This document shows positions 1-64,000 of a stretch of 64,000 bases of DNA, in pieces. The notes beneath the pieces are model-generated. The model ran no database searches. It was given only the letters and a program-made list of their open reading frames with translations, and was not told the origin of the DNA. Source of the stretch: Acidobacteriota bacterium (lineage in GTDB: Bacteria > Acidobacteriota > Terriglobia > Bryobacterales > Bryobacteraceae); assembly GCA_017307505.1 (NCBI GenBank), contig JAFKEE010000044.1, positions 1-64,000 of the forward strand. Direction: 5' to 3'. How positions within the stretch are numbered: the stretch's first letter is position 1; every line of letters begins with the position of its first letter. The position numbers were made by a program, and so were the translations under genes.

Positions 1-290
1 GGGGGTCCGCCTTACCACGGGGTTGAGCAGCTTTTAGAATGGGCGCTCCAACCTGCTTAGGGTATGCGCCGGCAATACGCACCTCGCGGAAGCGGGCGGA
101 GTCGGGGGACTCCGCGCGGACCTGGGGGTCCGCCGTCCCACGGGTTGAGCAGCTCTCAGAATGGGGGCTCCAACCTGCTTCGGGTATGCGCCGGCGATAC
201 GCACCTCGCGGAAGCGGGCGGAGTCGGGGGACTCCGCGCGGACCTGGGGGGCCGCCGTCGCAGAGGAATGAGCGGTCTGCGGGGTGCGAA
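1..290. repeat. Tandem ~122-bp repeat, two full copies plus a partial third
   Basis: Copy 1 (1-123) and copy 2 (124-245) differ at only about nine positions including one indel; a third copy starts at 246 and decays within some 40 bases. Each full unit carries a perfect hairpin, GCGGAGTC / GACTCCGC around a GGGG loop (96-115 and 218-237). A second hairpin, GCGGACC / GGTCCGC with loop TGGG (116-133), straddles the copy 1-copy 2 junction. No convincing gene occupies 1-373: reading frames here are short and run straight across the repeats. The array may extend left of the window. It resembles a REP/BIME-like intergenic element; function unknown. Confidence 0.8.
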
Positions 291-317
291 CTCGACTGGA
301 CTTGGGGTGCTAACAAC

Positions 318-351
318 AAAACGCCCCGGGCCGTTGGGCTCGGGGCGTTTT
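318..351 (-). terminator. Intrinsic terminator of the TonB-dependent receptor gene
   Basis: Arms ACGCCCCG (321-328) and CGGGGCGT (341-348) are perfect complements around a 12-base loop and are flanked by an A-run on the left and a T-run on the right, so the element could work in both directions. It starts 22 bases past the receptor stop codon. Confidence 0.8.
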
Positions 352-373
352 TGAACGGGCTTGCTTGCCTGCG

Positions 374-3300
374 TTAGAACATCAGCTTGGCGCCGATCTG
401 CAGGTAGCGCGGGGTGCCGACGTCGTTGATCTGGCCGAAGGACGAGCTGCCCAACTGCGTGTTGAAGCCACCCAGGTTCATGTGGTTCAGAGCGTTGAAG
501 GCTTCCAGACGGAACTGGAGGTTGATCTTCTCGGCGACGCGGACATTCTTCAGAGCGAACGCGCTGAGGTCGATGGAGCCGGGTCCGCGGATGACCCACT
601 TGCCGGAGTTGCCGTAGGTCCAGGAGGCGGGCCGGGCAAAGGCGGAAGTGTTGAAGTACTTGAAGAGCGAACGCTGATTGGGATCGATGTACCAGTCACC
701 GACCACGTTCGGACGGTTGGCCACGTTGCCGGCCACGTTGGTGAGCGTCGGAGCGAACAGGCGGCCGGAGGTGAGGGTCCAGACGCCGGAGACGCTCCAG
801 CCGCCCAGGATGCGGCCGAGGAAGCCCTGCTGGCTCTTGAACCAGGGGGTTTCGTAGGTGTGGCTGATGACGGCGTAGTGGCGGCGGCTCTCTTCGAGTT
901 CCGACTTCTCCGCACGGACGTTCAGGGGATCCTGAGGACCACCGGCGACACCTTCATTGCCGTAGCCCACGATCTTGCCGAGCGTGTAGGAGAAGGCATA
1001 GGTGAGGGCGCCGGTGCGGCGGCGGACCGACATCTGCATCGAGTTGTAGCTGGACGTGGCGGAGGGTTCCACCATGTTCAGCCCGTTGAGGCCGCGATAA
1101 GGCAGGAACTGGCGGAGGTCGACACCTACGTGGGCGGCCTGCTGGTCGGGCGTGAGGAAGTTGAGCGGCCGCTGATAGGAGAGGTGGCGGCCGGAGTTGC
1201 CGACATAGCTGACATCCAACTGCGTTTTGTAAGGCAGCAGGGTCTGGATGCCGAAGCTGTAGTTGTACATGGTCGGCATCTTGTACTCGGCAGGCAGGGC
1301 ACCGGCGTCGATGGGGAAGCGGGTGGTGTTGGCGACACCGCTGCCGGGGTTGTCGGCGTTGCCGTTGGTGACCGTGGGATTCAGCGTCAGCGGAGCGCGG
1401 GCGCCGAGGTACCAGCCGGAGTAAGCGATGCCGGTGACGCCCTGGAAGATGCCGGCGCCGGTGCGGATGGCCAGTTTGCCGTTGCCGAAGACGTCCCAGG
1501 CCAGGCTGAAGCGGGGCTGGAAGTTGGTCTTGCGGAGGGGCTGGAACTTATCCGGAATCCCACGGAAGAGGGCAGTGATGGTGGGGTCGCCGTACTGCGG
1601 GATGCGGCCCTTGGCGGCGTCGGGGAAGCCGGAACCAGGCAGAACCAGACCGTTGTAGGGGTCGCCCGTGCCGTTCACGATGGAGCCGTTGGACGCCACC
1701 TGCGGGGCCTTGCTGGGGTCGTAGAACTGGGGCATGAATGCCACCAGGTTGTTCAGCTTGGCGCCCCAGGGGGAGATGAACGCGTAGCGGAGACCGAGTT
1801 CCAAAGAGAGGCGGCGGTTGACGCGCCAGCTGTCCTGGACGTAGAACTCGCGGTCAAACGCCTTGTACACGGTCTGTACGGCGGGTCCAGTCTCGGAGTA
1901 GGAGTTGAAGTAGCCGAGCAGCGCATTGGCCCAGGCGTTCTTGGTGTCGTTGGGATTCGAGGCGGAAGCGCCGAAGGAGAACGTCCCGTTATCGTTGGGA
2001 TTGTTCACTTCGTTCATGTTCATGTTCTCGAAGTAGAAGCCGGCCTTGATGGTGTGGGCGCCCAGGATCTTGCTGAAGTTCTCGCGCACGATGAAGGTAG
2101 GCGTGTGGGCATAGTTGGCCTGGCCGGAGCCGAGTCCCTGATAGCCGTTGATGCTGATGTTGGGGATGCGGTCGGGGTTGTTGATGGCCAAAAGCGAGGG
2201 GATGCTGAGTCCGTAGGTGGCGCGCTTGCCGCCATTCCCGATGATGTCGAAGCCTTCGCGATAAGCGGAGTAGCCCACGCTGAACTCGTTGATCATGGTG
2301 GAGCTGATGGCCGTATTCAGGCTGGCCACCCAGTTGTCGCCGTAGCGCTTGCGGTGCACCTGGAACAGCGGAATGTTGTTGCCGGTGTTGTCGAAGTAGG
2401 AGGTGAAGTCCTGCGAGCCGGGCAGGGTGCGGACGTTCAACTGCCAGTTGGGCTTGATGTTGTAGTCGACGCGATAGACCATGTCGGTGCTATCGGTGGG
2501 CTGGGCGTTGCTGGCGTAGTAGTTGCCGCCGGGGCCCGCATAGTTCGGATCCGGATAGATCTTCTGCAGCATCTTGCCGAGGCCACTGATGCGGGAAACG
2601 GGGATCACGTTGTTGGGGAACGCCGCGCCGCTGAGCGGATCGATGGGCTTGATGGCGCTGTTGCTGAAGTCGCCGTTGCGCTCCAGGGTGGTGGGCAGGA
2701 TGGACGTCTTCTGATTGAAGCCCGCGGTGTAGCGGCCTTCGAGGCCGGCGAAGAAGAAGAGCTTGTTCTTCTCCTTATTCCACTTGCCGGGAATGTAGAT
2801 GGGTCCGCCGAGGGTGTAGCCGTAGTTGTGGTAACGGATGCGGCCCTTGGAGGCGCAGCCCACGACGTAGGGGCAGGCGGCGAAGCCGTCGGAGAACCAG
2901 AACTCATACAGCGAGAGGTGGTAGTCCTGCATGCCGCGGCGGGTGATGAAGTTGATTTGGGCGCCGGTGGAGCGGCCGTACTCCGCCGCATAGTGGGTGG
3001 TTTCCACCTTCACTTCTTCCACGAAGTCGACGCCGAGGATGTTGTTCTGCTGGACGCCGTCACGGTTGCGGCCGTTGTTGATGCCGTCGACCGCGATGAA
3101 GTTGGTGTCCTTGCGCTGACCGTTCACCTGGAGGCCGCCCATGGAGTAGCTGCCGCCGCGGAAGTCGGTCATGAAGTTGCCATAGCGCGAGATGACGCCC
3201 GGCATGATGCCGAGCATATAAAAGGGATTGCGGCCCGGCAGAGCGAAGTTCTGCAGCTGCTGCATGGTGAGCGTGCGCGAAACTTCGCCGTTGGAGGTCT

Positions 3301-3664
3301 CGACCAGCGGGACGTCGCTGGTAACTTCGACCTTCTCGGAGACCTGGCCCACTTCCATCTGGAGTTTGAGGTTCAGCGCGAGATCCGCGTCGAGCCTGAT
3401 ACCCGTCCGAGTGAGCACCTTGAACCCATTGGCTTCGACCCTAACTTCGTAGTTACCGGCCTGCAGCGTGGGGACAGTGAAGAATCCGTTTTCATTACTC
3501 ACCGTGTCGCGGGTCAAGCCGATGCCTGGCGACGACACAGTCACCTTCGCATTGGGGATGAGGGCTCCTGTGCTATCCAGAACCTCGCCCGAGATCGAGC
3601 CGCGGTTCTGGGCCAAGAGGGACATGCCCAACACGCAAAACAAAGCAAGAAGTCGATGTTGCAT
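374..3664 (-). CDS. TonB-dependent receptor (Oar-like) with carboxypeptidase-regulatory domain
   Basis: Outer-membrane receptor of 1096 residues. After a signal peptide ending near LLAQ, residues ~22-110 form a carboxypeptidase-regulatory-like beta-sandwich (GSISGEVLDSTGALIPNAKV). A plug domain follows (~120-240) and the rest is a beta-barrel ending in an aromatic-terminated strand (IGAKLMF). Proteins of this build are very numerous in Acidobacteriota and are thought to import large ligands such as oligosaccharides. I chose the ATG at 3664 over the one at 3682 because GGGAG lies 5 bases upstream and the signal peptide then starts with MQHRLL. No SusD-like partner is present. The divergent glycosidase gene 3797-5770 suggests a carbohydrate ligand, but that is inference. 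Confidence 0.9.
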   Translation of the reverse strand: MQHRLLALFCVLGMSLLAQNRGSISGEVLDSTGALIPNAKVTVSSPGIGLTRDTVSNENGFFTVPTLQAGNYEVRVEANGFKVLTRTGIRLDADLALNLKLQMEVGQVSEKVEVTSDVPLVETSNGEVSRTLTMQQLQNFALPGRNPFYMLGIMPGVISRYGNFMTDFRGGSYSMGGLQVNGQRKDTNFIAVDGINNGRNRDGVQQNNILGVDFVEEVKVETTHYAAEYGRSTGAQINFITRRGMQDYHLSLYEFWFSDGFAACPYVVGCASKGRIRYHNYGYTLGGPIYIPGKWNKEKNKLFFFAGLEGRYTAGFNQKTSILPTTLERNGDFSNSAIKPIDPLSGAAFPNNVIPVSRISGLGKMLQKIYPDPNYAGPGGNYYASNAQPTDSTDMVYRVDYNIKPNWQLNVRTLPGSQDFTSYFDNTGNNIPLFQVHRKRYGDNWVASLNTAISSTMINEFSVGYSAYREGFDIIGNGGKRATYGLSIPSLLAINNPDRIPNISINGYQGLGSGQANYAHTPTFIVRENFSKILGAHTIKAGFYFENMNMNEVNNPNDNGTFSFGASASNPNDTKNAWANALLGYFNSYSETGPAVQTVYKAFDREFYVQDSWRVNRRLSLELGLRYAFISPWGAKLNNLVAFMPQFYDPSKAPQVASNGSIVNGTGDPYNGLVLPGSGFPDAAKGRIPQYGDPTITALFRGIPDKFQPLRKTNFQPRFSLAWDVFGNGKLAIRTGAGIFQGVTGIAYSGWYLGARAPLTLNPTVTNGNADNPGSGVANTTRFPIDAGALPAEYKMPTMYNYSFGIQTLLPYKTQLDVSYVGNSGRHLSYQRPLNFLTPDQQAAHVGVDLRQFLPYRGLNGLNMVEPSATSSYNSMQMSVRRRTGALTYAFSYTLGKIVGYGNEGVAGGPQDPLNVRAEKSELEESRRHYAVISHTYETPWFKSQQGFLGRILGGWSVSGVWTLTSGRLFAPTLTNVAGNVANRPNVVGDWYIDPNQRSLFKYFNTSAFARPASWTYGNSGKWVIRGPGSIDLSAFALKNVRVAEKINLQFRLEAFNALNHMNLGGFNTQLGSSSFGQINDVGTPRYLQIGAKLMF

Positions 3665-3725
3665 TTGAACTCCCAGACGCATTCGAGATGGAGTGTAGCA
3701 TCAAAGTGAACCGCTTTCCAGTTTT

Positions 3726-3756
3726 TTGAAACGCTCAGACGGTTTTCATCTGTAAT
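3726..3756 (+). promoter_or_regulatory. Possible promoter for the GH127 gene
   Basis: TTGAAA (3726-3731) and TGTAAT (3751-3756) are separated by 19 bases in the 132-bp spacer between the divergent receptor and GH127 genes. The spacing is long, so this is tentative. Confidence 0.3.
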
Positions 3757-3796
3757 TCATGTAGCGTGCCGGTTTTTGTTTTGGTACAACTCAAGC

Positions 3797-5770
3797 ATGA
3801 GAAGTTGCGCGCTGCTGTTTCTCCTTGTTTTTCCTACATTTGGCCAGCCCGCGTGGCGCGAGGAAGGACTGCTGGAATTGTCCCGGAGCCCTCAGGCGAA
3901 GCTGCATCCGGTGCCGGTGCGGGCCGTGCAACTGACCGGCGGTTTCTGGACGGAAAGGCAAAGAATCACGGTCGAGCGGTCGATTCCGACCCTGCTGACG
4001 TTGCTGGAGGAGCACGGCGTGGTGGACAACTTCCGGCGGCTGGGCTCGAAGACGGATTACACGCCGAGAAGGGGCCCGCTGTATACGGATTCCGACCTGT
4101 ACAAATGGATCGAAGGCGCGGCCTGGTCCCTGACGAGCCGGCCGGATCCGAAACTGGAAGCAACCATCGACCGGCTGGTGGACGTGATCCTGGCGGCCCA
4201 GCAGCCGGACGGATACCTGAACACCTATTGGGTGGAGGAACGCGCCGGGCAGCGCTGGCAGCAGCAGACTTCGGGCCATGAGCTTTACTGCCTGGGGCAC
4301 ATGATCCAGGGCGCCATCGCCTACTATCGGGCCACCGGCAAGAGGCGTCTACTTGACGGTTCGATACGGTTTGTCGAGTACTTGCTGAATGATACAGGCC
4401 CGGGCAAGCAACCGCTGCTGACGGGTCACCCGGAACTGGAACTCGCTCTGGCGGAGCTGTACCGGACCACGGGCGAACAGCGGTACCTGAAGCTGGCTGG
4501 CTATCTATTGAGCGGAGTGGAACGGGAGCGGCTGAAGTTGCGGCCTTCGCAACTGGAGTACATGTTCAGCGGTAGCCCCTTCGTGGAGCGGAGTCAGTTT
4601 GAGGGGCACGCGGTGCGTGCGCTCTATGCCGCGACGGGTGCGGCGGACTACTACCTGGAGACCGGAGATCCGGCCTACTGGAAGACGCTGGAAAAGCTCT
4701 GGGCGGACCTGGTGAATACGAAGATGTTCGTGACGGGCGGCGTGGGCTCGAGGGCGTCGGGTGAGTCGTTCGGGGACGCGTACGAACTGCCCAACCGCCA
4801 GGCCTATACGGAGTCGTGCGCGGCGATTGCGGGCTTCCTGTTCAACCAGCGGATGCTGGCGGCGACGGGCGATGCCAAGTATGCGGATGTGATGGAGCGG
4901 GCGCTCTACAACGGGATCAATTCGGGGATGTCGCTGGACGGCACGCTCTACTGTTACAGGAATCCCTTGGCCAGTGGCGGGGAGAAGATCAGAAACCCCT
5001 GGTATGACACCTGTTGCTGTCCGCCGAACCTGCAGCGGACCTTCGCTGCGCTGGGGGGCTATTTCTATTCCACTTCAAAAGATGGACTCTGGGTTCATTT
5101 TTTTGACAACAGTAAACTCGACTGGAAGCTGGAGTCAGGGACGAGGGTGCAAGCCGAGACGAAGACGGGCCAGCCCTGGGCCGGGGATGTGGAGATCACC
5201 GTGAACCCAGCGAAGGCGGAGACGTTTACCCTGTATGTCCGGATTCCGAGCTGGTCGGAGAAGAGTATGATCTCGATCAACGGCAAGCCGTCGGACCTGA
5301 AGGGCGCGCCAAATACTTATGTGGCGTTGCGCCGGGAATGGAAGGCCGGCGACCGGGTCCGGCTCACGCTGGATATGGAGCCGAGGCTGCTGAGGGCGAA
5401 TCCGAGAGTGCCGGAGGACTACGGCAAGGTGGCTGTGCAGCGGGGTCCGCTGGTGTATTGCCTGGAGCAGGAGGATCAGCCGGCGACGTCTGTCTTCGAT
5501 GCGGCGGTCGCGCTGACCGCGGCGCTGGTGCCGGAGCAGAAGCCGGGGCTGCTGGGCGGAATCACGGTGCTGCACCACAAAGGGCTGACTTTCGGGGCGC
5601 CAGCGGCATCGACACCGCTTTACTCGACAAAGGAGTGGCAGGCGAGGAGTCCGGTGGATCTGACGTTTGTTCCCTACTATGTCTTCCACAACCGGGGTCC
5701 GGCGCGGATGCAGGTGTGGGTGCCAGCGTTGGCCGCGCCAGCGATTCCGAAAGCCCAACCGGCGCGTTAG
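3797..5770 (+). CDS. Exported GH127 (DUF1680) beta-L-arabinofuranosidase-like glycosidase
   Basis: A 657-residue glycoside hydrolase with an N-terminal signal peptide (MRSCALLFLLVFPTFGQPA). The GH127 (alpha/alpha)6 barrel fills residues ~40-430 and a C-terminal beta-sandwich follows. Family signatures are intact: Glu339 and Cys341 in TESCA, and Cys406-Cys408 in DTCCCPPNL. In the Bifidobacterium enzyme HypBA1 the equivalent Glu/Cys residues bind zinc and a cysteine is the nucleophile, so this protein should be active. I started at 3797 rather than 3776 because it gives a proper signal peptide; no good ribosome binding site is visible for either. Substrate is probably a beta-L-arabinofuranoside, though GH127 relatives have other specificities. 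Confidence 0.9.
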   Translation: MRSCALLFLLVFPTFGQPAWREEGLLELSRSPQAKLHPVPVRAVQLTGGFWTERQRITVERSIPTLLTLLEEHGVVDNFRRLGSKTDYTPRRGPLYTDSDLYKWIEGAAWSLTSRPDPKLEATIDRLVDVILAAQQPDGYLNTYWVEERAGQRWQQQTSGHELYCLGHMIQGAIAYYRATGKRRLLDGSIRFVEYLLNDTGPGKQPLLTGHPELELALAELYRTTGEQRYLKLAGYLLSGVERERLKLRPSQLEYMFSGSPFVERSQFEGHAVRALYAATGAADYYLETGDPAYWKTLEKLWADLVNTKMFVTGGVGSRASGESFGDAYELPNRQAYTESCAAIAGFLFNQRMLAATGDAKYADVMERALYNGINSGMSLDGTLYCYRNPLASGGEKIRNPWYDTCCCPPNLQRTFAALGGYFYSTSKDGLWVHFFDNSKLDWKLESGTRVQAETKTGQPWAGDVEITVNPAKAETFTLYVRIPSWSEKSMISINGKPSDLKGAPNTYVALRREWKAGDRVRLTLDMEPRLLRANPRVPEDYGKVAVQRGPLVYCLEQEDQPATSVFDAAVALTAALVPEQKPGLLGGITVLHHKGLTFGAPAASTPLYSTKEWQARSPVDLTFVPYYVFHNRGPARMQVWVPALAAPAIPKAQPAR

Positions 5771-5852
5771 CGGGAGGCCGGCAGCGGGTACAGGGAAGGA
5801 TTCCGCCGGCCCGAAGCTGGGCGTGCGCTTGCGGCAGAATCCCACTCCTGTC

Positions 5853-8459
5853 TCAGGGGTTCGCGGGTTTGAGGAGCTGCTCGAGTTGGGCCGGTGTGAG
5901 CTCGACGGCGGGGGCAAAGGCCGGACTGCCCATGTAGTCGAGCAGGGACCGGTAGAGTTGCCGGGCCACGGGGCGGTGATCGAAGTCTGATTCGAGATCG
6001 AGAGAGACGGTGAGGAGTTTGCCCTGCCCTACTCTGGCTTCGACCACGGCGCCCAGACGGTGGTTGCGGTGGTAGTCGTCGATGATCTGAACCACCGGCC
6101 GCAGTGCCAGGGGCTGATTGTCGAGGAGGAACGCCCTGGAATCGTGGGTCAGCTCCCACCATTGCCAGTTGGAGTGTCCTTCGTTGGGGAAGGCTTTCAG
6201 GGCCGCATGAGCGGGGTCGCAAAAGATGCCCATCGTGCCCGGCTGCTTGGGAAACCAGCTCAACGACCAGAAGACCGGCTGAAAGCTCATGGGGATGCCG
6301 CCGGACTTCGCCAGCAGGAGGACCCGGCCGCCGCGATCGAGCGCCTGCCGGGCCGCGTCCAGGGAAGAGGTAACGAGGACACCTGCGGGTTTCGGGGTCT
6401 CCAGCTGTTTTGGGTAGACCCAGAGATCCCAATCGTTCTGGAAGCCGGCGAGCGTAACCGTCAGTTTGAGCCGGGCGGCCTTTTGGACAGCGGCGAGGGG
6501 CACGCGGATTTCGGCGAGGGGCGTGAGTTCTCCCACGGGCGCTTTGACGGCTGGCAGAGTGCCTGTCCCCAGTGATTGGCCGGAGTCGCCGGTGAGAGCC
6601 CAGCGAGCCGCGCCGGCGAGCGGGCGTTTGCCATAGTTGGCAATCTCTGTTCTGGCGGTGAACGTTTCGTCACTGGTCCAGACGAACTTTGAGAAGCGGG
6701 CGAGAGGGACGACGGGACCGGCGAAGTTGTTCATCTGCTGCGGGGTCAGCAGTCCCTTGGAGTCCCAGAAGGAATCGAGCAAGCCGATGAGGGCTTCCCC
6801 CTGGCCGGGAAAGTCCTGCAGCTGCAGCAACTGATAACCGCCGATGGCAGGGGTGCGGAGGACGGACTCGATGTCCTCCTTGTAGAGCTGCCAGGCGAAG
6901 CGGCCGGACGCCTGCTGGAAGGCTTCGGCCTGGTCGAGCATGCCCTGGGCTTCGAGCCGCGCTCGAAACGCCTCCAGGTTGCGAGGCTTCAGCACGCCGG
7001 TGTACTTGGAGATTTCTCGGTAGTCGGGGTAGGTGACCCACTGGCCCAGTTCGTGAGCGACGACAGGGACGCTGATGCCCTCCAGCCGGTTGCCATAGTC
7101 CAGATCGGTGCCGGTGGGCGTTTTCTCCCAGCGGTCGCCATGAATGCGAAGATAGCCGCCTTTGGTGCTCTGGGCGATGAAGAACTCAGAAGTTTCGCCG
7201 GGGACCTTGCGCACGTAATCGGCGGAGAAGGTGAAGAGCCGGCGGGGATCGGCTTGGATGAATTCGCCCACCAGGTTGTCCATGAACTTGAAATCGCCGC
7301 GTAGTTCGTTGCCGAGGCCCATGGCAACGAACGAGGGGTGATTGCCGTATGTGCGGAGGATCCGGAAGCCTTCCTGGCGCATGAAGGAGTCGAGCTTTTC
7401 GTCGAGACCCGCTTTGGCGCTCCAGACGGGGAGTTCGACGTAGAGCAGGAAGCCGGCGCGGTCGGCCGCGGCGAAGGCCGCTTCGGGCGGACACCAGGAG
7501 TGGAAGCGGAAAGAGTTCAGGCCGTGCTCGCGGGCGATGCGGTAGAGGCGGTCCCACGCGGCTTCCGTGGTGGGCGGGTAGCCGGTGAGGGGAAAGATGC
7601 TGCACTCCAGGGTGGCCCGGAGCAAAAGAGGGCGCCCGTTCAGCCGGAACTGTCCGGCCGCGGTCGTGAAATCCCGGATGCCGTAGTTGAGCTGATAGCG
7701 CTGCGTGAGGGAGCCCGCGGTGAGGGTGAGTTCCTGCGATTGCAGGTTGCCTTCGTATTCGTCCCATTTCTTCGCGGTCGGATCGGGCGGCAGCGTGAGC
7801 ACGACTTTGCGCTCGGCATCGAGGCCGGAGACCTTCAGGAAGGTGTTGCCGGCGCGCAGTTCCGCGTCGACGGGGCGTCCGGTCGAGTTGCGCAGAGTCA
7901 CTTCGACGCGGCCCTGCGAGTAGATCTGAGCGTCCTCTATCCAGACTGGTGGCGTAGCGCGCAGCTCGATGCGGCCGATGATGCCGTTCCAGTTGGTTTG
8001 CGTGTGTTCGCCGACGCTGTGCGCGTCGCGGCCAACATCGATCCGGTACGTGTTGTCGACTTCGATGCGGAGCTTGTGAAGGCCGGGCGTGAGCGCCTGC
8101 GAGACGTCGTAGATATGAGGGGTGGAGAGGCTGTTGCGGGTACCGAGGGCCTGCCCGTCGACCTCGAGCGCGGTTTGCCAGTGGGCGCGTTCGAGAAAGA
8201 GTGTGATGTGCTGGCCGCGCCAGGTTTCGGGGATCAGGATGGAGCGCTCGAAATGGACAGCGCCTTCGAAGACGGCGGGCCGGGAGAGCCAGCCCTTCTC
8301 AGGTCCTTCGGTCTTCCTGCCGTAGCCCGCCTGGTCTGTGCTGCCCGGCAGGAACATCCTGCCGCCTTCGAAGGACCATTCGCCGGAGAGGTCGAGGCGG
8401 GAGGACTGACCGGGCAGAAGTCCCGCGGCGAGGAGGAGTACAGGGACAAGGCGGCGCAT
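5853..8459 (-). CDS. Exported GH2-family glycosidase (beta-glucuronidase/galactosidase-like)
   Basis: An 868-residue protein with a signal peptide (MRRLVPVLLLAAGLLPGQS), a jelly-roll sugar-binding domain (~25-180), an immunoglobulin-like domain (~180-280) and a TIM-barrel (~285-600), the usual GH2 order. Residue Glu385 in GLGNEL fits the acid/base and Glu470 in VAHELGQW fits the nucleophile position. The C-terminal ~250 residues are an extra beta-rich region. The MFS sugar porter gene ends 46 bases upstream on the same strand, so the two may be cotranscribed. The exact sugar cannot be told from sequence; glucuronides and galactosides are the common GH2 substrates. It converges with the GH127 gene across 82 bases. 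Confidence 0.82.
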   Translation of the reverse strand: MRRLVPVLLLAAGLLPGQSSRLDLSGEWSFEGGRMFLPGSTDQAGYGRKTEGPEKGWLSRPAVFEGAVHFERSILIPETWRGQHITLFLERAHWQTALEVDGQALGTRNSLSTPHIYDVSQALTPGLHKLRIEVDNTYRIDVGRDAHSVGEHTQTNWNGIIGRIELRATPPVWIEDAQIYSQGRVEVTLRNSTGRPVDAELRAGNTFLKVSGLDAERKVVLTLPPDPTAKKWDEYEGNLQSQELTLTAGSLTQRYQLNYGIRDFTTAAGQFRLNGRPLLLRATLECSIFPLTGYPPTTEAAWDRLYRIAREHGLNSFRFHSWCPPEAAFAAADRAGFLLYVELPVWSAKAGLDEKLDSFMRQEGFRILRTYGNHPSFVAMGLGNELRGDFKFMDNLVGEFIQADPRRLFTFSADYVRKVPGETSEFFIAQSTKGGYLRIHGDRWEKTPTGTDLDYGNRLEGISVPVVAHELGQWVTYPDYREISKYTGVLKPRNLEAFRARLEAQGMLDQAEAFQQASGRFAWQLYKEDIESVLRTPAIGGYQLLQLQDFPGQGEALIGLLDSFWDSKGLLTPQQMNNFAGPVVPLARFSKFVWTSDETFTARTEIANYGKRPLAGAARWALTGDSGQSLGTGTLPAVKAPVGELTPLAEIRVPLAAVQKAARLKLTVTLAGFQNDWDLWVYPKQLETPKPAGVLVTSSLDAARQALDRGGRVLLLAKSGGIPMSFQPVFWSLSWFPKQPGTMGIFCDPAHAALKAFPNEGHSNWQWWELTHDSRAFLLDNQPLALRPVVQIIDDYHRNHRLGAVVEARVGQGKLLTVSLDLESDFDHRPVARQLYRSLLDYMGSPAFAPAVELTPAQLEQLLKPANP

Positions 8460-8505
8460 TCACGGACTACTATATCCGAATCTCTGCCGGTCACTGAACG
8501 CCTGG

Positions 8506-9834
8506 CTATTCGATACCCAGGCGTTTCTGCATCTCTTCCAGCGAATGGCCTTTCGTCTCCGGGTACCAGAGCAGGACCACGAAGAACTGGACAGCCATCA
8601 TGACGGCGAAGAAGACGAAGGGGGCGGCTCCGGAACTGGCGGCGATGACCGGGAAGATTCCGGAGAGGACGGCGTTGGCGGCCCAGTGGGTGAAGCTGCC
8701 GAGCGACTGCCCCTTGGCCCGAACTCTGTTGGGGAAGACCTCGCTGAGGTAGACCCAGATCACCGCGCCCTGGGAGAAGGCAAAGAAGCCGATGAACCCG
8801 ACCAGGAGCCAGACGAGGAGGTGCTGGTTGGCGTGGGAGGCAAAGATCCAGGAGACACCAGCCAGACAGACGGCGGTGCCAACGGAGCCGACCAGCAGCA
8901 TGGTCTTGCGGCCGATCTTGTCGATGACGGTCATGGCCAGCATGGTGGCCAGCAGGTTGGTTGCGCCGATCGCCACAGCCTGTAGGTCGCCTGAGACTTT
9001 GGAGAAGCCCGCCTGGGCAAAGATATCGTTCAGGTAATAGAGGATGGCGTTGATGCCGCTCAACTGGTTGAACATGCCGATGGTGACGGCGAGAAAAATG
9101 GGGAAGCGGTACTTCCAGGAGAAGAGCGGCTCGTCGGCATGCCCATGATCGGCATCAATGGAAGTGACGATGTCGTTGAGCTCTTCCTTGTAGTTGGGTT
9201 CCCCGCTGAGGCGTAGCACTTCGCTGGCCTCAGGTGCGCGGCGCATCTTCACCAGCCAGCGGGGGCTTTCGGGAATAGTGAACAGCATCACCAGGAAGAA
9301 GGCGGCGGGGAAGGCGGCAACGCCGAGTTTCCAGCGCCATTCCGAGTCGCCCAGGCCGGCCAAGCCCACCATGAAGTTGGAAAAGTAAGCAAGGAGGATG
9401 CCGAAGACGATATTGAACTGGAACATGCCCACCAGGCGGCCGCGCCAGCGAGCCGGAGCGATTTCGGCGATATACATGGGCCCCAGGACCGAGGATCCGC
9501 CGATGGCCAGACCTCCGATGAAACGGGCAGTGACAAACGAGTACCAATCCCAGGCAAAGGCGCAACCGAGCGCGGAAAGCAGGTAGAAGACCGCAAGGAC
9601 ACGCAGGCTCGCGCGGCGGCCGAACTTATCGCCAGGGATGCCGGCGAAGATGGACCCGATGATGGTGCCGTACAGGGCGGAGGCGACGGTGAAGCCGAGC
9701 AAGCTGGGGGTGAGGGCATAGACGGTCGTGAGCGCGTGCGTTGCACCGGCAATCACGGCTGTGTCGAATCCGAAGAGCAGCCCACCCAGGGCGGCCACGA
9801 TCGTGGCCTTCAACAGATAGGAGTTGAGCTTCAT
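8506..9834 (-). CDS. MFS sugar:proton symporter
   Basis: A 442-residue transporter with about twelve membrane segments and sugar-porter family signatures: GDKFGRR after segment 2, PESPRWL before the central loop, and PETKGHSLEEM at the C-terminus, as in XylE/GalP-type symporters. It probably carries a monosaccharide across the inner membrane. I used the ATG at 9834 (MKLNSYLLKATIVAALGG) because the first membrane segment starts right after it, and the 14 extra residues upstream are Arg/Pro-rich. It is the first gene of a probable two-gene unit with the GH2-like enzyme. Specificity (arabinose, xylose, glucuronate, other) is not decided by sequence. Confidence 0.88.
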   Translation of the reverse strand: MKLNSYLLKATIVAALGGLLFGFDTAVIAGATHALTTVYALTPSLLGFTVASALYGTIIGSIFAGIPGDKFGRRASLRVLAVFYLLSALGCAFAWDWYSFVTARFIGGLAIGGSSVLGPMYIAEIAPARWRGRLVGMFQFNIVFGILLAYFSNFMVGLAGLGDSEWRWKLGVAAFPAAFFLVMLFTIPESPRWLVKMRRAPEASEVLRLSGEPNYKEELNDIVTSIDADHGHADEPLFSWKYRFPIFLAVTIGMFNQLSGINAILYYLNDIFAQAGFSKVSGDLQAVAIGATNLLATMLAMTVIDKIGRKTMLLVGSVGTAVCLAGVSWIFASHANQHLLVWLLVGFIGFFAFSQGAVIWVYLSEVFPNRVRAKGQSLGSFTHWAANAVLSGIFPVIAASSGAAPFVFFAVMMAVQFFVVLLWYPETKGHSLEEMQKRLGIE

Positions 9835-9980
9835 ATTAGGCGGCCTGCGCGCCAGGGACAGGCCGGACGCGCGCAAGGTGAGAATGTATCACAAACCGCA
9901 ACCGGGCCATCCTTGCTTTTGGATGTGAATGGACCGCAAGGGTTTGGGCCGTTGAACCGGGCTCCCTTGCCGGCAATCGC

Positions 9981-10427
9981 CTAGGATTGCAGGCGTTTGA
10001 GGAGTTGAATCTGTCCTGCGTGGTAAAGGTCGTGGGCAGCGACTCCGCGGATGAGGTGGATCTTCTTTTTGTCGAGCGACTGGAGTTGGGCCACAGCGGC
10101 ACGCCACTCCTGGTGCTGGGCCACGAGCAATCCGATGGCCTGCTTCCAGTCCGCCTCGGTGGGCTGCTGCGGCACAGGGAAGAAGTTCGAGCCTTTGATG
10201 GGGAACGAACCCCGTTTATCCCCGGTGAGGCGGCGGTGTCCGACATAGGTCCAATAGGCGCAGTGGAGCGTAAGCTCCCAGATGCTGTGGCGGCCAGGCG
10301 CCGGACGCCAGGCGGCCTGCGGCGCGGTGACGCCGCGTAACGCCCCACGGAGATTCGGCCCGTGCCAGGACTTGCGCTCGAAGGCCTCGTCGATAGCGTC
10401 CAGAAGAAGATTGAGTTCAGGCGGCAA
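9981..10427 (-). CDS. DinB-like (DinB_2) four-helix protein
   Basis: A 148-residue soluble protein of the DinB/YfiT superfamily. Three histidines sit where these proteins bind a divalent metal: HSIWELTLH (~47-55) and HDLYHAGQIQLL near the C-terminus. Members are thiol- or metal-dependent transferases and hydrolases of mostly unknown substrate. It lies alone between the MFS gene and the divergent UPF0182 gene, so context adds nothing. The fold assignment is firm and the function is not. Confidence 0.8.
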   Translation of the reverse strand: MPPELNLLLDAIDEAFERKSWHGPNLRGALRGVTAPQAAWRPAPGRHSIWELTLHCAYWTYVGHRRLTGDKRGSFPIKGSNFFPVPQQPTEADWKQAIGLLVAQHQEWRAAVAQLQSLDKKKIHLIRGVAAHDLYHAGQIQLLKRLQS

Positions 10428-10535
10428 GCTGGGAGCTCCTTGGGTTGGGAATGGGGCAACTGCTGCGATTATGCCTTATCGCTTTTCGGGATAGCCGGGC
10501 GCCTGGAAGCATACACTGGGTGAGGAGGAGAATCC

Positions 10536-13244
10536 ATGGGACGCGGTTTGATCCTGGCCCTGATCCTGGTTGTGCTGCTCGGCGGCCGATGGGTGGCGGG
10601 GTTTGCGATCGAGTATGAGTGGTGGCACGAGATGGGCCAGGTGGAAACCTGGATCCAGATGCTGAGTTATGGCTCGGTGCCCGTCATCGGTGCGGCCTTG
10701 CTGGCATTTTTGACGTTCTGGATCGCCCATGCGCGAGGCATGAAGCATGCGGGCACGGGCCTGAGAGAGCATCCAGGCTATGCCAAGCTGGCGACCTTCG
10801 TTGCCCTGCTGCTGGGCATTCTGGTGGCCGTGTCGACGGTGGATTCCTGGACAGTAGTGCGCTGGTTCGGCGGGCATGGACTCGACTCCGGCACATGGCG
10901 CGATCCGGTCTTCGGCCATCCGCTGTCCTTCTACTTCTTCGATCTTCCATTCCTGGGCGTCATCCTCCGCTATCTGTTGACCGTTACCGTGGTGGCGGCG
11001 CTGGCGCATTGGCTGACGGCGCGCGGCTGGAGCCTGAAGGACCAGTTGCCGGAATGGAATCCGCAGGAGGGCATCCGGGTTGACCTGGGTGGCTTCAGCC
11101 TCAGTGGCGCAATGGACTCCGGTTTCCTGCGGGGTGTTGCCGCCTTCTTCCTTCTGGCCTGGGCCGGGAAGTTCTACCTTGACCGCTATGACCTGCTGCT
11201 GGATGACCACGGGTCGCTTGTCGGCGTGGATTGGGTGGCCGAGAATCTGACGTTGCCCCTTCTGTGGCTCAACATCGGGGGCGCCCTGCTTGCCGCAGCG
11301 GGCATTCTGATGCGGAAGCCGAAGACGCTGATCCTGCTGGTGGTGACGTACATCGTGATGGCAGTGACGCCCATGCTGGTGACGGCCGTATATGTCCGGC
11401 CGAGCGAGATCACGATCCAGAAGCCATACATCAAGCGTCATATCGAAGCCACGCGATCGGCCTACGGACTCGGTGCACATATCAAGGAAACGGACTATGC
11501 CGCGAAGCTGGAGGCGCCCATCGATGTCTCCAAACACCGGCAACTGCTGGACAATGTCCGGTTGTGGGATTGGCGGGCCTTTCATGACACGGTGACGCAG
11601 ATCCAGGCGCTGCGGCCTTATTACGTGTTCCACGACAGCGACGTGGATCGCTACCAAATCGATGGGCAGTTGCGGCAGGTGCTGGTGACTCCGCGTGAGA
11701 TCGACGTGAGCCAACTGCCCGGGGATGCCCGATCGCGCTGGATCAATCCGCATTTCATCTATACGCACGGCTACGGAATGGTGGTGGCGGAGGCGGCCCG
11801 GATCACGAAAGAGGGTTTACCCCTGCTGCTGGTGCAGGATGCTCCGGCCGTGGTGAAGACGCCCTCGTTGAAACTGACCCGGCCCGAGTTGTACTACGGC
11901 GAGGTCTCGCACGAACCGGTATTCGTTCACACGCAGCAACCGGAATTCAATTACCCCTCGGGCGCAGGCAATGTGGAGACCCGCTACGAGGGCAAGGGAG
12001 GCTTCCCCATCTCATCTCTCCCGATGAGAATGGCGGCAGCTCTTTCGACAGGCGATTGGAACATCCTGCTCACGTCCTATCTGGCCCCGGAAAGCCGGAT
12101 GATGATCCGGCGCAAGGTGCGCGACCGGCTCGAGGCGATGGCCGGCTTCGTCGTCTGGGATGCCGATCCATACCTGGTGATCACCAAGGCAGGCCGACTC
12201 ATGTGGATGGTGGACGGCTATACGACGAGTGACGCGCATCCGTACGCGAAGATGTTCAATCTGGGCGATGTGGGCCGGGTCAACTACATCCGCAACTCGG
12301 TGAAGGCGACGGTGGATGCCTATGACGGCAGTGTGAGCCTCTATGCGTTTGGGGATCGCGATCCGCTGCTGGCGTCATACCAACACCTCTTCCCGAAACT
12401 GTTCAAACCCTGGTCCGACATGCCGGACGAATTGAAGGCACACGCACGGTATCCGGAACTGATCTTCCGGCTGCAGGCGGAGGTGTACCGCACCTACCAC
12501 ATGACGAATCCGGAGGCCTTCTTCAATAAAGAAGATCAATGGGACATCGCCAGGAATCTGAACGGGCCTTCCGGCAAGCCGGAACCGGTGTCTCCTACGT
12601 ACGTCGTGGCCACCCTGCCGGGCAGCGATGAGCCGGAATTCCTTTTGATGACCACATTCACACCGAGGAACAAGGACAACCTGATCGGTGTGATGGTGGC
12701 CCGGTGTGACGGCGCGGCGTTGGGCGAGGTGCAGTTCCTTCAGCTGTCGAAGCAGGAGCTGATCTTCGGACCGATGCAGATTGAAGCACGGATCAGCCAG
12801 GATCAGAACATCTCCAAGGACCTCAGTTTGTGGAACCAGCAGGGCTCCCAGGTGTTGAGGGGGCAGATGCTGGTGCTGCCCGTAGAGAATACGATGTTGT
12901 ACATCGAACCCATCTACATTCAGGCCTCCGAGGCCAGGATGCCTCAACTGAAGAAGGTTGTCGTGGCGATGGGCAACCGGCTAATCTATTCAGACACCTA
13001 CGAACAGGCACTGAGTGAGCTGACCGGGACAGCCATCCCGAGCGGCCAGGGGAAAGGGCAAGTCACCTCAACTGAAGCGGGCAAGCCAGCTGCGGAAAGC
13101 GGCGCGGCGCAGGACGCGGCCTCAAGGCTGAAAGATGAGATCCAATCGCGTCTGAAGCGCTATAAGGAATTGATGTCACAAGGCCAGTTCGCGGAGGCAG
13201 GCAAAGAAATCGAGGCACTGGACCGGCTGGCCAAACAGAGATAG
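10536..13244 (+). CDS. UPF0182 family multi-pass membrane protein
   Basis: A 902-residue protein. The first ~330 residues hold about seven membrane segments and the rest is a large soluble domain typical of UPF0182 (COG1615), with the stretch HFIYTHGYGMVVA characteristic of the family. The last ~70 residues are Ala/Gln/Lys-rich and end in a predicted helix (SRLKDEIQSRLKRYKELM). The start is well supported: GAGGAGG lies 7 bases before the ATG. The family is widespread in actinobacteria, cyanobacteria and acidobacteria and has no established function. The receiver gene downstream is on the same strand 71 bases away and could be cotranscribed. Confidence 0.9.
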   Translation: MGRGLILALILVVLLGGRWVAGFAIEYEWWHEMGQVETWIQMLSYGSVPVIGAALLAFLTFWIAHARGMKHAGTGLREHPGYAKLATFVALLLGILVAVSTVDSWTVVRWFGGHGLDSGTWRDPVFGHPLSFYFFDLPFLGVILRYLLTVTVVAALAHWLTARGWSLKDQLPEWNPQEGIRVDLGGFSLSGAMDSGFLRGVAAFFLLAWAGKFYLDRYDLLLDDHGSLVGVDWVAENLTLPLLWLNIGGALLAAAGILMRKPKTLILLVVTYIVMAVTPMLVTAVYVRPSEITIQKPYIKRHIEATRSAYGLGAHIKETDYAAKLEAPIDVSKHRQLLDNVRLWDWRAFHDTVTQIQALRPYYVFHDSDVDRYQIDGQLRQVLVTPREIDVSQLPGDARSRWINPHFIYTHGYGMVVAEAARITKEGLPLLLVQDAPAVVKTPSLKLTRPELYYGEVSHEPVFVHTQQPEFNYPSGAGNVETRYEGKGGFPISSLPMRMAAALSTGDWNILLTSYLAPESRMMIRRKVRDRLEAMAGFVVWDADPYLVITKAGRLMWMVDGYTTSDAHPYAKMFNLGDVGRVNYIRNSVKATVDAYDGSVSLYAFGDRDPLLASYQHLFPKLFKPWSDMPDELKAHARYPELIFRLQAEVYRTYHMTNPEAFFNKEDQWDIARNLNGPSGKPEPVSPTYVVATLPGSDEPEFLLMTTFTPRNKDNLIGVMVARCDGAALGEVQFLQLSKQELIFGPMQIEARISQDQNISKDLSLWNQQGSQVLRGQMLVLPVENTMLYIEPIYIQASEARMPQLKKVVVAMGNRLIYSDTYEQALSELTGTAIPSGQGKGQVTSTEAGKPAAESGAAQDAASRLKDEIQSRLKRYKELMSQGQFAEAGKEIEALDRLAKQR

Positions 13245-13315
13245 AAACCCAATTTGTTCCTATTTGGACAATGGCATCTCGAATCATTAAGTCGTAAGAT
13301 GTACACTTGAAAACG

Positions 13316-13693
13316 ATGGAAACGGTAAGGCCGGGCGCGGCAAAGATTCTGGTTGTCGACGATGACGCTGCGGTGCGTGAAGTAGTGGCTTCCATGCTGC
13401 GTACCGCGGGCTATGAGGTGTCGTTGGCCGCAAACGGAAGGGAAGCGCTCTCATCGCTGCAGCGTGAGCAGTTCCGCGTGATCATCACGGATCTGGTGAT
13501 GCCAGAACAGGAAGGCATCGAGACCATCAAGCTCATCCGCCGGGACTATCCGGATGTCCGTGTGATCGCGATGTCGGGCGCATTCGGCGGCGACTATCTG
13601 CGGATAGCGGGCTACCTGGGCGCGCATGGAACTCTGGCAAAGCCACTTCAGTTGGCCACGGTTCTGAAGGCCGTGGCGGACGCGCTGGCGTAA
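13316..13693 (+). CDS. Stand-alone CheY-like response regulator receiver
   Basis: A 125-residue single receiver domain with no output domain. The acidic pocket is in KILVVDDDAAVRE, the phosphoacceptor is Asp59 in IITDLVMPE, and the conserved C-terminal lysine is in TLAKPLQ. A TTG nine bases upstream could add three residues; neither start has a clear ribosome binding site and I preferred the ATG. No histidine kinase is adjacent, so its partner is unknown. It converges with the degenerate-GGDEF gene across a shared terminator. Confidence 0.88.
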   Translation: METVRPGAAKILVVDDDAAVREVVASMLRTAGYEVSLAANGREALSSLQREQFRVIITDLVMPEQEGIETIKLIRRDYPDVRVIAMSGAFGGDYLRIAGYLGAHGTLAKPLQLATVLKAVADALA

Positions 13694-13721
13694 GGTATCC
13701 GAAGATCCTGTGGAAATAATT

Positions 13722-13757
13722 CGGGCCCGTTGTCCTGTTAGAAGGAGAACGGGCCCG
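13722..13757. terminator. Bidirectional terminator hairpin
   Basis: CGGGCCCGTT (13722-13731) pairs perfectly with AACGGGCCCG (13748-13757) around a 16-base loop. It sits between two convergent genes ending at 13693 and 13778. The flank read on the minus strand (AATTATTT) is T-rich; the plus side is less so. Confidence 0.7.
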
Positions 13758-13777
13758 GCTATTAATCTGGAATCCAG

Positions 13778-16700
13778 TTAGCTGTTTGCAGCCTGACGGC
13801 CAAAACGGCGGGAGACGCCCGTGAGATTGCGCCGGTTCCGGCGTGTTTCGAGCATCTGTTCGCGGGCATTTTCAACGGCATGGACGATGGGCTGCGTCTG
13901 CGATTCAGAAGCGCCCCAACTGAAGATGATCGAGACGGAGCCAAGGGAGCGCAACTGGTAATCCCAGAGCCGCTCCGAAACCAGCTGAATGCGGCGCTTC
14001 GCGGCCGAGCCGTTCTCCCGGGCGAAAATGAGGATGAACTCGTCTTCCGCGATCCGGCAGGCGAAATCCTGCTCGCGGGTGAGAGACATGACCAGCCGCG
14101 TCACCGAGCCCATGATCTGCTCGATGGCAGGCTTGCCCTGATCGGCCATGAGACGGACGTAGTCGACCACGCTGACTGCGATGACGAGACCCGAGAAGGG
14201 CGCCTCGTCCTCCAACAATCGAGCCAGGGCTGTGGGCTCGTGGAATCCACCGGGCAGTTCCAGAGTGGGCGGGGCCGGCGGTTCCTGTTCGGCACGGACC
14301 TGCGCGGCGGAGCGCATTTCCACAACCTTGGGCCGCATCTCGCTCTGCGGGATGACAGGAGCAGGGGTTTCGACAACCGGCTCGGGTTCAGCAGGCCTGT
14401 AGGAGAACGGGTCGTCGGCAGCGGCCTGGCCTGACGGGGCTGCACTTGCGAACACCGGCTCACTCTCGGTGAAGACGGCGTCGGTGAACGCAGGTTCGGG
14501 CCTGGTATCTTCCTGCTGGAGATCCCAGGTGGAAGGTTCTTCGCTGGTATCCCAAATGGCAGTCTGGTAACCCGTCTCGACCGGAGCGGAGATCAGGGAG
14601 GCTGCTTCAGCGACGGGCGGCTCGGCTTCGAGTTGTGACTCGGGCCAGGTTGCGGCCGTCAATTCGGCGGTGACAGGTTCCGCTTCCACGACCTGCTCGG
14701 GCCAGGACACCGCCACAGGCTCGGCCATCACCGTTTCGGCTTCCGCCACCGGCTCTGTCCAGGTGGAGGCCGTCAACGCGGCAACCAACGGAGCAATCTC
14801 TACGGTGGGCTCAGGACTGGTCACAGCCATGATCTCCGCCGATACAGGCTCTGATTCGACTGTATGCCCGGCTTCCACCACAGGCTCAGGCCAAGTTGCA
14901 GCCATCATTTCGGCGGCTGCCGGCTCGGGCTCCGCTACCGGTTCGGACCACACTGAAACTACCAGCTCAGCGGTGACCGGCTCAGATTCGATCAGGGGTT
15001 CAGCACAGATGCCGGACGTCAACTCGGCGACCAGAGGCTCGGCCTCTGTGGCCGGCTCAACCGGGATCTCAGCGATCATCTCGGGGACGGCCTGCTCCGG
15101 CTCGGCGACCGGCTCGGGTTGCTGTTCGGCCACTATCGGAGCGACCTCTGGCTCAACTTCGTCCGTGAATTGAGAGTAGGAGGAGGCGGAGTGTTCGCCC
15201 AGGGAGACCGCCGTGTCTGTGAATTCCGACACTGGCAGAACGTCGTCGTCCCGGAGAACTCGAATCCGCACCACGTGGATCTCTTCCTCGACACCCGACT
15301 CAACAATGGTGGGCTCGAAGTGCGACACGAGCGCGTCCTCCGCCACGAGCTCGGCAGGCGTTTCGGCTACTGGCTCGACAACCGGAGGCTCTTCCGCTTC
15401 GACACGCGAAAGCGTGGGGATCTCCGCGTAGACCGGCATGTCCTCGATGAGGGAATAGTCGGCGGTGAACGAGGCCTCCACCAGTTCCCCGGTAGCAGCA
15501 ATCTCCGGAACCAGAGCTTCGACAGTCTCCTGAACGGGCGACTCCAGCACCTCGGCAACTTCAACCGTTTGTGGAACTTCCTCGATCGCTTCGGCGATGG
15601 CTGTCTCCGGAACCAGAGCCTCGACAGGCTCCTGAACCGGCGACTCCAACACCTCGGCAACTTCAACCGTTTGCGGAACTTCCTCGATCGCCTCGGCGAT
15701 AGCGGCTTCCGGAACCAGGGCCTCGACAGGCTCCTGAACCTGCGACTCCAACACCTCGGCAACTTCAACCGTTTGCGGAACTTCCTCGATCGCCTCGGCG
15801 ATGGCGGCTTCCGGAACCAGGGCCTCGACAGGCTCCTGAACCGGCGACTCCGATACCTCGGCAACCTCAACCGTTTGCGGCACTGCTTCGATCGCCTCGG
15901 CGATGGCGGCTTCCGGAACGAGAGCCTCGACAGACTCCTGAACCGGCGACTCCAACACCTCGGCTACCTCAACAGGCTGCGGAACTTCCTCGATCGCTTC
16001 GGCGATGGCGGCTTCCGGAACCAGGGCCTCGACAGGCTCTTGAACCGGCGACTCCAACACCTCGGCAACTTCAACCGTCTGCGGAACTTCCTCGATCGCT
16101 TCGGCGACGGCTGTCTCCGCAACCAGAGCCTCGACAGGCTCCTGAACCGGCGACTCCAGCACTTCGGCTGCTTCGAAAGCCGACTCGACGAGGGGCGTTT
16201 CGAGCGTTGCAGTTTCCAGCGGCAGGTCTTCCGCGGCGGCAACCATGAGAGGCAGAGACTCGGCACTGGGCACCTCCAGGGTGGCCAAGGGCTCGACCGT
16301 CTGTGCAAACTGCTCAACGGAGGGCGGAACGATCTCGTACTCCGGCACTTCGGTATGAAGGCGGAGGGCTGGGAGAGAGGACTCTGTCTCGGCCGCGAGC
16401 AAATCCGCCGGCAGGCTGGCCATTTCGGCCGCGAGAGCCGAAGGACCGGCCAAACCAAGGGAAAGCTCGGTTGCCTGAGACAATTGACAGACAGGGGCGG
16501 GCTGCTGGACGGCCGGCAGCACGGACTCCGCCACAACTTCGGCGGACTGAAGCGAACCAACGACCGCCACCACGGGCTGTGCGAGCGGCGGCGGAGCGGC
16601 CAACTGCTGCGCTTCCACCATGGCCAGCGCCGCTTCGGATTCCTGTTTCGTATGCGCCCGGACCGCAACCTGTTCGCCGGCTTCAGGCGATTCGAGATGG

Positions 16701-17524
16701 GTGTACTCAGGCACTGCCTGGACAGGCGGGGTCGCGACGGGAGCCTGCTCCAGCGGCTGGGCGGGAGCCATCGGCACCTCGGCCGAAACTGATGCCAGGG
16801 CCGGGGTAGCGGACGGCAGGCCAATCTCCTCCGGCTGGGCAGTGAATTCCTGTTGCGTCGACTGGGCGGCGGGCACCGCAATGGCCAGCGGAGCGGGCTC
16901 GACAGGGACCGGTGGAGCATCCGGCACGGTTTCGACGATGGGGGTGATCGCGTCGGCCGGCACGGTCTCGCTCACCGGCACGGTTTCGGCAACAGGCACG
17001 TTCTCCACCGGACTGACGGGCTCGGCCACGGGCGCCTTGGCCGGCTCGACGTCCTGATGCTTGCGAATGACGATGTCCTGCGCCCAGCTCGCCACGGATT
17101 CCTCGCGAGGTTTGGCGGTGGCGCGTTCTTCCGAGCGGCGGCCACGGCGGCCGCGGGCAGAGCGTTCGGCCTGGGCGCGCTCGAAGAGTTCCCGGGCGTC
17201 GGTGATTGGGGTGACCAGCGGGGCTGGTTCAGCGGCAGGCTGTTGCTGGGTGCGGGCCGCAGCCTGAGCAGCCGGCACCGGCGCGGACACCGGGCGGCCC
17301 ACCAGAGCGCCCTGCACTTTGGCCACAACTTCGATGGTCTGCTGCTGGACCTTCTCGACAAGATCGTCACGCTTGTCGCGCTCATCCTCGCGAACACGCA
17401 TGACAATGTTGGCTTCCCGAAGCTGCTCATTGCTGCCCTTCAGGAAATCACAGATCAGCGCGACGAAGGCGGCCCCGAGAATAACTACCAGGCTGACGAA
17501 AACCTGGATTTCTATTGCGCCCAT
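13778..17524 (-). CDS. Membrane-anchored giant repeat protein with degenerate GGDEF domain
   Basis: A 1248-residue protein in four parts. Residues ~5-27 are one membrane helix, followed by a basic/acidic coiled region (~30-75), so the rest should be cytoplasmic. Residues ~110-1060 are a Glu/Pro/Ala/Val-rich, probably disordered linker holding two repeat arrays. Residues ~1085-1248 have the GGDEF fold, but the signature reads AEDEF (1159-1163), which should abolish diguanylate cyclase activity. Just before it, REQD (1150-1153) and a five-residue gap reproduce the RxxD-x5-GGDEF spacing of the c-di-GMP inhibitory site of PleD-type cyclases. It therefore looks like a c-di-GMP receptor rather than an enzyme; this is inference. 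AGGG lies 8 bases before the ATG. No similar architecture is known to me. Confidence 0.75.
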   Translation of the reverse strand: MGAIEIQVFVSLVVILGAAFVALICDFLKGSNEQLREANIVMRVREDERDKRDDLVEKVQQQTIEVVAKVQGALVGRPVSAPVPAAQAAARTQQQPAAEPAPLVTPITDARELFERAQAERSARGRRGRRSEERATAKPREESVASWAQDIVIRKHQDVEPAKAPVAEPVSPVENVPVAETVPVSETVPADAITPIVETVPDAPPVPVEPAPLAIAVPAAQSTQQEFTAQPEEIGLPSATPALASVSAEVPMAPAQPLEQAPVATPPVQAVPEYTHLESPEAGEQVAVRAHTKQESEAALAMVEAQQLAAPPPLAQPVVAVVGSLQSAEVVAESVLPAVQQPAPVCQLSQATELSLGLAGPSALAAEMASLPADLLAAETESSLPALRLHTEVPEYEIVPPSVEQFAQTVEPLATLEVPSAESLPLMVAAAEDLPLETATLETPLVESAFEAAEVLESPVQEPVEALVAETAVAEAIEEVPQTVEVAEVLESPVQEPVEALVPEAAIAEAIEEVPQPVEVAEVLESPVQESVEALVPEAAIAEAIEAVPQTVEVAEVSESPVQEPVEALVPEAAIAEAIEEVPQTVEVAEVLESQVQEPVEALVPEAAIAEAIEEVPQTVEVAEVLESPVQEPVEALVPETAIAEAIEEVPQTVEVAEVLESPVQETVEALVPEIAATGELVEASFTADYSLIEDMPVYAEIPTLSRVEAEEPPVVEPVAETPAELVAEDALVSHFEPTIVESGVEEEIHVVRIRVLRDDDVLPVSEFTDTAVSLGEHSASSYSQFTDEVEPEVAPIVAEQQPEPVAEPEQAVPEMIAEIPVEPATEAEPLVAELTSGICAEPLIESEPVTAELVVSVWSEPVAEPEPAAAEMMAATWPEPVVEAGHTVESEPVSAEIMAVTSPEPTVEIAPLVAALTASTWTEPVAEAETVMAEPVAVSWPEQVVEAEPVTAELTAATWPESQLEAEPPVAEAASLISAPVETGYQTAIWDTSEEPSTWDLQQEDTRPEPAFTDAVFTESEPVFASAAPSGQAAADDPFSYRPAEPEPVVETPAPVIPQSEMRPKVVEMRSAAQVRAEQEPPAPPTLELPGGFHEPTALARLLEDEAPFSGLVIAVSVVDYVRLMADQGKPAIEQIMGSVTRLVMSLTREQDFACRIAEDEFILIFARENGSAAKRRIQLVSERLWDYQLRSLGSVSIIFSWGASESQTQPIVHAVENAREQMLETRRNRRNLTGVSRRFGRQAANS
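14590..15120 (-). repeat. Imperfect ~20-residue coding repeats
   Basis: Within the linker of the degenerate-GGDEF protein, a degenerate unit resembling WPEPVVEAEPVTAELTAAT recurs about eight times between residues ~800 and ~980. Copies vary in length and sequence, so this array looks older than the neighbouring 34-residue array. Confidence 0.65.
15480..16174 (-). repeat. 102-bp coding tandem repeat, six full units and a partial seventh
   Basis: The encoded 34-residue unit begins EVAEVLESPVQEPVEALVPE and ends AIEEVPQTV. It repeats in frame, and units differ by only one to five residues. Near-identity at the DNA level means copy number could change by slippage or recombination without breaking the frame. 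Confidence 0.92.
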
Positions 17525-17542
17525 GGAAATACCCTAAGCAAG

Positions 17543-17570
17543 ATTGTAGGGGTTGGCAGTAGTCAAGCAA
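17543..17570 (-). promoter_or_regulatory. Sigma-70-like promoter of the degenerate-GGDEF gene
   Basis: On the minus strand TTGCTT (17570-17565) and TACAAT (17548-17543) are 16 bases apart and 18 bases before the start codon at 17524. This predicts a very short leader. Confidence 0.55.
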
Positions 17571-17658
17571 ATAGGACTAGAGACTCAGATGCCCCCGGCA
17601 CCTTAGCTCGACTTAGGGGGAGCATTCGTATTAGCCGAGTGGGTCGATTCACTTACTG

Positions 17659-17682
17659 GTTCTAGGGTTTTACACCTAGAAC
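17659..17682. other. Perfect inverted repeat in intergenic DNA
   Basis: GTTCTAGG (17659-17666) and CCTAGAAC (17675-17682) flank an 8-base spacer in the 211-bp gap between 17524 and 17736. No T-run follows on either strand, so it may be an operator as well as a weak terminator. Confidence 0.45.
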
Positions 17683-17735
17683 TCAGCGGATTCCGGTCCT
17701 ATTCAGGGGCCAATCGCCCCACGCGCCAGATAAGT

Positions 17736-18530
17736 TCAATTTGCCGGATACGGACGCCGGGAAAGGCCACCCGGAGAGGACGAAGAAGGACGCGCGGGCG
17801 GCGGCATCACCTGGGGTCCGCCGACCCTGGGCGGAGCGATGCCCGCAAGCTCTTCGTCTGTGAACTTGAGGCTTCTGTCGATGACCATCTCGATGGTCGA
17901 ACCGCGTTCGATGATCGCATCGGGGCCGCGAGTCATCAGGATACCGGCAAGTCCGGCGGCGGCTCCCGCGGCCGCACCAATCCCGGCGCCCGTGCCTGTG
18001 CGGGTGGCGACTCCGCCGATCATCGTGCCCCAGCCGGCCGCTTCTCCCACCTTGGTGGCATCCGCGGCCTTGGACCCGTCACCCTCGACTTTGCCTTCCG
18101 TCCGGTCCACTTTGCCCGGATTTGAGCCGTCTACGGTGCCCAGGGAAGCACGAAAGTCGCGGGTCACGCCATTGGGCAGCGTGAGAGAATCGAAGCGAAC
18201 GTACAATTCAGCACGGCCCTTCACCTTACCTGCCCGTTTTACCTGAGTTACGGTGCCGGTGACATAAGAGCCCGGGGGGATGACGATGCGCGCATCCGAA
18301 AGAATGGGGAAATTCGTCTGAAGGTAAACCCGATCGCCCACGGCCGCGGACTTCGTACTGATGCTGTTGATCAACTGGAGCGGAATCTTGCTGCCGGACG
18401 CGACGGTGTACACTTTCTGATCGCCCGCAGCCTGGGCGTTTTGCGCGGCCGGCCAGCCGGCTTGGCCGGAGGGCTGGGCGAACAAAGCCAGAGCAAACAA
18501 TGGGGTGATGCAGACAGCTCGGATGTGCAC
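17736..18530 (-). CDS. Exported VirB10/TrbI-like protein with glycine-zipper segment
   Basis: A 264-residue protein with a signal peptide. Residues ~40-140 resemble the TrbI/VirB10 beta-barrel domain (a SGSKIPLQLINSI strand, then an IPPGSYVTGTVTQV strand). Residues ~160-205 are Gly/Ala-rich with GxxxG spacing, like glycine-zipper membrane segments, and the C-terminus is Pro/Ser-rich. I set the start at the GTG at 18530 because AGGGAG lies 6 bases before it; the ATG at 18548 would place that site inside the gene. No other type IV secretion genes are nearby, so a stand-alone envelope role is likelier than conjugation. Function unknown. Confidence 0.7.
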   Translation of the reverse strand: MHIRAVCITPLFALALFAQPSGQAGWPAAQNAQAAGDQKVYTVASGSKIPLQLINSISTKSAAVGDRVYLQTNFPILSDARIVIPPGSYVTGTVTQVKRAGKVKGRAELYVRFDSLTLPNGVTRDFRASLGTVDGSNPGKVDRTEGKVEGDGSKAADATKVGEAAGWGTMIGGVATRTGTGAGIGAAAGAAAGLAGILMTRGPDAIIERGSTIEMVIDRSLKFTDEELAGIAPPRVGGPQVMPPPARPSSSSPGGLSRRPYPAN

Positions 18531-18654
18531 GATGTGCTCCCTATTCATAGACTAACCCCAAGGCTGAGGTTTGGGACGGGTTTTTCCACACTGAAACCGC
18601 ATGAATCGGCTTGACCTACCCTGCGCGACAGTGAAGCGCCCGCGGTGGTCGGAC

Positions 18655-19494
18655 TCATTTGGTTGAACGTAATGGTGGGGCATCCGGTTGCGGCGGGGTC
18701 GGTTCCAGCCTGAGTCGGATGCCGGATTCGGTCACGGTTCCAGCGAGATCCACGAGTAGTTCAGGGTTGGCGCCCAGTTCACCGGGGAGCAGCACTTCGA
18801 TTTCGTAAACACCGGGGAAACCTGGACTTAGTCCAACATAGCCGATCCGCTCCGAGGGCACTTCCACACCATCGATCAGAAGGTGAAGGTTGCCGAGCCC
18901 GGCCAAAGGCACCCGCTCGCGTGGAAACTCGCGAAAGCCAAGGATGGGCCGCGTATCCCCCAGACCGGCGGCGTAGAGAATGACGGATTCACCAGGGCGC
19001 GCCGGATGCGCCTGGTCCACCCATTCCATCGAACCGGAGTGGCGTGCAAGCACGAAGCCCGTTTCCATGAGGAACCAGGCAGGGGCGGCGGGCGCCAGTT
19101 GAACTCGAATGGTGGGGCCGCTCAACAGATTGTGGGCCAGGATAATGCTGACCGTGCCCGGCCGCAGTTCGGAGGGAACCAGAAAGATGACGACCTCTGG
19201 AGAGATGTACTCCACCGGGGCCAGCAGGCCGCCCACTTTTACCATCACGCCGGTTCCGGAAAGCTGGTAAGGAAGCGTATTGCCCCGCAAATCGCTTTCG
19301 ACGCGGGCCCGGGCGTAAGGAGCCAGATCTTTACCGTAAATCGCGGCCAGGGTGTTGGGAGCGAGGCGGCCACGTTCCCCGCTTGCCAGGTTGACGATGC
19401 TGTCTGCAGAGTAGGACGGCGCCTGTCTCTGGGTTTGACTGCCGGCGGTGAGGGCAAACGCCAGGCAGGCCAGCGCCGTTGCGGTAAGGCGCAT
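18655..19494 (-). CDS. Exported TIGR03437-like Solibacter-type protein
   Basis: A 279-residue protein with a signal peptide (MRLTATALACLAFALTAGSQ). The remainder matches the pattern of the TIGR03437 domain, usually found at the C-terminus of large Solibacter extracellular proteins: an ASGERGRLAPNTLAAIYG start, a PVEYISPEVVIFLVP centre, a VILYAAGLGDTRP stretch and a GLSPGFPGVYEIEVLLP end. Here the domain makes up nearly the whole protein. The role of the domain is unknown. It follows mutY on the same strand after 74 bases. Confidence 0.75.
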   Translation of the reverse strand: MRLTATALACLAFALTAGSQTQRQAPSYSADSIVNLASGERGRLAPNTLAAIYGKDLAPYARARVESDLRGNTLPYQLSGTGVMVKVGGLLAPVEYISPEVVIFLVPSELRPGTVSIILAHNLLSGPTIRVQLAPAAPAWFLMETGFVLARHSGSMEWVDQAHPARPGESVILYAAGLGDTRPILGFREFPRERVPLAGLGNLHLLIDGVEVPSERIGYVGLSPGFPGVYEIEVLLPGELGANPELLVDLAGTVTESGIRLRLEPTPPQPDAPPLRSTK

Positions 19495-19568
19495 GGAGAG
19501 TCGACACGGATTCTACGCCCGGCCCGGATCGCTTGTCTATATCCCGCAATTTGGGAAGGGATATGCGA

Positions 19569-20558
19569 TCAGGCCAGAGCCAGGGCCTTGCGAGTCATGG
19601 TGGCGACGGGCACCGATTCGAGTTCTTCCCTAAGGAACCAACGGAAGCCCTTTGGTGCTTTGGCTGCGGACGCCCGATAGACCTCGATGGTGTAGTCGTG
19701 GTGCGTAATGGAGTGCTTGAAGGAGCCCAGGCACTCACCGCGTTCGGCCGCGGGCATATCGCGGGCGACCGGCAGTTCCCAGAAACCGGCCATTTTGGAC
19801 TCGGCCGTGCCGCGCTGCCGCAACAGAATGCTGCCGTTCTTCTCCACCAGGAAGAGTTCCATGGCAAGTTTCACGGGCTCGCGCTTTTTCAGTTTGATGG
19901 GCAACTCGTTCTGGATGCCCGACGCCCGGGCCTGGCAGAGTTCGCGCCAGGGGCAGAGCAGGCACTGCGGACTGCGCGGCAGGCAGACGGTGGCGCCGAG
20001 TTCCATGATGGCCTGGTTGAAGTCCGCCGGCCGTTTGGGATCCAGCAGGCGCTGAGCATGTTCCTTCAGCCGGACCCGGACCGAGGAGCTCGAAATGTCC
20101 CCCTTCTCCAGCGTCAACCGGGAAATGACGCGGATGACGTTGCCGTCCAGCACGGCATAGGGGAGTGAGAAGCAGATGGAAGCGATCGCCGCGGCGGTGT
20201 AATCCCCTACGCCCGGCAGGGTGCGGATCTCTTCATAGGTTTCGGGGAAGCCGCCGGCTTCCGTGATCTGAATGGCGGCACGCTGTAAGTTGCGGGCCCG
20301 GGAGTAGTAGCCCAGCCCGGACCAGATGGCGAGGAACTCCTGCTCCGGAGCCTGGGCCAGGTCTTTCGGCTCGGGGTAACGCTCAAGGAAGCGCTGGTAA
20401 TAGGGGATGACCGCCGCGACGCGGGTCTGCTGCAGCATGATCTCGGAGACCATGATTTTCCACGGATCGCGGGTGCGCCGCCACGGTAAGTCGCGGCCGG
20501 CGGCGGTGTACCAGTCGAGCAGAAGCTGATTGGCTTTGCGGGGCGGGGGAATGAGCAT
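19569..20558 (-). CDS. mutY: A/G-specific adenine DNA glycosylase MutY
   Basis: A 329-residue base-excision repair enzyme that removes adenine mispaired with 8-oxoguanine. Visible features are the catalytic Glu in SEIMLQQT (~38-45), the helix-hairpin-helix LPGVGDYTAAAIASI (~114-128), the catalytic Asp in VLDGNVIRV, and a complete iron-sulphur loop with C-x6-C-x2-C-x5-C spacing (CLPRSPQCLLCPWRELC). A C-terminal NUDIX-like domain (~230-329) recognises 8-oxoguanine. The ATG at 20558 lies 23 bases from the divergent uvrA start, so the promoters of the two repair genes must overlap each other's coding sequence or each other. Confidence 0.95.
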   Translation of the reverse strand: MLIPPPRKANQLLLDWYTAAGRDLPWRRTRDPWKIMVSEIMLQQTRVAAVIPYYQRFLERYPEPKDLAQAPEQEFLAIWSGLGYYSRARNLQRAAIQITEAGGFPETYEEIRTLPGVGDYTAAAIASICFSLPYAVLDGNVIRVISRLTLEKGDISSSSVRVRLKEHAQRLLDPKRPADFNQAIMELGATVCLPRSPQCLLCPWRELCQARASGIQNELPIKLKKREPVKLAMELFLVEKNGSILLRQRGTAESKMAGFWELPVARDMPAAERGECLGSFKHSITHHDYTIEVYRASAAKAPKGFRWFLREELESVPVATMTRKALALA

Positions 20559-20581
20559 CCGATTGATACAATAGTAAGTCA

Positions 20582-23392
20582 GTGGACGAACTCCTGAGGA
20601 TCCGCGGGGCGCGGGTTCACAATCTCAAAAACCTGAGTGTCGACCTGCCGCACAACAAGTTGACGGTGGTGACGGGTGTGTCCGGCTCAGGCAAATCATC
20701 GCTGGTGTTTGACACGATCTACGCGGAGGGCCAACGGCGGTATGTGGAAAGCCTGTCGGCCTACGCGCGCCAGTTCCTGGATCGCATGGAGAAACCGGAT
20801 GTCGATGAAATACAAGGCATTGCCCCACCCATCGCCATTCGCCAGAAAAACACGACGAGAAATCCCCGCTCGACGGTAGCCACCTCGACGGAAATCTACG
20901 ATTTCGTCCGTTTGCTCTATGCGCGCACCGGCGAGACGTACTGTCCCACCTGCGGCCAACTGGTGGAGAGGGACACGGTGGATCCCGTGGCCCGCAAGAT
21001 GCTGGCCCAGCCGGAAGGGTCGCGCTGGTACGCCCTGTTCCCGATCACCATGTTCAAGCCGGGCGACGCGGCGGCCTTGCGCGATCACCTGTTCGACCTT
21101 CGAAAGCGCGGCTTCAACCGGCTGTTCCAGAACTCGACGGTGTATGAGTTCTCGACACCGGAATCGCTGCTGGATGTAGACTTCTCAAAGCCTGCCTTTG
21201 TCCTGGCGGACCGGCTGGTGATCCGGCCCGACCAGAAGCAGCGCATTGTCGACACGGTGGAGATCTGTTACCGCGAAGCAGGCGAAGTCGTGTTCGAACA
21301 GGCCGGCGAGCCGGAACCAAAGCAGCTTCGCTTCAGTGAGCGATTCTCGTGCAAGACGTGCAATGTCGAGTTCCTGACGCCGGAGCCGTCGCTGTTCAGC
21401 TTCAACAACCCGTACGGCGCATGCCCCAAGTGCCAGGGGTTCGGCAACACCATCGACTACGACCTGGACCTGGTGATTCCCGATCCTTCGCTTTCGATCG
21501 CCGAGGGCGCTGTCGATCCGTGGAACAAGCCGCAATACCAGTGGATGCGCGATGAGTTCATCGGCAAGTCGCGCAACAAGGTGCGGCCCAATGTGCCGTA
21601 TGTCGACTTGAAGCCCGCTGAGAAAGCCGTGGTGCTGGACGCCATCCGGCGCTTCTTCGCCGAGGTGGAAACCAAGAAGTACAAGGTCCACGTACGCGTG
21701 TTTCTCAGCCGGTACCGCGGCTATACGCAGTGCCCGGCCTGTGGCGGCTCGCGACTTCGGGCGGACGCGCTGAACGTGCGCGTGGGCGGCAAGACGATCG
21801 CCGAGATCGTGCAGTTGAATATCGCCGAAGCGAAGCTCTTCTTTGACCAGTTGGAGCAGGCCCCGGAGCAGTCGGCCATTGCCGAGAAGGTTTTGGTGGA
21901 GATCCGCCAGCGTCTGAAATTCCTGAACGACGTCGGCCTGCAGTACCTGACGCTCGACAGGCTTTCGGCTACGCTTTCCGGCGGAGAGGCTCAGCGGATT
22001 CAGCTGGCCACCTGCCTGGGATCACGCCTGGTGGGCGCGACATATGTTCTGGACGAACCCTCCATCGGGCTGCACTCGCGGGATACGGAACGGCTGATCA
22101 ACATCCTGGAGGAGTTGCGCGACCTGGGCAACACGATCCTCGTTGTGGAACACGACGCCGATGTCATGCGTGCGGCCGACCATGTTGTCGACATGGGGCC
22201 GGGCGCCGGCGAACTGGGCGGCATGGTGACCTTTGAAGGCACGCTGGCGAAGATGCTCTCGGCAAACGGCAGGAAGAACGGGTCGCTCACCGCAAAGTAT
22301 CTGAAGGGCGACCTGTGCACTTCTCTAAAGACCGAGCGCCGCCCGGTGGATCGCAAACGGATGCTGAAGTTCTTCGGCTGCCGGGCGAACAACCTGCAGA
22401 ACATCGACGTGGAAGTGCCGCTGGGCATGATGACCGTTGTGACGGGCGTATCGGGGTCCGGCAAATCGTCGCTGGTTCACGACGTGATTCACCGGACGCT
22501 GGAGACCCGCTACCGGCGTGACCTGTCGAAAGAAGGCGCCAAGGAAGAAGACGAAGTCCTGGCCCAGAAGGCGGAGAAGCAGACCTGCCGCAAGGTGGAG
22601 AATGCCGAACTGATCCGCGAGATGGTGATGGTCGACCAGTCGCCCATCGGCCGCACACCGCGCTCGAATCCGGTCACCTACTGCAAGGCCTTCGATGTGA
22701 TCCGCGAGCTCTTCGCCTCCACGCCCGAAGCGGACCGGCGTGGCTACACAGCGGGCCATTTCTCCTTCAACATCGCCGGCGGACGCTGTGAGACCTGCCA
22801 GGGTGACGGCACGGTAACGGTGGAGATGCAGTTCCTGGCGGATGTCGAGTTGATCTGCGAAGACTGCAAAGGTACGCGGTATAAGTCGTCGGTTCTGGAC
22901 GTGCGGTATCGCGGGATGAACATCCATGAAGTTCTGGGGATGACCATTCGCGAGGCCCTGGCGTTCTTTGCCGACCAGCCGAAGCTGGTATCGCGCCTGA
23001 AACCTCTTTCTGATGTGGGCCTTGGCTATTTGCGGCTGGGCCAGTCGGCAACGACTTTGTCAGGCGGCGAGGCGCAGCGTGTGAAGCTGGCGTCCCACCT
23101 GACACAGGCGGATTCGAAGGGCATCCTGTACCTTTTCGACGAGCCCACGACCGGCCTGCACTTCGACGACATCGCGAAACTGCTGGACGCCTTTGAACGG
23201 CTCATCCACAACGGCGCGAGCCTGTTGATCATCGAGCACAACCTGGAAGTGATCCGGCATGCGGACTGGGTGATCGACCTGGGCCCGGAGGGTGGTTCCG
23301 GCGGCGGGCGCGTCGTGACGGCCGGAACGCCGGAACAGGTGGCCCAGTGCGCGGAATCGTACACGGGCCAGTTCCTCAAGGCAATGAAGTAG
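20582..23392 (+). CDS. uvrA: Excinuclease ABC subunit UvrA
   Basis: A 936-residue DNA-damage sensor of nucleotide excision repair, close to the 940 residues of the E. coli protein. It has two ABC ATPase halves: Walker A GVSGSGKSS at residues 32-40 and again at ~622-630, each with an LSGGEAQR signature and a DEP Walker B. Zinc-module cysteines are present (CPTCGQ, CKTCN with CPKCQG, CETCQGDGT with CEDCKG). The start is a GTG at 20582; the residues after it (DELLRIRGARVHNLKNL) match the usual UvrA beginning, so no other start fits. The ribosome binding site is weak. Confidence 0.96.
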   Translation: MDELLRIRGARVHNLKNLSVDLPHNKLTVVTGVSGSGKSSLVFDTIYAEGQRRYVESLSAYARQFLDRMEKPDVDEIQGIAPPIAIRQKNTTRNPRSTVATSTEIYDFVRLLYARTGETYCPTCGQLVERDTVDPVARKMLAQPEGSRWYALFPITMFKPGDAAALRDHLFDLRKRGFNRLFQNSTVYEFSTPESLLDVDFSKPAFVLADRLVIRPDQKQRIVDTVEICYREAGEVVFEQAGEPEPKQLRFSERFSCKTCNVEFLTPEPSLFSFNNPYGACPKCQGFGNTIDYDLDLVIPDPSLSIAEGAVDPWNKPQYQWMRDEFIGKSRNKVRPNVPYVDLKPAEKAVVLDAIRRFFAEVETKKYKVHVRVFLSRYRGYTQCPACGGSRLRADALNVRVGGKTIAEIVQLNIAEAKLFFDQLEQAPEQSAIAEKVLVEIRQRLKFLNDVGLQYLTLDRLSATLSGGEAQRIQLATCLGSRLVGATYVLDEPSIGLHSRDTERLINILEELRDLGNTILVVEHDADVMRAADHVVDMGPGAGELGGMVTFEGTLAKMLSANGRKNGSLTAKYLKGDLCTSLKTERRPVDRKRMLKFFGCRANNLQNIDVEVPLGMMTVVTGVSGSGKSSLVHDVIHRTLETRYRRDLSKEGAKEEDEVLAQKAEKQTCRKVENAELIREMVMVDQSPIGRTPRSNPVTYCKAFDVIRELFASTPEADRRGYTAGHFSFNIAGGRCETCQGDGTVTVEMQFLADVELICEDCKGTRYKSSVLDVRYRGMNIHEVLGMTIREALAFFADQPKLVSRLKPLSDVGLGYLRLGQSATTLSGGEAQRVKLASHLTQADSKGILYLFDEPTTGLHFDDIAKLLDAFERLIHNGASLLIIEHNLEVIRHADWVIDLGPEGGSGGGRVVTAGTPEQVAQCAESYTGQFLKAMK

Positions 23393-23421
23393 CCGGGTTC
23401 GCCATTCCGCGCCAGCCATTC

Positions 23422-26061
23422 TCATTCATTGCGCAGCGCGATGGCTGGATCGGCGCGGGCCGCACCCAGGGCGGGCGTGACGCTGGCCAGCAGTGCCGCG
23501 GCGATCACGAACGCCATGGCCCAGAGGAATGGACTGGGATCGCCAGACTTCACCCCATAAAGCAGACTGGCCATGGAACGTGCGGCGAGGGGCGCAACGA
23601 CAGCTCCGAGGATGCCCCCGGCCAGCGCCTGGCCGAGTCCGCCTTTCAGCACCAGCCAGAGGATGTCCCGGCGGGTGGCGCCCATCGCTACGCGGATGCC
23701 GAACTCGCGGTGCCTTTGTTCGACGACATAAGCCAGCAGCCCATAGATGCCGAATACAGCCAGCATGACGGCCAGGATGGCGAATGCCTGCAGCAGCCAG
23801 TTGGCGAGGTTCCGCTCCGCGAAAGCCGCACGGGCGATTTCCGCCACGGTCCGCGGTTCCGCCACTGGCAGTTCGCGGTCGACCTCATGGAGCGCCGTGA
23901 CAGCGGAGTTGAGCAGGCTCATCGGATCGCCGCTCGTGCGCAGCACCGCATTCGCTTCGCCCATGGGCATCTGGGCCAGGGGGAGCCAGAAGCCGGGTTC
24001 GGCCCTGGGGTCGGCCGGGTGGTCGTAGTTGTCGGCCACCACGCCTATCAGCCGCCGCGGCTTGCCCCAGATATTCAGCATGTGGCCGATGGGATCGAGC
24101 CCCGGCATGTAGCGCCGCACGAGAGATTCGTTGACGATGGCGACCGGCGGCCCTGTCGCGCTATCGCGCAGATCGAAGTAACGGCCCGTGCGCAAGGGAA
24201 TGCGCAGAGCTTCGAAATAGCCGGGCGTCGCCATTTGGTAGCGGGCCTGCGTGGGGTCATCCGGCCGCTCGGCCACCCCCTCGATGGAGAAGCCGCTGTT
24301 CTCGTCGTAGCCCATCCAGGGAATGTTGGTGGCAAAGGCAGCGGCCTGCACACCCGGCAGGGTGCGCCAATGGGCCGACACCTGTTCATAAAACCGGGCC
24401 GCCTGTTCCGGCTTGTCGTAACCGGTGCGCGGGAGCGCCACCTGGAAAGTGAGGACGCCGTTCGGATCAAAGCCGTTGTCGCGCGCCTTCAAGCGAAGAG
24501 AACTCTGGACGAGCAAAGCCGCGGAAACGCAGAGCACGGTGGCGAATGCAATCTCGCCAGTCACGAGGACAGCCCGCAGACGATGTGCATCGCGCCCGGC
24601 CGAGGCGCCGCGGGACTCCTGCGCCAGATTGGCAGCAGGATCAACGCGCGACTGGCGCAAGGCGGGAGCCAGGCCAGCGAGAAGGCTGGTGATCAACGCG
24701 CTGCCCAGTGCGAAAAGCCCCGCCGTCCAAGTCAGCTGGACTTCGTGCGCACGCGGAAAGTCCAAAGGGATGAGACCTCGCCAGGCCGGCGCGAGAACCG
24801 CCGCGAGCGCGAGGCCCAGGGCGCCGCCTGTGAGCCCGAGCACCAGATTCTCGCAAAGGACAGACCGGACCAGCCGCCATGTGCCGGCGCCCAGCGCCCG
24901 GCAGACCGCAATTTCCCTGCGGCGCGCGAGGCTGCGAGCGATGCAGAGCCCTGCAACGTTGGCGCAGGCGATGAGCAGGACCAGACCGCCGGCCACGGCG
25001 AGCAGCCAGACCGTTTCGCGCGACCGGCCCACGAGTTCGGTGGTCAGCGGCTCAACCCGGAACTCAAGATCGCGGCTGGTCCCGGGGAAGATCTTCGCCA
25101 GCTCGCGCGCAATCGCCTGCGTATCCTGGCGGGCCTGTTCGACGGTGACACCGGGCTTCATGCGCCCGATGAGATTGGTGAAGTGGCTATTGCGGCTGGT
25201 GGAACGGACCAGCAGAGGCCACCAGAGATCCACCGTTTCGCCCTGCAGCGGCGACCGGTAATTGCCGCCCACATGCTGGAAGCCCGGCGGCAGGACACCC
25301 ACCACCGTCCAGGGCTCCCGGTTCAATCGAATGGTCTTGCCCACAATGGCCGGATCGGACTGGAAGCGAGTCTTCCAGAGGCGGTTGCCGATGATCACGA
25401 CGCGAGCCTTCTCGGCCGTTGAGTCGGCCGGTTCAAAGTTCCTGCCCAGGATGGGCAGGATGCCCACGGTCGTAAAGAAGTCATGGGAGACGCACATGGA
25501 CTTCAGGCGTTCCGGGACCTCGCCATGCATCAACTGCAGGTCGTCGCCGGTATAGAGCGCCATTGCCTCGAACGACTTGTTCAGACGGCGGATGTCGTAG
25601 AAATTCCCGATGGAGACGGGCCACTTGGGATTGCGCGGAGTCGACTCGAAGATACGAACAAGCCGGTCAGGATGCGGGTAAGGCAGCGGCCTCAACAGCA
25701 CGCCATCGAGCATCGTGAAGATGAGTGTGTTCAGACCCACTGAAAGGGCCAGAGCGACCAGGGCAATCACGGTGAAGCCGTGATGACGTCGCAACGCCAC
25801 CACCGCATGGCGCAGGTCGGCCAGAGTGCCGTCGAGCCAGCCCAGCAGGCGCTGATCGCGGGTCTCCTCCGCGGCGGCGCTTTCGTAGCCGCACTTGAGC
25901 CGCGCCTGCCGGCGGGCTTCGACGGGATCGAGCCCGCGGCGCAATCCGGCATCGGTCTCCATCTGGAGGTGGAAGCCGATTTCGTCCTCCAGCCCCCGAT
26001 CCAGCTTTTCTTTGCCAAAGACGGCTCGTAACTTAGAGAAGAACTCCAGTACTGCGCGCAT
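23422..26061 (-). CDS. ADOP family orphan ABC-type permease
   Basis: An 879-residue 'acidobacterial duplicated orphan permease'. The N-terminal ~75 residues are the soluble EIGFHLQMETDAGLRRGL region typical of the family. One membrane helix, a MacB-like periplasmic domain and an FtsX-type three-helix block follow, and then a second MacB/FtsX set ends with DPAIALRNE. No ATPase gene is adjacent, which is the reason for the word 'orphan'. AAGGAGG lies 5 bases before the ATG. The PadR gene ends 24 bases upstream, the normal arrangement for this family and probable regulator. Substrate unknown. Confidence 0.92.
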   Translation of the reverse strand: MRAVLEFFSKLRAVFGKEKLDRGLEDEIGFHLQMETDAGLRRGLDPVEARRQARLKCGYESAAAEETRDQRLLGWLDGTLADLRHAVVALRRHHGFTVIALVALALSVGLNTLIFTMLDGVLLRPLPYPHPDRLVRIFESTPRNPKWPVSIGNFYDIRRLNKSFEAMALYTGDDLQLMHGEVPERLKSMCVSHDFFTTVGILPILGRNFEPADSTAEKARVVIIGNRLWKTRFQSDPAIVGKTIRLNREPWTVVGVLPPGFQHVGGNYRSPLQGETVDLWWPLLVRSTSRNSHFTNLIGRMKPGVTVEQARQDTQAIARELAKIFPGTSRDLEFRVEPLTTELVGRSRETVWLLAVAGGLVLLIACANVAGLCIARSLARRREIAVCRALGAGTWRLVRSVLCENLVLGLTGGALGLALAAVLAPAWRGLIPLDFPRAHEVQLTWTAGLFALGSALITSLLAGLAPALRQSRVDPAANLAQESRGASAGRDAHRLRAVLVTGEIAFATVLCVSAALLVQSSLRLKARDNGFDPNGVLTFQVALPRTGYDKPEQAARFYEQVSAHWRTLPGVQAAAFATNIPWMGYDENSGFSIEGVAERPDDPTQARYQMATPGYFEALRIPLRTGRYFDLRDSATGPPVAIVNESLVRRYMPGLDPIGHMLNIWGKPRRLIGVVADNYDHPADPRAEPGFWLPLAQMPMGEANAVLRTSGDPMSLLNSAVTALHEVDRELPVAEPRTVAEIARAAFAERNLANWLLQAFAILAVMLAVFGIYGLLAYVVEQRHREFGIRVAMGATRRDILWLVLKGGLGQALAGGILGAVVAPLAARSMASLLYGVKSGDPSPFLWAMAFVIAAALLASVTPALGAARADPAIALRNE

Positions 26062-26085
26062 AGGCGCCTCCTTGCACGGTCTCGA

Positions 26086-26439
26086 TCAGATGGCGTCGTC
26101 CAGCAGCCGCTGCATGATGCCGGTCATGCGGGACCACTCCTCGCGCTCGACATCCAGACGGCGGCGGCCAGCCGGGGTGAGGCTGTAGAAACGGGCCCGG
26201 CGGTTGGACTCGGTCTGATCCCAGGCGGCTCGCAGCAAGCCGCGCTGCTCCAGGCGCACGAGGCCGGGATACAGGGTCCCCATGTTTAGCTGCAAGGCGC
26301 CTTCGGAGACCTGTGACAGGCGCTCCGCAATGGCGTAGCCGTGCACGGGTCCAAGACTGGCGACCACTTTGAGGATCATGAGGTCCAGGGTGCCCTGCAG
26401 CACTCCGGCCCGGGGGGAAGCGGGTTCTCTATTTGGCAA
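26086..26439 (-). CDS. Acidobacterial-type PadR transcriptional regulator
   Basis: A 117-residue winged-helix repressor. The core LQGTLDLMILKVVASLG, the HGYAIAERLSQVSEG helix-turn-helix and the wing RRARFYSLTPAGRRRL are all standard for PadR proteins of the acidobacterial subgroup that accompanies ADOP permeases. The start is uncertain: the longest reading begins at TTG (26439) and includes all conserved residues; a GTG at 26403 would also keep them. It probably represses itself and the ADOP gene through the inverted repeat just upstream. Confidence 0.9.
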   Translation of the reverse strand: MPNREPASPRAGVLQGTLDLMILKVVASLGPVHGYAIAERLSQVSEGALQLNMGTLYPGLVRLEQRGLLRAAWDQTESNRRARFYSLTPAGRRRLDVEREEWSRMTGIMQRLLDDAI

Positions 26440-26461
26440 TCTAATACAACCTACCGTCGTT

Positions 26462-26480
26462 CCATTTGGCTGTCAAATGG
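26462..26480 (-). promoter_or_regulatory. Probable PadR operator overlapping the padR promoter
   Basis: A perfect inverted repeat, CCATTTG-ACAGC-CAAATGG, lies 23 bases upstream of the padR reading frame. On the minus strand a TTGACA -35 element falls inside it, and 17 bases later TAGGTT could be a weak -10. Steric block of the promoter by bound PadR would explain autoregulation. Confidence 0.6.
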
Positions 26481-26541
26481 AGTACGGCGAACCCGGCGAG
26501 AAGTTACAACCGAATTGCGAAAGCAGGCGCAGGGTGCGGAC

Positions 26542-26904
26542 TCAGGCGCGCCAAAAGGAGATGATGCACCCGCCCGCGACGATGAGGGCCCCGCCCGCGC
26601 AGACAGGAACCGACGGCCGCTGGTCGAATCGAAGCCAGGCGAGGAACTGGGCGCAGAGGAAGAAAAAGACCACGTAAACACCCAGCAAGCGCCCGAAATC
26701 CCAGCGAGGCAGGTTGACTGTGTAGCCGTATGCGGCCAGGGCCAGCACGCCCAACCCGGCCGTGAGGAACCGGCCCGCGCCCGCCGACCGGTATAGGGCG
26801 GACTGAAAGCACGAATCGCCAAAGGCCTCGAGGAAAGCCGCGGCGCCCAGCAGCAGCAAAGTCAGGCCAGGCCCGGGTTCTCGCGAGAGCAACGGGAAAG
26901 ACAT
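26542..26904 (-). CDS. Small four-helix membrane protein (YnfA/SMR-like)
   Basis: A 120-residue protein with four predicted membrane helices (~13-32, 45-63, 69-91, 98-117). The stretch LPRWDFGRLLGVYVVFFF and the C-terminal GGALIVAGGCIISF resemble UPF0060/YnfA and the small multidrug resistance fold, but similarity is low and I do not assign transport. The ATG at 26904 follows GGAAGG with almost no spacing, so the start is uncertain. It lies upstream of padR on the same strand with a 102-base gap. Confidence 0.65.
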   Translation of the reverse strand: MSFPLLSREPGPGLTLLLLGAAAFLEAFGDSCFQSALYRSAGAGRFLTAGLGVLALAAYGYTVNLPRWDFGRLLGVYVVFFFLCAQFLAWLRFDQRPSVPVCAGGALIVAGGCIISFWRA

Positions 26905-27004
26905 CCTTCCACTATGCCCCGACTTGGAGACCCATCACTGGAGAGCTGAAATTTTCCTTATGGACGGCGTGGCGGGTAAGGTAAGCTCCTTGCAAGGAGG
27001 ACTC

Positions 27005-27907
27005 ATGGGCACAGGATCAATTCGACTGGATTTTGTGACTGTCGGAGGCGGCAAACTCCAGGACCAGATTCATCTGGATGTGGTGGCGCGGGATGGCACG
27101 ACGCACTACGAGAACTCAGTACAGGTGAACGGCTCGATACAGATTGCCGGCATAGACGCTACCCCGGTAAAGGACTATCAGGTGACGGTTTGGCCGATGC
27201 GGTACCGGCCGGCTTCGTTCTTCCTGCGAGTGCAGGACGGCAAGACAGTCCGGCAGTCCGTCACCCTGCCGGTGAACCCGGATAAGGTTTCGGCGATCGA
27301 CGCGCCGGTCTACACCAAACTGCCCGCGCAACTGAGGACGATCCTGGAGACTTCGGCGATCGACACACAGCCCACCCAGCAGGGGCAGTCGCTGTACGAC
27401 GCACTCGATCCGCAACGCAAGGCGTGCCTGCTAAATATTGCAGTGAAAGCCTCGGCCACCATACTCGGCGACGGTTCGGACTGCCTCAGCCACATGGGCG
27501 GATTGCTGAAGCTGCGCAGAGACCGGTTCTTCGTCAAGACCACCGCGGCCTTGTTCGAGGAAACCCAGAACGCTTCGCGGCTGTTCCACGAGGTGTCGGA
27601 ATCGCTGCATCATCCACCGGATGGCTATCAGTCGGCGAAGAGCTTCAAGACATTCGACAAGTACGGCAACCTGCAGCTCTCCTTCTTCCGGCAGGGCGAG
27701 ACGGGCGACCACTATCTGGTGGATGTCGACATTGATGAGGCGCAGTATCTCCAGCACGCGTTCGAGGTGATTCGAAACGCAGTGCTCGACCACACCACCA
27801 ATCCGTACGACGTCCACGAGGTACTGGTGGGCGGGCAGAAGCTGAATCCCGGCTACGATTTCGTGTTCCCGGAAACCGCTCAGATCACCGTCACAGCCAA
27901 GGCATAG
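27005..27907 (+). CDS. Conserved-looking protein of unknown function
   Basis: A 300-residue protein I do not recognise. No signal peptide or membrane helix is visible. Residues ~1-95 look beta-rich (IRLDFVTVGGGKLQDQ, YQVTVWPMRYRPASFFL), possibly a carboxypeptidase-regulatory-like or C2-like fold. Residues ~115-225 are helical, with a run of His residues (LFHEVSESLHHPPDG) and the C-terminal part is alpha/beta (HYLVDVDIDEAQYLQHAFEV). The start at 27005 is set by AAGGAGG four bases before the ATG. It converges on the metallo-beta-lactamase-like gene with only 6 bases between. Confidence 0.75.
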   Translation: MGTGSIRLDFVTVGGGKLQDQIHLDVVARDGTTHYENSVQVNGSIQIAGIDATPVKDYQVTVWPMRYRPASFFLRVQDGKTVRQSVTLPVNPDKVSAIDAPVYTKLPAQLRTILETSAIDTQPTQQGQSLYDALDPQRKACLLNIAVKASATILGDGSDCLSHMGGLLKLRRDRFFVKTTAALFEETQNASRLFHEVSESLHHPPDGYQSAKSFKTFDKYGNLQLSFFRQGETGDHYLVDVDIDEAQYLQHAFEVIRNAVLDHTTNPYDVHEVLVGGQKLNPGYDFVFPETAQITVTAKA

Positions 27908-27913
27908 GCAGAC

Positions 27914-29335
27914 TCAGACGGCGTCGATTGCCGCCAGCATCCTGATCCACGGTGTCTTGGGTGAGTGCATGGCGAAGACGAACTCCGGCTGGAGTTTCTC
28001 CCGGGCGGCCGCATCCCGCACCTCGCTCAGGTACTGCGGCATGAAGAAGCTGCCGTCCGGCATGGGGCCCTGAACCAGGTCGCTGGCATAAAGCAGCCGG
28101 TGTTCGGGAAACCAGAGCATCATCATCCTCTCGCCCGATTCTGTCCGGATGGGGATCAGTTCCAGCCGGTTGGCGCCACTGCCCAGAATGGTCCGGCGCG
28201 ACACCGGGCGCAGTTCCGCGTCGCGCCGCCGGCGGGCCAGTGAGTCCGGGCGCAGACTCCGCGGCGCGGAGAGCAACCGCCGGACAATCGGCTCATTGCG
28301 ATCGAGCAGGTAGATGGGGATGCCGCGCGCGACGTACTCGCGGATGCCAGCGAAGTGCGGCCAGGCATCGGAGGTCGAGATCACGGCTTTGACCTGTGCA
28401 TCCGGGAATCTCCGGGCGGCCTCCTCCAGCACTCGCTGGGAGTACCCGGCCGAAATCGGCGCTTCCAGAATGAGCAAGCCATCGTCCTGGCGGATGTAGG
28501 CGACGTCCCAGTTTCCGGGTACCTTGACGAACCCTGGAGCGAACTCGACCGTGGGGCGGTCGGGCCGGCCCAGGGGCCAGGATTCGACCTCCATGGGCGG
28601 CTTCCTGCCCAGCTTCTGCGCGTCGGCGGGTAGTTCGAGCCGGTCCGCCGGAATCGCGGGATTGATCGTCATTTCGTCGATGGAGAACGAGCGGTAAGGA
28701 TAGCCGGCCTTCTCGATGTCGACCTGCCTCGGATAGTGCAGCCCGCCATGTTCCAGATACCAGTAGGAGTAGATCCAGCGCGTGGTGACGTCGCCCCAGA
28801 CGTTCCAGAAAGTGTCGTGGGGATAGGTCCTGACGAGCTCGACGACGGTCGGCAATGAGGTGTCGGCATTGAACAGGATGCGCACCGGAAAGCCCTGCCA
28901 GGTGAACGTCACCGCATGGTGCATTACGCCCTGGTAGAGGGTGGAGCCGCCGGCACGCAGATCGGAGGCGGCAAGAGCGGTCAGGAGAACCCGCTCCGGA
29001 CTGAGGTCGAGCCATTCGGTATCCGCCGGCATGACACGCGGCGGGAATTCCCTGCCCTGCACGGTCATGCGCGTGGTTTCCAGTTCCGCCGACGAGAGGA
29101 TGGTCTGGCGGTCGACCTGGCCGGGCCGCTCGACCTTCTCCACACGCCGCCGGCCGTTGGCGACGTCCCGCCACTCTTCGGTCTGTTCATAGCGAACAAT
29201 CCAGGGTCCGTCCGGACGTTCCGATTGCTCAATCAGGTAGTAGTGGCCGAATCCCTTGATTTGCAGCGTGTGGATCGATTCCAACCGGGCGCGTCCGCCC
29301 ATGGCGGACAGGGACTGTTCGAGGAGGGGAAGCAT
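27914..29335 (-). CDS. Metallo-beta-lactamase-fold protein lacking most metal ligands
   Basis: A 473-residue protein. Residues ~1-250 form a beta-rich lipoprotein-like domain, with an AMGGRARLESIHTLQIKG start typical of acidobacterial exported proteins. Residues ~260-473 read as a metallo-beta-lactamase fold. The usual THxHxDH motif is replaced by TSDAWPHF, so only one His of the cluster remains, although the later YASDL aspartate and FAMHSP histidine survive. It is probably catalytically altered or inactive. The start at 29335 gives no signal peptide and has no clear ribosome binding site, which is odd for this type; the N-terminus may be shortened. Confidence 0.6.
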   Translation of the reverse strand: MLPLLEQSLSAMGGRARLESIHTLQIKGFGHYYLIEQSERPDGPWIVRYEQTEEWRDVANGRRRVEKVERPGQVDRQTILSSAELETTRMTVQGREFPPRVMPADTEWLDLSPERVLLTALAASDLRAGGSTLYQGVMHHAVTFTWQGFPVRILFNADTSLPTVVELVRTYPHDTFWNVWGDVTTRWIYSYWYLEHGGLHYPRQVDIEKAGYPYRSFSIDEMTINPAIPADRLELPADAQKLGRKPPMEVESWPLGRPDRPTVEFAPGFVKVPGNWDVAYIRQDDGLLILEAPISAGYSQRVLEEAARRFPDAQVKAVISTSDAWPHFAGIREYVARGIPIYLLDRNEPIVRRLLSAPRSLRPDSLARRRRDAELRPVSRRTILGSGANRLELIPIRTESGERMMMLWFPEHRLLYASDLVQGPMPDGSFFMPQYLSEVRDAAAREKLQPEFVFAMHSPKTPWIRMLAAIDAV

Positions 29336-29447
29336 AAATAGATGGACCGTTGGGCCGCCAGACTTTTCGGCGCAGAGACTATGTTGACGCTGTCGTCGTG
29401 TTACACGGTAGACACTTGTTACAATCCCCGGCGGATGGCAACTCTCC

Positions 29448-29476
29448 TTGACAGCTTAGGAGTCGACCGCTATTCT
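29448..29476 (+). promoter_or_regulatory. Strong sigma-70-like promoter of the second ADOP gene
   Basis: TTGACA (29448-29453) and TATTCT (29471-29476) are separated by exactly 17 bases, 27 bases before the start codon at 29503. Confidence 0.75.
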
Positions 29477-29477
29477 C

Positions 29478-29496
29478 CTCCTAGAGCGATTAGGAG
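29478..29496 (+). promoter_or_regulatory. Leader hairpin overlapping the ribosome binding site
   Basis: CTCCTA (29478-29483) pairs with TAGGAG (29491-29496) around a 7-base loop. The right arm contains the AGGAG ribosome binding site of the ADOP gene, so folding would hide it. If transcription starts near 29483 much of the left arm would be missing, which weakens the idea. Confidence 0.35.
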
Positions 29497-29502
29497 AGCG
29501 AG

Positions 29503-32124
29503 ATGTGGCGTAAGTGGCTCGAAGCCGTCAGCGCCCTAAGGCGGCGGCAAACCTGGGAAGCCCACCTGGCCGAAGAACTGGAGTCTCACATCGGCCATCG
29601 TGCGGACCACCTGATGGCCCGTGGGGTTCCGGAGGCGGAGGCTCGCCGCCAGGCCCGTCTCGAACTCGGCCAGCGGGAGACGTATAAAGAACAGTGCCGG
29701 GAAGCCAAGGGGCTGCACTGGCCGGACGAGGCGATGCAGGACCTGCGGTTCGCGCTTCGCGGCGCAGTGCACAAACCCGGCTTCACCGCCGTGGCGATCA
29801 TCTCCCTGGCCCTGGGTATCGGCGCGAACACCGCTGTTTTCAGCGTGCTCAACGCGCTCGTGCTCCAGCCGCTGCCGGTCGTCGAACCGGAGCGCGTCTT
29901 CTTCGTCCAGCAGGATAAAGAGCCCAATCACTCATTTCCGCTGTATCGCGACCTGCGCGACCGCAATACGACCTTTTCTTCCCTGGCGGCCTACCGCATC
30001 GCGCCGATGGGCCTGGACACCCCTCATGGCGCGGATCGCGTGTGGGGCTATCTGGCCACCGGCAACTACTTCGAACTGCTGGGAGTGAAGCCACTGATAG
30101 GCCGGTTCTTCCGGCCTGGAGACGAGAAAGGCCCCGGCGCCAGCCCGTATGCGGTGATCAGCTACGCCTGCTGGCGGCAGCGCTTCGCCGCGGATCCTGG
30201 AATCACAGGGCGTACCGTGCGCATCAACGGCCGTCCGTATACCGTCCTCGGCGTGGCACCGCCGGAGTTCCATGGAACGGAGCACTTCTACTGGCCAGAG
30301 ATCTGGGTCCCCATGATGATGGAACCCCAGATCGAGATGCGCAACTGGCTGGAAGACCGGAACACGTGGAACGCGTTCGTCATCGGCCGCCTCAAGCCAG
30401 GCATCACGGCGCGGCAGGCCGAGGCGAACCTCGACTCACTGGGGGTCGCTATCAACCAGGAACATCCGTCCGGCGCCTATGTGCCACGCGCCCGGCTGAC
30501 GAAACCGGGAATGGTCGGTGACACCGGCGGCGGCCCAGTTCGAAGTTTCCTGCTGGGCGTGATGGCGCTGGCAGGCGTGGTGCTGCTGGCGGCCTGCGCC
30601 AACCTGGCCGGCCTGCTGTCAGCGCGGTCCGCTGACCGGCGCCGTGAATTTGCCATCCGTATCTCGATTGGCGCGGGCCGGGCGAGGTTACTGCGGCAGT
30701 TGCTGACGGAGTCACTGTTGCTGGCGGCGAGTGGCGGCGCCGCCGGTTGTGCGCTGGCGTATTTCCTGCTGGGGCTGCTCAGCGAATACCATCCTCCCTT
30801 CGATTTCCCGGTGCAGTTTGCGGTGAAGCCGGATCCTCGGGTCCTCGCCTTTGCCGTCGCAATCACCGCGATCACCGGGATTCTATTCGGACTCGCGCCT
30901 GTACGTCAGGCGTGGTCGGCGGAAACGAACCGAGCCCTGCGCGGCGGGGGAACCGGCCGGCGCTGGGCGTTCCGGGATCTGCTGCTCGCCGGCCAGGTGT
31001 GCCTCTGCTGCCTGCTGGTGACCGCCTGCTTTGTTTCGTTAAGGGGCCTCTCCAACGCCCTGCGCCTCCCTGCCGGCTTCCGGGCGGAGGGCGTCACGGT
31101 GGCTGGATTCGACCTCGGCATTGCCCGCTATTCCGCGGAACAAGGCCGCCAGTTTCAGCGAGCGCTTCTTGAAAAGGCCGCAGCCGTACCCGGAGTCACG
31201 GCAGCCGCCATTGCCAGTTCGGTGCCGCTGACCATCGATCAGTCTTCCACCACCCTCTATGCGCCCGGTGCGATGACCAATAAGCGGCGGGATGGCGTAG
31301 GCGCCAGCTACTACGTCGTCTCCCCCGGCTACTTTTCGGTGATGTCGACCCGCCTGCTCTCCGGCCGCGACTTCCGTTGGGATGATGCGCCCGGCCTGGC
31401 GATCGTCAACGAAACGCTGGCGCGCCGGGTGTTGGGCCGCACCGATGTGGTGGGCCGGCGCATTGTTCACGGATTCCAGGGCGAGGAGGTGCTCATCATC
31501 GGCGTTGTCGAGGACGGCAAGTATGAATCGCTGACCGAACAGCCGCGGCCAGCGGTGTTCTGGCCTGCGGCGCGCCGCTATGAATCCAGCGGCCTGCTGC
31601 TGGTGCGCTCCGGACGGCCGGAAGGCGAGATGGCGTCACTGCTGCGGCAATGCCTCCTGGAACTCGATCCGGGCCTGCCGGTCCAGAACATCGGAGGACT
31701 GAGCCAGTTGCTCAGTTATGCCCTCTTCCCCGCCCGCGCCGCCAGTTTCGCGTTGAGCGGGTTCGGATTGCTGGCGATGATGCTGGCTGTCACCGGCATC
31801 CACGGTCTGGCCGCCTACTCGGTCAGCCGCCGGGTGCGCGAAATCGGCATCCGCACCGCGGTTGGCGCGCGCCCGGGCCAGGTTCTGGGATTCGTTCTGG
31901 GCCGCACCGGCGTCCTCATCGTCATTGGATGTGCCGGCGGACTGGCTCTGGGCTTCGCGGCCAGCCGGATCATGAGCCAGATCGTTTACCAGGCTTCGGC
32001 GCGCGATCCGATTGTGCTGGGCGGTGTGGTCCTGACCATGGCCGCCATCGCCGCGGCCTCCGTGTTTGCGCCGGCCCGGCGCGCGCTCTCCGTTGATCCG
32101 CTGCAAGCATTGCGCGAGGAGTAG
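29503..32124 (+). CDS. ADOP family orphan ABC-type permease (second copy)
   Basis: An 873-residue permease with the same plan as 23422-26061: N-terminal soluble region (ELESHIGHRADHLMARGV, then EAEARRQARLELG), first membrane helix at ~92-112 (FTAVAIISLALGIGANTAVF), and two MacB/FtsX blocks ending DPLQALREE. AGGAG lies 6 bases before the ATG. Unlike the other copy it has no PadR gene beside it, but it has a near-consensus promoter. The AddA-type gene begins 20 bases after its stop, so the two may be cotranscribed. Substrate unknown; no ATPase nearby. Confidence 0.92.
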   Translation: MWRKWLEAVSALRRRQTWEAHLAEELESHIGHRADHLMARGVPEAEARRQARLELGQRETYKEQCREAKGLHWPDEAMQDLRFALRGAVHKPGFTAVAIISLALGIGANTAVFSVLNALVLQPLPVVEPERVFFVQQDKEPNHSFPLYRDLRDRNTTFSSLAAYRIAPMGLDTPHGADRVWGYLATGNYFELLGVKPLIGRFFRPGDEKGPGASPYAVISYACWRQRFAADPGITGRTVRINGRPYTVLGVAPPEFHGTEHFYWPEIWVPMMMEPQIEMRNWLEDRNTWNAFVIGRLKPGITARQAEANLDSLGVAINQEHPSGAYVPRARLTKPGMVGDTGGGPVRSFLLGVMALAGVVLLAACANLAGLLSARSADRRREFAIRISIGAGRARLLRQLLTESLLLAASGGAAGCALAYFLLGLLSEYHPPFDFPVQFAVKPDPRVLAFAVAITAITGILFGLAPVRQAWSAETNRALRGGGTGRRWAFRDLLLAGQVCLCCLLVTACFVSLRGLSNALRLPAGFRAEGVTVAGFDLGIARYSAEQGRQFQRALLEKAAAVPGVTAAAIASSVPLTIDQSSTTLYAPGAMTNKRRDGVGASYYVVSPGYFSVMSTRLLSGRDFRWDDAPGLAIVNETLARRVLGRTDVVGRRIVHGFQGEEVLIIGVVEDGKYESLTEQPRPAVFWPAARRYESSGLLLVRSGRPEGEMASLLRQCLLELDPGLPVQNIGGLSQLLSYALFPARAASFALSGFGLLAMMLAVTGIHGLAAYSVSRRVREIGIRTAVGARPGQVLGFVLGRTGVLIVIGCAGGLALGFAASRIMSQIVYQASARDPIVLGGVVLTMAAIAAASVFAPARRALSVDPLQALREE

Positions 32125-32144
32125 AGGCGACAATAGAAGCCGCA

Positions 32145-35100
32145 ATGGCTTTATCGCAGGAGCAACTCGACGCCGTCCGGCGGAGCGGCCAGGACGCCTG
32201 TTGCGTGGCAGGTCCCGGTTCGGGCAAAACCACCGTCCTGGTGGAGCGTTTCGCCTGGCTGGTGGAACAGGGCATGGACCCGGCCCGGATCCTGGCCATC
32301 ACCTTTACAGAAAAGGCCGCCACGCAGATCAAGGCACGGCTGGTGAAGCGCTTCAGCGGCGACATGGAGCGGCGGCGCGGCGTAGAGCGCGCGCAGGTGT
32401 CCACCATCCACGCCTTCTGCATGGGCCTGTTGCAGGAGCAGGCCATCCGGGCCGGGCTGGACCCCGAGTTCACGGTGCTGGACGAGCGGGAGTCCGACAC
32501 GGAGCAGGCCGCCGCCATGGAGATGGTGCTCGACCGCCTGGCCGAAGAGCGCCGCGGGGAATTTCTCGCGGTGGCGGATGCCTGGCCGGCGAACGACATG
32601 GCCGCCACCCTGCGCGGTGTGTATGAGGACCTGCGAATGGGCGGAGGAGCCCGGACGGCGCTCCAGCGCCTGCCGGAGTTCTTTCCCGAGGTCGAAATCG
32701 AGGAACTGCGGCGATCCGTGCGCCAGATGCTGGACGACTCGCCGGCCCCCACGACCGACCCGCAACGCAGACGCATGGAAGAGGGCCGCGCCTGGCTGAG
32801 CCGGGAGCCCTCCCTGGCCTGGCTGGCGGAGTTCAAGATGGACAAACGGGGCCTCAAAGCCGGGCACCCTATCTACGACAGCCTTGATCGCGTGAAGATG
32901 CTGCGCGACCAGGCCCGGCGTTGTGTCGTGGGTGCGGCCCACGTCAAGGAACGAGCTGTTCTGCGTGACGCGCTGGTCGAATTCGAACAGGAGTTTCAGC
33001 GGCGCAAGCGTGCCCGCGCAGCCCTGGATTTCGAAGACCTGCAGGAGCAGACTCTGCGGCTGCTGGAGAGCGACTCCGAGATCCGCACAGAAACGCAGGA
33101 ACAGTTCGACGCAATTCTCATGGACGAACTGCAGGACACGAACCCGGTCCAATGGCGCATTCTGGACCTCGTGCGGCGCCCGGGCCGTTTCTTCGCCGTG
33201 GGTGACATCAACCAGTCGATCTACGGGTTCCGGCATGCGGTGCCTGAGCAGTTTTCGGCGTATCAGGACACGGTCCGGGCGGCCGGCGGCGTGATCGACC
33301 GGCTGGAAAGCAACTATCGCAGCCGCCCCGAGATTCTGGCGACGGTGACGGCGACGCTGGTCACGACGCCGAGCGTGGGCGTGACGAAGCATGACCTGAT
33401 TGGCCGGCGGGCCTATCCGCCCTACCGCCCGCCCTTCGTTGAGATCCAGCGGATGGAGGAGGGCGAAGCGGAGAACGAGGCGTTGTGGATCGCCCGGCGG
33501 CTGCGAGAGTTGCATGGCGAGCTGATGGTGGGGGATCCGCCCCGTCCTGCCCGCTTCCGGGATATGGCCGTGCTGGCGCGAACCAAGGCTCCGTTCGACG
33601 CCCTGGAATCGGCCTTCGAACGGTTCGGCATCCCCTGTCAGATCGATCGCGGCAAGAACTTCTTCGAGGAACAGGAGATCCTGGACCTCACGAACTGGCT
33701 GCGGGTGCTGGAAAACCCGGCCAACGAGATCCCGCTCTTCGCCCTGTTGAGATCTCCCTTCTTCGGAGCCAGCGACGAGTCGATCCTGCTGGCGCGCGCC
33801 GAGGGAGGGATGGTGCCGAAGGAAGCCGCGGAGCGGATCGCGCGGGCCCGTGCCTATCGGGAGGAGATTCCGGCGGACCGGCTGCTCTCCCGGTTGATGG
33901 ACGAGACCGGCTATCGGGACGTGCTCTCCCGCAGGGGCAAAGCGAACGTGGACAAGTTCCTCAGGCTGCTCCGCGACTTGGATGCCTCGACGCCGGGTGA
34001 CCTCACCGGTCATCTGGAGCATATCGACGACTTGCGCGCTCGCGGCAAGGAACCGAATGCGGCGGAAGTGGAATTCTCCGATGCGGTCCAAGTCATGTCC
34101 ATCCATTCGGCCAAAGGGCTGGAGTTCCCGGTGGTGGTCCTTGCCGCCATGCAAAAAGGCACGCAGAACTTCAGCGAGCCGCTGGCATGGACGCCACAGG
34201 CCGGGTTGGGCCTGCGCTGGCGCATGCCCGACGGCAAGTCCACCGAGCCCGATCCGGCCCTGGTCGCCTGCGCCAGCCTGACCTCGGAACGGGAGCGTGC
34301 CGAGGCCGACCGGTTGCTCTACGTGGCCATGACACGGGCTGAGGAACGCCTGATTCTGTCCTGGACCCAGCCATCGCGGACCGTTCCCCCTTGGGTCCTG
34401 CAGGTGGAGACCGGATTACAGATCGAGTGGCCCCAGGAACCCAATGTCGTGGTGGAGACGGGATCCCTGCGGCTGACCAGGCGCAGCGGGCAGCCGGATT
34501 CCATGGAGCCCCCGGTGCTGGAGGGCGGCACTGCTGAACCGGTGGAGGTCGCCGCAATGGCGGAGACGCGCCAGGCCAGCGCGCATCTGCCAGTCAGCGC
34601 CCTGGCCATCTTCGCGGACTGTCCCCGGCGCTACTTTCTGCAATCCCTTGTGGGCTGGCCGCAACCTGTCGTCGCGGGGCGCGGAGGAGGAGGCGCCGCA
34701 CTGGGTACCGAGGTGCATGAGTTCCTGGGCGGAGTTACCGGAGAGGTCTCTCCGGAAGCCGAGGCCCTGGCTGAGGTTTTTCAGGAGAGCGAACTGGCCC
34801 AACGGGCGGCCCGCGCTACGAGGGTGGAACGGGAGTTCGACTTTCTCCTGGAGGTGGAGGGGGTCCTGCTACGCGGCCAGATCGACTTGTGGTTCGAGGA
34901 GAACGGCCAATTGGTCGTGGTGGACTACAAGACAGACCGGAATCTGGACGAAACCCGCATGGATGCTTATTCTGTCCAGCTCCGGCTCTACGCCGAGGCT
35001 CTGGAGCGGATGCTCGGACGGCCTGTGAACGAGGCCTGGCTGTTCTCCCTGCGGGCAGGCGCAGCCCACCCCGTCGCGTTAGGAGGGGGGGAGGAACGCC

Positions 35101-35231
35101 TCGCGGAACTGCGGGCGCTGATAGAGGCGGAAACTACGGGTGACTTCCCCTTACGGGTAGCAACCCGCTGCCGGTGGTGCCCTTACTTCGAGGGAGCCTG
35201 TCCTTCGACCGGCGGCTCTTCACCGGAGTGA
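32145..35231 (+). CDS. addA: AddA-type UvrD-family helicase with PD-(D/E)XK nuclease
   Basis: A 1028-residue helicase-nuclease for double-strand-break end resection. Superfamily 1 motifs in order: Walker A GPGSGKTT (23-30), AITFTEKAA, STIHAF, DELQDTN (327-333), VGDINQSIYGFRHA, ESNYRS, MSIHSAKGLEFPVVV and LLYVAMTRAEERL. The C-terminal nuclease has GQIDLW and VVDYKTD (Asp927, Lys929). Four cysteines (826, then 1009, 1012 and 1019 in C-x2-C-x6-C) look like an iron-sulphur staple, which is normally an AddB feature. Its probable partner AddB is encoded at 47008-49650 rather than next door. Its 3' end overlaps the convergent anti-sigma gene by 49 bases. PcrA-like or RecB-like alternatives fit less well because of the nuclease domain and size. 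Confidence 0.85.
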   Translation: MALSQEQLDAVRRSGQDACCVAGPGSGKTTVLVERFAWLVEQGMDPARILAITFTEKAATQIKARLVKRFSGDMERRRGVERAQVSTIHAFCMGLLQEQAIRAGLDPEFTVLDERESDTEQAAAMEMVLDRLAEERRGEFLAVADAWPANDMAATLRGVYEDLRMGGGARTALQRLPEFFPEVEIEELRRSVRQMLDDSPAPTTDPQRRRMEEGRAWLSREPSLAWLAEFKMDKRGLKAGHPIYDSLDRVKMLRDQARRCVVGAAHVKERAVLRDALVEFEQEFQRRKRARAALDFEDLQEQTLRLLESDSEIRTETQEQFDAILMDELQDTNPVQWRILDLVRRPGRFFAVGDINQSIYGFRHAVPEQFSAYQDTVRAAGGVIDRLESNYRSRPEILATVTATLVTTPSVGVTKHDLIGRRAYPPYRPPFVEIQRMEEGEAENEALWIARRLRELHGELMVGDPPRPARFRDMAVLARTKAPFDALESAFERFGIPCQIDRGKNFFEEQEILDLTNWLRVLENPANEIPLFALLRSPFFGASDESILLARAEGGMVPKEAAERIARARAYREEIPADRLLSRLMDETGYRDVLSRRGKANVDKFLRLLRDLDASTPGDLTGHLEHIDDLRARGKEPNAAEVEFSDAVQVMSIHSAKGLEFPVVVLAAMQKGTQNFSEPLAWTPQAGLGLRWRMPDGKSTEPDPALVACASLTSERERAEADRLLYVAMTRAEERLILSWTQPSRTVPPWVLQVETGLQIEWPQEPNVVVETGSLRLTRRSGQPDSMEPPVLEGGTAEPVEVAAMAETRQASAHLPVSALAIFADCPRRYFLQSLVGWPQPVVAGRGGGGAALGTEVHEFLGGVTGEVSPEAEALAEVFQESELAQRAARATRVEREFDFLLEVEGVLLRGQIDLWFEENGQLVVVDYKTDRNLDETRMDAYSVQLRLYAEALERMLGRPVNEAWLFSLRAGAAHPVALGGGEERLAELRALIEAETTGDFPLRVATRCRWCPYFEGACPSTGGSSPE

Positions 35232-35515
35232 GATTCACTCCCGCATCCGCACCGTTTCTGGATGAGACCCATTAGCTTCTGGTGGATGGACTGCGGTATA
35301 GGTTGCGGCTCCATCCCCTTGTAAACACTGATGGTTTTGCGGGTTGTGTCACAAATCACCCAGCAGTTGGGGCACTCCGTGATGTGCTTTTCCAGTTCAG
35401 CCCGAAGCGCGGGATCGGTGGTCTCATCGAGGAAGTCGTTGAGTTCCCTGAGAAAGTCGTGACAGGTGACCATCTCTTTTCGGGGCGCTTGCGTGTGCGC
35501 TGCCTCATTTTGCAT
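35183..35515 (-). CDS. Zinc-finger anti-sigma factor
   Basis: A 110-residue protein with a zf-HC2/ZAS domain: TCHDFLRELNDFLDE, then HITECPNC giving the His-x3-Cys-x2-Cys zinc site that binds ECF sigma factors. No membrane helix follows, so it is a soluble anti-sigma. Its tail holds a Cys-Gly-Cys. It is the second gene of a unit with the sigma gene; the likely ATG (35515) overlaps the sigma stop codon by 11 bases, pointing to translational coupling. A TTG at 35521 would add two residues. Release could be by redox or zinc loss, as in other ZAS proteins, but nothing here proves it. Confidence 0.88.
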   Translation of the reverse strand: MQNEAAHTQAPRKEMVTCHDFLRELNDFLDETTDPALRAELEKHITECPNCWVICDTTRKTISVYKGMEPQPIPQSIHQKLMGLIQKRCGCGSESHSGEEPPVEGQAPSK

Positions 35516-36149
35516 AGCCAAGGATCTGATCCCCTTTGCGTTTGAAAATCCGGGTGAGTTTCTCGCGCAACTGCAGGCGCGCGCGCAGCAGGCGGCTTTT
35601 CACAGCTGCTATTGACAGACCGAGTACCTCTGCGGTCTCCTCCGTGCTAAGTTCTTCAACGTCCCGAAGAATAAATACCGTCCGGAAGATCGGTTTGAGG
35701 CTGTCGATTGCTTTGTCCAGGATTTCGCGCATCTCTTCCTGGCTGTATTTTTGCTCGGGCGTGTCGTCCCACACCGCGATCTCGCGCACGATCGGTTCCT
35801 CTTCCGTTTCGATGTTTTCATCCAGAGAAACGGTTCGATCACTTTTGCGCTTTCTGAGCTTCATCAGGCTTTCGTTCACAGCGATTCTGGTCAACCAGGT
35901 ATAGAACTTAGACTGACCCTGGAAAGAATCGAGATGCTCGAAGGCTTTTAGAAACGTCTCCTGCAGGACGTCTTCCGCATCCTCATCGTTTTGGGTGATC
36001 TGCCGCGCCATACGGTAGACGCGCCGCTCGTATTTGGAAATCAGCTCGCCGAAGGCCACGGCATCGCCGCGGCGAGCCCGATCCACCAAGGGCTGCTCAG
36101 CAGATATGGCATCACTTACTACAGCGGACTGGGTAGGTTCGCCTTCCAT
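35505..36149 (-). CDS. ECF (RpoE-like) RNA polymerase sigma factor
   Basis: A 214-residue sigma factor. Region 2 is residues ~25-95 (FGELISKYERRVYRMARQ, DAEDVLQETFLKAFEHL, FYTWLTRIAVNESL) and region 4 is ~140-205 (LKPIFRTVFILRDVEELS, then LGLSIAAVKSRLLRARLQL). I chose the ATG at 36149, which has GGAG about 9 bases upstream, over 36191. It is cotranscribed with the anti-sigma gene that follows and overlaps. It is divergent from thrS. Target promoters cannot be predicted. Confidence 0.93.
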   Translation of the reverse strand: MEGEPTQSAVVSDAISAEQPLVDRARRGDAVAFGELISKYERRVYRMARQITQNDEDAEDVLQETFLKAFEHLDSFQGQSKFYTWLTRIAVNESLMKLRKRKSDRTVSLDENIETEEEPIVREIAVWDDTPEQKYSQEEMREILDKAIDSLKPIFRTVFILRDVEELSTEETAEVLGLSIAAVKSRLLRARLQLREKLTRIFKRKGDQILGYAK

Positions 36150-36234
36150 AGTGTGGGCTCCGAATCTTAAAGGATAGCAGTGAACAGGCATCGGCGCTGT
36201 GTCATGATAGGCTGGAATTTACCCCTTTAGGACA

Positions 36235-38178
36235 ATGAGCAGCACCATTACGATCACGTTGCCGGATGGCAGCCAAAAGGCGGTGCCCCAGGGCACGACG
36301 CCGCTGGATGTGGCGCGTTCGATCGGCCAGCGTTTGGCCGATGACGCGGTGGTGGCTCGCGTAGACGGGACCCTCTGGGACCTGACGCGGCCACTCGAAG
36401 GAGATACTAAACTCGAGATCCTCACTTCGAAGAACGAGGAAGCCCTCGAGGTTTACCGCCACTCCACTGCCCACCTGCTGGCCGCGGCGGTGCTGGAACT
36501 CTACCCTGAGACCAAGCTGGGGATCGGTCCGCCTATTAAAGACGGCTTCTATTACGACTTCGACAGACCTTCGCCCTTCACGCCCGACGATCTGGAAAAG
36601 ATCGAGGCGAAGATGCGCGAGATCCGCGATCGCGGCCTGCCGTATGAACGCCAGCTTGTCCCCAAGGCCGAGGGCCTGGCCAAATACAAGGAACTCGGCG
36701 AGCCGATGAAGTGCGAGCTCATCGAGGAACGCGCCGGAGACGTCTTCAGCGAATACACCCTGGGGCCGCAGTTCATCGATTTCTGCCGTGGTCCCCACGT
36801 GCCCACGACCAAACGGATTAAGGCTTTTAAACTTTTGTCCATCGCGGGCGCCTACTGGAAGGGCGACGAAAAGCGCCAGCAGCTCCAGCGCATCTACGGC
36901 ACCGCCTGGTTTTCCCAGAAGGACCTCGACGACCACCTGCATAAGCTGGAGGAGGCGAAGAAGCGGGACCACCGCCTGCTGGGCAAGCAGCTCGACCTCA
37001 TCTCCATCCAGGAGCTCGCCGGCCCGGGCCTCATCTTCTTCCACCCCAAGGGCGCGCTGGTGCGCAAGCTGCTGGAAGACTGGATGCGCGAGCAGTATCT
37101 CAAGCGCGGCTACTCCATCGTCAACACGCCGCACGTCATGCGCGAGCAGCTTTGGGCCACCTCCGGACACCTGGGCCACTACGTGGACAACATGTATGCG
37201 GCCATGGAGCTGGATGACGCCCGCTACCGGCTGAAGCCGATGAACTGCCCGGGCCACATCCTCATCTACCGGGATCGCCAGCGCAGTTATCGCGATCTGC
37301 CCATCCGGCTGGGGGAACTCGGCACGGTTTACCGCTACGAGCGGTCGGGCACGCTGCACGGTCTGTTCCGCGTCCGCGGCTTTACGCAGGACGACGCGCA
37401 CATCTTCTGCCGGCCGGATCAGATCGTCGAAGAAATTGTGAACTGTCTGGAGTTCGCGTTTGACGTGCTGAAGACCTACGGCTTCGATCGCTACAAAGCG
37501 GAAATCTCCACGTGGGACGGCGGCACCAGCGGCAAGTATGTCGGCACCCCGGACCAGTGGGCTCTTGCCGAAAATGCGTTAAAAGTTGCCGTCGAACGCG
37601 TGGGTCTGCAAGCGACCGTCATTCCGGACGAGGCCGCGTTCTATGGACCGAAGATCGACGTGAAGCTGCTGGATGCGCTCGACCGCCCCTGGCAGCTCTC
37701 CACGGTCCAGTTCGACTTCACGCTGCCAGAGCGGTTTGAACTCGAATATGTCGGGGAAGACGGCGGCAAACATCAGCCGCTGATGGTGCACCGCGCCCTC
37801 TACGGCAGCGTGGAAAGGTTCTTCGGCATCCTGCTGGAGCACTACGCCGGCGCATTCCCGGTGTGGTTGGCGCCGGTCCAGGCCATCGTCCTGCCCATCG
37901 CCGACCGTCACGCCGAGTACGCCCATATGGTGGAAGCCAAGCTCCAGGCCGCCGGCCTGCGAGTGGAGGTGGATGCCCGCAGCGAGAAAGTGAATTACAA
38001 GATCCGCGAAGCCCAGCTTCAGAAGATCCCGTTCATGCTCGTGGTGGGCGATCGCGAAGCCGCTGAAGGCAAAGTGGCGGTGCGCACCCGCAAGGGTGGC
38101 GATCTTGGCGCGAAGCTCATCGACGAAGTAGTAGCCGAGATCGCTCAACTCGTCGAAGCGAAAGCCGTGACCGAATAG
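36235..38178 (+). CDS. thrS: Threonyl-tRNA synthetase
   Basis: A 647-residue class II aminoacyl-tRNA synthetase, near the 642 residues of the E. coli enzyme. Domains: N-terminal TGS (~1-65), editing domain (~66-225, with the HSTAHLLAAAV start), catalytic core (~240-535) and anticodon-binding domain (~540-647). The zinc ligands are recognisable: Cys in RLKPMNCPGH, His in DDAHIFC and His in LMVHRALYGS. AGGA precedes the ATG. No T-box leader is seen in the short spacer from the divergent sigma gene. Confidence 0.96.
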   Translation: MSSTITITLPDGSQKAVPQGTTPLDVARSIGQRLADDAVVARVDGTLWDLTRPLEGDTKLEILTSKNEEALEVYRHSTAHLLAAAVLELYPETKLGIGPPIKDGFYYDFDRPSPFTPDDLEKIEAKMREIRDRGLPYERQLVPKAEGLAKYKELGEPMKCELIEERAGDVFSEYTLGPQFIDFCRGPHVPTTKRIKAFKLLSIAGAYWKGDEKRQQLQRIYGTAWFSQKDLDDHLHKLEEAKKRDHRLLGKQLDLISIQELAGPGLIFFHPKGALVRKLLEDWMREQYLKRGYSIVNTPHVMREQLWATSGHLGHYVDNMYAAMELDDARYRLKPMNCPGHILIYRDRQRSYRDLPIRLGELGTVYRYERSGTLHGLFRVRGFTQDDAHIFCRPDQIVEEIVNCLEFAFDVLKTYGFDRYKAEISTWDGGTSGKYVGTPDQWALAENALKVAVERVGLQATVIPDEAAFYGPKIDVKLLDALDRPWQLSTVQFDFTLPERFELEYVGEDGGKHQPLMVHRALYGSVERFFGILLEHYAGAFPVWLAPVQAIVLPIADRHAEYAHMVEAKLQAAGLRVEVDARSEKVNYKIREAQLQKIPFMLVVGDREAAEGKVAVRTRKGGDLGAKLIDEVVAEIAQLVEAKAVTE

Positions 38179-38200
38179 GCGGCCGTCCGCCGGTGTCTTG

Positions 38201-39364
38201 ATGTCCTGGATACCCACGATCCTGCTCGGCTGTCTTCTGCTGGGATCGTGGGTATTCTGCGTTCTGACGGTCGTTGCCGCCGTCAGATACCGGCGGGTCC
38301 GCCCGCCCTCGCTGCTAACCTGCGAACCCATCTCCATCCTGAAGCCACTGCACGGTCTGGACGAGGGCTTGGAGGATAATCTTCGCAGTTTCTTCGTACA
38401 AGACTACCCAGATTACGAAATCCTGTTTGCCGCGCGCGACGCGTCGGATCCGGCACTGGCCCTGGTGGAACGCCTGCGGGTCGATTACCCGGACATTCCG
38501 GTGCGGGTCTTCGTCACTGGAGAGCCACCCTACCCGAACGCTAAAGTCTTCAGCCTGCAGAAGATGATGGCCGAAGCGTCACACGACCTGCTGGTGATGA
38601 GCGACAGCGACATCCGGGTCACCCCGTCCATGCTGCGCACCCTGGCAGCCGAGTTCCAGGATCAGAACGTGGGCGTCGCCACCTGCCCTTACCGGGCCGT
38701 GCCGGGCGGGAGCTTGTGGTCGGTGCTGGAAGCGATTGGAATGAACACGGAGTTCTGGGGCGGCGCAATCACGGCGCGCATGGTGGAAGGCGGCGTCAAA
38801 TTTGCCGTCGGCCCCACGATCGCCGCCCGGCGGGCAGTGGTACAAGCGGTGGGCGGCTGGGAACGCCTGAGCCAGTATCTGGCCGAAGACTTTGTCCTGG
38901 GGCAGTTTGCCGCGGCGGCCGGATATGGCGTGATTTTGTCGTCGTACGTGATCGAGCACCGCATCGGCACGCAGGACCTGCGCCCGAATTTCGCGCACCG
39001 CCTGCGCTGGAACCGGTCCACACGCCGGTCGCGACCGGCCGGCTATGTTGGACAGATCTTCACCAACCCGCTGCCCATCGCGCTGGCCCTGCTGCTTCTC
39101 CACCCGGAGGCATGGCCGGCGGCGCTGGCCACCTGTATCCTGCGCGCCTCGGCCGCGTTCGTCGTCTCCGAGGGGGTCCTTCACGACCCCTTGTGTCGCA
39201 TGTGGTGGCCTCTGATTCTCTGGCAGGACCTGTTGAGCTTCGTGTTCTGGGTGGCCGGCTTCTTTGGGAACACCATTGTGTGGCGCAACCGCCAGTACAG
39301 GCTGCTCTCCGATGGGCGATTCGAGCTGATAGGCTATCCCTCGACGGGCCCGGTACGCCGCTAA
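38201..39364 (+). CDS. HpnI/ceramide glucosyltransferase-like membrane glycosyltransferase
   Basis: A 387-residue GT21-type enzyme with an N-terminal membrane helix (~5-27), a GT-A catalytic domain and about three C-terminal membrane helices. Catalytic features: EPISILKPLHGLDEGLEDNL, DSDIRV (Asp135, Asp137), AEDFVLGQ and the RLRWNR element. Relatives include HpnI, which adds N-acetylglucosamine to bacteriohopanetetrol, and ceramide glucosyltransferases. No other hopanoid gene lies in the window, so the lipid acceptor is open and I give no gene symbol. I took the ATG at 38201 over the TTG just before it. The gene follows thrS by 22 bases. Confidence 0.82.
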   Translation: MSWIPTILLGCLLLGSWVFCVLTVVAAVRYRRVRPPSLLTCEPISILKPLHGLDEGLEDNLRSFFVQDYPDYEILFAARDASDPALALVERLRVDYPDIPVRVFVTGEPPYPNAKVFSLQKMMAEASHDLLVMSDSDIRVTPSMLRTLAAEFQDQNVGVATCPYRAVPGGSLWSVLEAIGMNTEFWGGAITARMVEGGVKFAVGPTIAARRAVVQAVGGWERLSQYLAEDFVLGQFAAAAGYGVILSSYVIEHRIGTQDLRPNFAHRLRWNRSTRRSRPAGYVGQIFTNPLPIALALLLLHPEAWPAALATCILRASAAFVVSEGVLHDPLCRMWWPLILWQDLLSFVFWVAGFFGNTIVWRNRQYRLLSDGRFELIGYPSTGPVRR

Positions 39365-39442
39365 ACGGCAGAGGACATCCCTTATCACGGGTATTGTCAA
39401 TGAGATATAAATGAGACAAGATCGGCAGGTGTGTAAGGCGTA

Positions 39443-40930
39443 ATGACCAGGGAAACCAAGGTTCAGAACGAAAACCCGCTGCAGGATGAGGTAGGAAGCC
39501 CTTCTTTCAGCCTCGCACGTGTCTTCGAGGCGCCGAAGCGGGCCATTTTCGTCTGGACGCTCGCCATGTCGGTCTTTATCGTCCTGCTGGACGGCTGGAT
39601 CGACACAAACGTCTCCATCGGCATCCTTTACCTGATTCCGATGCTGCTGGTTTCGTTCATCCTCAGCCGGTTTCAGATACTCTGCCTGTCCCTGGTTTAC
39701 TCGCTTCTGAAGGAACACCTGTCTCCTTTCGGTTGGGAGATCGAATCCGTGGCCCGCATCGGCTATGCCTTCATCGGCTTCGCCGGCGCCGGCTTGTTTG
39801 CCAACGAAGTGGTGCGCAGCCGCCGCATGGCACTCCAGTACTCCCGCGAATTGCAGGAGCAGATTCAGCGCCGCAAAGAAGCCGAGAACCAGTTGCTGTC
39901 GCTGATCGAGTCAAGCCCGGCGGCGATTATCACCCTGGATGCGGACGGCCGGGTAGACCTGGCCAACCAGGCGGCCCACGAGTTGCTCGTTGTCCCCATG
40001 GGTTCCCTCTACGGAGAGCGCATCCGCAAATATCTGCCGGTCATGGCCGATCTGTTGCAGGCCACCGACGGCGACCTGCCTTACCGGACGGCCACCAACG
40101 CACGCGGCCGCCGCGCAAACGGCGAATCGTTCCTGGCCTGCGTCTGGTTCGCCACCTATCCGACAAGGGCTGGCAAACGGCTGGCCGCAATTATCACGGA
40201 TGCCTCGGACGACTTGCGCGACTGGCAGGAGACCAGCCTGCAGAATCTGCTGCGCAGCACCCGTGTGCTGGTAGGCTCCGTCTCGCATGAGATCCGCAAC
40301 GTCTGCGCCGCCATTTCCGTCGTTCACGCGAACCTGGGCCGCATCCCGGGCGTGGACAGGAGCGAGGATTACACAGCCCTGGGCACGCTGGCCCAAGGCT
40401 TGGCCCGTCTGGCTACTGTGGAGTTGCATTCTGCCGGAGACCAGGAGCTCAGCACCTCCAGCCTGGAGACCCTGCTTGAGGAGTTCCGCATCGTCGTGGA
40501 GCCCACCCTGGATGCGGAAGAGATCGAACTGGAGCTCAACATCCCCGAAAACTTGCCCCCGGTGGTGGGCGACCACCACGGCTTGCTGCAGGTCTTTCTG
40601 AATCTCTCGCGCAACAGTGTGCGCGCCATGGAAAACTCCGAGCGGCGCCAGTTGAAGGTAGACGCGCAGGTGAAAGGCCAGCATGTGGAAGTCCGGTTCA
40701 GGGATTCCGGACCCGGCGTAAAGAATCCCGAGAGATTGTTCCAGGCTTTCCAGCAAGGTGCAGATGCGGTAGGTCTGGGTCTCTTCGTGTCGAGGGCCAT
40801 TGTCCGGGCCAACGACGGAGAGTTGTACCATGAACCATCCGAGTCAGGCTGCACCATGTGCGTTCGTTTGAAACCGCACCTCACTCCTGACCAGGCTGGT
40901 GATTTGCAGAACACGGAGATCACGGCATGA
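39443..40930 (+). CDS. Membrane-bound PAS sensor histidine kinase
   Basis: A 495-residue kinase with about three N-terminal membrane helices (~35-120), a short coiled linker (RELQEQIQRRKEAENQLL), a PAS domain (~150-265) and a kinase core. The phosphorylated His282 is in VSHEIRN, the N box is NLSRNSVRAM and the G1 box is DSGPGVKN. The ATP-binding part is compact. AAGG lies 6 bases upstream of the start. Its stop overlaps the start of the NarL-type regulator by four bases, so they form a coupled two-component pair. The signal is unknown. Confidence 0.92.
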   Translation: MTRETKVQNENPLQDEVGSPSFSLARVFEAPKRAIFVWTLAMSVFIVLLDGWIDTNVSIGILYLIPMLLVSFILSRFQILCLSLVYSLLKEHLSPFGWEIESVARIGYAFIGFAGAGLFANEVVRSRRMALQYSRELQEQIQRRKEAENQLLSLIESSPAAIITLDADGRVDLANQAAHELLVVPMGSLYGERIRKYLPVMADLLQATDGDLPYRTATNARGRRANGESFLACVWFATYPTRAGKRLAAIITDASDDLRDWQETSLQNLLRSTRVLVGSVSHEIRNVCAAISVVHANLGRIPGVDRSEDYTALGTLAQGLARLATVELHSAGDQELSTSSLETLLEEFRIVVEPTLDAEEIELELNIPENLPPVVGDHHGLLQVFLNLSRNSVRAMENSERRQLKVDAQVKGQHVEVRFRDSGPGVKNPERLFQAFQQGADAVGLGLFVSRAIVRANDGELYHEPSESGCTMCVRLKPHLTPDQAGDLQNTEITA

Positions 40931-41559
40931 CCAATATTTTGTTAGTCGACGACCACGCGTTGTTTCGCGAGAGTCTCGCGCGGCTCCTGTCGGCTGAATC
41001 GGAAGTCCGGGTGGCGGCCCAATGCGCCACGGTCGAGGAGGCACTTCAGATTCTGGAGTCCAACTCCTACGACCTGATTATGCTCGACTACGAGTTGGGC
41101 GACCGGCGCGGCAATGAGGTGGTCGCAGCCATCCGCCAGAAGAACTATGCCGGAAAGGTCCTCGTGGTCACCGTTGGCGTGACAAGGGCAGAACTGCGCC
41201 AGCTGATGAATCACGGCGTAAGCGGTGTGTTCCTGAAGAACAATTCGCCCGACCTGCTGATGCAGGCCATCCAGACCGTCATGCGCGGCGAAACCTGGAT
41301 GGATCCCAAGTACACCAGCAACGTCGGCGAAACCGCAACCGGCGAAGCCGCCCGCAGGGCGCGGTTCACGGAACGCGACCGAATGGTGCTGCGGGGTGTC
41401 TTTGAAGGGCTCGCCAACAAGGAAATCGCTGACCGCCTCCATGTCAGCGAGAGCGCCATCAAGGCCTCGTTGCAGCAACTCTTCAGCAAGACCGGTGTCC
41501 GTACCCGCAGCCAGTTGGTCCGGGTCGCCCTCGAACACTACCGGCGCGAGCTCCTCTAG
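40927..41559 (+). CDS. NarL/FixJ-type response regulator
   Basis: A 210-residue regulator. The receiver domain has Asp54 in IMLDYELGD as phosphoacceptor and KN at the conserved lysine position (FLKNNSPD). The LuxR-type helix-turn-helix is at ~145-205 (NKEIADRLHVSESAIKASL). It overlaps the kinase gene by ATGA, so the cognate kinase is almost certainly the protein at 39443-40930. The HTH reads SESAIKASLQQLF where SEXTVKXHLXXIF is usual, so the DNA-contact helix is slightly unusual. Confidence 0.93.
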   Translation: MTNILLVDDHALFRESLARLLSAESEVRVAAQCATVEEALQILESNSYDLIMLDYELGDRRGNEVVAAIRQKNYAGKVLVVTVGVTRAELRQLMNHGVSGVFLKNNSPDLLMQAIQTVMRGETWMDPKYTSNVGETATGEAARRARFTERDRMVLRGVFEGLANKEIADRLHVSESAIKASLQQLFSKTGVRTRSQLVRVALEHYRRELL

Positions 41560-41623
41560 CTCAACAGCCCCGGTCGTCCTGCTCATTCGCGCCGTGCGGA
41601 TCCATGGATTCGTGCGGCGTCTC

Positions 41624-42454
41624 TCATTGGATCGACGGCTTCGGGGCAACCAGCGAGTTTCGAATCTGAACTGCCCGGCGATTCGCCTCGGCCGCCTCGT
41701 CTTTATGACGCAGGCGACGCAGGACGGAGGAGTAGGAGGCCAGAGTCTCCGCCAATTTCGGATGAGTTGGCCCAAGGTACTTCTCCTGCATCGAGATGGA
41801 CTCCCGGAACAGCCCCAGCGCCTGCTCGCCGTTCCCGCCTGCAAACTGAGCCGTGGCCAGGTTGGCAATGACCGCGGCCTCCAGGTCCGGCTGAATCACA
41901 GGCAAACGGCGCGCCGCCTCCAGGGCCCGCTGGAACCATCGGATTGCCCCCTCCGGATCCTGCAGGCGCAGGTGCAACGCGCCGTAGGTATTGCAGGCGC
42001 CGGCGTAAACCTGGGGGTCCGGCGGTGAAAGCTGCTTGCTGGTGGCAATGGCTTCTCGGATCAGCGGGTCCGCGTCATAGGGCTTGTCCATGGCCCGGTA
42101 GGTGTTTGCCAGCTCAATCAGGGTGTTTGCACCTGAGCGGGCAGCGTTTCGCTTCCTGCTGACGGCCAAACTCTGGTTCAACAGATCGAGGGACTGCTGG
42201 AACTCGCCCCGCTTTCGGGCGATCACTCCCAGGTTGTGCAGTTCGGCCATGATGTAACCTTCGTTTCCCTCGGCCAGCAGGCGATGCGCGGCCAGGGCCC
42301 GCTGGAAGTACGGCTCCGCTTCCAGGTAGCGGCCGGCATCGCACAGGACGGTAGCCTCCCTGTACGACTCGGAGGCCTGTTGCAGAACAGTTTTCGAAGG
42401 CGGTTCCTGAGCGGAGACAGCCGCAGTAAAGAGGAGACAAGTTGCCCAGCGCAT
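41624..42454 (-). CDS. Exported tetratricopeptide-repeat protein
   Basis: A 276-residue protein made of about six TPR or TPR-12-like units after a short signal peptide (MRWATCLLFTAAVSAQ). Repeats include EAEPYFQRALAAHRLL, QQSLDLLNQSLAVSRK, GAIRWFQRALEAARRL and QALGLFRESISMQEKYLG. I used the start at 42454 because it begins the signal peptide; the 19 residues before it look non-coding. It is divergent from the small HTH gene at 42561. In many acidobacterial proteins the same HTH is fused to TPRs, so the pair may be functionally linked. Confidence 0.82.
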   Translation of the reverse strand: MRWATCLLFTAAVSAQEPPSKTVLQQASESYREATVLCDAGRYLEAEPYFQRALAAHRLLAEGNEGYIMAELHNLGVIARKRGEFQQSLDLLNQSLAVSRKRNAARSGANTLIELANTYRAMDKPYDADPLIREAIATSKQLSPPDPQVYAGACNTYGALHLRLQDPEGAIRWFQRALEAARRLPVIQPDLEAAVIANLATAQFAGGNGEQALGLFRESISMQEKYLGPTHPKLAETLASYSSVLRRLRHKDEAAEANRRAVQIRNSLVAPKPSIQ

Positions 42455-42560
42455 GTCACCCAGTACGCTGTTGTTGCGTTTGAGATTGGCGTCACAAAAT
42501 GCTGTCGCCATAAAACATGGTTTGTCGCCATCCGTCTAGGTGAGATGTAACGGAGGTCCA

Positions 42561-42818
42561 ATGCCCCAGGAACGGATGGAAGGGTGGAAAGACATGGCGG
42601 CGCATCTCGGCCGGTCGGTGCGGACGGTGCAGCGCTGGGAGCGGGAAGCCGGGTTGCCCGTGCGGCGTCTTGTTGTGGGCGGAAAAGCCCAGGTCTTTGC
42701 CTACCGGCAGGAACTGGACGGCTGGCGCCTGTCCAGAGAGGCAGAACCGGAACAGCAGCGAGGCGGGCTCTTCTATCGCCTGCGCATCGCCTGGCACAAC
42801 ATTCTTATGCGGAAGTAG
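42561..42818 (+). CDS. Small helix-turn-helix DNA-binding protein
   Basis: An 85-residue protein with an excisionase/MerR-like winged helix (WKDMAAHLGRSVRTVQRWE, then KAQVFAYRQELDGWRLS). This domain often occurs at the N-terminus of acidobacterial TPR or TolB-repeat proteins; here it is alone with a short basic tail. GGAGG lies 4 bases before the ATG at 42561. Its 3' end overlaps the convergent RHH gene by 14 bases. Target and role unknown. Confidence 0.8.
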   Translation: MPQERMEGWKDMAAHLGRSVRTVQRWEREAGLPVRRLVVGGKAQVFAYRQELDGWRLSREAEPEQQRGGLFYRLRIAWHNILMRK

Positions 42819-42999
42819 GTTCGTCCTTCGATTCCGGCGGCTCCGCCGGCCCCTGAAAACGCCGGCGGTCGCGCAGGGCCTTGCGCAGCAGGAACTCGAT
42901 CTGGCCGTTGAGCGAGCGCAAGTCATCGTCCGCCCACTTTCGCAGGGCTTCCAGAACCTCACCATCGACCCGAAGTAGAAACGACTTGCGCTCCGCCAT
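42805..42999 (-). CDS. Arc-type ribbon-helix-helix protein
   Basis: A 64-residue protein. SFLLRVDGEVLEALRKWA gives the DNA-binding strand and first helix, and SLNGQIEFLLRKALRDR gives the second helix, as in Arc/MetJ dimers. It starts 7 bases after the SPFH stop codon, so it is the second gene of that unit. SPFH-Arc-type pairs recur in many bacteria, and the protein probably controls its own operon. The 3' tail overlaps the HTH gene on the other strand. Confidence 0.85.
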   Translation of the reverse strand: MAERKSFLLRVDGEVLEALRKWADDDLRSLNGQIEFLLRKALRDRRRFQGPAEPPESKDEPTSA

Positions 43000-43006
43000 G
43001 GTTGGA

Positions 43007-43891
43007 TTAGTGGCTCAGCGTGCCGGTGTTTAACACAGGCTGTGCCGCCGCCTCCGAGCACAGGACGACAAGCAGGTTCTGCACCATCGCGGCCCTCTGT
43101 TCTCCGTCCAGTTGCACCACATTCTTTGAGGCGAGCGCGTCGAGCGCCATCTCGACCATGCCCACCGCGCCTTCTACAATTTTCTGCCGGGCGGCAATCA
43201 CTGCCGAGGCCTGCTGGCGGCGCAGCATCGCGGCGGCAATCTCCTGGGCGTAGGAGAGATAGGACAACCGCGCCTCGATCACTTCCACCCCGGCCACGGC
43301 CAGGCGCTCGTGGATCTCAGCCTTCAGGCGCCCTGCTACCTCCGAGGTGTGGCCCCGAAGCGACACCGTGTGCTCCTCGTGAGAATCGTAGGGAAAGGCT
43401 GTGGCCAGATTTCGGACCGCTGCCTCACTCTGCACGTGAACGTAGTTCTCGTAGTTGTCCACCTGGAAGCAGGCCTCGGCGGAGTCGACCACCTTCCACA
43501 CCACCACCGCCGCAATCTCGATGGGGTTGCCATCCTGGTCGTTCACCTTAAGCTTCGACGTCTCGAAGTTCCTGACCCGGCAGGAAATGGGCTTCTTTGA
43601 GTAAAACGGGTTGGCGAACTTCAAACCGGGGTCCGCTACCGTCCCGATGTAGTTTCCGAACAGAGTCAGCACCACGCGCTGGTTGGGCTGGACGCTGAAG
43701 AAACCGCCCAGGCAGATCAGGTCCACCAGCCAGACAACCACCCATGCGACGATCGCGCCGACAGGCTTTTCGATCCCGTCTGAAGAACGGATCGCATAAA
43801 CAATTCCGGCAACCGGAATGACCAGGAACGCCAAGGCAAGCATCAGGACCGGGATTCCGGGCCAGGCTGAAATCACTTTCTCTTTGAACAT
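43007..43891 (-). CDS. SPFH/band-7 membrane protein
   Basis: A 294-residue protein with two N-terminal membrane helices (~12-33 and ~44-66), an SPFH domain (~65-210: [32 protein letters not shown]) and a C-terminal coiled region ([20 protein letters not shown]). Such flotillin-like proteins build oligomeric scaffolds in the inner membrane. GGAGG precedes the ATG. It is cotranscribed with the RHH gene and divergent from the nitric oxide reductase; the shared 181-bp spacer holds a long interrupted palindrome. Client unknown. Confidence 0.9.
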
Positions 43892-43928
43892 ACTTCCTCC
43901 ACGAGGAACCGGAGCATTGCAATCTTCA

Positions 43929-43958
43929 AGCTATTAAAATGATATCACTTCAATAGCT
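43929..43958. promoter_or_regulatory. 30-bp interrupted palindrome, probable operator
   Basis: AGCTATT (43929-43935) and AATAGCT (43952-43958) are perfect complements, and centred between them is the self-complementary TGATATCA (43940-43947), with 4 bases on each side. The whole is symmetric apart from the two 4-base gaps. It lies 38 bases upstream of the SPFH start, suiting a dimeric or tetrameric regulator such as the downstream RHH protein. Confidence 0.6.
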
Positions 43959-44072
43959 CCGATTCAAATGGATTCGATACCAGGCCCGGTTTGTGACTTT
44001 AGTCATTTCCACGGGTGGAATTTTAAACCATACTCACCACGTAAGTATTGAATCTCTCAAGGAGTTGAGGCA

Positions 44073-46289
44073 ATGAAGAGGCTGTGGTTGGCATTCGGCG
44101 CAGTGCTGGTGCTTTCGTTCTCGGTATTGGGGTGGATCGGCACAAGGATCTACCAGGAAGCTCCGCCGATTCCGGCGAGTGTCGTCACGACGGAAGGGCA
44201 GGCCGTCTTCGGTCAAGGCGATATCCCGGCCGGGCAGAATGTCTGGCAGTCGATGGGCGGCATGGAAGTCGGTTCGGTCTGGGGGCACGGCAGTTACGTG
44301 GCACCCGACTGGACCGCGGACTGGCTGCACCGCGAGCTGATGTTCGTGCTGAATGAATGGGCCCAGGCTCAGTCGGGCAAGGGCTACGACCAGTTGAATG
44401 CTGAACAGCAGGCCGGCTTGCGCGGCCGCCTGGAGGAGATGTACCGCAGGAACACGTTCGATCCGGCGACGGAAACCATCGTCATCGAACCCGTCCGCGC
44501 CCGCGCCATCCAGGCCAACGTAGCTTACTTCACGGCCCTGTTCGCCAGCGGGCAGACCGCCTATGCGATCCCGAAGGGCGCCGTCACCGACCCGGAACGC
44601 GCTCGCAAAATGGCAGCCTTCTTCTGGTGGTCCGCCTGGTCAGCTTCGACGAATCGCAAGAACGACAACATCACCTACACCCACAACTGGCCGCATGAAC
44701 CACTCGTCGGCAACCGTCCCACCGGAGAAAGCGTGATGTGGACGGGTGTGAGCATCCTGATGCTGCTGGCCGGCATCTGCGCCATGGTCTGGTGGTATGC
44801 CTCGCAGAAAGAGGAACCGATGGGCGAGACGCCCAAGACGGACCCGCTGGCCGGCTGGCGCTCCACGCTCTCTCAAATCGCAACCCTCAAGTACTTCTGG
44901 GTCGTCGCCGCCCTGATCCTGGTCCAGATGATTATGGGCATGGTCACCGCGCACTACGGCGTGGAGGGCGACGGCTTCTACGGCATCCCGCTGTCGAAAT
45001 GGCTGCCCTATAGCGTCACTCGCACCTGGCACGTCCAGGTAGGCATTTTCTGGATCGCCACCGCCTGGCTGGCCGCGGGCCTCTACATCGGACCCCTGGT
45101 GAGCGGCGTCGAGCCGAAGTTCCAGCGCCTGGGCGTCAACGTCCTCTTCGGAGCCCTGCTGGTCATCGTGGCCGGCTCACTGGCCGGCGAATGGATGAGC
45201 GTGCAGAACCGGCTCACCGATGCCCAATCGTTCCTCTGGGGCCACCAGGGCTACGAATATGTTGATCTCGGACGCGGCTGGCAGCTCCTGCTCTTCGCCG
45301 GTCTCCTCATCTGGCTCACCCTGGTGGTAAGGAGCGTGAAACCGGCCCTCAAGGTCGCGGGCGACCAGCGGCATCTGTTGTGGCTTTTCCTGGTCTCCAG
45401 CGCGGCCATCGGACTCTTCTACGGAGCAGGTCTCACCTGGGGCCAGCACACGAATCTGTCGATCGTCGAATACTGGCGCTGGTGGGTGGTCCACCTGTGG
45501 GTGGAAGGTTTCTTTGAGGTCTTCGCCACAACGATCATCGCGTTCTTCTTCACACGCCTGGGCCTGGTCCGTCCGGGCCTGGCGGCCAAGAGCGCGCTGC
45601 TGTCAGCCACCATCTACCTGGCCGGCGGCATCATCGGCACCTGCCATCACCTGTACTTCTCCGGCACGCCGACGGTGGCCATCGCCTGGGGCTCAGTCTT
45701 CAGTGCTCTCGAAGTGGTGCCGCTGGTCCTGGTCGCCTATGCCGCCCTCGACGATCTGCGCCGCGGCCGCGCCACCCAGTGGGCGCTCCGCTACAAGTGG
45801 CCGGTGTACTACTTCGTCGCCGTGGCCTTCTGGAACATGGTGGGCGCGGGCCTCTTCGGCTTCATGATCAATCCGCCCATCGCCCTCTACTATATGCAGG
45901 GCCTCAACACCACGCCTCTTCACGGCCACGCCGCGCTGTTCGGAGTCTACGGCATGCTGGGCATCGGCCTGATGCTGGTGTGCCTGCGGGCCATGGGCCA
46001 GCAGGGCGAATGGAACGAGCGCTGGATGAAGTTCGCCTTCTGGTCAATGAACGGCGGCCTGTTCGCCATGTGCGTCGGCAGCCTGCTGCCGGTAGGCCTG
46101 CTGCAGACCTGGGCTTCAGTGGATCACGGTTACTGGTACGCCAGAAGCCAGGAGTTCCTCCAGACCCCCACCATGCAGACCATCCGCTGGATGCGCGCCC
46201 CGGGCGACACCTTGTTCGCACTCGGCGCCGCAGCCCTGGTGCTGTTCGTCTGGAAAACCAAGGCGAAGAGCACGGACACCAACGCCTGA
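44073..46289 (+). CDS. norB: Quinol-dependent nitric oxide reductase (qNor)
   Basis: A 738-residue single-subunit enzyme that reduces nitric oxide to nitrous oxide with quinol electrons. An N-terminal helix and a ~200-residue periplasmic cytochrome-c-like domain without a CxxCH haem site mark the qNor type. About twelve further helices carry the metal ligands: HLWVEGFFEVF (His and the catalytic Glu), the HHLYF pair and the HGHAALFG haem ligands. AAGGAG precedes the start. No other denitrification gene is nearby, so its job is probably NO detoxification. An NsrR or NnrR site was not convincingly found. Confidence 0.93.
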   Translation: MKRLWLAFGAVLVLSFSVLGWIGTRIYQEAPPIPASVVTTEGQAVFGQGDIPAGQNVWQSMGGMEVGSVWGHGSYVAPDWTADWLHRELMFVLNEWAQAQSGKGYDQLNAEQQAGLRGRLEEMYRRNTFDPATETIVIEPVRARAIQANVAYFTALFASGQTAYAIPKGAVTDPERARKMAAFFWWSAWSASTNRKNDNITYTHNWPHEPLVGNRPTGESVMWTGVSILMLLAGICAMVWWYASQKEEPMGETPKTDPLAGWRSTLSQIATLKYFWVVAALILVQMIMGMVTAHYGVEGDGFYGIPLSKWLPYSVTRTWHVQVGIFWIATAWLAAGLYIGPLVSGVEPKFQRLGVNVLFGALLVIVAGSLAGEWMSVQNRLTDAQSFLWGHQGYEYVDLGRGWQLLLFAGLLIWLTLVVRSVKPALKVAGDQRHLLWLFLVSSAAIGLFYGAGLTWGQHTNLSIVEYWRWWVVHLWVEGFFEVFATTIIAFFFTRLGLVRPGLAAKSALLSATIYLAGGIIGTCHHLYFSGTPTVAIAWGSVFSALEVVPLVLVAYAALDDLRRGRATQWALRYKWPVYYFVAVAFWNMVGAGLFGFMINPPIALYYMQGLNTTPLHGHAALFGVYGMLGIGLMLVCLRAMGQQGEWNERWMKFAFWSMNGGLFAMCVGSLLPVGLLQTWASVDHGYWYARSQEFLQTPTMQTIRWMRAPGDTLFALGAAALVLFVWKTKAKSTDTNA

Positions 46290-46319
46290 TACGGAATCCT
46301 CACCCCCCTGAACGACCAG

Positions 46320-46349
46320 CGGCCCGGGTTCGTCCCCGGGCCGTTTCGT
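46320..46349 (+). terminator. Intrinsic terminator of the nitric oxide reductase gene
   Basis: CGGCCCGGG (46320-46328) pairs perfectly with CCCGGGCCG (46335-46343) around a 6-base loop and is followed by TTTCGTTT. It starts 31 bases after the stop codon. Confidence 0.8.
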
Positions 46350-46360
46350 TTGTGCGCGGC

Positions 46361-46972
46361 TCACATGTGCATCGAGGTCAGACCCTCGCGCAGAAGCCGT
46401 TCCAGTGTAATCTTCGGGCAGATGTGCTTCTCGAGGTAGTCCAGGAGATTCGTGGCGGTCCGGCGCATCAATGCTTCGGCATTCGGATCGACCACGTTGC
46501 CCTGCGCATCGAACAACCGCTGCACGTTCGCAATCGAGACCGGCATCGGCAGGGGCATGCCGCCCACATGGGAGACCACGCCGCGCAGCGATTCCAGCGA
46601 TTTGATAGCGCCGATCGCACCCGCGGCCACCCCCAGCAGGCCCACCGGCTTGCCCAGCAGGGCGGACGGGAACCCCATATTTTCAATCGCCAGCTTGATG
46701 ACGCTGGAAAATGAGCCGTGATACTCGGGCGTCGCCAGGATCACCCCGGCTGCCTCACCCACGCGGCGCTGTAACTCCAGCGCGCCTGCCGCGCCGGGAT
46801 CCAATCCGGGCAGGGGCAGATTCAGCTCCGCCGGATGAATGATGTCGACTGCCACCTCCGGATGCTTTCGCAGTTCATCCGCGACAATCGCAACGGTCTT
46901 CGAGGTAAAGTTGCCGGGCCGGACGCTGCCCACCACGACAGTCACCTTAATCGGACGCTCAGGGTTGCTCAT
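46361..46972 (-). CDS. NAD(P)H-dependent FMN reductase
   Basis: A 203-residue flavodoxin-fold reductase. GSVRPGNFTSKTVA (~15-28) is the FMN-phosphate loop and TPEYHGSFSSVIKLAIE (~85-101) is the family signature that contacts the flavin. Members reduce FMN, quinones, azo dyes or metals. AAGGG lies 6 bases before the ATG at 46972, so I rejected the longer reading. It begins 35 bases after the AddB-type gene on the same strand and may be its operon partner, though a functional link is doubtful. Confidence 0.88.
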   Translation of the reverse strand: MSNPERPIKVTVVVGSVRPGNFTSKTVAIVADELRKHPEVAVDIIHPAELNLPLPGLDPGAAGALELQRRVGEAAGVILATPEYHGSFSSVIKLAIENMGFPSALLGKPVGLLGVAAGAIGAIKSLESLRGVVSHVGGMPLPMPVSIANVQRLFDAQGNVVDPNAEALMRRTATNLLDYLEKHICPKITLERLLREGLTSMHM

Positions 46973-47007
46973 ACGAACCCTTGGATGCCGCGGCTGGCAT
47001 CTGGGAG

Positions 47008-49650
47008 TCAATCGGCCGCAGTTTCGGCCTTCGCCGCGGACTGGACCCGGCACGTATCCAGGAAGTCACAGTAGCGGCAGGACGCCGCATCGGCCGGCTG
47101 AACCGCGATGCGGCCCGATGCGATCTCGAGGATACTCTGCCCGGCCGCCTGCACCGCCTGAGTCATGAGGGACTCCACCTGCTCGCGCTGGGTGAACTCC
47201 TCATAAATGGTGTCACCCCGCAGACCGACATAGACGAACGCCAGCGGCTCCAACCCCTCGCCCTTCACGGCCGCCAGATAGAGGCCCCCCTGCACGGTCA
47301 AGCCGGCTTCCAGTTGCTCGAGCCGGCGTTTGATGCCGGATTGCCCCGAGTATTTGAAGTCGTAGACGATCGACTCGCCTGACGCGGATGTGTCGACGCG
47401 GTCAGCGCGTCCGGCCACGGGCACACCCTCAATCTGCAGCCGCAATGGCCGTTCTGTCTCCACCTTCCAGCCCGGCAGCACCCGGGCGTTCTGTTCGTAG
47501 AAACGCAGGCTCCGCTCAATCAGCAGCCGCGCCAGTTCCACGCGGTGGGAGGCGGGAATCCGGCGCTGGACGAGCATCCTCGACCAATGCCTCTCGAGCA
47601 ATTCCTCCAGTCCACCCAGCCCCCGGTGCCAATCAGAGATCACGGCATGGATCACGATGCCCTGCGCCACGAAATCCAGCCGCTCGTGGGGCAGCGGCGG
47701 CATCGGCTGCAGGTCCAGGGTCTTCCCGGCAAAGAACTGGAAAGGGCACTGCAGGTAACTTTCGATCGCCGTGGGGCGGTGCTGCCGGTGCCTGGCCCGG
47801 ACATAAGCCAAGGCGGGCTCGGACTGCAGCGATGGGCGCGGCGGCGGCGGCACGATCCGTGTAGGAGTCACGCGCAATCCGCGCGCTTCCCGCGGCTCCT
47901 GCTGGATCGAATCCAAGGCAAAGGAGCGCAGCGTCGGGCGGCCCTCGGGATCCTTCGTGGGCCACGAGATTACCAGGTTCTCAGAGGCCCGCGTCAGGGC
48001 GAACCGGAAGAGAAATGCCTCTTCCTCCTGTTTGTCCGCCCGGTTTGATACCGGCACCCCGTTGGTTCGCAGTTTGAACCGCGTCTCCTCCGAGAGCACC
48101 GGATCCGGAGCCGCCTTCCTTGGAAAATCGCCCTCCAGCAGGCCGCACAGGAACACCACGGGCAGTTCCCACTGACGTGCCTCATGCACATCCAGCAGAT
48201 GGACAGCTTCACGGCGCGGATCGGCCACACGCAGCGAAGTTTCCTTCAGCGCCTCCTGGGCATGGCGCCAGAATCCCTCCAGCAGCATCGGCTCCGGCCC
48301 CAGCAGGCTGGCCAGCTCCGCCAGAGTGGAGTTCATCGTCCGCAGCGCCGCGGCCCGCGCACGGAAGATCTGCAGTGCCGCCGGGTCTCCTCCCGGCTCC
48401 GGTGGCGCGATGAGAGAAGCGAGACCGGAGATGCGCTGGGCCCACTCCGCCGCGGCAGCGGGCGTGCTGTTCCACGAGGTCATTTCTTCCAGAGCCGGCA
48501 GCCAGCGCGGGGGCAACGAGATCCTGCCGGCCAGTTCCTTCACGCCGGAGCCAGGCAGCGCTTCTCGCACCTCCAGCTCCAGCAGATCAGCGGCAGGCTC
48601 CTGCCCGGAGAGGGTCACGGCCGAGCGCAATGCCTGGGCCGTGCGCCGCCACTCCCATCCGCTCTGCAACGCATCGATCAGCAGGGCGATGAAGCGGCAG
48701 ACCGGATGCGCGGCCAGCGGGCTGACAAAGTACGAACGAGCCGGGATCCCCAGCCGGGCGAAGGTCGTCTCGAACAACGGCAGGTAAGGATGCGCGGAGC
48801 GCAGCACCACGCCCATCTCACGCCAAGGTCGTCCCCCGGCATGCAACGCCAGCATGCGCAGGGCAACCTCTTCTACCTCCCTCTCCCTGCTCGACGCCGC
48901 CACCAGCGTGGTCTCGGGAGTCGCCCGGACGGGCGAGAACCGTTGCTCCCGCAGGCCCATCTGTCGCAGGGCATCGCGGGAAGGCGCCGCTCCCGTCCAT
49001 TCCGGCAAGGCGACAGTCAGGTCCGCATGCTGTTTCAGTGCCCGCATCAGCTCGATCTCTGAGCGGGTGAAGGAGAAAAACCCGTCAAAGTAGACGAACC
49101 GGACCGGACCCAGGCCCCGCTCCCGGATATCCCGCGCCACCAAGGCCAGTTGCTGCGCCCGAAAGACCATCGACTGCGCGGCAAGCCGCTCTTCCAACCG
49201 TTCGTATACCTGCTGCAAACCGGCGGAGAACGGGCCGGAGTGCACACCGAGGCCCCGCAGCGCCGCCCATTGGAGGGAATCGCAGCCGGCGTTCGCCAGA
49301 TCCTCCAGGGACCGCGCCAGTGCGGAGGCGAAGCCGGGGCTGCCGGCCAGAGCCGAAAATGCGCGAATCTGCCCTTCCGCCAGGATCTGCCGGAGAAACA
49401 AGGTGAGCGCCGTGGAGGAGGCCAGCCTCTGTGCAGGCTTCAGACTGTCCACAAAGCCAGCAATGGTGGTGACGGTGGAACCGCGCACCACCAACCCCTC
49501 GCGGGCGAGCGAATTGCGCAGATGCTCGGCCATCGTGGCCGTGGGCACGATCAGGCGGAAGTTCGCGCCACCCGCGCGCAGGTGCCGGCGCACCTCCTGC
49601 AAAATGGCCGTTGTTTTTCCCGAGCCCGGTTCACCGAGCAGAAGCCGCAT
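47008..49650 (-). CDS. addB: AddB-type helicase-like/nuclease subunit with iron-sulphur staple
   Basis: An 880-residue protein, shorter than Bacillus AddB (1166). Walker A GEPGSGKTT is at residues 6-14. The middle is an inactivated UvrD-like helicase scaffold, and the C-terminal PD-(D/E)XK nuclease has GRADRVD and YDFKYS. Cysteines 635, 858, 861 and 867 reproduce the AddB pattern: one distant Cys, then C-x2-C-x5-C. AddB scans for Chi-like sites and cuts one strand during break resection. Its AddA partner lies 12 kb away on the other strand. I started at the ATG at 49650; a GTG two codons upstream is possible. Confidence 0.83.
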   Translation of the reverse strand: MRLLLGEPGSGKTTAILQEVRRHLRAGGANFRLIVPTATMAEHLRNSLAREGLVVRGSTVTTIAGFVDSLKPAQRLASSTALTLFLRQILAEGQIRAFSALAGSPGFASALARSLEDLANAGCDSLQWAALRGLGVHSGPFSAGLQQVYERLEERLAAQSMVFRAQQLALVARDIRERGLGPVRFVYFDGFFSFTRSEIELMRALKQHADLTVALPEWTGAAPSRDALRQMGLREQRFSPVRATPETTLVAASSREREVEEVALRMLALHAGGRPWREMGVVLRSAHPYLPLFETTFARLGIPARSYFVSPLAAHPVCRFIALLIDALQSGWEWRRTAQALRSAVTLSGQEPAADLLELEVREALPGSGVKELAGRISLPPRWLPALEEMTSWNSTPAAAAEWAQRISGLASLIAPPEPGGDPAALQIFRARAAALRTMNSTLAELASLLGPEPMLLEGFWRHAQEALKETSLRVADPRREAVHLLDVHEARQWELPVVFLCGLLEGDFPRKAAPDPVLSEETRFKLRTNGVPVSNRADKQEEEAFLFRFALTRASENLVISWPTKDPEGRPTLRSFALDSIQQEPREARGLRVTPTRIVPPPPRPSLQSEPALAYVRARHRQHRPTAIESYLQCPFQFFAGKTLDLQPMPPLPHERLDFVAQGIVIHAVISDWHRGLGGLEELLERHWSRMLVQRRIPASHRVELARLLIERSLRFYEQNARVLPGWKVETERPLRLQIEGVPVAGRADRVDTSASGESIVYDFKYSGQSGIKRRLEQLEAGLTVQGGLYLAAVKGEGLEPLAFVYVGLRGDTIYEEFTQREQVESLMTQAVQAAGQSILEIASGRIAVQPADAASCRYCDFLDTCRVQSAAKAETAAD

Positions 49651-49686
49651 GGTCACAGCGTAGCGCGCCGCCGGACCCGGACGGGC

Positions 49687-50343
49687 TCAAGCCTTCCTGA
49701 GTTCCAGGCGGAAAGTCCGGAACTGCCCGGGCGTCTCCACTGCCGCGAGGATCTGGAACCCCGCGCCCTCGGCCAGCGAAAGGTAGTAGGGCAAATCCAG
49801 CCGCACCTGCGGCCACAATGTGCCGTAGCCGGTTTTGACTACCTCCTGCGGCAGATGAAACTCGAAATAGAACACGGGCCCCTTCGTGCCCTGCTCCATC
49901 CCTGGATCCGTCAAAATTGGGATCACCGCGTCCCAGATCAGCCAGCGTCCGCCGGATTTCAGCACCCGTGCCGTCTCCGCAAACACCTTCTTCTGCACCT
50001 CCGGCTGCATGTACATCAGGGAGAAGAATGCCGTGGCCGTGGCAAACTGAGCGTCCAGAAACTTCATGTCGGTCGCATCCATGACGATCTTCAAAGGCCC
50101 CGCGGGGGACTCCATCAGCTCATTCTTGTAGAGATCGATCGCCACTACCTGGCTGGGCTTCATCCGGCCAATGATGCCTTCCCCGCCGCCACCGATGTCG
50201 AGGACATGGCCCTCGGCCTCGAAGTTGGCCACCGTCAGGGGCTGGCGCTCGAACCGGTGCATCTTCGGCCGTGCCTGGGTTTGCGCGGCGGCTCCGCCTA
50301 AGCCGGCGAGGCTCATCAGGAATCCTGTGCGTGTCAGTTGCAT
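49687..50343 (-). CDS. Class I SAM-dependent methyltransferase with signal-peptide-like N-terminus
   Basis: A 218-residue protein with a Rossmann methyltransferase core: VLDIGGGGEGIIG is motif I, VVAIDLYKNEL is motif II and LKSGGRWLIWDAVIP follows. The first ~22 residues (MQLTRTGFLMSLAGLGGAAA) look like a Tat or Sec signal, which is odd because S-adenosylmethionine is not expected outside the cytoplasm. Either the start is really further in, for example Met28, or the segment is a membrane anchor. It lies between the LptF-LptG fusion and addB on one strand with 54- and 36-base gaps. Substrate unknown. Confidence 0.75.
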   Translation of the reverse strand: MQLTRTGFLMSLAGLGGAAAQTQARPKMHRFERQPLTVANFEAEGHVLDIGGGGEGIIGRMKPSQVVAIDLYKNELMESPAGPLKIVMDATDMKFLDAQFATATAFFSLMYMQPEVQKKVFAETARVLKSGGRWLIWDAVIPILTDPGMEQGTKGPVFYFEFHLPQEVVKTGYGTLWPQVRLDLPYYLSLAEGAGFQILAAVETPGQFRTFRLELRKA

Positions 50344-50397
50344 GATTCGAGATACGAAGATCCGAAATCATGTGTTCCGCGAGAATGGACCGGCAGG

Positions 50398-52731
50398 CTA
50401 GGTCTTCATGCGGGTCATCAGGTAGACCCCGGCAAGCGCGAAGCCCGCATCGGGGGACCACGCCGCAATCTCGGGCGGCAGTTGCCCCACATTGCCCAGT
50501 TGCTCGAAGAAGTAGGACATCGCGAAATAGGCAATCGCGACCCCGATCGAGATGCCCACCCCCGTCATCGCACCCCGGTTGCCCGTCAGGAAGGCGAACG
50601 GAACACTGAGCAGCGCCATAACCAGCGCGAACAGCGGCACACTGAATTTCTTGTGGTACTGGACCTGCAGAGGAGTCGTATTGAACCCCGACTGCTGCAG
50701 CTCTTTGATGTAGCCAAGCAACTGCCGGTAGTTCATCTGCTTGTAGGTTTTGACTTCCTTCAGGAACCACGACGGCGACTCGTCGAGCTCAGTGAATGTC
50801 GCCGTGCCGCCCTGGAAGTTGCGGTAAGTATCCTCGCGCGGCCGCACATCGCGGACCCACCCGTTCTGGAAGATCCAGGTGTTCAGCGACGGCTCCCACA
50901 AGGCGCGCTCGGCGTAAATGTGGCGCCGCAGCCGGAACGAAGCCGGGTCCAGCTCATACACACTCACACCGCCAAGCACGTGCTCGTTCTCGTTCAGGTA
51001 CTTGTAGTAGTAGATCCGCGACGAGTGCCCGAAAATCCACTTGCGGTTCGGGCTCAGGTAAGTCTGCACCGGCTTACCCTTGATGTGATTCCGCAGCATG
51101 TCCTGGATCAGGTTCGCGTTCGTCACCACGTAATGATCGAAGGCGAACAGGACACCCGAAAGCGACAGGCAGGCCACCAGCACGGGAGCGGCCAGGCGGT
51201 ACAGGCTGACGCCGCACGCCTTCAATGCCGTGATCTCGTTCGCCTTCGCCATGACGCCAAACGTCACCAGCACGGCGAACAGCACGCTCACCGGCGCCGC
51301 GTCGTACAACAGCTTCGGCGCCAGGAAGAACAGATACCGGAAGAGTTCGGAGATGGCAATGTTGTTCTTGAAAACGTCGCCCAGCAGTTCAAAGAAATTG
51401 AAGATCTCCGTGAGCATCACGAAGCAGAACAGCAGCATCGCGAAGTAGAACAGGAAGTTGCTGACGACGTAGGTGTCGATCACCTGGGGCAGCAGAAACA
51501 GCCGCGTCGTCGAGCGCGGTCCGGAGCGCCCCGCCCCCTTTCCCGGCCCCTCTCTCAGCGACGCCAGCGCCTGAAACCGATCGACCACAAACCCTCGGAT
51601 CGACTCAAAGACATCCTTGTCGCCGGGCCGTTCCAACCGCATCAACAGCACGAACGCCGCCACCGCAAAGAGCGCATTCGGGGTCCAGACGGCAACTTCG
51701 GCCGGCATCTTTCCTTCGCGCGCCAGACTGATGAGAGAAACCAGCATCGTGAAGTAGAAGAAGGCAAACACGACCGTGATTACGAACGCGGCCGACTTGC
51801 CGCCCTTGCGCGACGACACGCCCAGCGGGATCCCGGTGAGCGCCAGCAGGACGCACGCCAGCGGCAGGGCCAGGCGCTGGTGGAATTCGATGCGCGCTTC
51901 CAACGACTTCTTCGTCTCTCCCATCAGTTCGAGCGTCGGCGTGGCCGTGTAATTCTTCGCCTTCACCTCGCCGCGCTCCCGCGCCTCCAAGGCCTGCTCC
52001 CCCGTCGGGAAGCCAACCTTGTAGTAGTCCTGCGGGTCCTTGGCCGCCTCATAGGTGGAGCCGTTGCGCAGCGAAAGCTGCAGGCGGTTGCCCACCTTGT
52101 CCGGCACGACCAGCGCCTCAGAAGCGATGGTAAGCACCGGACCTTCCCCGCGCTCCTGTCCGCTGTTGTTCTTTCTCTCCGCCGGCGGAGTGAGGTCCGC
52201 CATGAACAGATTCCGCCAGTGCACCGGCTGCCCGGTCAGCACATCCCCGACATAGAGAATCTTGTTCGGGAACGACTCATCGAAGACCCGCGGCTGAATC
52301 TCGGCCGTCAACTGCGCCGCGCCCATCTGGTTGATCACCCGGATCATTTCGGCCTGGCACCACGGAGTCAGTTGCAGGGAGCAGTATCCGGTGAAACTCA
52401 TGGCCAGCAGGGCGAAAGCAGTCACCGGCAGCGTCACCCTCCGGGCCGGGACGCCCGCCGCGCGCAGCGCCGTGATCTCCCCGTCGCTCGACATCCGGGA
52501 AAGCCCGATGAGGGTGCCCACCAGTACGCCCAGCGGAATGGTGAGCGGCATCGTCGCCGGCAGCAACAGGAGAAAAAGATAGCCAACCGTTTCCGGCGAG
52601 GTGGTCGACGAGACCAGGATCGTGAAGAGCTGCCCGGCTTTCTGCAGGAATAGAACGAAGATGAACATCAAGGCGCCCAGGAGAGCGCTGGACGCTATTT
52701 CGCGGAAGATCGTACGTGAGAGAATGCCCAT
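50398..52731 (-). CDS. LptF-LptG fusion permease for lipopolysaccharide export
   Basis: A 777-residue protein joining two permeases normally encoded separately. Residues ~1-375 are LptF-like: helices near the start, a periplasmic beta-jellyroll and a helix block ending KSAAFVITVVFAFFYF. A basic linker (~385-420) follows, and residues ~425-777 are LptG-like, beginning with IDTYVVSNFLFYFAMLLF. Each half has about six membrane helices. With LptB (not in the window) it would extract lipopolysaccharide from the inner membrane. The fusion fixes one-to-one stoichiometry. It appears to lead the four-gene minus-strand unit ending at 46361. Confidence 0.88.
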   Translation of the reverse strand: MGILSRTIFREIASSALLGALMFIFVLFLQKAGQLFTILVSSTTSPETVGYLFLLLLPATMPLTIPLGVLVGTLIGLSRMSSDGEITALRAAGVPARRVTLPVTAFALLAMSFTGYCSLQLTPWCQAEMIRVINQMGAAQLTAEIQPRVFDESFPNKILYVGDVLTGQPVHWRNLFMADLTPPAERKNNSGQERGEGPVLTIASEALVVPDKVGNRLQLSLRNGSTYEAAKDPQDYYKVGFPTGEQALEARERGEVKAKNYTATPTLELMGETKKSLEARIEFHQRLALPLACVLLALTGIPLGVSSRKGGKSAAFVITVVFAFFYFTMLVSLISLAREGKMPAEVAVWTPNALFAVAAFVLLMRLERPGDKDVFESIRGFVVDRFQALASLREGPGKGAGRSGPRSTTRLFLLPQVIDTYVVSNFLFYFAMLLFCFVMLTEIFNFFELLGDVFKNNIAISELFRYLFFLAPKLLYDAAPVSVLFAVLVTFGVMAKANEITALKACGVSLYRLAAPVLVACLSLSGVLFAFDHYVVTNANLIQDMLRNHIKGKPVQTYLSPNRKWIFGHSSRIYYYKYLNENEHVLGGVSVYELDPASFRLRRHIYAERALWEPSLNTWIFQNGWVRDVRPREDTYRNFQGGTATFTELDESPSWFLKEVKTYKQMNYRQLLGYIKELQQSGFNTTPLQVQYHKKFSVPLFALVMALLSVPFAFLTGNRGAMTGVGISIGVAIAYFAMSYFFEQLGNVGQLPPEIAAWSPDAGFALAGVYLMTRMKT

Positions 52732-52843
52732 GCCAGACGAAGGCGCTTACTATTTGAGCTTAGCTGGAACGGCCACCCTTCTGGAAGAGCCCGTCCGCCC
52801 GCTTCCGTTGGCACGCAGGGTGGAGTCAAGATAGGACTCAGAC

Positions 52844-53824
52844 ATGCAATACAACAGACTCGGCAATACTGGACTCAAAGTCTCGCGCATCTGCCTCGGC
52901 TGTATGAGCTTCGGCGATGCAACCAAAGGCTGGCATCCCTGGGTGGTCAACGAGGAAGAGGGCCGCGCGCTCATCCGACAGTCGCTGGATGCCGGCATCA
53001 ATTTCTTCGACACAGCCAACATCTACGCCGCCGGAAGCAGCGAAGAGTTTCTCGGCCGCGCGGTCAGGGATTTCGCCCGCCGCGAGGAACTCGTCATCGC
53101 CACCAAAGTCCACGGCAAGGTGCGGGACGAACCCAATGGCCAAGGCCTATCCCGTAAGGCCATCTTCGGCGAAATCGACGCCAGCCTGAAACGCCTTGGC
53201 ACCGACTATGTCGACCTCTACCAGATCCATCGCTGGGACGACACGACCCCGATCGAGGAGACCATGGAAGCTCTCCATGATGTCGTCAAGTCCGGCAAAG
53301 CCCGCTACATCGGAGCCTCCACCATGCGCACCTGGCAGTTCGCCAAGGCGCTGCATGCCGCGGATCTGCATGGCTGGACCCGCTTTGTCAGCATGCAGCC
53401 GCAGGTCAACCTCGTCTACCGCGAGGAGGAACGCGAACTTCTCCCCCTGTGCGCCGCCGACGGAATCGGAGTCATTCCCTGGAGCCCCCTGGCCCGCGGC
53501 CGCCTGGCTCGCCCGTGGGCGGAACGCAGCGACACCAAACGCGGCCAATCCGACCCGATCTCCCAACGCCTCTACAGCCGCACCGAGGCGGCCGACCAGG
53601 CCGTCGTCGAGCGTCTGACCGAGGTCTCGGCCTCGAAGAGCCTGCCCCAGGCCCAGGTCGCACTGGCCTGGCTGCTGCACAAACCCGTAGTCTCTTCCGT
53701 CATCGTGGGCGCAACCAAACCGCACCATTTGACCGACGCCATCGCCGCCCTCAACGTGGCTTTGACTCTGGAAGACATCGCGGCACTCGAGGAGCCCTAC
53801 CAGCCCCACGACTGGGTTCTCTAG
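52844..53824 (+). CDS. Aldo/keto reductase
   Basis: A 326-residue NADPH-dependent oxidoreductase with a TIM barrel. The catalytic residues are visible: Asp and Tyr in FFDTANIYAAGSSEEFLG, Lys in VIATKVHGK and His in YVDLYQIHRWD. The sequence resembles the AKR11/YghZ-YajO type, which reduces small aldehydes. AGGAC lies about 9 bases upstream of the start. The stop codon directly abuts the remnant of an ADOP permease gene, so DNA after it is a rearrangement scar. Confidence 0.92.
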   Translation: MQYNRLGNTGLKVSRICLGCMSFGDATKGWHPWVVNEEEGRALIRQSLDAGINFFDTANIYAAGSSEEFLGRAVRDFARREELVIATKVHGKVRDEPNGQGLSRKAIFGEIDASLKRLGTDYVDLYQIHRWDDTTPIEETMEALHDVVKSGKARYIGASTMRTWQFAKALHAADLHGWTRFVSMQPQVNLVYREEERELLPLCAADGIGVIPWSPLARGRLARPWAERSDTKRGQSDPISQRLYSRTEAADQAVVERLTEVSASKSLPQAQVALAWLLHKPVVSSVIVGATKPHHLTDAIAALNVALTLEDIAALEEPYQPHDWVL

Positions 53825-54064
53825 CGCGATCGGCCCGGCGTCGCCATCCGGCTCATCGCCTGGGGCTCGCTCATCGGCCTCACCGTCGCCGTCTTCGTAA
53901 CCAGGCCACTCACCATGTTCCTGGTTCCGGGACTGCGTCCCAGCGATCCACTCACCTATCTCTCGGTCGTTGTCGTGCTGGCCGCCACAGGGATTCTCGC
54001 CACGCTCGAACCCCTCCGGCGCGCGCTCACCATCGACCCAGCCACTTCCCTGCGGTATGAGTGA
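53825..54064 (+). pseudogene. C-terminal remnant of an ADOP permease gene
   Basis: The 80 codons following the aldo/keto reductase stop stay open, in the same frame as that gene, until TGA at 54062-54064, but have no ATG start. The translation has a helix (LIAWGSLIGLTVAVFV), DPLTYLSVVVVLAA, a helix, and ends TLEPLRRALTIDPATSLRYE, which is the standard C-terminus of ADOP permeases. Roughly 800 residues are missing. It was probably left when a deletion or insertion joined it to the reductase gene. It ends 3 bases from the convergent RND pump gene. Confidence 0.82.
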
Positions 54065-54067
54065 GCC

Positions 54068-57000
54068 CTACAGTCCACGGCCGCGCAATTGATAGAACAG
54101 CACCGGCGTCACCAGCAGAGAGAGGACCATCGACACGGTGACGCCGCCAATCACCGCGATGGCCAGCGGCTGCAGCATCTGCGCGCCTGAGCCAACGCCG
54201 AGCGCCAGAGGCAGCATGCCGAAGATCGTCGCCAGGGCGGTCATCAGAATCGGCCGCAATCGCCGCCGTCCTGCATGGAATATCGCATCCTTCAATGCGA
54301 AGCCGCGCGCCGTGAACTCCTGCTCCGCATCGAGCATCAGGATGCCGTTCTTGTGCACGATGCCGACCACCATAATTGCGCCCATGAACGAACTGATGTT
54401 CAGCGTCGTCTTCGTCATGAACAATGCCAGCATCGCGCCAAACCCGCAGAGAATCGTCGCCGCCAGGATCGCGATGGGGTGAGAAAAGGATCGAAATTCA
54501 AAGACCAGGATGATGAAGATCAGCAGGATCGACGCCATCAGCACTTGCGTCAGGCCCAGAAAGGATTCCTGCTGGATCTTGTACAACCCGCCATACTCAA
54601 TGTCCGTCCCGGCCGGCAGCGCAATCTCCTTCGGCAGCCGCCGCTGGATCTCGTCCATGGCCGACCCCAGATCCCGCCCCTCCAATCGCGCTGTCACGGC
54701 GGAGAGGTTGCGCAGGTTCTCGCGCAGAATCTCGTATGTGGCCTCTTCCGTCTCTATATGCGCAATGGAAGCCAGCGGCACCGTCTGACCGGTCGGCGAC
54801 GTCAACAGCAACGATTCCAGCTTCTCCGTCGACGACCGGTCCTTCAAGGGATACCGCACGCGAATCCCAATCAGCCGGTCGCCGCGGATCATATTCGACG
54901 CCAGTGTTCCATCCAGAATCGCCTCTTCCAGATCCGCCACATCCTGTACTTTGAAGCCCGCGCGCTGCGCCTTTTCCAGATCCACCCGGAAGTTCACCGC
55001 CGGCCCAATCGGCACTGTGCGATTGACGATATCAACGACACCTTTCACCTTCGGCAGCCACTCTTCCACCCGCTTGGCGATGTCTTTATAGACCTTATCG
55101 TCGTCGTGGTGGATCTTGATCTCGATGGGCTGGGGCGACCACGCCAGGTCACCCACGAGGTCCTCCAGAATATGGGGGAACTCCACCTCGATCACCGGTT
55201 CGGCCGTCGTGATCTTGCGCCGCAGCTCGCTGGTGACCTCTTCCAGGGACCGCTTCCGGTCTTTCTTCAGCCGGATCAGGAAATCGCCGGTATTCGGCTC
55301 AGCGATCGCCAGCGCCAGGCGCGCGCCGGTGCGTCTCGAATAACTCTCGATCTCCGGTGTCTCCCGCAGAAACTTCTCAATGTGGAGCAGCATGCGGTCG
55401 CTTTCCTGCAGCGACGTACCCGGCGGCGTGATGTAGTCCAACACAAACGCGCCTTCGTCCATCTCCGGCAGGAAACCCGAGCCCAACTGATAATAGAGGC
55501 CGACCGTTCCCGCCAGCACGGCCACCGCGGCCAGCATTACGATGCCGCCGTGCTCCAATGCCCAGTGCAGCGAGGCTTCATACCGCACGGTGAGCCAGCG
55601 CAGCCATCGCCCCTCGCCCACCTGTTCGGCCTGTTCCTGGTCCGCAACCGCCTCGTCTTCCCGTTGCTTGAACAGCCATGTCGCCAACACAGGCGTAAAG
55701 AAGATTGCGATGAATAGCGAGGCCAGCAGTGCGGTCACCATCGTCATGGCCAGCGCCCGGAAGAACACCGCCGTGATCCCGCCCAGAAACACGAGCGGCA
55801 GGAACACCATGATCGGCGTCAGCGTCGATCCGATCAGCGCCGGGGTCAGCTCCTCAATCGCGCTCCGCGCCGCCGCCGCGGGCGCCAGCCCCATCGACAG
55901 GTGCACGATGATGTTCTCCACCATCACAATCGCGTCGTCGATCACCACGCCGATGCACGCCGCAAGACCACCCAGAGTCATCAGGTTGAAGCTCATGTGG
56001 AATAGCCGCATGCAGACGATGGCGATCAGCACCGCGATGGGGATCACAATGGACGCCACCAGCGTCGTCCGCCAGCTCTTCAGGAACCCCACCAGCACCG
56101 CGACCGAGAGCGCGAGGCCAATCAGAATGCTCTCCACCACACCGCTGATCGAATCCCGCACCAGCAGCGACTGGTCGTAGAACGTGTTCACCTGGATATC
56201 CGGCGGCAGCGTCTTGCGAATGCTGGCAAACTCGCGCTTCACCGAATCCGCAATCTCCACCGCGTTCCCGTCCGGCTGCTGCAGCACGTTGATCAGCACG
56301 GCCGGCCGCCCATCGGCGGTCACGATGTTATAGACAGGGCGCTCGCTCAGGACGACATTGGCGATGTTCTTCACGGTCACGGGAGTGCCGCGCACAATAT
56401 CCACCACCGTGTCCTCAATCTGTTCCTTCGACCGCAACAGGCCCGTCACCGTCGTCAGGTAAAGGTGGTAATTCTCCTGCAGCATGCCCGCCGCGGTGAT
56501 GATGTTCGAAGCACGGATCGCGTCGGTCACCTTCGTCAGCGGCATGTTGTAGCTGTTCAGCTTCTGCGGATCCACCAGGATGTGATATTCGGGCGGCCGG
56601 CCGCCGACGATGCGCGCCTCCGCCACGCCCGGCAGGTTGTACAGCCTCGGCGCCAGGTTGTAGTACGCCAGATCCCACAGCTCCGCCTGGGACCGCGAAG
56701 GCGACGTGATGCTGTACCCCAGCATCGGAAACACCGAAAACGTCAGTCTGTTGATGTAGAACCGGCAGCCGGGCGGCAGCGATGGCGTGATCTGCGCAAT
56801 GCGCCCCTGCACCAGGTGGAGTGCATTCAGGATGTCCACATCCCAGCCAAAGAACACGCTGATCTCAGTAGACCCGCGCGCCGTCGTGGATCGGATTGTC
56901 GAAATACCCGGGACGATGCGCACGGCTTCTTCGATCGGCCGCGTCACGGTGAGCATCTGCACATCCACCGGAGCAATCCCGTTATCCACCAGAATCACAA

Positions 57001-57139
57001 TGCGCGGGAAATCGGTCTGAGGAAAGATCGCGATGGGGAGCCGAAAAGCAAAAAACACACCCGCCACGGCGAAGCTCACCACAATCAGCAGCATCGCGCG
57101 GCCGTGCGCTTCCACAAAGCGGGCCAGCGCTCTGGTCAT
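54068..57139 (-). CDS. RND-family efflux pump, inner-membrane subunit
   Basis: A 1023-residue proton-driven transporter with the 12-helix RND plan and two large periplasmic loops. The proton-relay pair is Asp401-Asp402 in GVVIDDAIVMVEN, as in AcrB (407-408), placing it with HAE1-type pumps for organic compounds rather than CzcA-type metal pumps. The gene overlaps the adaptor gene upstream by four bases, and is the last of the minus-strand unit. Substrate cannot be told from sequence; the upstream TldD/TldE-like genes raise the possibility of a peptide. Confidence 0.92.
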   Translation of the reverse strand: MTRALARFVEAHGRAMLLIVVSFAVAGVFFAFRLPIAIFPQTDFPRIVILVDNGIAPVDVQMLTVTRPIEEAVRIVPGISTIRSTTARGSTEISVFFGWDVDILNALHLVQGRIAQITPSLPPGCRFYINRLTFSVFPMLGYSITSPSRSQAELWDLAYYNLAPRLYNLPGVAEARIVGGRPPEYHILVDPQKLNSYNMPLTKVTDAIRASNIITAAGMLQENYHLYLTTVTGLLRSKEQIEDTVVDIVRGTPVTVKNIANVVLSERPVYNIVTADGRPAVLINVLQQPDGNAVEIADSVKREFASIRKTLPPDIQVNTFYDQSLLVRDSISGVVESILIGLALSVAVLVGFLKSWRTTLVASIVIPIAVLIAIVCMRLFHMSFNLMTLGGLAACIGVVIDDAIVMVENIIVHLSMGLAPAAAARSAIEELTPALIGSTLTPIMVFLPLVFLGGITAVFFRALAMTMVTALLASLFIAIFFTPVLATWLFKQREDEAVADQEQAEQVGEGRWLRWLTVRYEASLHWALEHGGIVMLAAVAVLAGTVGLYYQLGSGFLPEMDEGAFVLDYITPPGTSLQESDRMLLHIEKFLRETPEIESYSRRTGARLALAIAEPNTGDFLIRLKKDRKRSLEEVTSELRRKITTAEPVIEVEFPHILEDLVGDLAWSPQPIEIKIHHDDDKVYKDIAKRVEEWLPKVKGVVDIVNRTVPIGPAVNFRVDLEKAQRAGFKVQDVADLEEAILDGTLASNMIRGDRLIGIRVRYPLKDRSSTEKLESLLLTSPTGQTVPLASIAHIETEEATYEILRENLRNLSAVTARLEGRDLGSAMDEIQRRLPKEIALPAGTDIEYGGLYKIQQESFLGLTQVLMASILLIFIILVFEFRSFSHPIAILAATILCGFGAMLALFMTKTTLNISSFMGAIMVVGIVHKNGILMLDAEQEFTARGFALKDAIFHAGRRRLRPILMTALATIFGMLPLALGVGSGAQMLQPLAIAVIGGVTVSMVLSLLVTPVLFYQLRGRGL

Positions 57140-58401
57140 GGCTTTCCGGCCTTCGGCGCCGCGATCTCGACAGCCGTGTCTTCGGCGAGACCATACCCGC
57201 TATCGACGATCACCGTCTCCCCGCCCTTCAGGCCGGAAAGGATCGGCACCTTCCCCTCAATCGTCGGCCCAGCCTCCACCTCACGCCGTTTGGCCTTCTT
57301 TTGCTCCACCACCAGGACTGTACCCTTCCGCGTGCCCTCCTCGAACTGTACAGCCTTCAGGGGCACCCACAGCACCTGCTTCAGTTGGCCTGTCACAATC
57401 GTCAGCTCGCCGAACTCGCCTGCCTTCAACGCGCGCTTGCCGTTCGCAATCTCGCACCACGACTCCACCGTGCGCCGCGCCGGGTCTACCGCCTGGTTCA
57501 CTACCGTGATCCGGCCCTCCAAGTGCTCGTCAGGCCGGTCAGAGGCCGTGAACACACACCGCTGCCCCACCTTCAGACTGGCGGCGCTGGCGGCCGGAAC
57601 CTGGGCCCGGGCCACTGCCGTCGACAGGTCGGCCACCGTGAACATCGGCGTGTCGGGCTTGGCCATATCACCCGGAAATACAAACTGCTCCACTACCGTG
57701 CCCGCGAACGGAGACCGGATCTCGGCAAACTGCAGTTGTGTCCCCAGCAGGTTCAGATGCGATTTCGCCTGCTCCAGCCGGCTTTGGGCAATGGTGATAT
57801 CGCGCTGCTTCGACTGTCCCTCCAACAAGGCCAGAGAACGTTGGGCCACCTCGTACGCAGTCTTCGCCTGGGCAAGATCTGTCTCGGCCATCACCAGATC
57901 CCGTTGGGGAATGGCGCCCTGGTCATACAGCATCTTCCTGCGTTCGTAGAACTTTTGGGCCTGATTCAACGCCGCCTGGGCCGTCGCCACCTGCCCGCGC
58001 CCACGCTCGATATCCGCCGGCAGCGTCGACGCGGTGGTCTTCTCCAGCGTCGCCTGGGCATCCGCCACGGCCGCCGCAGCCTCATCCCTCTGCGCCTTCA
58101 GATCCCGGTCGTCCAGCCGCGCCAGCACCTGCCCGGCCGCCACAGTATCGCCCTTGTGCACCCGCAGTTCGCGAATCGGAGCTGTCAGCCGCGCGGCCAG
58201 ATTCGCCTGTTCCCGCGCGAACACCGACGCCGGAGCCTGCTCACTCACCTCGAGATCACCTCGCTCCACCCGCACCACACCCACCTGCACCAGAGGCTTG
58301 GCCGTCTCTTCCTCTTCGCGCTTCGAGCACCCCACCCCGCTGGCCGCGAGCGCGAGAAACAGCACGGCGGCCCGTCTTCGTCCATCATTCCTGGGTCTCA
58401 T
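57136..58401 (-). CDS. RND efflux periplasmic adaptor (membrane fusion protein)
   Basis: A 421-residue lipoprotein-like adaptor. The N-terminal signal ends in ASGVGCSK, a lipobox-like Cys. A half-lipoyl motif (IRELRVHKGDTVAAGQVLARL), a long alpha-hairpin (~90-195) and a beta-barrel follow (EIRSPFAGTVVEQFVFPGD). It joins the RND pump at 54068 to the TolC-like channel at 58398, and overlaps both genes by four bases, so the three are translated together. Confidence 0.92.
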   Translation of the reverse strand: MRPRNDGRRRAAVLFLALAASGVGCSKREEEETAKPLVQVGVVRVERGDLEVSEQAPASVFAREQANLAARLTAPIRELRVHKGDTVAAGQVLARLDDRDLKAQRDEAAAAVADAQATLEKTTASTLPADIERGRGQVATAQAALNQAQKFYERRKMLYDQGAIPQRDLVMAETDLAQAKTAYEVAQRSLALLEGQSKQRDITIAQSRLEQAKSHLNLLGTQLQFAEIRSPFAGTVVEQFVFPGDMAKPDTPMFTVADLSTAVARAQVPAASAASLKVGQRCVFTASDRPDEHLEGRITVVNQAVDPARRTVESWCEIANGKRALKAGEFGELTIVTGQLKQVLWVPLKAVQFEEGTRKGTVLVVEQKKAKRREVEAGPTIEGKVPILSGLKGGETVIVDSGYGLAEDTAVEIAAPKAGKP

Positions 58402-59696
58402 CGCCCGGCCGCGACCTCCAGTTCCAAACGCGCCGTCAAATACGCCGCGATCGCCGAATAATAGTTGGTCCGGGCCTGCGCCAGCTGGTTCTGTGCGGTC
58501 ACCACATCCAGCGCGGCACCTTCCCCGCCTTCATAGCGAACCCGGCTCAGCTTCAGATCCTCTTCCGACAGCGTGACCTGATTGCGGGTCATATCAACCT
58601 GTCCGAACAGCTGCTTCACTCTCAGCAGAGCCGACTCATACTCGGCCGAGAACACCCTCTGCGCCTGGCTCCGGGTGTCCCGCACCTGCGCCGCCCGCGC
58701 CTGAAACTGCCGCGCCAGGCTCAACGACCGGAACCAGTCGAACACCGGAATCGTCAACGACCCGCCCGCCAGATACCCGCGGTCCTGCCAGGTTGGACTC
58801 ACCGAATCCACGCCAAACTGAAACAGACCGCTCAGCTTGGGGTACAAATTCGACTTCGCGATCCGCGACTCCGCCTGGAACCCGTGCAACTGCGCGTCGT
58901 AAAGCTTGAACTCCGGTCGCCGCATATAAGCCGCATCCGCGGGCCCTCCGTTCTCCGGCGCAGGCAGGGGATCGTCCAGGACATCCGCCAGAGGAAGCGG
59001 CGCCGTCACATCCTGCGTCCAGAACGACGCCAGTTCCTGGTTGGCTAACCGGGCCGCGAGCTGCGCCGTATCCGCCGCCTGCCGCAGGAACGCCGTCTGC
59101 GCGGACGCCTTCACTACGTCGGCTCGGGCGGCCTCCCCGCCCTTCCAGAGCAGATTCACTCGCTGCTCGAAGCTTTCGCTCTCGGCCAGCGACGTCTTCA
59201 GAGCTGTCTCGATGTGGCGCGCCAGCAGGGTCCGGTAGAAAGCGTCGGAAACTGCCTTCCGCAGATCGCGCTCCGCCACGGCCACGGAGGCTGAGGCCGC
59301 GTCCTGGGTCGCTCGCGCCCGGGCGAGATCGGCCCGCAGCCGCCCCGAGGTATCAATCTCCTGGATGACATTGACCAGCGCCGTGAACTCCCGCACGCCG
59401 TTGAGGGCCACGAAGCTCATCGTCGAACGGTCCAGCCGGCTCGGGCTGTTGTACATGTAGCTCGACGTGATCTCGGATTGGGGCAGTAGGCCCGCCCGTG
59501 CCTGCCGCACTTCCAGCGCGGCGATGTCGCGCTCTTTCCGCGCCACGCTGGCCGGCGAAGGCACCGCCAGTGCTCTATGGATGCAATCGGCCAGCGTCAG
59601 CGGAGCCGTCGGGGCTACCGGCGGCTGTGCCTGCATCATCAGGCAGCAGAGCGGGAGGACTGCAAGCCCCGCCGGGAATTGGAGTTCGGCGCGCAC
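58398..59696 (-). CDS. TolC-family outer-membrane efflux channel
   Basis: A 432-residue protein with a signal peptide followed by two OEP repeats of helices and strands. Recognisable parts are LTLADCIHRALAVPSPASV at the start, SLAESESFEQRVNLLWKGG in the first half and ALDVVTAQNQLAQARTNYY near the end. The start is a GTG at 59696; an in-frame stop lies just upstream so no longer form exists. It begins 76 bases after the TldE-like gene on the same strand. Confidence 0.9.
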   Translation of the reverse strand: MRAELQFPAGLAVLPLCCLMMQAQPPVAPTAPLTLADCIHRALAVPSPASVARKERDIAALEVRQARAGLLPQSEITSSYMYNSPSRLDRSTMSFVALNGVREFTALVNVIQEIDTSGRLRADLARARATQDAASASVAVAERDLRKAVSDAFYRTLLARHIETALKTSLAESESFEQRVNLLWKGGEAARADVVKASAQTAFLRQAADTAQLAARLANQELASFWTQDVTAPLPLADVLDDPLPAPENGGPADAAYMRRPEFKLYDAQLHGFQAESRIAKSNLYPKLSGLFQFGVDSVSPTWQDRGYLAGGSLTIPVFDWFRSLSLARQFQARAAQVRDTRSQAQRVFSAEYESALLRVKQLFGQVDMTRNQVTLSEEDLKLSRVRYEGGEGAALDVVTAQNQLAQARTNYYSAIAAYLTARLELEVAAGR

Positions 59697-59772
59697 CTTG
59701 ATCCAATAAAAACTTCACCATATCCAGCAGGGCGATGGCGCGGCACATCGCAGGATCAGGCCGAAAGACGGG

Positions 59773-61611
59773 TCAATTGGTGGTCAGCGGGGGCGGCGGC
59801 ACAATGGGAGGCTTCGGCAGGTCGTCGGTCACCGGCTCGAGTTCCAGCTCCTCGAACAGAACCGGCGGTGCCACAATGGAGGCCCCCACCACGAAGTTGC
59901 CCGCCCCCATCAACGCCATGGGCGCCCCATTCTCCAGCCAGTCGAACTGATACTCCTCGTTGCCCGCGGCGACGATATCGCGAAACGCGCGCGTGCCGAG
60001 AGATCGGAACCTCATCCCGCGCACAAGTTCCTCACGCCCGTCCGGGAAGACTTTGAAAACCATCACAGGCGAAGAGACCGGACGCCCGCCGGCGCCGGAA
60101 CGGCTCGCCCGCATGATCGTCCGTCTCAACTCATCCGCGGATCCGGCGGACGGGAAGTCCATCTTCCGCACCAGCATCCCGTACGGTTTGCCCTGCGTCT
60201 TGATCATCTCCAGCAGGCGCGCTTTCAACTCGCTTTCGCTCTCGGTCTTCGACGCCCGCACAAACAGGTTGGAGGTCCTCGCCAGCTTGGCCCCAAAGCT
60301 GCCCGGCAGCCGGGCGTGACCGTTGCTCCTGGTCAAGCCGCGAATCGGCGTCCGCGTCGTCAGCAGCGTTTTCAGGACACCCTTCTCCACCAGGGTCACC
60401 GGTTCCGGAGCCACCCCTTCCAGGTCCGACACATACTGCCCCGCCAGCGGCCGCTTTTTGTACTCTTTCAGCGTGGCGTCATCCACCATGTCCATCCATT
60501 CCGGAAGGACTCGCGAACCCAGCCGGCTCTCCAGTTCCGTGGCCGCCATGGGATACGACCGGCCCGGCTCCGTCACCGGCCTGCGCTGCGGGCAAAGCTG
60601 GTAGCTGAAAACCTCTGCAAACACCTGTGCCGCAGCCTGGCCCGAAAACAAGACAGGGCCCGTGTACGACTCACCTACGGGAGCGGCCGCAATCGAGCTC
60701 AGGTTCTTGGCCACGTCCTCGACCCTGGTTCGCAACTCCGCCTCGGGCGGCAGGGCGTTGGCGTCCAGGGCAGTGACATACGCGCCATCGTAGATCGCCA
60801 TTCCGTCCGGACACTGCTGCGAAGCCCGTACCCGCAAGTAGGCCACCCGGTCATTCACACGGATCGCCGTGGTCTCCGTGGTGGCGATATAGGTGTTTCC
60901 CTGCGAAGTCTCAAAATCGACGCTGGACGAAGTGATCCCCGGATACTTCAGGAAGATCGACGACAACGTCTTCACCCGGTTGCCCCAGGTTTCTTCGTCT
61001 ACTTTGGTGCGCTTCGGCTCCTCAAAGAGCGCACGCCGCGGCGCGGGCCAGAAATCGTCCAGCGGATCGGCAACGGTCACCCCGCGCAACGCCGCCTGCT
61101 TCCGCCCAATCGCCTCGGACGCCGTCTTATACATGCGGTCGAGCGCCAGCCAGATCTGCGTGCGCAACGCGATGGGATCGTTGTCCAACGGCAGCGAGCT
61201 GTCGTCATAGCGTGTGCCGGAATAATAGTCCGTAAAGATGGAGTTCGAGTTGTCCATCTTCGGAGAACCTACCCGCACCTGCACCCGCATCGGACGCATC
61301 TTCGACCGGTTTGGCGCAAACAGCGCCCCCAGCGTCGCGGAAACGACAAAGGATTCCGCGTCGTCGAGCCCGATATCCGCGTAGTAAACGGCCTCGCCCA
61401 TGGTCCGCAGGGCCTTGGCCCGGAGCAGTTCCTGGAACATCGCCTTCAGAATCGGATCGGCCGCCATCGCCGCGTTCACTTTCGCTTCGTGCGCGGGCCA
61501 AGTCGGGTCCTTTTCTGCCGGCGCCGGCTTGTCCTGGGCCAGCGCCCCAGGCGTCAGCAACCGTGTGGCTGCCGCGAATCCTGTCCAGAGCCAACCTCTC
61601 CGGCTAATCAT
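59773..61611 (-). CDS. Exported TldE/PmbA-like protein lacking the metal site
   Basis: A 612-residue relative of the TldD/PmbA metallopeptidase family, with a signal peptide carrying a Tat-like SRRGWLWTG motif. Where TldD has HExxxH, this protein reads AEVFSY (332-337), so both zinc histidines are gone. TldE is also inactive and works as partner of TldD, so this is the expected partner of the protein encoded just upstream, whose gene it overlaps by four bases. Secretion is unusual: classical TldD/TldE are cytoplasmic. The C-terminus is Pro-rich. Confidence 0.8.
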   Translation of the reverse strand: MISRRGWLWTGFAAATRLLTPGALAQDKPAPAEKDPTWPAHEAKVNAAMAADPILKAMFQELLRAKALRTMGEAVYYADIGLDDAESFVVSATLGALFAPNRSKMRPMRVQVRVGSPKMDNSNSIFTDYYSGTRYDDSSLPLDNDPIALRTQIWLALDRMYKTASEAIGRKQAALRGVTVADPLDDFWPAPRRALFEEPKRTKVDEETWGNRVKTLSSIFLKYPGITSSSVDFETSQGNTYIATTETTAIRVNDRVAYLRVRASQQCPDGMAIYDGAYVTALDANALPPEAELRTRVEDVAKNLSSIAAAPVGESYTGPVLFSGQAAAQVFAEVFSYQLCPQRRPVTEPGRSYPMAATELESRLGSRVLPEWMDMVDDATLKEYKKRPLAGQYVSDLEGVAPEPVTLVEKGVLKTLLTTRTPIRGLTRSNGHARLPGSFGAKLARTSNLFVRASKTESESELKARLLEMIKTQGKPYGMLVRKMDFPSAGSADELRRTIMRASRSGAGGRPVSSPVMVFKVFPDGREELVRGMRFRSLGTRAFRDIVAAGNEEYQFDWLENGAPMALMGAGNFVVGASIVAPPVLFEELELEPVTDDLPKPPIVPPPPLTTN

Positions 61612-63371
61612 TGAATCACCTCCGTCGGCACCTGGCTCAGGTCGGTTCTGGGCCTGGGTAGCAACGGCGGCATGTCTTTCCCGCCGGGCTTGCGTTGAAT
61701 CTCAATCTCGGAAACAAGCAGGGCCGGCGAAACGGCCGACACCGGCACACTGCCGGACTCGGCGCCACAGTAGCCGTTGAAGACTTCCCGCCGGTTTGAG
61801 GTCGCGAGGATCTTGGCAAAACTGGCCAGAGGCGTACCTACGATGTCGGCGCCGCGGACCATCTCATCCGGGCGGCCATCGGCGTAGACGCGATAGACCA
61901 CCAGCGGAATCACCGTGAAAGCCTGCAGGCCGGCGCGCCGGGTCGTCGTGTACCCGCCCGTCACTTGCTCGAAATACAAACCGTACGGCTTCTTCTGCTT
62001 CTCCAACTCGGCAATGAGCATCTTCCTCAACTCGGCGTCGGAAACCTGGTTGGTGGACTCAACAAACAGATTCGACTGCCTCGATACCACTTCCAACCCC
62101 GGTTGCCGCCGTCCGTGCCCGTTAGATTTGAGAAACCCCGGAATCGGAGTGCGCGACATCAGAAAGGTCTTCAGAATCCCCTTATCCACCAACTGCACCG
62201 GTTGCGCCGCAACACCCTCATCGTCAAATGCATACCAGCCATTCAGATCGGTCTTGTCCACGGCGTTCTGGGTCGCGTCGAATCGGACCGAGAGGAACTC
62301 CGGCAGCACCGGCTTCCCCACGGAACTGGAGAACGTTTGCCCTTCCGTCTCGTCGCGCTGCCTGTGGCCTTCCACACGGTGACCGAAGATCTCGTGGAAG
62401 AAAACGCCGGCGGCGCGGCCCGACAGGATGGCCGGCCCCACATACGGATCGGCCGGAGCCGCCTTCAGCAGTTTGTTCAGATCCTCCGCCATCTTGCGCA
62501 CCGAAGCCAGCAGGACCTCGTCTTTCGGCAGATGGGCGGGTTCGTCCGCTTCAAAACTGTCGGTAGTCACCAGGTCGGTGCCGTCGTACGACTTCGCTCG
62601 GGCCGTGATGAAAATCCGGTAGAAGTTCCGCCCATGCTGAATCCGGCCGCCCTCAGTGGAAACGAAGGTCCGTACCTCCCGCCGGAAGGCGAGATTCACC
62701 TCGGACCGCAGCACGCCGCCATACTGGGCGAACTCAGCGGAGATCTTCTTCATCCGCGGGGTCCATTCCTCCACCGAGAACTTGTAGCGGGGCACCGGCT
62801 GCACAGCCGTCACCGCCTTCTCCTGGGAGAAATCGGGCGCCGACTTTTCCTGGCCCGACTTCACCTGCGACGAACTGCGCACCCGCAAATACCGCTCCGC
62901 CGCCGCACGCCACGCCCGGTCCGTCTCCCGCCACGCCATGCGTGAAAGCGCATCAGGGTTGTCTTCCACCGGAATCGCCGCGGCTGCCGCAAAACGCGGC
63001 CGGTCGCCCTCCAGCAGATGATAGTTGTCCAGCTCCGCGGAGCCCACCCTGACGGAACAATCCATGAACCGGCGATGCGCTGAGCCCTTCGACTGCACGG
63101 CACCCAGCGAAGCGGTTAACCCGCTGGTCTCTTCATCCGTAACGCTATACGAAATGAAGTACGGAGCCGGATCCGCTTTTGCTTTCAAGGCCTGGAAATT
63201 CCGGTCCAATTCCTTCGCCAGCACATCCAGCAGCGCCGGTTCGGCCGGTGGCTTCCCTGCCGCGGGCTTGGTTGCCGGTGGCGCTGCGCCCACGAGGGCC
63301 AGGCAAAATGTCATGGCCGCCAGTTGGAAAATGAGCCCCTTGAAACGCACGACTGTCAGGATATCATGCAC
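61608..63371 (-). CDS. Exported TldD-like zinc metallopeptidase
   Basis: A 587-residue protein with a signal peptide (FQLAAMTFCLALVGAAPP) and the TldD/PmbA fold. The zinc motif HEIFGH (326-331) is intact, in FFHEIFGHRVEGH. Classical TldD/TldE unfold and cleave small peptides, for example in microcin B17 maturation and CcdA turnover, from inside the cytoplasm; this one appears to be periplasmic. The start is uncertain: GTG at 63371 is used here, while GTG at 63350 would give a neater signal peptide (MRFKGLIFQL). It leads the unit with the TldE-like and RND exporter genes. Confidence 0.82.
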   Translation of the reverse strand: MHDILTVVRFKGLIFQLAAMTFCLALVGAAPPATKPAAGKPPAEPALLDVLAKELDRNFQALKAKADPAPYFISYSVTDEETSGLTASLGAVQSKGSAHRRFMDCSVRVGSAELDNYHLLEGDRPRFAAAAAIPVEDNPDALSRMAWRETDRAWRAAAERYLRVRSSSQVKSGQEKSAPDFSQEKAVTAVQPVPRYKFSVEEWTPRMKKISAEFAQYGGVLRSEVNLAFRREVRTFVSTEGGRIQHGRNFYRIFITARAKSYDGTDLVTTDSFEADEPAHLPKDEVLLASVRKMAEDLNKLLKAAPADPYVGPAILSGRAAGVFFHEIFGHRVEGHRQRDETEGQTFSSSVGKPVLPEFLSVRFDATQNAVDKTDLNGWYAFDDEGVAAQPVQLVDKGILKTFLMSRTPIPGFLKSNGHGRRQPGLEVVSRQSNLFVESTNQVSDAELRKMLIAELEKQKKPYGLYFEQVTGGYTTTRRAGLQAFTVIPLVVYRVYADGRPDEMVRGADIVGTPLASFAKILATSNRREVFNGYCGAESGSVPVSAVSPALLVSEIEIQRKPGGKDMPPLLPRPRTDLSQVPTEVIQ

Positions 63372-63490
63372 CCCTGAAACGCCCTCTTGCGGCGCCGGAG
63401 GCCCTCAACCCACCATCGAGGGTAGAATCCGGCGGCGCGAGCACACAAGGCTCCGTTCGCCCCCATGCCCCCACGCCTCAGGAGCGAACG

Positions 63491-64000
63491 CTACGCCAGG
63501 GGTGGGTAGCCCGACATCGCGTGGATGGGCATCCCGCCCTTCATCCTCATTCCGCTCAGGGCCAACCCGTACCGCCCATGCACCCCCGTCTTCTCGAAGA
63601 TGTGCTTCAGGTGGATCTTCACCGTCCCGGGCCGGATCCCCAACTCCAGGGCAATCTCCTTGTTCTTCATCCCCTGCTCCACCAGCACCAGCACCTGCTG
63701 CTCCCGTAGCGTCAGGTCATTGCGGGTCGGCCGCTCAGCGCGCGCCGAGTCGCGGAAGACACAGTCCTCCATCCAGGTCGACCCATCCGCCACGGCCCGG
63801 ATGCACGTCAGGATCGTCGCCAGGTCCGCCGTCTTGCGCAGCAGGCCCCGCGCGCCGGCCTGCAGCAACCGCAGCGCTTCGGCCTCATTCATCGAGTTAC
63901 CCCAGACAATCAGGCCTACATCCGGCATCGACTCGCGCATCTCCGCAACGGCCGAAATCACGGCTTGCTGGCCAAAACTCTTGTCCAGCAGCAGCGCATC
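63491..64000 (-). CDS. NarL/LuxR-type response regulator, truncated by the window edge
   Basis: The reading frame stays open to base 64000, so the start and the first part of the receiver lie outside. The visible receiver opens with DALLLDKSFGQQA, which covers the phosphoacceptor region, and includes GLLRKTADLAT with the conserved lysine. The LuxR-type helix-turn-helix follows (LTLREQQVLVLVEQGMKNKEIALELG is its typical beginning, split here for brevity as LTLREQQVLVLV and NKEIALELG). It ends 119 bases before the TldD-like gene on the same strand, so it may control that unit. Confidence 0.85.
   Translation of the reverse strand, partial: DALLLDKSFGQQAVISAVAEMRESMPDVGLIVWGNSMNEAEALRLLQAGARGLLRKTADLATILTCIRAVADGSTWMEDCVFRDSARAERPTRNDLTLREQQVLVLVEQGMKNKEIALELGIRPGTVKIHLKHIFEKTGVHGRYGLALSGMRMKGGMPIHAMSGYPPLA

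Follow-up and report, generated by a model that had tools for sequence, protein, structure and literature searches.

A family of membrane-tethered, apparently non-catalytic GGDEF proteins from Bryobacteraceae-like bacteria conserves a juxtamembrane segment and a helix signature rather than the I-site

The 1248-residue protein encoded at 13778..17524 of the window (the whole 64,000-nucleotide stretch of DNA analyzed; this and all other features given here lie on the minus strand) belongs to a family of tethered pseudo-GGDEF proteins in which conservation falls on the juxtamembrane segment and on a helix signature in the head, not on the I-site. On balance, we lean toward the view that it is a membrane-anchored pseudo-diguanylate cyclase turned into a tethered, non-catalytic adaptor, for which partner binding would be the function common to the family and c-di-GMP a possible input in lineages that keep the I-site.

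The open reading frame starts with ATG and encodes an N-terminal membrane helix, recognized by inspection and conserved across the family (about residues 7-25; 17450..17506), a conserved juxtamembrane segment (residues 26-51; 17372..17449), an acidic Ala/Glu/Pro/Val-rich linker of ~1030 residues (residues ~57-1090; 14255..17356), and a C-terminal pseudo-GGDEF head defined by a Pfam match and its AF2 fold (residues 1091-1235; 13820..14254), in agreement with the layout proposed in the first-pass annotation. By the positive-inside rule, the anchor would lie in the inner membrane and the head in the cytoplasm. Of 60 loci fetched, 54 gave a head match, and the 42 of these that passed an N-terminal pattern are referred to as members; D26, K29, and R36 of the juxtamembrane segment occur in 42/42. 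The 12 non-members comprise six GG-intact proteins (L082, L085, L088, L091, L095, and L099) and six with the N-terminus off-pattern or beyond the reading frame (L048, L053, L069, L079, L083, and L098). Larger non-redundant sets of 63 members and 68 heads were de-duplicated on the last 120 residues, excluding L140, which ends at a contig edge. The gene also lies at this locus in the congeners G145 (2 contigs) and G100 (3 contigs), where it encodes 1007 and 994 amino acids, so the reading frame is not an assembly artefact; four further congeners (G616-G619) lay outside the set analyzed. Head and N-terminus are under strong purifying selection (dN/dS 0.02-0.15 and 0-0.14, respectively; 7 pairs), and the linker is loose.

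Pfam GGDEF (PF00990) matches residues 1112-1233, barely over its curated cut-off in the whole protein (24.1 vs 23.8 bits) and at 28.8 bits in the isolated head; it is the sole Pfam match of the head over its cut-off, and some relatives score below it (e.g., L106 at 22.9 bits). The AF2 model of the head (pLDDT 89.8) is a confident GGDEF fold, and the highest-ranking PDB entries among the matches listed are GGDEF domains. Compared with GG-intact relatives, the signature is degenerate (AEDEF, residues 1159-1163; 14036..14050), and S1118, V1123, and M1126 occupy the positions of D, K, and N, which we take, from their roles in PleD, to be the metal-binding Asp and the substrate-binding Lys and Asn. 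The features of an active diguanylate cyclase, namely GG(D/E)EF, the metal Asp, and the substrate Lys/Asn, are all absent from the head, which supports the earlier claim that synthesis had been lost. Among 41 pseudo heads, the metal Asp is kept in one, the Lys in one, the Asn in none, and both glycines in one. Judged from its sequence, the head appears to be a pseudoenzyme descended from a c-di-GMP-making enzyme.

The tree contained these 41 pseudo heads (36/42 members plus L053, L079, L083, L098, and L191; the near-copies L041, L042, L047, L063, L080, and L086 were omitted), 22 GG-intact relatives, and seven of the eight other GGDEF proteins of the same genome (L179 gave no match). The pseudo heads form one clade (support 100/100) within a larger one that includes the GG-intact relatives, presumably active cyclases, and the seven canonical GGDEFs of the genome fall outside. 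The branch leading to the pseudo heads is long (1.35), which makes the choice of their exact sister group uncertain. A single intact copy in synteny was observed, L082: this 220-residue orthologue, at the same locus beside the TrbI-like gene, has a short linker, an intact REQD..RWGGDEF, and a Pfam GGDEF score of 115.8 bits, and it shares the juxtamembrane segment (E 6e-6 in a profile search of 20,514 sequences, with the next matches from outside the family at about 0.1 or worse).

The search for this architecture in other Acidobacteriota genomes suggested earlier found it in the window's own family, where the N-terminal segment is present in 47/150 sampled genomes, and the idea that it is unique to this genome was rejected. 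A phylum-wide search of 297 Acidobacteriota genomes, just two others of which belong to the window's family, gave only weak matches beyond the window (best 30.8 bits), and a scan of genome contigs yielded 52 loci with titles of Acidobacteria- or Bryobacteraceae-type organisms, except L114, whose Acidimicrobiia label is taken as a mislabel. A wide distribution in Acidobacteriota was thus rejected as well, and the pseudo clade is, as far as searched, restricted to the Bryobacteraceae-like family. The gene is absent from this locus in four genomes of genus g45 and is therefore not universal. With thresholds of E 1e-3 for the N-terminus or a head match for the pseudo form, and E 1e-30 for the closest intact subfamily, the two were found in 51 and 44 of 150 genomes with an overlap of 0 (about 15 expected), and in 24 and 26 of 76 genera, again without overlap; the 51 are the 47 identified by N-terminus, among which G092 has no head match, plus G034, G086, G137, and G140, identified by head match.

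Residues newly fixed in the pseudo family include several in the helix signature SERLWDYQLR (residues 1183-1192; 13949..13978). Within its E..LW..QLR pattern, the tryptophan (W1187) is present in 68/68 pseudo heads vs 1/22 GG-intact relatives, and the other residues fixed in the pseudo heads are similarly rare in the 22 intact proteins (P1091 in 0, F1154 in 2, E1184 in 1, Q1190 in 4, and L1191 in 3). These invariant helix residues could reflect core packing instead of an interface.

The I-site has a less regular history. The motif REQD (residues 1150-1153; 14066..14077) precedes AEDEF by five residues, the I-site spacing, as annotated earlier, and R1185 is presumably the third I-site arginine, by comparison with the PleD sequence and the PelD spacing. 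With R1150, D1153, and R1185, the head is, at the sequence level, a candidate degenerate-GGDEF receptor of the PelD/CdgI/PopA kind. A possible, though doubtful, alternative to the adaptor is a dedicated, PelD-like c-di-GMP receptor, in which binding at REQD/R1185 would cause a conformational or dimerization change that is read out either by a partner protein or at the membrane. It agrees with the retention of the triad in 7/8 distinct heads drawn from the window's genus and its nearest relatives (L040-L044, L100, L101, and L103; the exception, L044, has Ser at 1185), with RxxD outliving the GG motif (43/68 vs 2/68 heads), with R/K at 1185 in 42 of the 43 heads with RxxD (42/68 across the pseudo family), and with a genome that encodes eight other GGDEF matches as well as EAL and PilZ proteins. 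Against it, RxxD is absent from 25/68 non-redundant heads through at least 10-11 changes on the tree, L045, the next relative and from another genus, having NSTD in its place. Moreover, 18/25 heads without RxxD retain R/K at 1185, and the association of RxxD with a basic residue there (Fisher p 0.003) is exceeded by that of position 1177 among the 16 columns compared and gains no support for joint loss from independent pairs; D1153 may also be retained for structure. As RxxD occurs in 22/22 GG-intact relatives, an I-site can very likely be assigned to the ancestor, but this site changed repeatedly, whereas the helix signature is nearly invariant, and the I-site is thus not supported as the family's purpose. 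The earlier suggestion that binding was kept is favored by the triad within the window's genus, but not as the purpose of the family, and c-di-GMP is a possible input in lineages that retain the motif, the window's genus included.

The membrane sensor region of CdgI is multi-pass, and PopA has a response-regulator architecture without a membrane tether, which sets it apart from the membrane-tethered window protein. According to the available part of its description, Escherichia coli CdgI combines an N-terminal domain common to the diguanylate cyclases DgcT and DgcX with a degenerate A-site and an intact I-site, resembling the window head in its dead signature and retained I-site, and binds c-di-GMP when purified; that text mentions neither a long acidic linker nor an LWDFQLR helix (PMC5635695). 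In the accessible text on PelD of Pseudomonas aeruginosa and Bacillus cereus, a degenerate GGDEF domain binds c-di-GMP via RxxD and a third Arg, the P. aeruginosa triad R367/D370/R402 having a D-to-R spacing of 32, equal to that of D1153-R1185, and the B. cereus protein one of 29 (PMC7112168). PelD differs in its GAF domain and pel operon; no GAF match was found in the window protein with Pfam and no pel-type gene among seven neighbors scanned. Caulobacter crescentus PopA, a PleD paralogue with a dead A-site and RxxD, binds c-di-GMP and directs CtrA to the pole, as the part of the source consulted states (PMC12564702). The former statement that no protein of this plan had been described was thus too strong for its core idea, given CdgI and PelD (as far as PMC5635695 and PMC7112168 describe them): dead-GGDEF c-di-GMP receptors are known, and the linker and the helix signature are what is new here. 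No description of this family was found in the open-licence papers searched, nor a precedent for so long a linker on such a protein; searches for disordered-linker GGDEF proteins and Bryobacter GGDEF were unproductive.

In the adaptor reading, tree and motifs suggest descent from an I-site-bearing membrane diguanylate cyclase of this bacterial family and a single loss of catalysis; a flexible acidic linker would have grown between the membrane/juxtamembrane segment and the head. The head probably binds a partner protein, most likely via or near the E..LW..QLR helix, and further partners may dock on short motifs in the linker, VVRIRVL in this protein. Where a lineage has both RxxD and a basic residue at 1185, as the window's genus does, I-site-bound c-di-GMP may modulate partner binding, an input probably dropped elsewhere in the family. 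We advance only tentatively a more elaborate version, a same-locus conversion into a hub with a newly fixed helix, a tether of variable length whose docking motifs can replace one another (VVRIRVL in some lineages, LL(D/E)xVIxAS-like in others), and an I-site c-di-GMP switch in some lineages.

The motif HVVRIRVL (residues 750-757; 15254..15277) recurs in divergent members, in 21/63 vs a shuffle mean of 0.9 (max 3; 20 shuffles, kinship ignored). Two weaker motifs, DARELFERAQAER (7/63 vs mean 1.15, max 3) and SWAQDIVIRK (10/63 vs mean 1.15, max 5), are found chiefly in the window's own group. All four motif seeds were picked after a prior scan, and the shuffle counts are not kinship-corrected. 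Docking of a linker motif on the head was rejected, the motif being unstructured (pLDDT about 60) in the model of relative L106. Linker length ranges 14-fold, from 75 to 1034 residues across the 63 members, the window's being the longest, and this lack of conservation speaks against the earlier idea that the linker serves far reach. ZipA likewise joins an N-terminal membrane helix through a long Pro-rich flexible linker to a C-terminal cytoplasmic domain, which binds FtsZ; the likeness is one of plan only, the binding domain and partner being unrelated and GGDEF, not an FtsZ-binding domain, being the head's above-cut-off match.

Dominant regulation of other cyclases, in which the dead head would heterodimerize with active GGDEF domains and either keep these at the membrane or keep them off it, seems improbable to us: CdgI and some other degenerate GGDEFs form strong GGDEF-GGDEF contacts, according to the available text (PMC5635695), and the genome's eight other GGDEF matches offer potential partners, but the nearest one is missing, as the closest GG-intact subfamily was found, at E 1e-30, in 0/51 pseudo-form genomes. 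We give little credence to a structural or decaying membrane protein without a specific ligand, its linker a functionless repeat expansion, since the variable linker length, a 34-residue (102-bp) tandem array of 6.5 copies (15504..16168) of which none was reported in the close congeners L041 and L042, and the absence of the gene from this locus in four genomes of genus g45 stand against purifying selection on head and N-terminus, near-invariant residues across 68 heads, and linker motifs recurring above shuffles.

The same-locus intact orthologue, the single dead clade, the patchy I-site, and the range of linkers form a natural series from enzyme to signaling adaptor; its orthologues can therefore test whether an I-site outlives catalysis by gating a partner and whether tether length matters for a membrane-bound effector.

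Within the window, no Rfam family reached its gathering threshold, and promoter and terminator scans stayed at or below shuffle level. The seven neighbors include TrbI-like, response regulator, UPF0182, MutY-type, and transporter proteins, and the recurring gene order is UvrA-MutY-TIGR03437 protein-TrbI-like-target-(response regulator)-UPF0182. The weakly TrbI-like protein (17736..18548) is encoded directly upstream of the target in 33/42 members, two further members having insufficient sequence, and the window gene sits between it and the response regulator. The host is a soil bacterium.

The gene at 13778-17524 (-) encodes a protein of 1248 residues in which, by inspection, a single hydrophobic helix (approximately residues 7-25) is followed by a charged juxtamembrane segment. 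This segment is joined to a C-terminal GGDEF-type domain (the head; 24.1 bits against a Pfam cut-off of 23.8) by a linker of approximately 1030 residues, in which Ala, Glu, Pro, and Val are abundant and which contains 6.5 copies of a 34-residue tandem repeat. REQD (residues 1150-1153) precedes AEDEF (residues 1159-1163) at exactly the spacing of an I-site. An AF2 model of the head, built from 52 aligned heads, was confident (mean pLDDT 89.8, pTM 0.81); among the PDB matches listed, the top ones are GGDEF domains, e.g., SadC, DosC, and PleD with c-di-GMP (2wb4; E 1.4e-4). In this model, REQD occupies the loop immediately N-terminal of the strand entering the AEDEF hairpin, a predicted placement that matches the expectation for an I-site. 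The layout described by the first-pass annotation is confirmed, and the structure prediction it called for returned the GGDEF fold. According to the positive-inside rule, the C-terminus would be cytoplasmic. Antisense to the linker, a 557-residue open frame (15119-16792 (+)) mirrors the repeats; it most likely arises as a side effect of a coding strand that is GC-rich and repetitive.

Catalytic residues have been lost from heads of this type (pseudo heads). Compared with 22 relatives retaining both glycines of GGDEF (GG-intact), the metal Asp is kept in one of 41 pseudo heads, as are the Lys and the glycine pair (one of 41 each), and the Asn in none (0/41), the roles of these positions being those in PleD; the Asp and Glu of 'DEF' are kept in 35/41 and 31/41, respectively. 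The pseudo head is therefore probably catalytically inactive. The I-site is partially retained: RxxD occurs in all 22 GG-intact relatives, in 20 of the 41 pseudo heads of the tree described below (where it changes 10 times among pseudo heads and 11 times in total), and in 21 of the 42 members, i.e., loci passing the N-terminal pattern. Of 68 non-redundant heads, 43 have RxxD, 42 of them together with R/K at position 1185. The complete R-D-R triad is found in 19/68 non-redundant heads. In the genus of the window and its nearest relatives (L040-L044, L100, L101, L103), seven of eight keep the triad; L045, which follows them on the tree, lacks the R of RxxD. The proposal that the head has lost synthesis and kept binding is partly supported: the I-site residues are largely kept in the genus of the window and its nearest relatives, but only in part across the family.

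The genome encodes nine GGDEF matches including this protein, three EAL, and seven PilZ proteins, which makes c-di-GMP input plausible, and the protein may sense c-di-GMP in this genus. Binding of c-di-GMP at RxxD by dead GGDEF domains is established for CdgI (PMC5635695), PelD (residues R367/D370/R402; PMC7112168), and PopA (PMC12564702); a dead GGDEF domain with RxxD is thus a known kind of protein, not a new one.

In a tree of 70 GGDEF domains, the 41 pseudo heads form a single clade (support 100/100) within a larger clade containing the 22 GG-intact relatives, and seven other GGDEF domains of the same genome are placed apart; on this tree, pseudo heads have a single origin. Among the nearest GG-intact relatives is L082 (genome G066), the one syntenic GG-intact copy observed, which adjoins the TrbI-like gene that neighbors the pseudo form elsewhere. 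It has a strong GGDEF match (115.8 bits, Pfam), a linker of just ~15 residues, and a juxtamembrane segment matching the family N-terminal profile (E 6e-6 among 20,514 sequences). With L082 as the query, relatives were found in 48 of 237 family genomes (E 1e-30), every match besides its own starting at query residue 12 at the least. The pseudo form occurs in 51/150 genomes and the intact subfamily in 44/150, with none shared against 15 expected, and in 24/76 and 26/76 genera, with none shared against ~8 expected, although shared ancestry inflates both contrasts. This mutually exclusive distribution is consistent with one ancestral gene having met two fates.

Both the head and the anchor are under constraint. 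In seven ortholog pairs, the head had a dN/dS of 0.02-0.15 and the first 60 residues one of 0-0.14; the linker ranged from 0.19 to 0.58, some of its dS values being saturated (above 2). D26, K29, and R36 of the juxtamembrane segment are present in 42/42 members. P1091, F1154, E1184, W1187, Q1190, and L1191 are newly fixed in the pseudo clade relative to the 22 intact relatives (W1187 in 68/68 and Q1190 in 67/68 non-redundant heads), whereas R1178 and R1192 are common to both. The helix signature to which E1184, W1187, Q1190, and L1191 belong (E..LW..QLR) may mediate partner binding.

The linker is variable in length (75-1034 residues, median 406, among 63 non-redundant members, that of the window being the longest) yet carries recurring motifs, and it is net acidic in 60/63. 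No 102-bp array was reported in the congeners L041 and L042, which have 57-bp or 114-bp arrays. With seeds picked after a scan, HVVRIRVL (residues 750-757) recurs in 21/63 members, with 0.9 expected from shuffles. Motifs resembling SGLLDDVIEASS (LL(D/E)xVIxAS-like) likewise recur in 21/63, with 0.45 expected; the shuffles ignore kinship in both cases. Carriers of VVRIRVL and of the second motif (the latter including L062, L078, L081, and L135) show zero overlap among the 63. Such motifs may dock partners; in a model of the relative L106, the HVVRIRVL-type motif was unstructured and off the head.

The recurrent gene order is UvrA-MutY-TIGR03437 protein-TrbI-like-target-(response regulator)-UPF0182. 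The TrbI-like gene (17736-18548 (-); a weak 21.5 bits, under the cut-off of 35) lies immediately upstream in 33/42 members, two others having sequence too short to tell; such proteins have matches in 150/150 sampled family genomes, with nine in the genome of the window. The protein with the TIGR03437 'Solibacter uncharacterized C-terminal domain' is encoded at 18655-19494 (-) (117.9 bits). The UPF0182 gene (10536-13244 (+); 718 bits, function unknown) is convergent and within 6 kb in 23/42 members, and a response regulator lies within 600 bases in 9/42. The most similar TrbI-like proteins outside the genus (65-72% identity) belong to four genomes of one genus (g45), all missing the target gene from this chromosomal place; three of these genomes have the TrbI-like gene next to the response regulator.

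The search of other Acidobacteriota suggested earlier recovered the N-terminal segment in 47/150 sampled genomes of the family, but phylum-wide, the head gave only weak matches apart from the window itself. Class-wide, the N-terminal search matched 13/151 genomes, all in this family. Head searches matched 100/150 family genomes, many of the weaker matches being different cyclases with GG intact, of which 21 were inspected. When used to scan 84,980 species genomes, the family signature yielded 52 loci, labeled Acidobacteria, Bryobacterales, Bryobacter, Paludibaculum, Solibacter, and similar, with one exception, Acidimicrobiia. In L048 (G009:C178), anchor and head lie in separate open frames (310 and 398 residues), the break in the linker reflecting either assembly error or decay. 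Copies of the N-terminal segment also occur in short open frames of 229 (G058:C542:438-590) and 179 residues (G092:C339:4793-4945).
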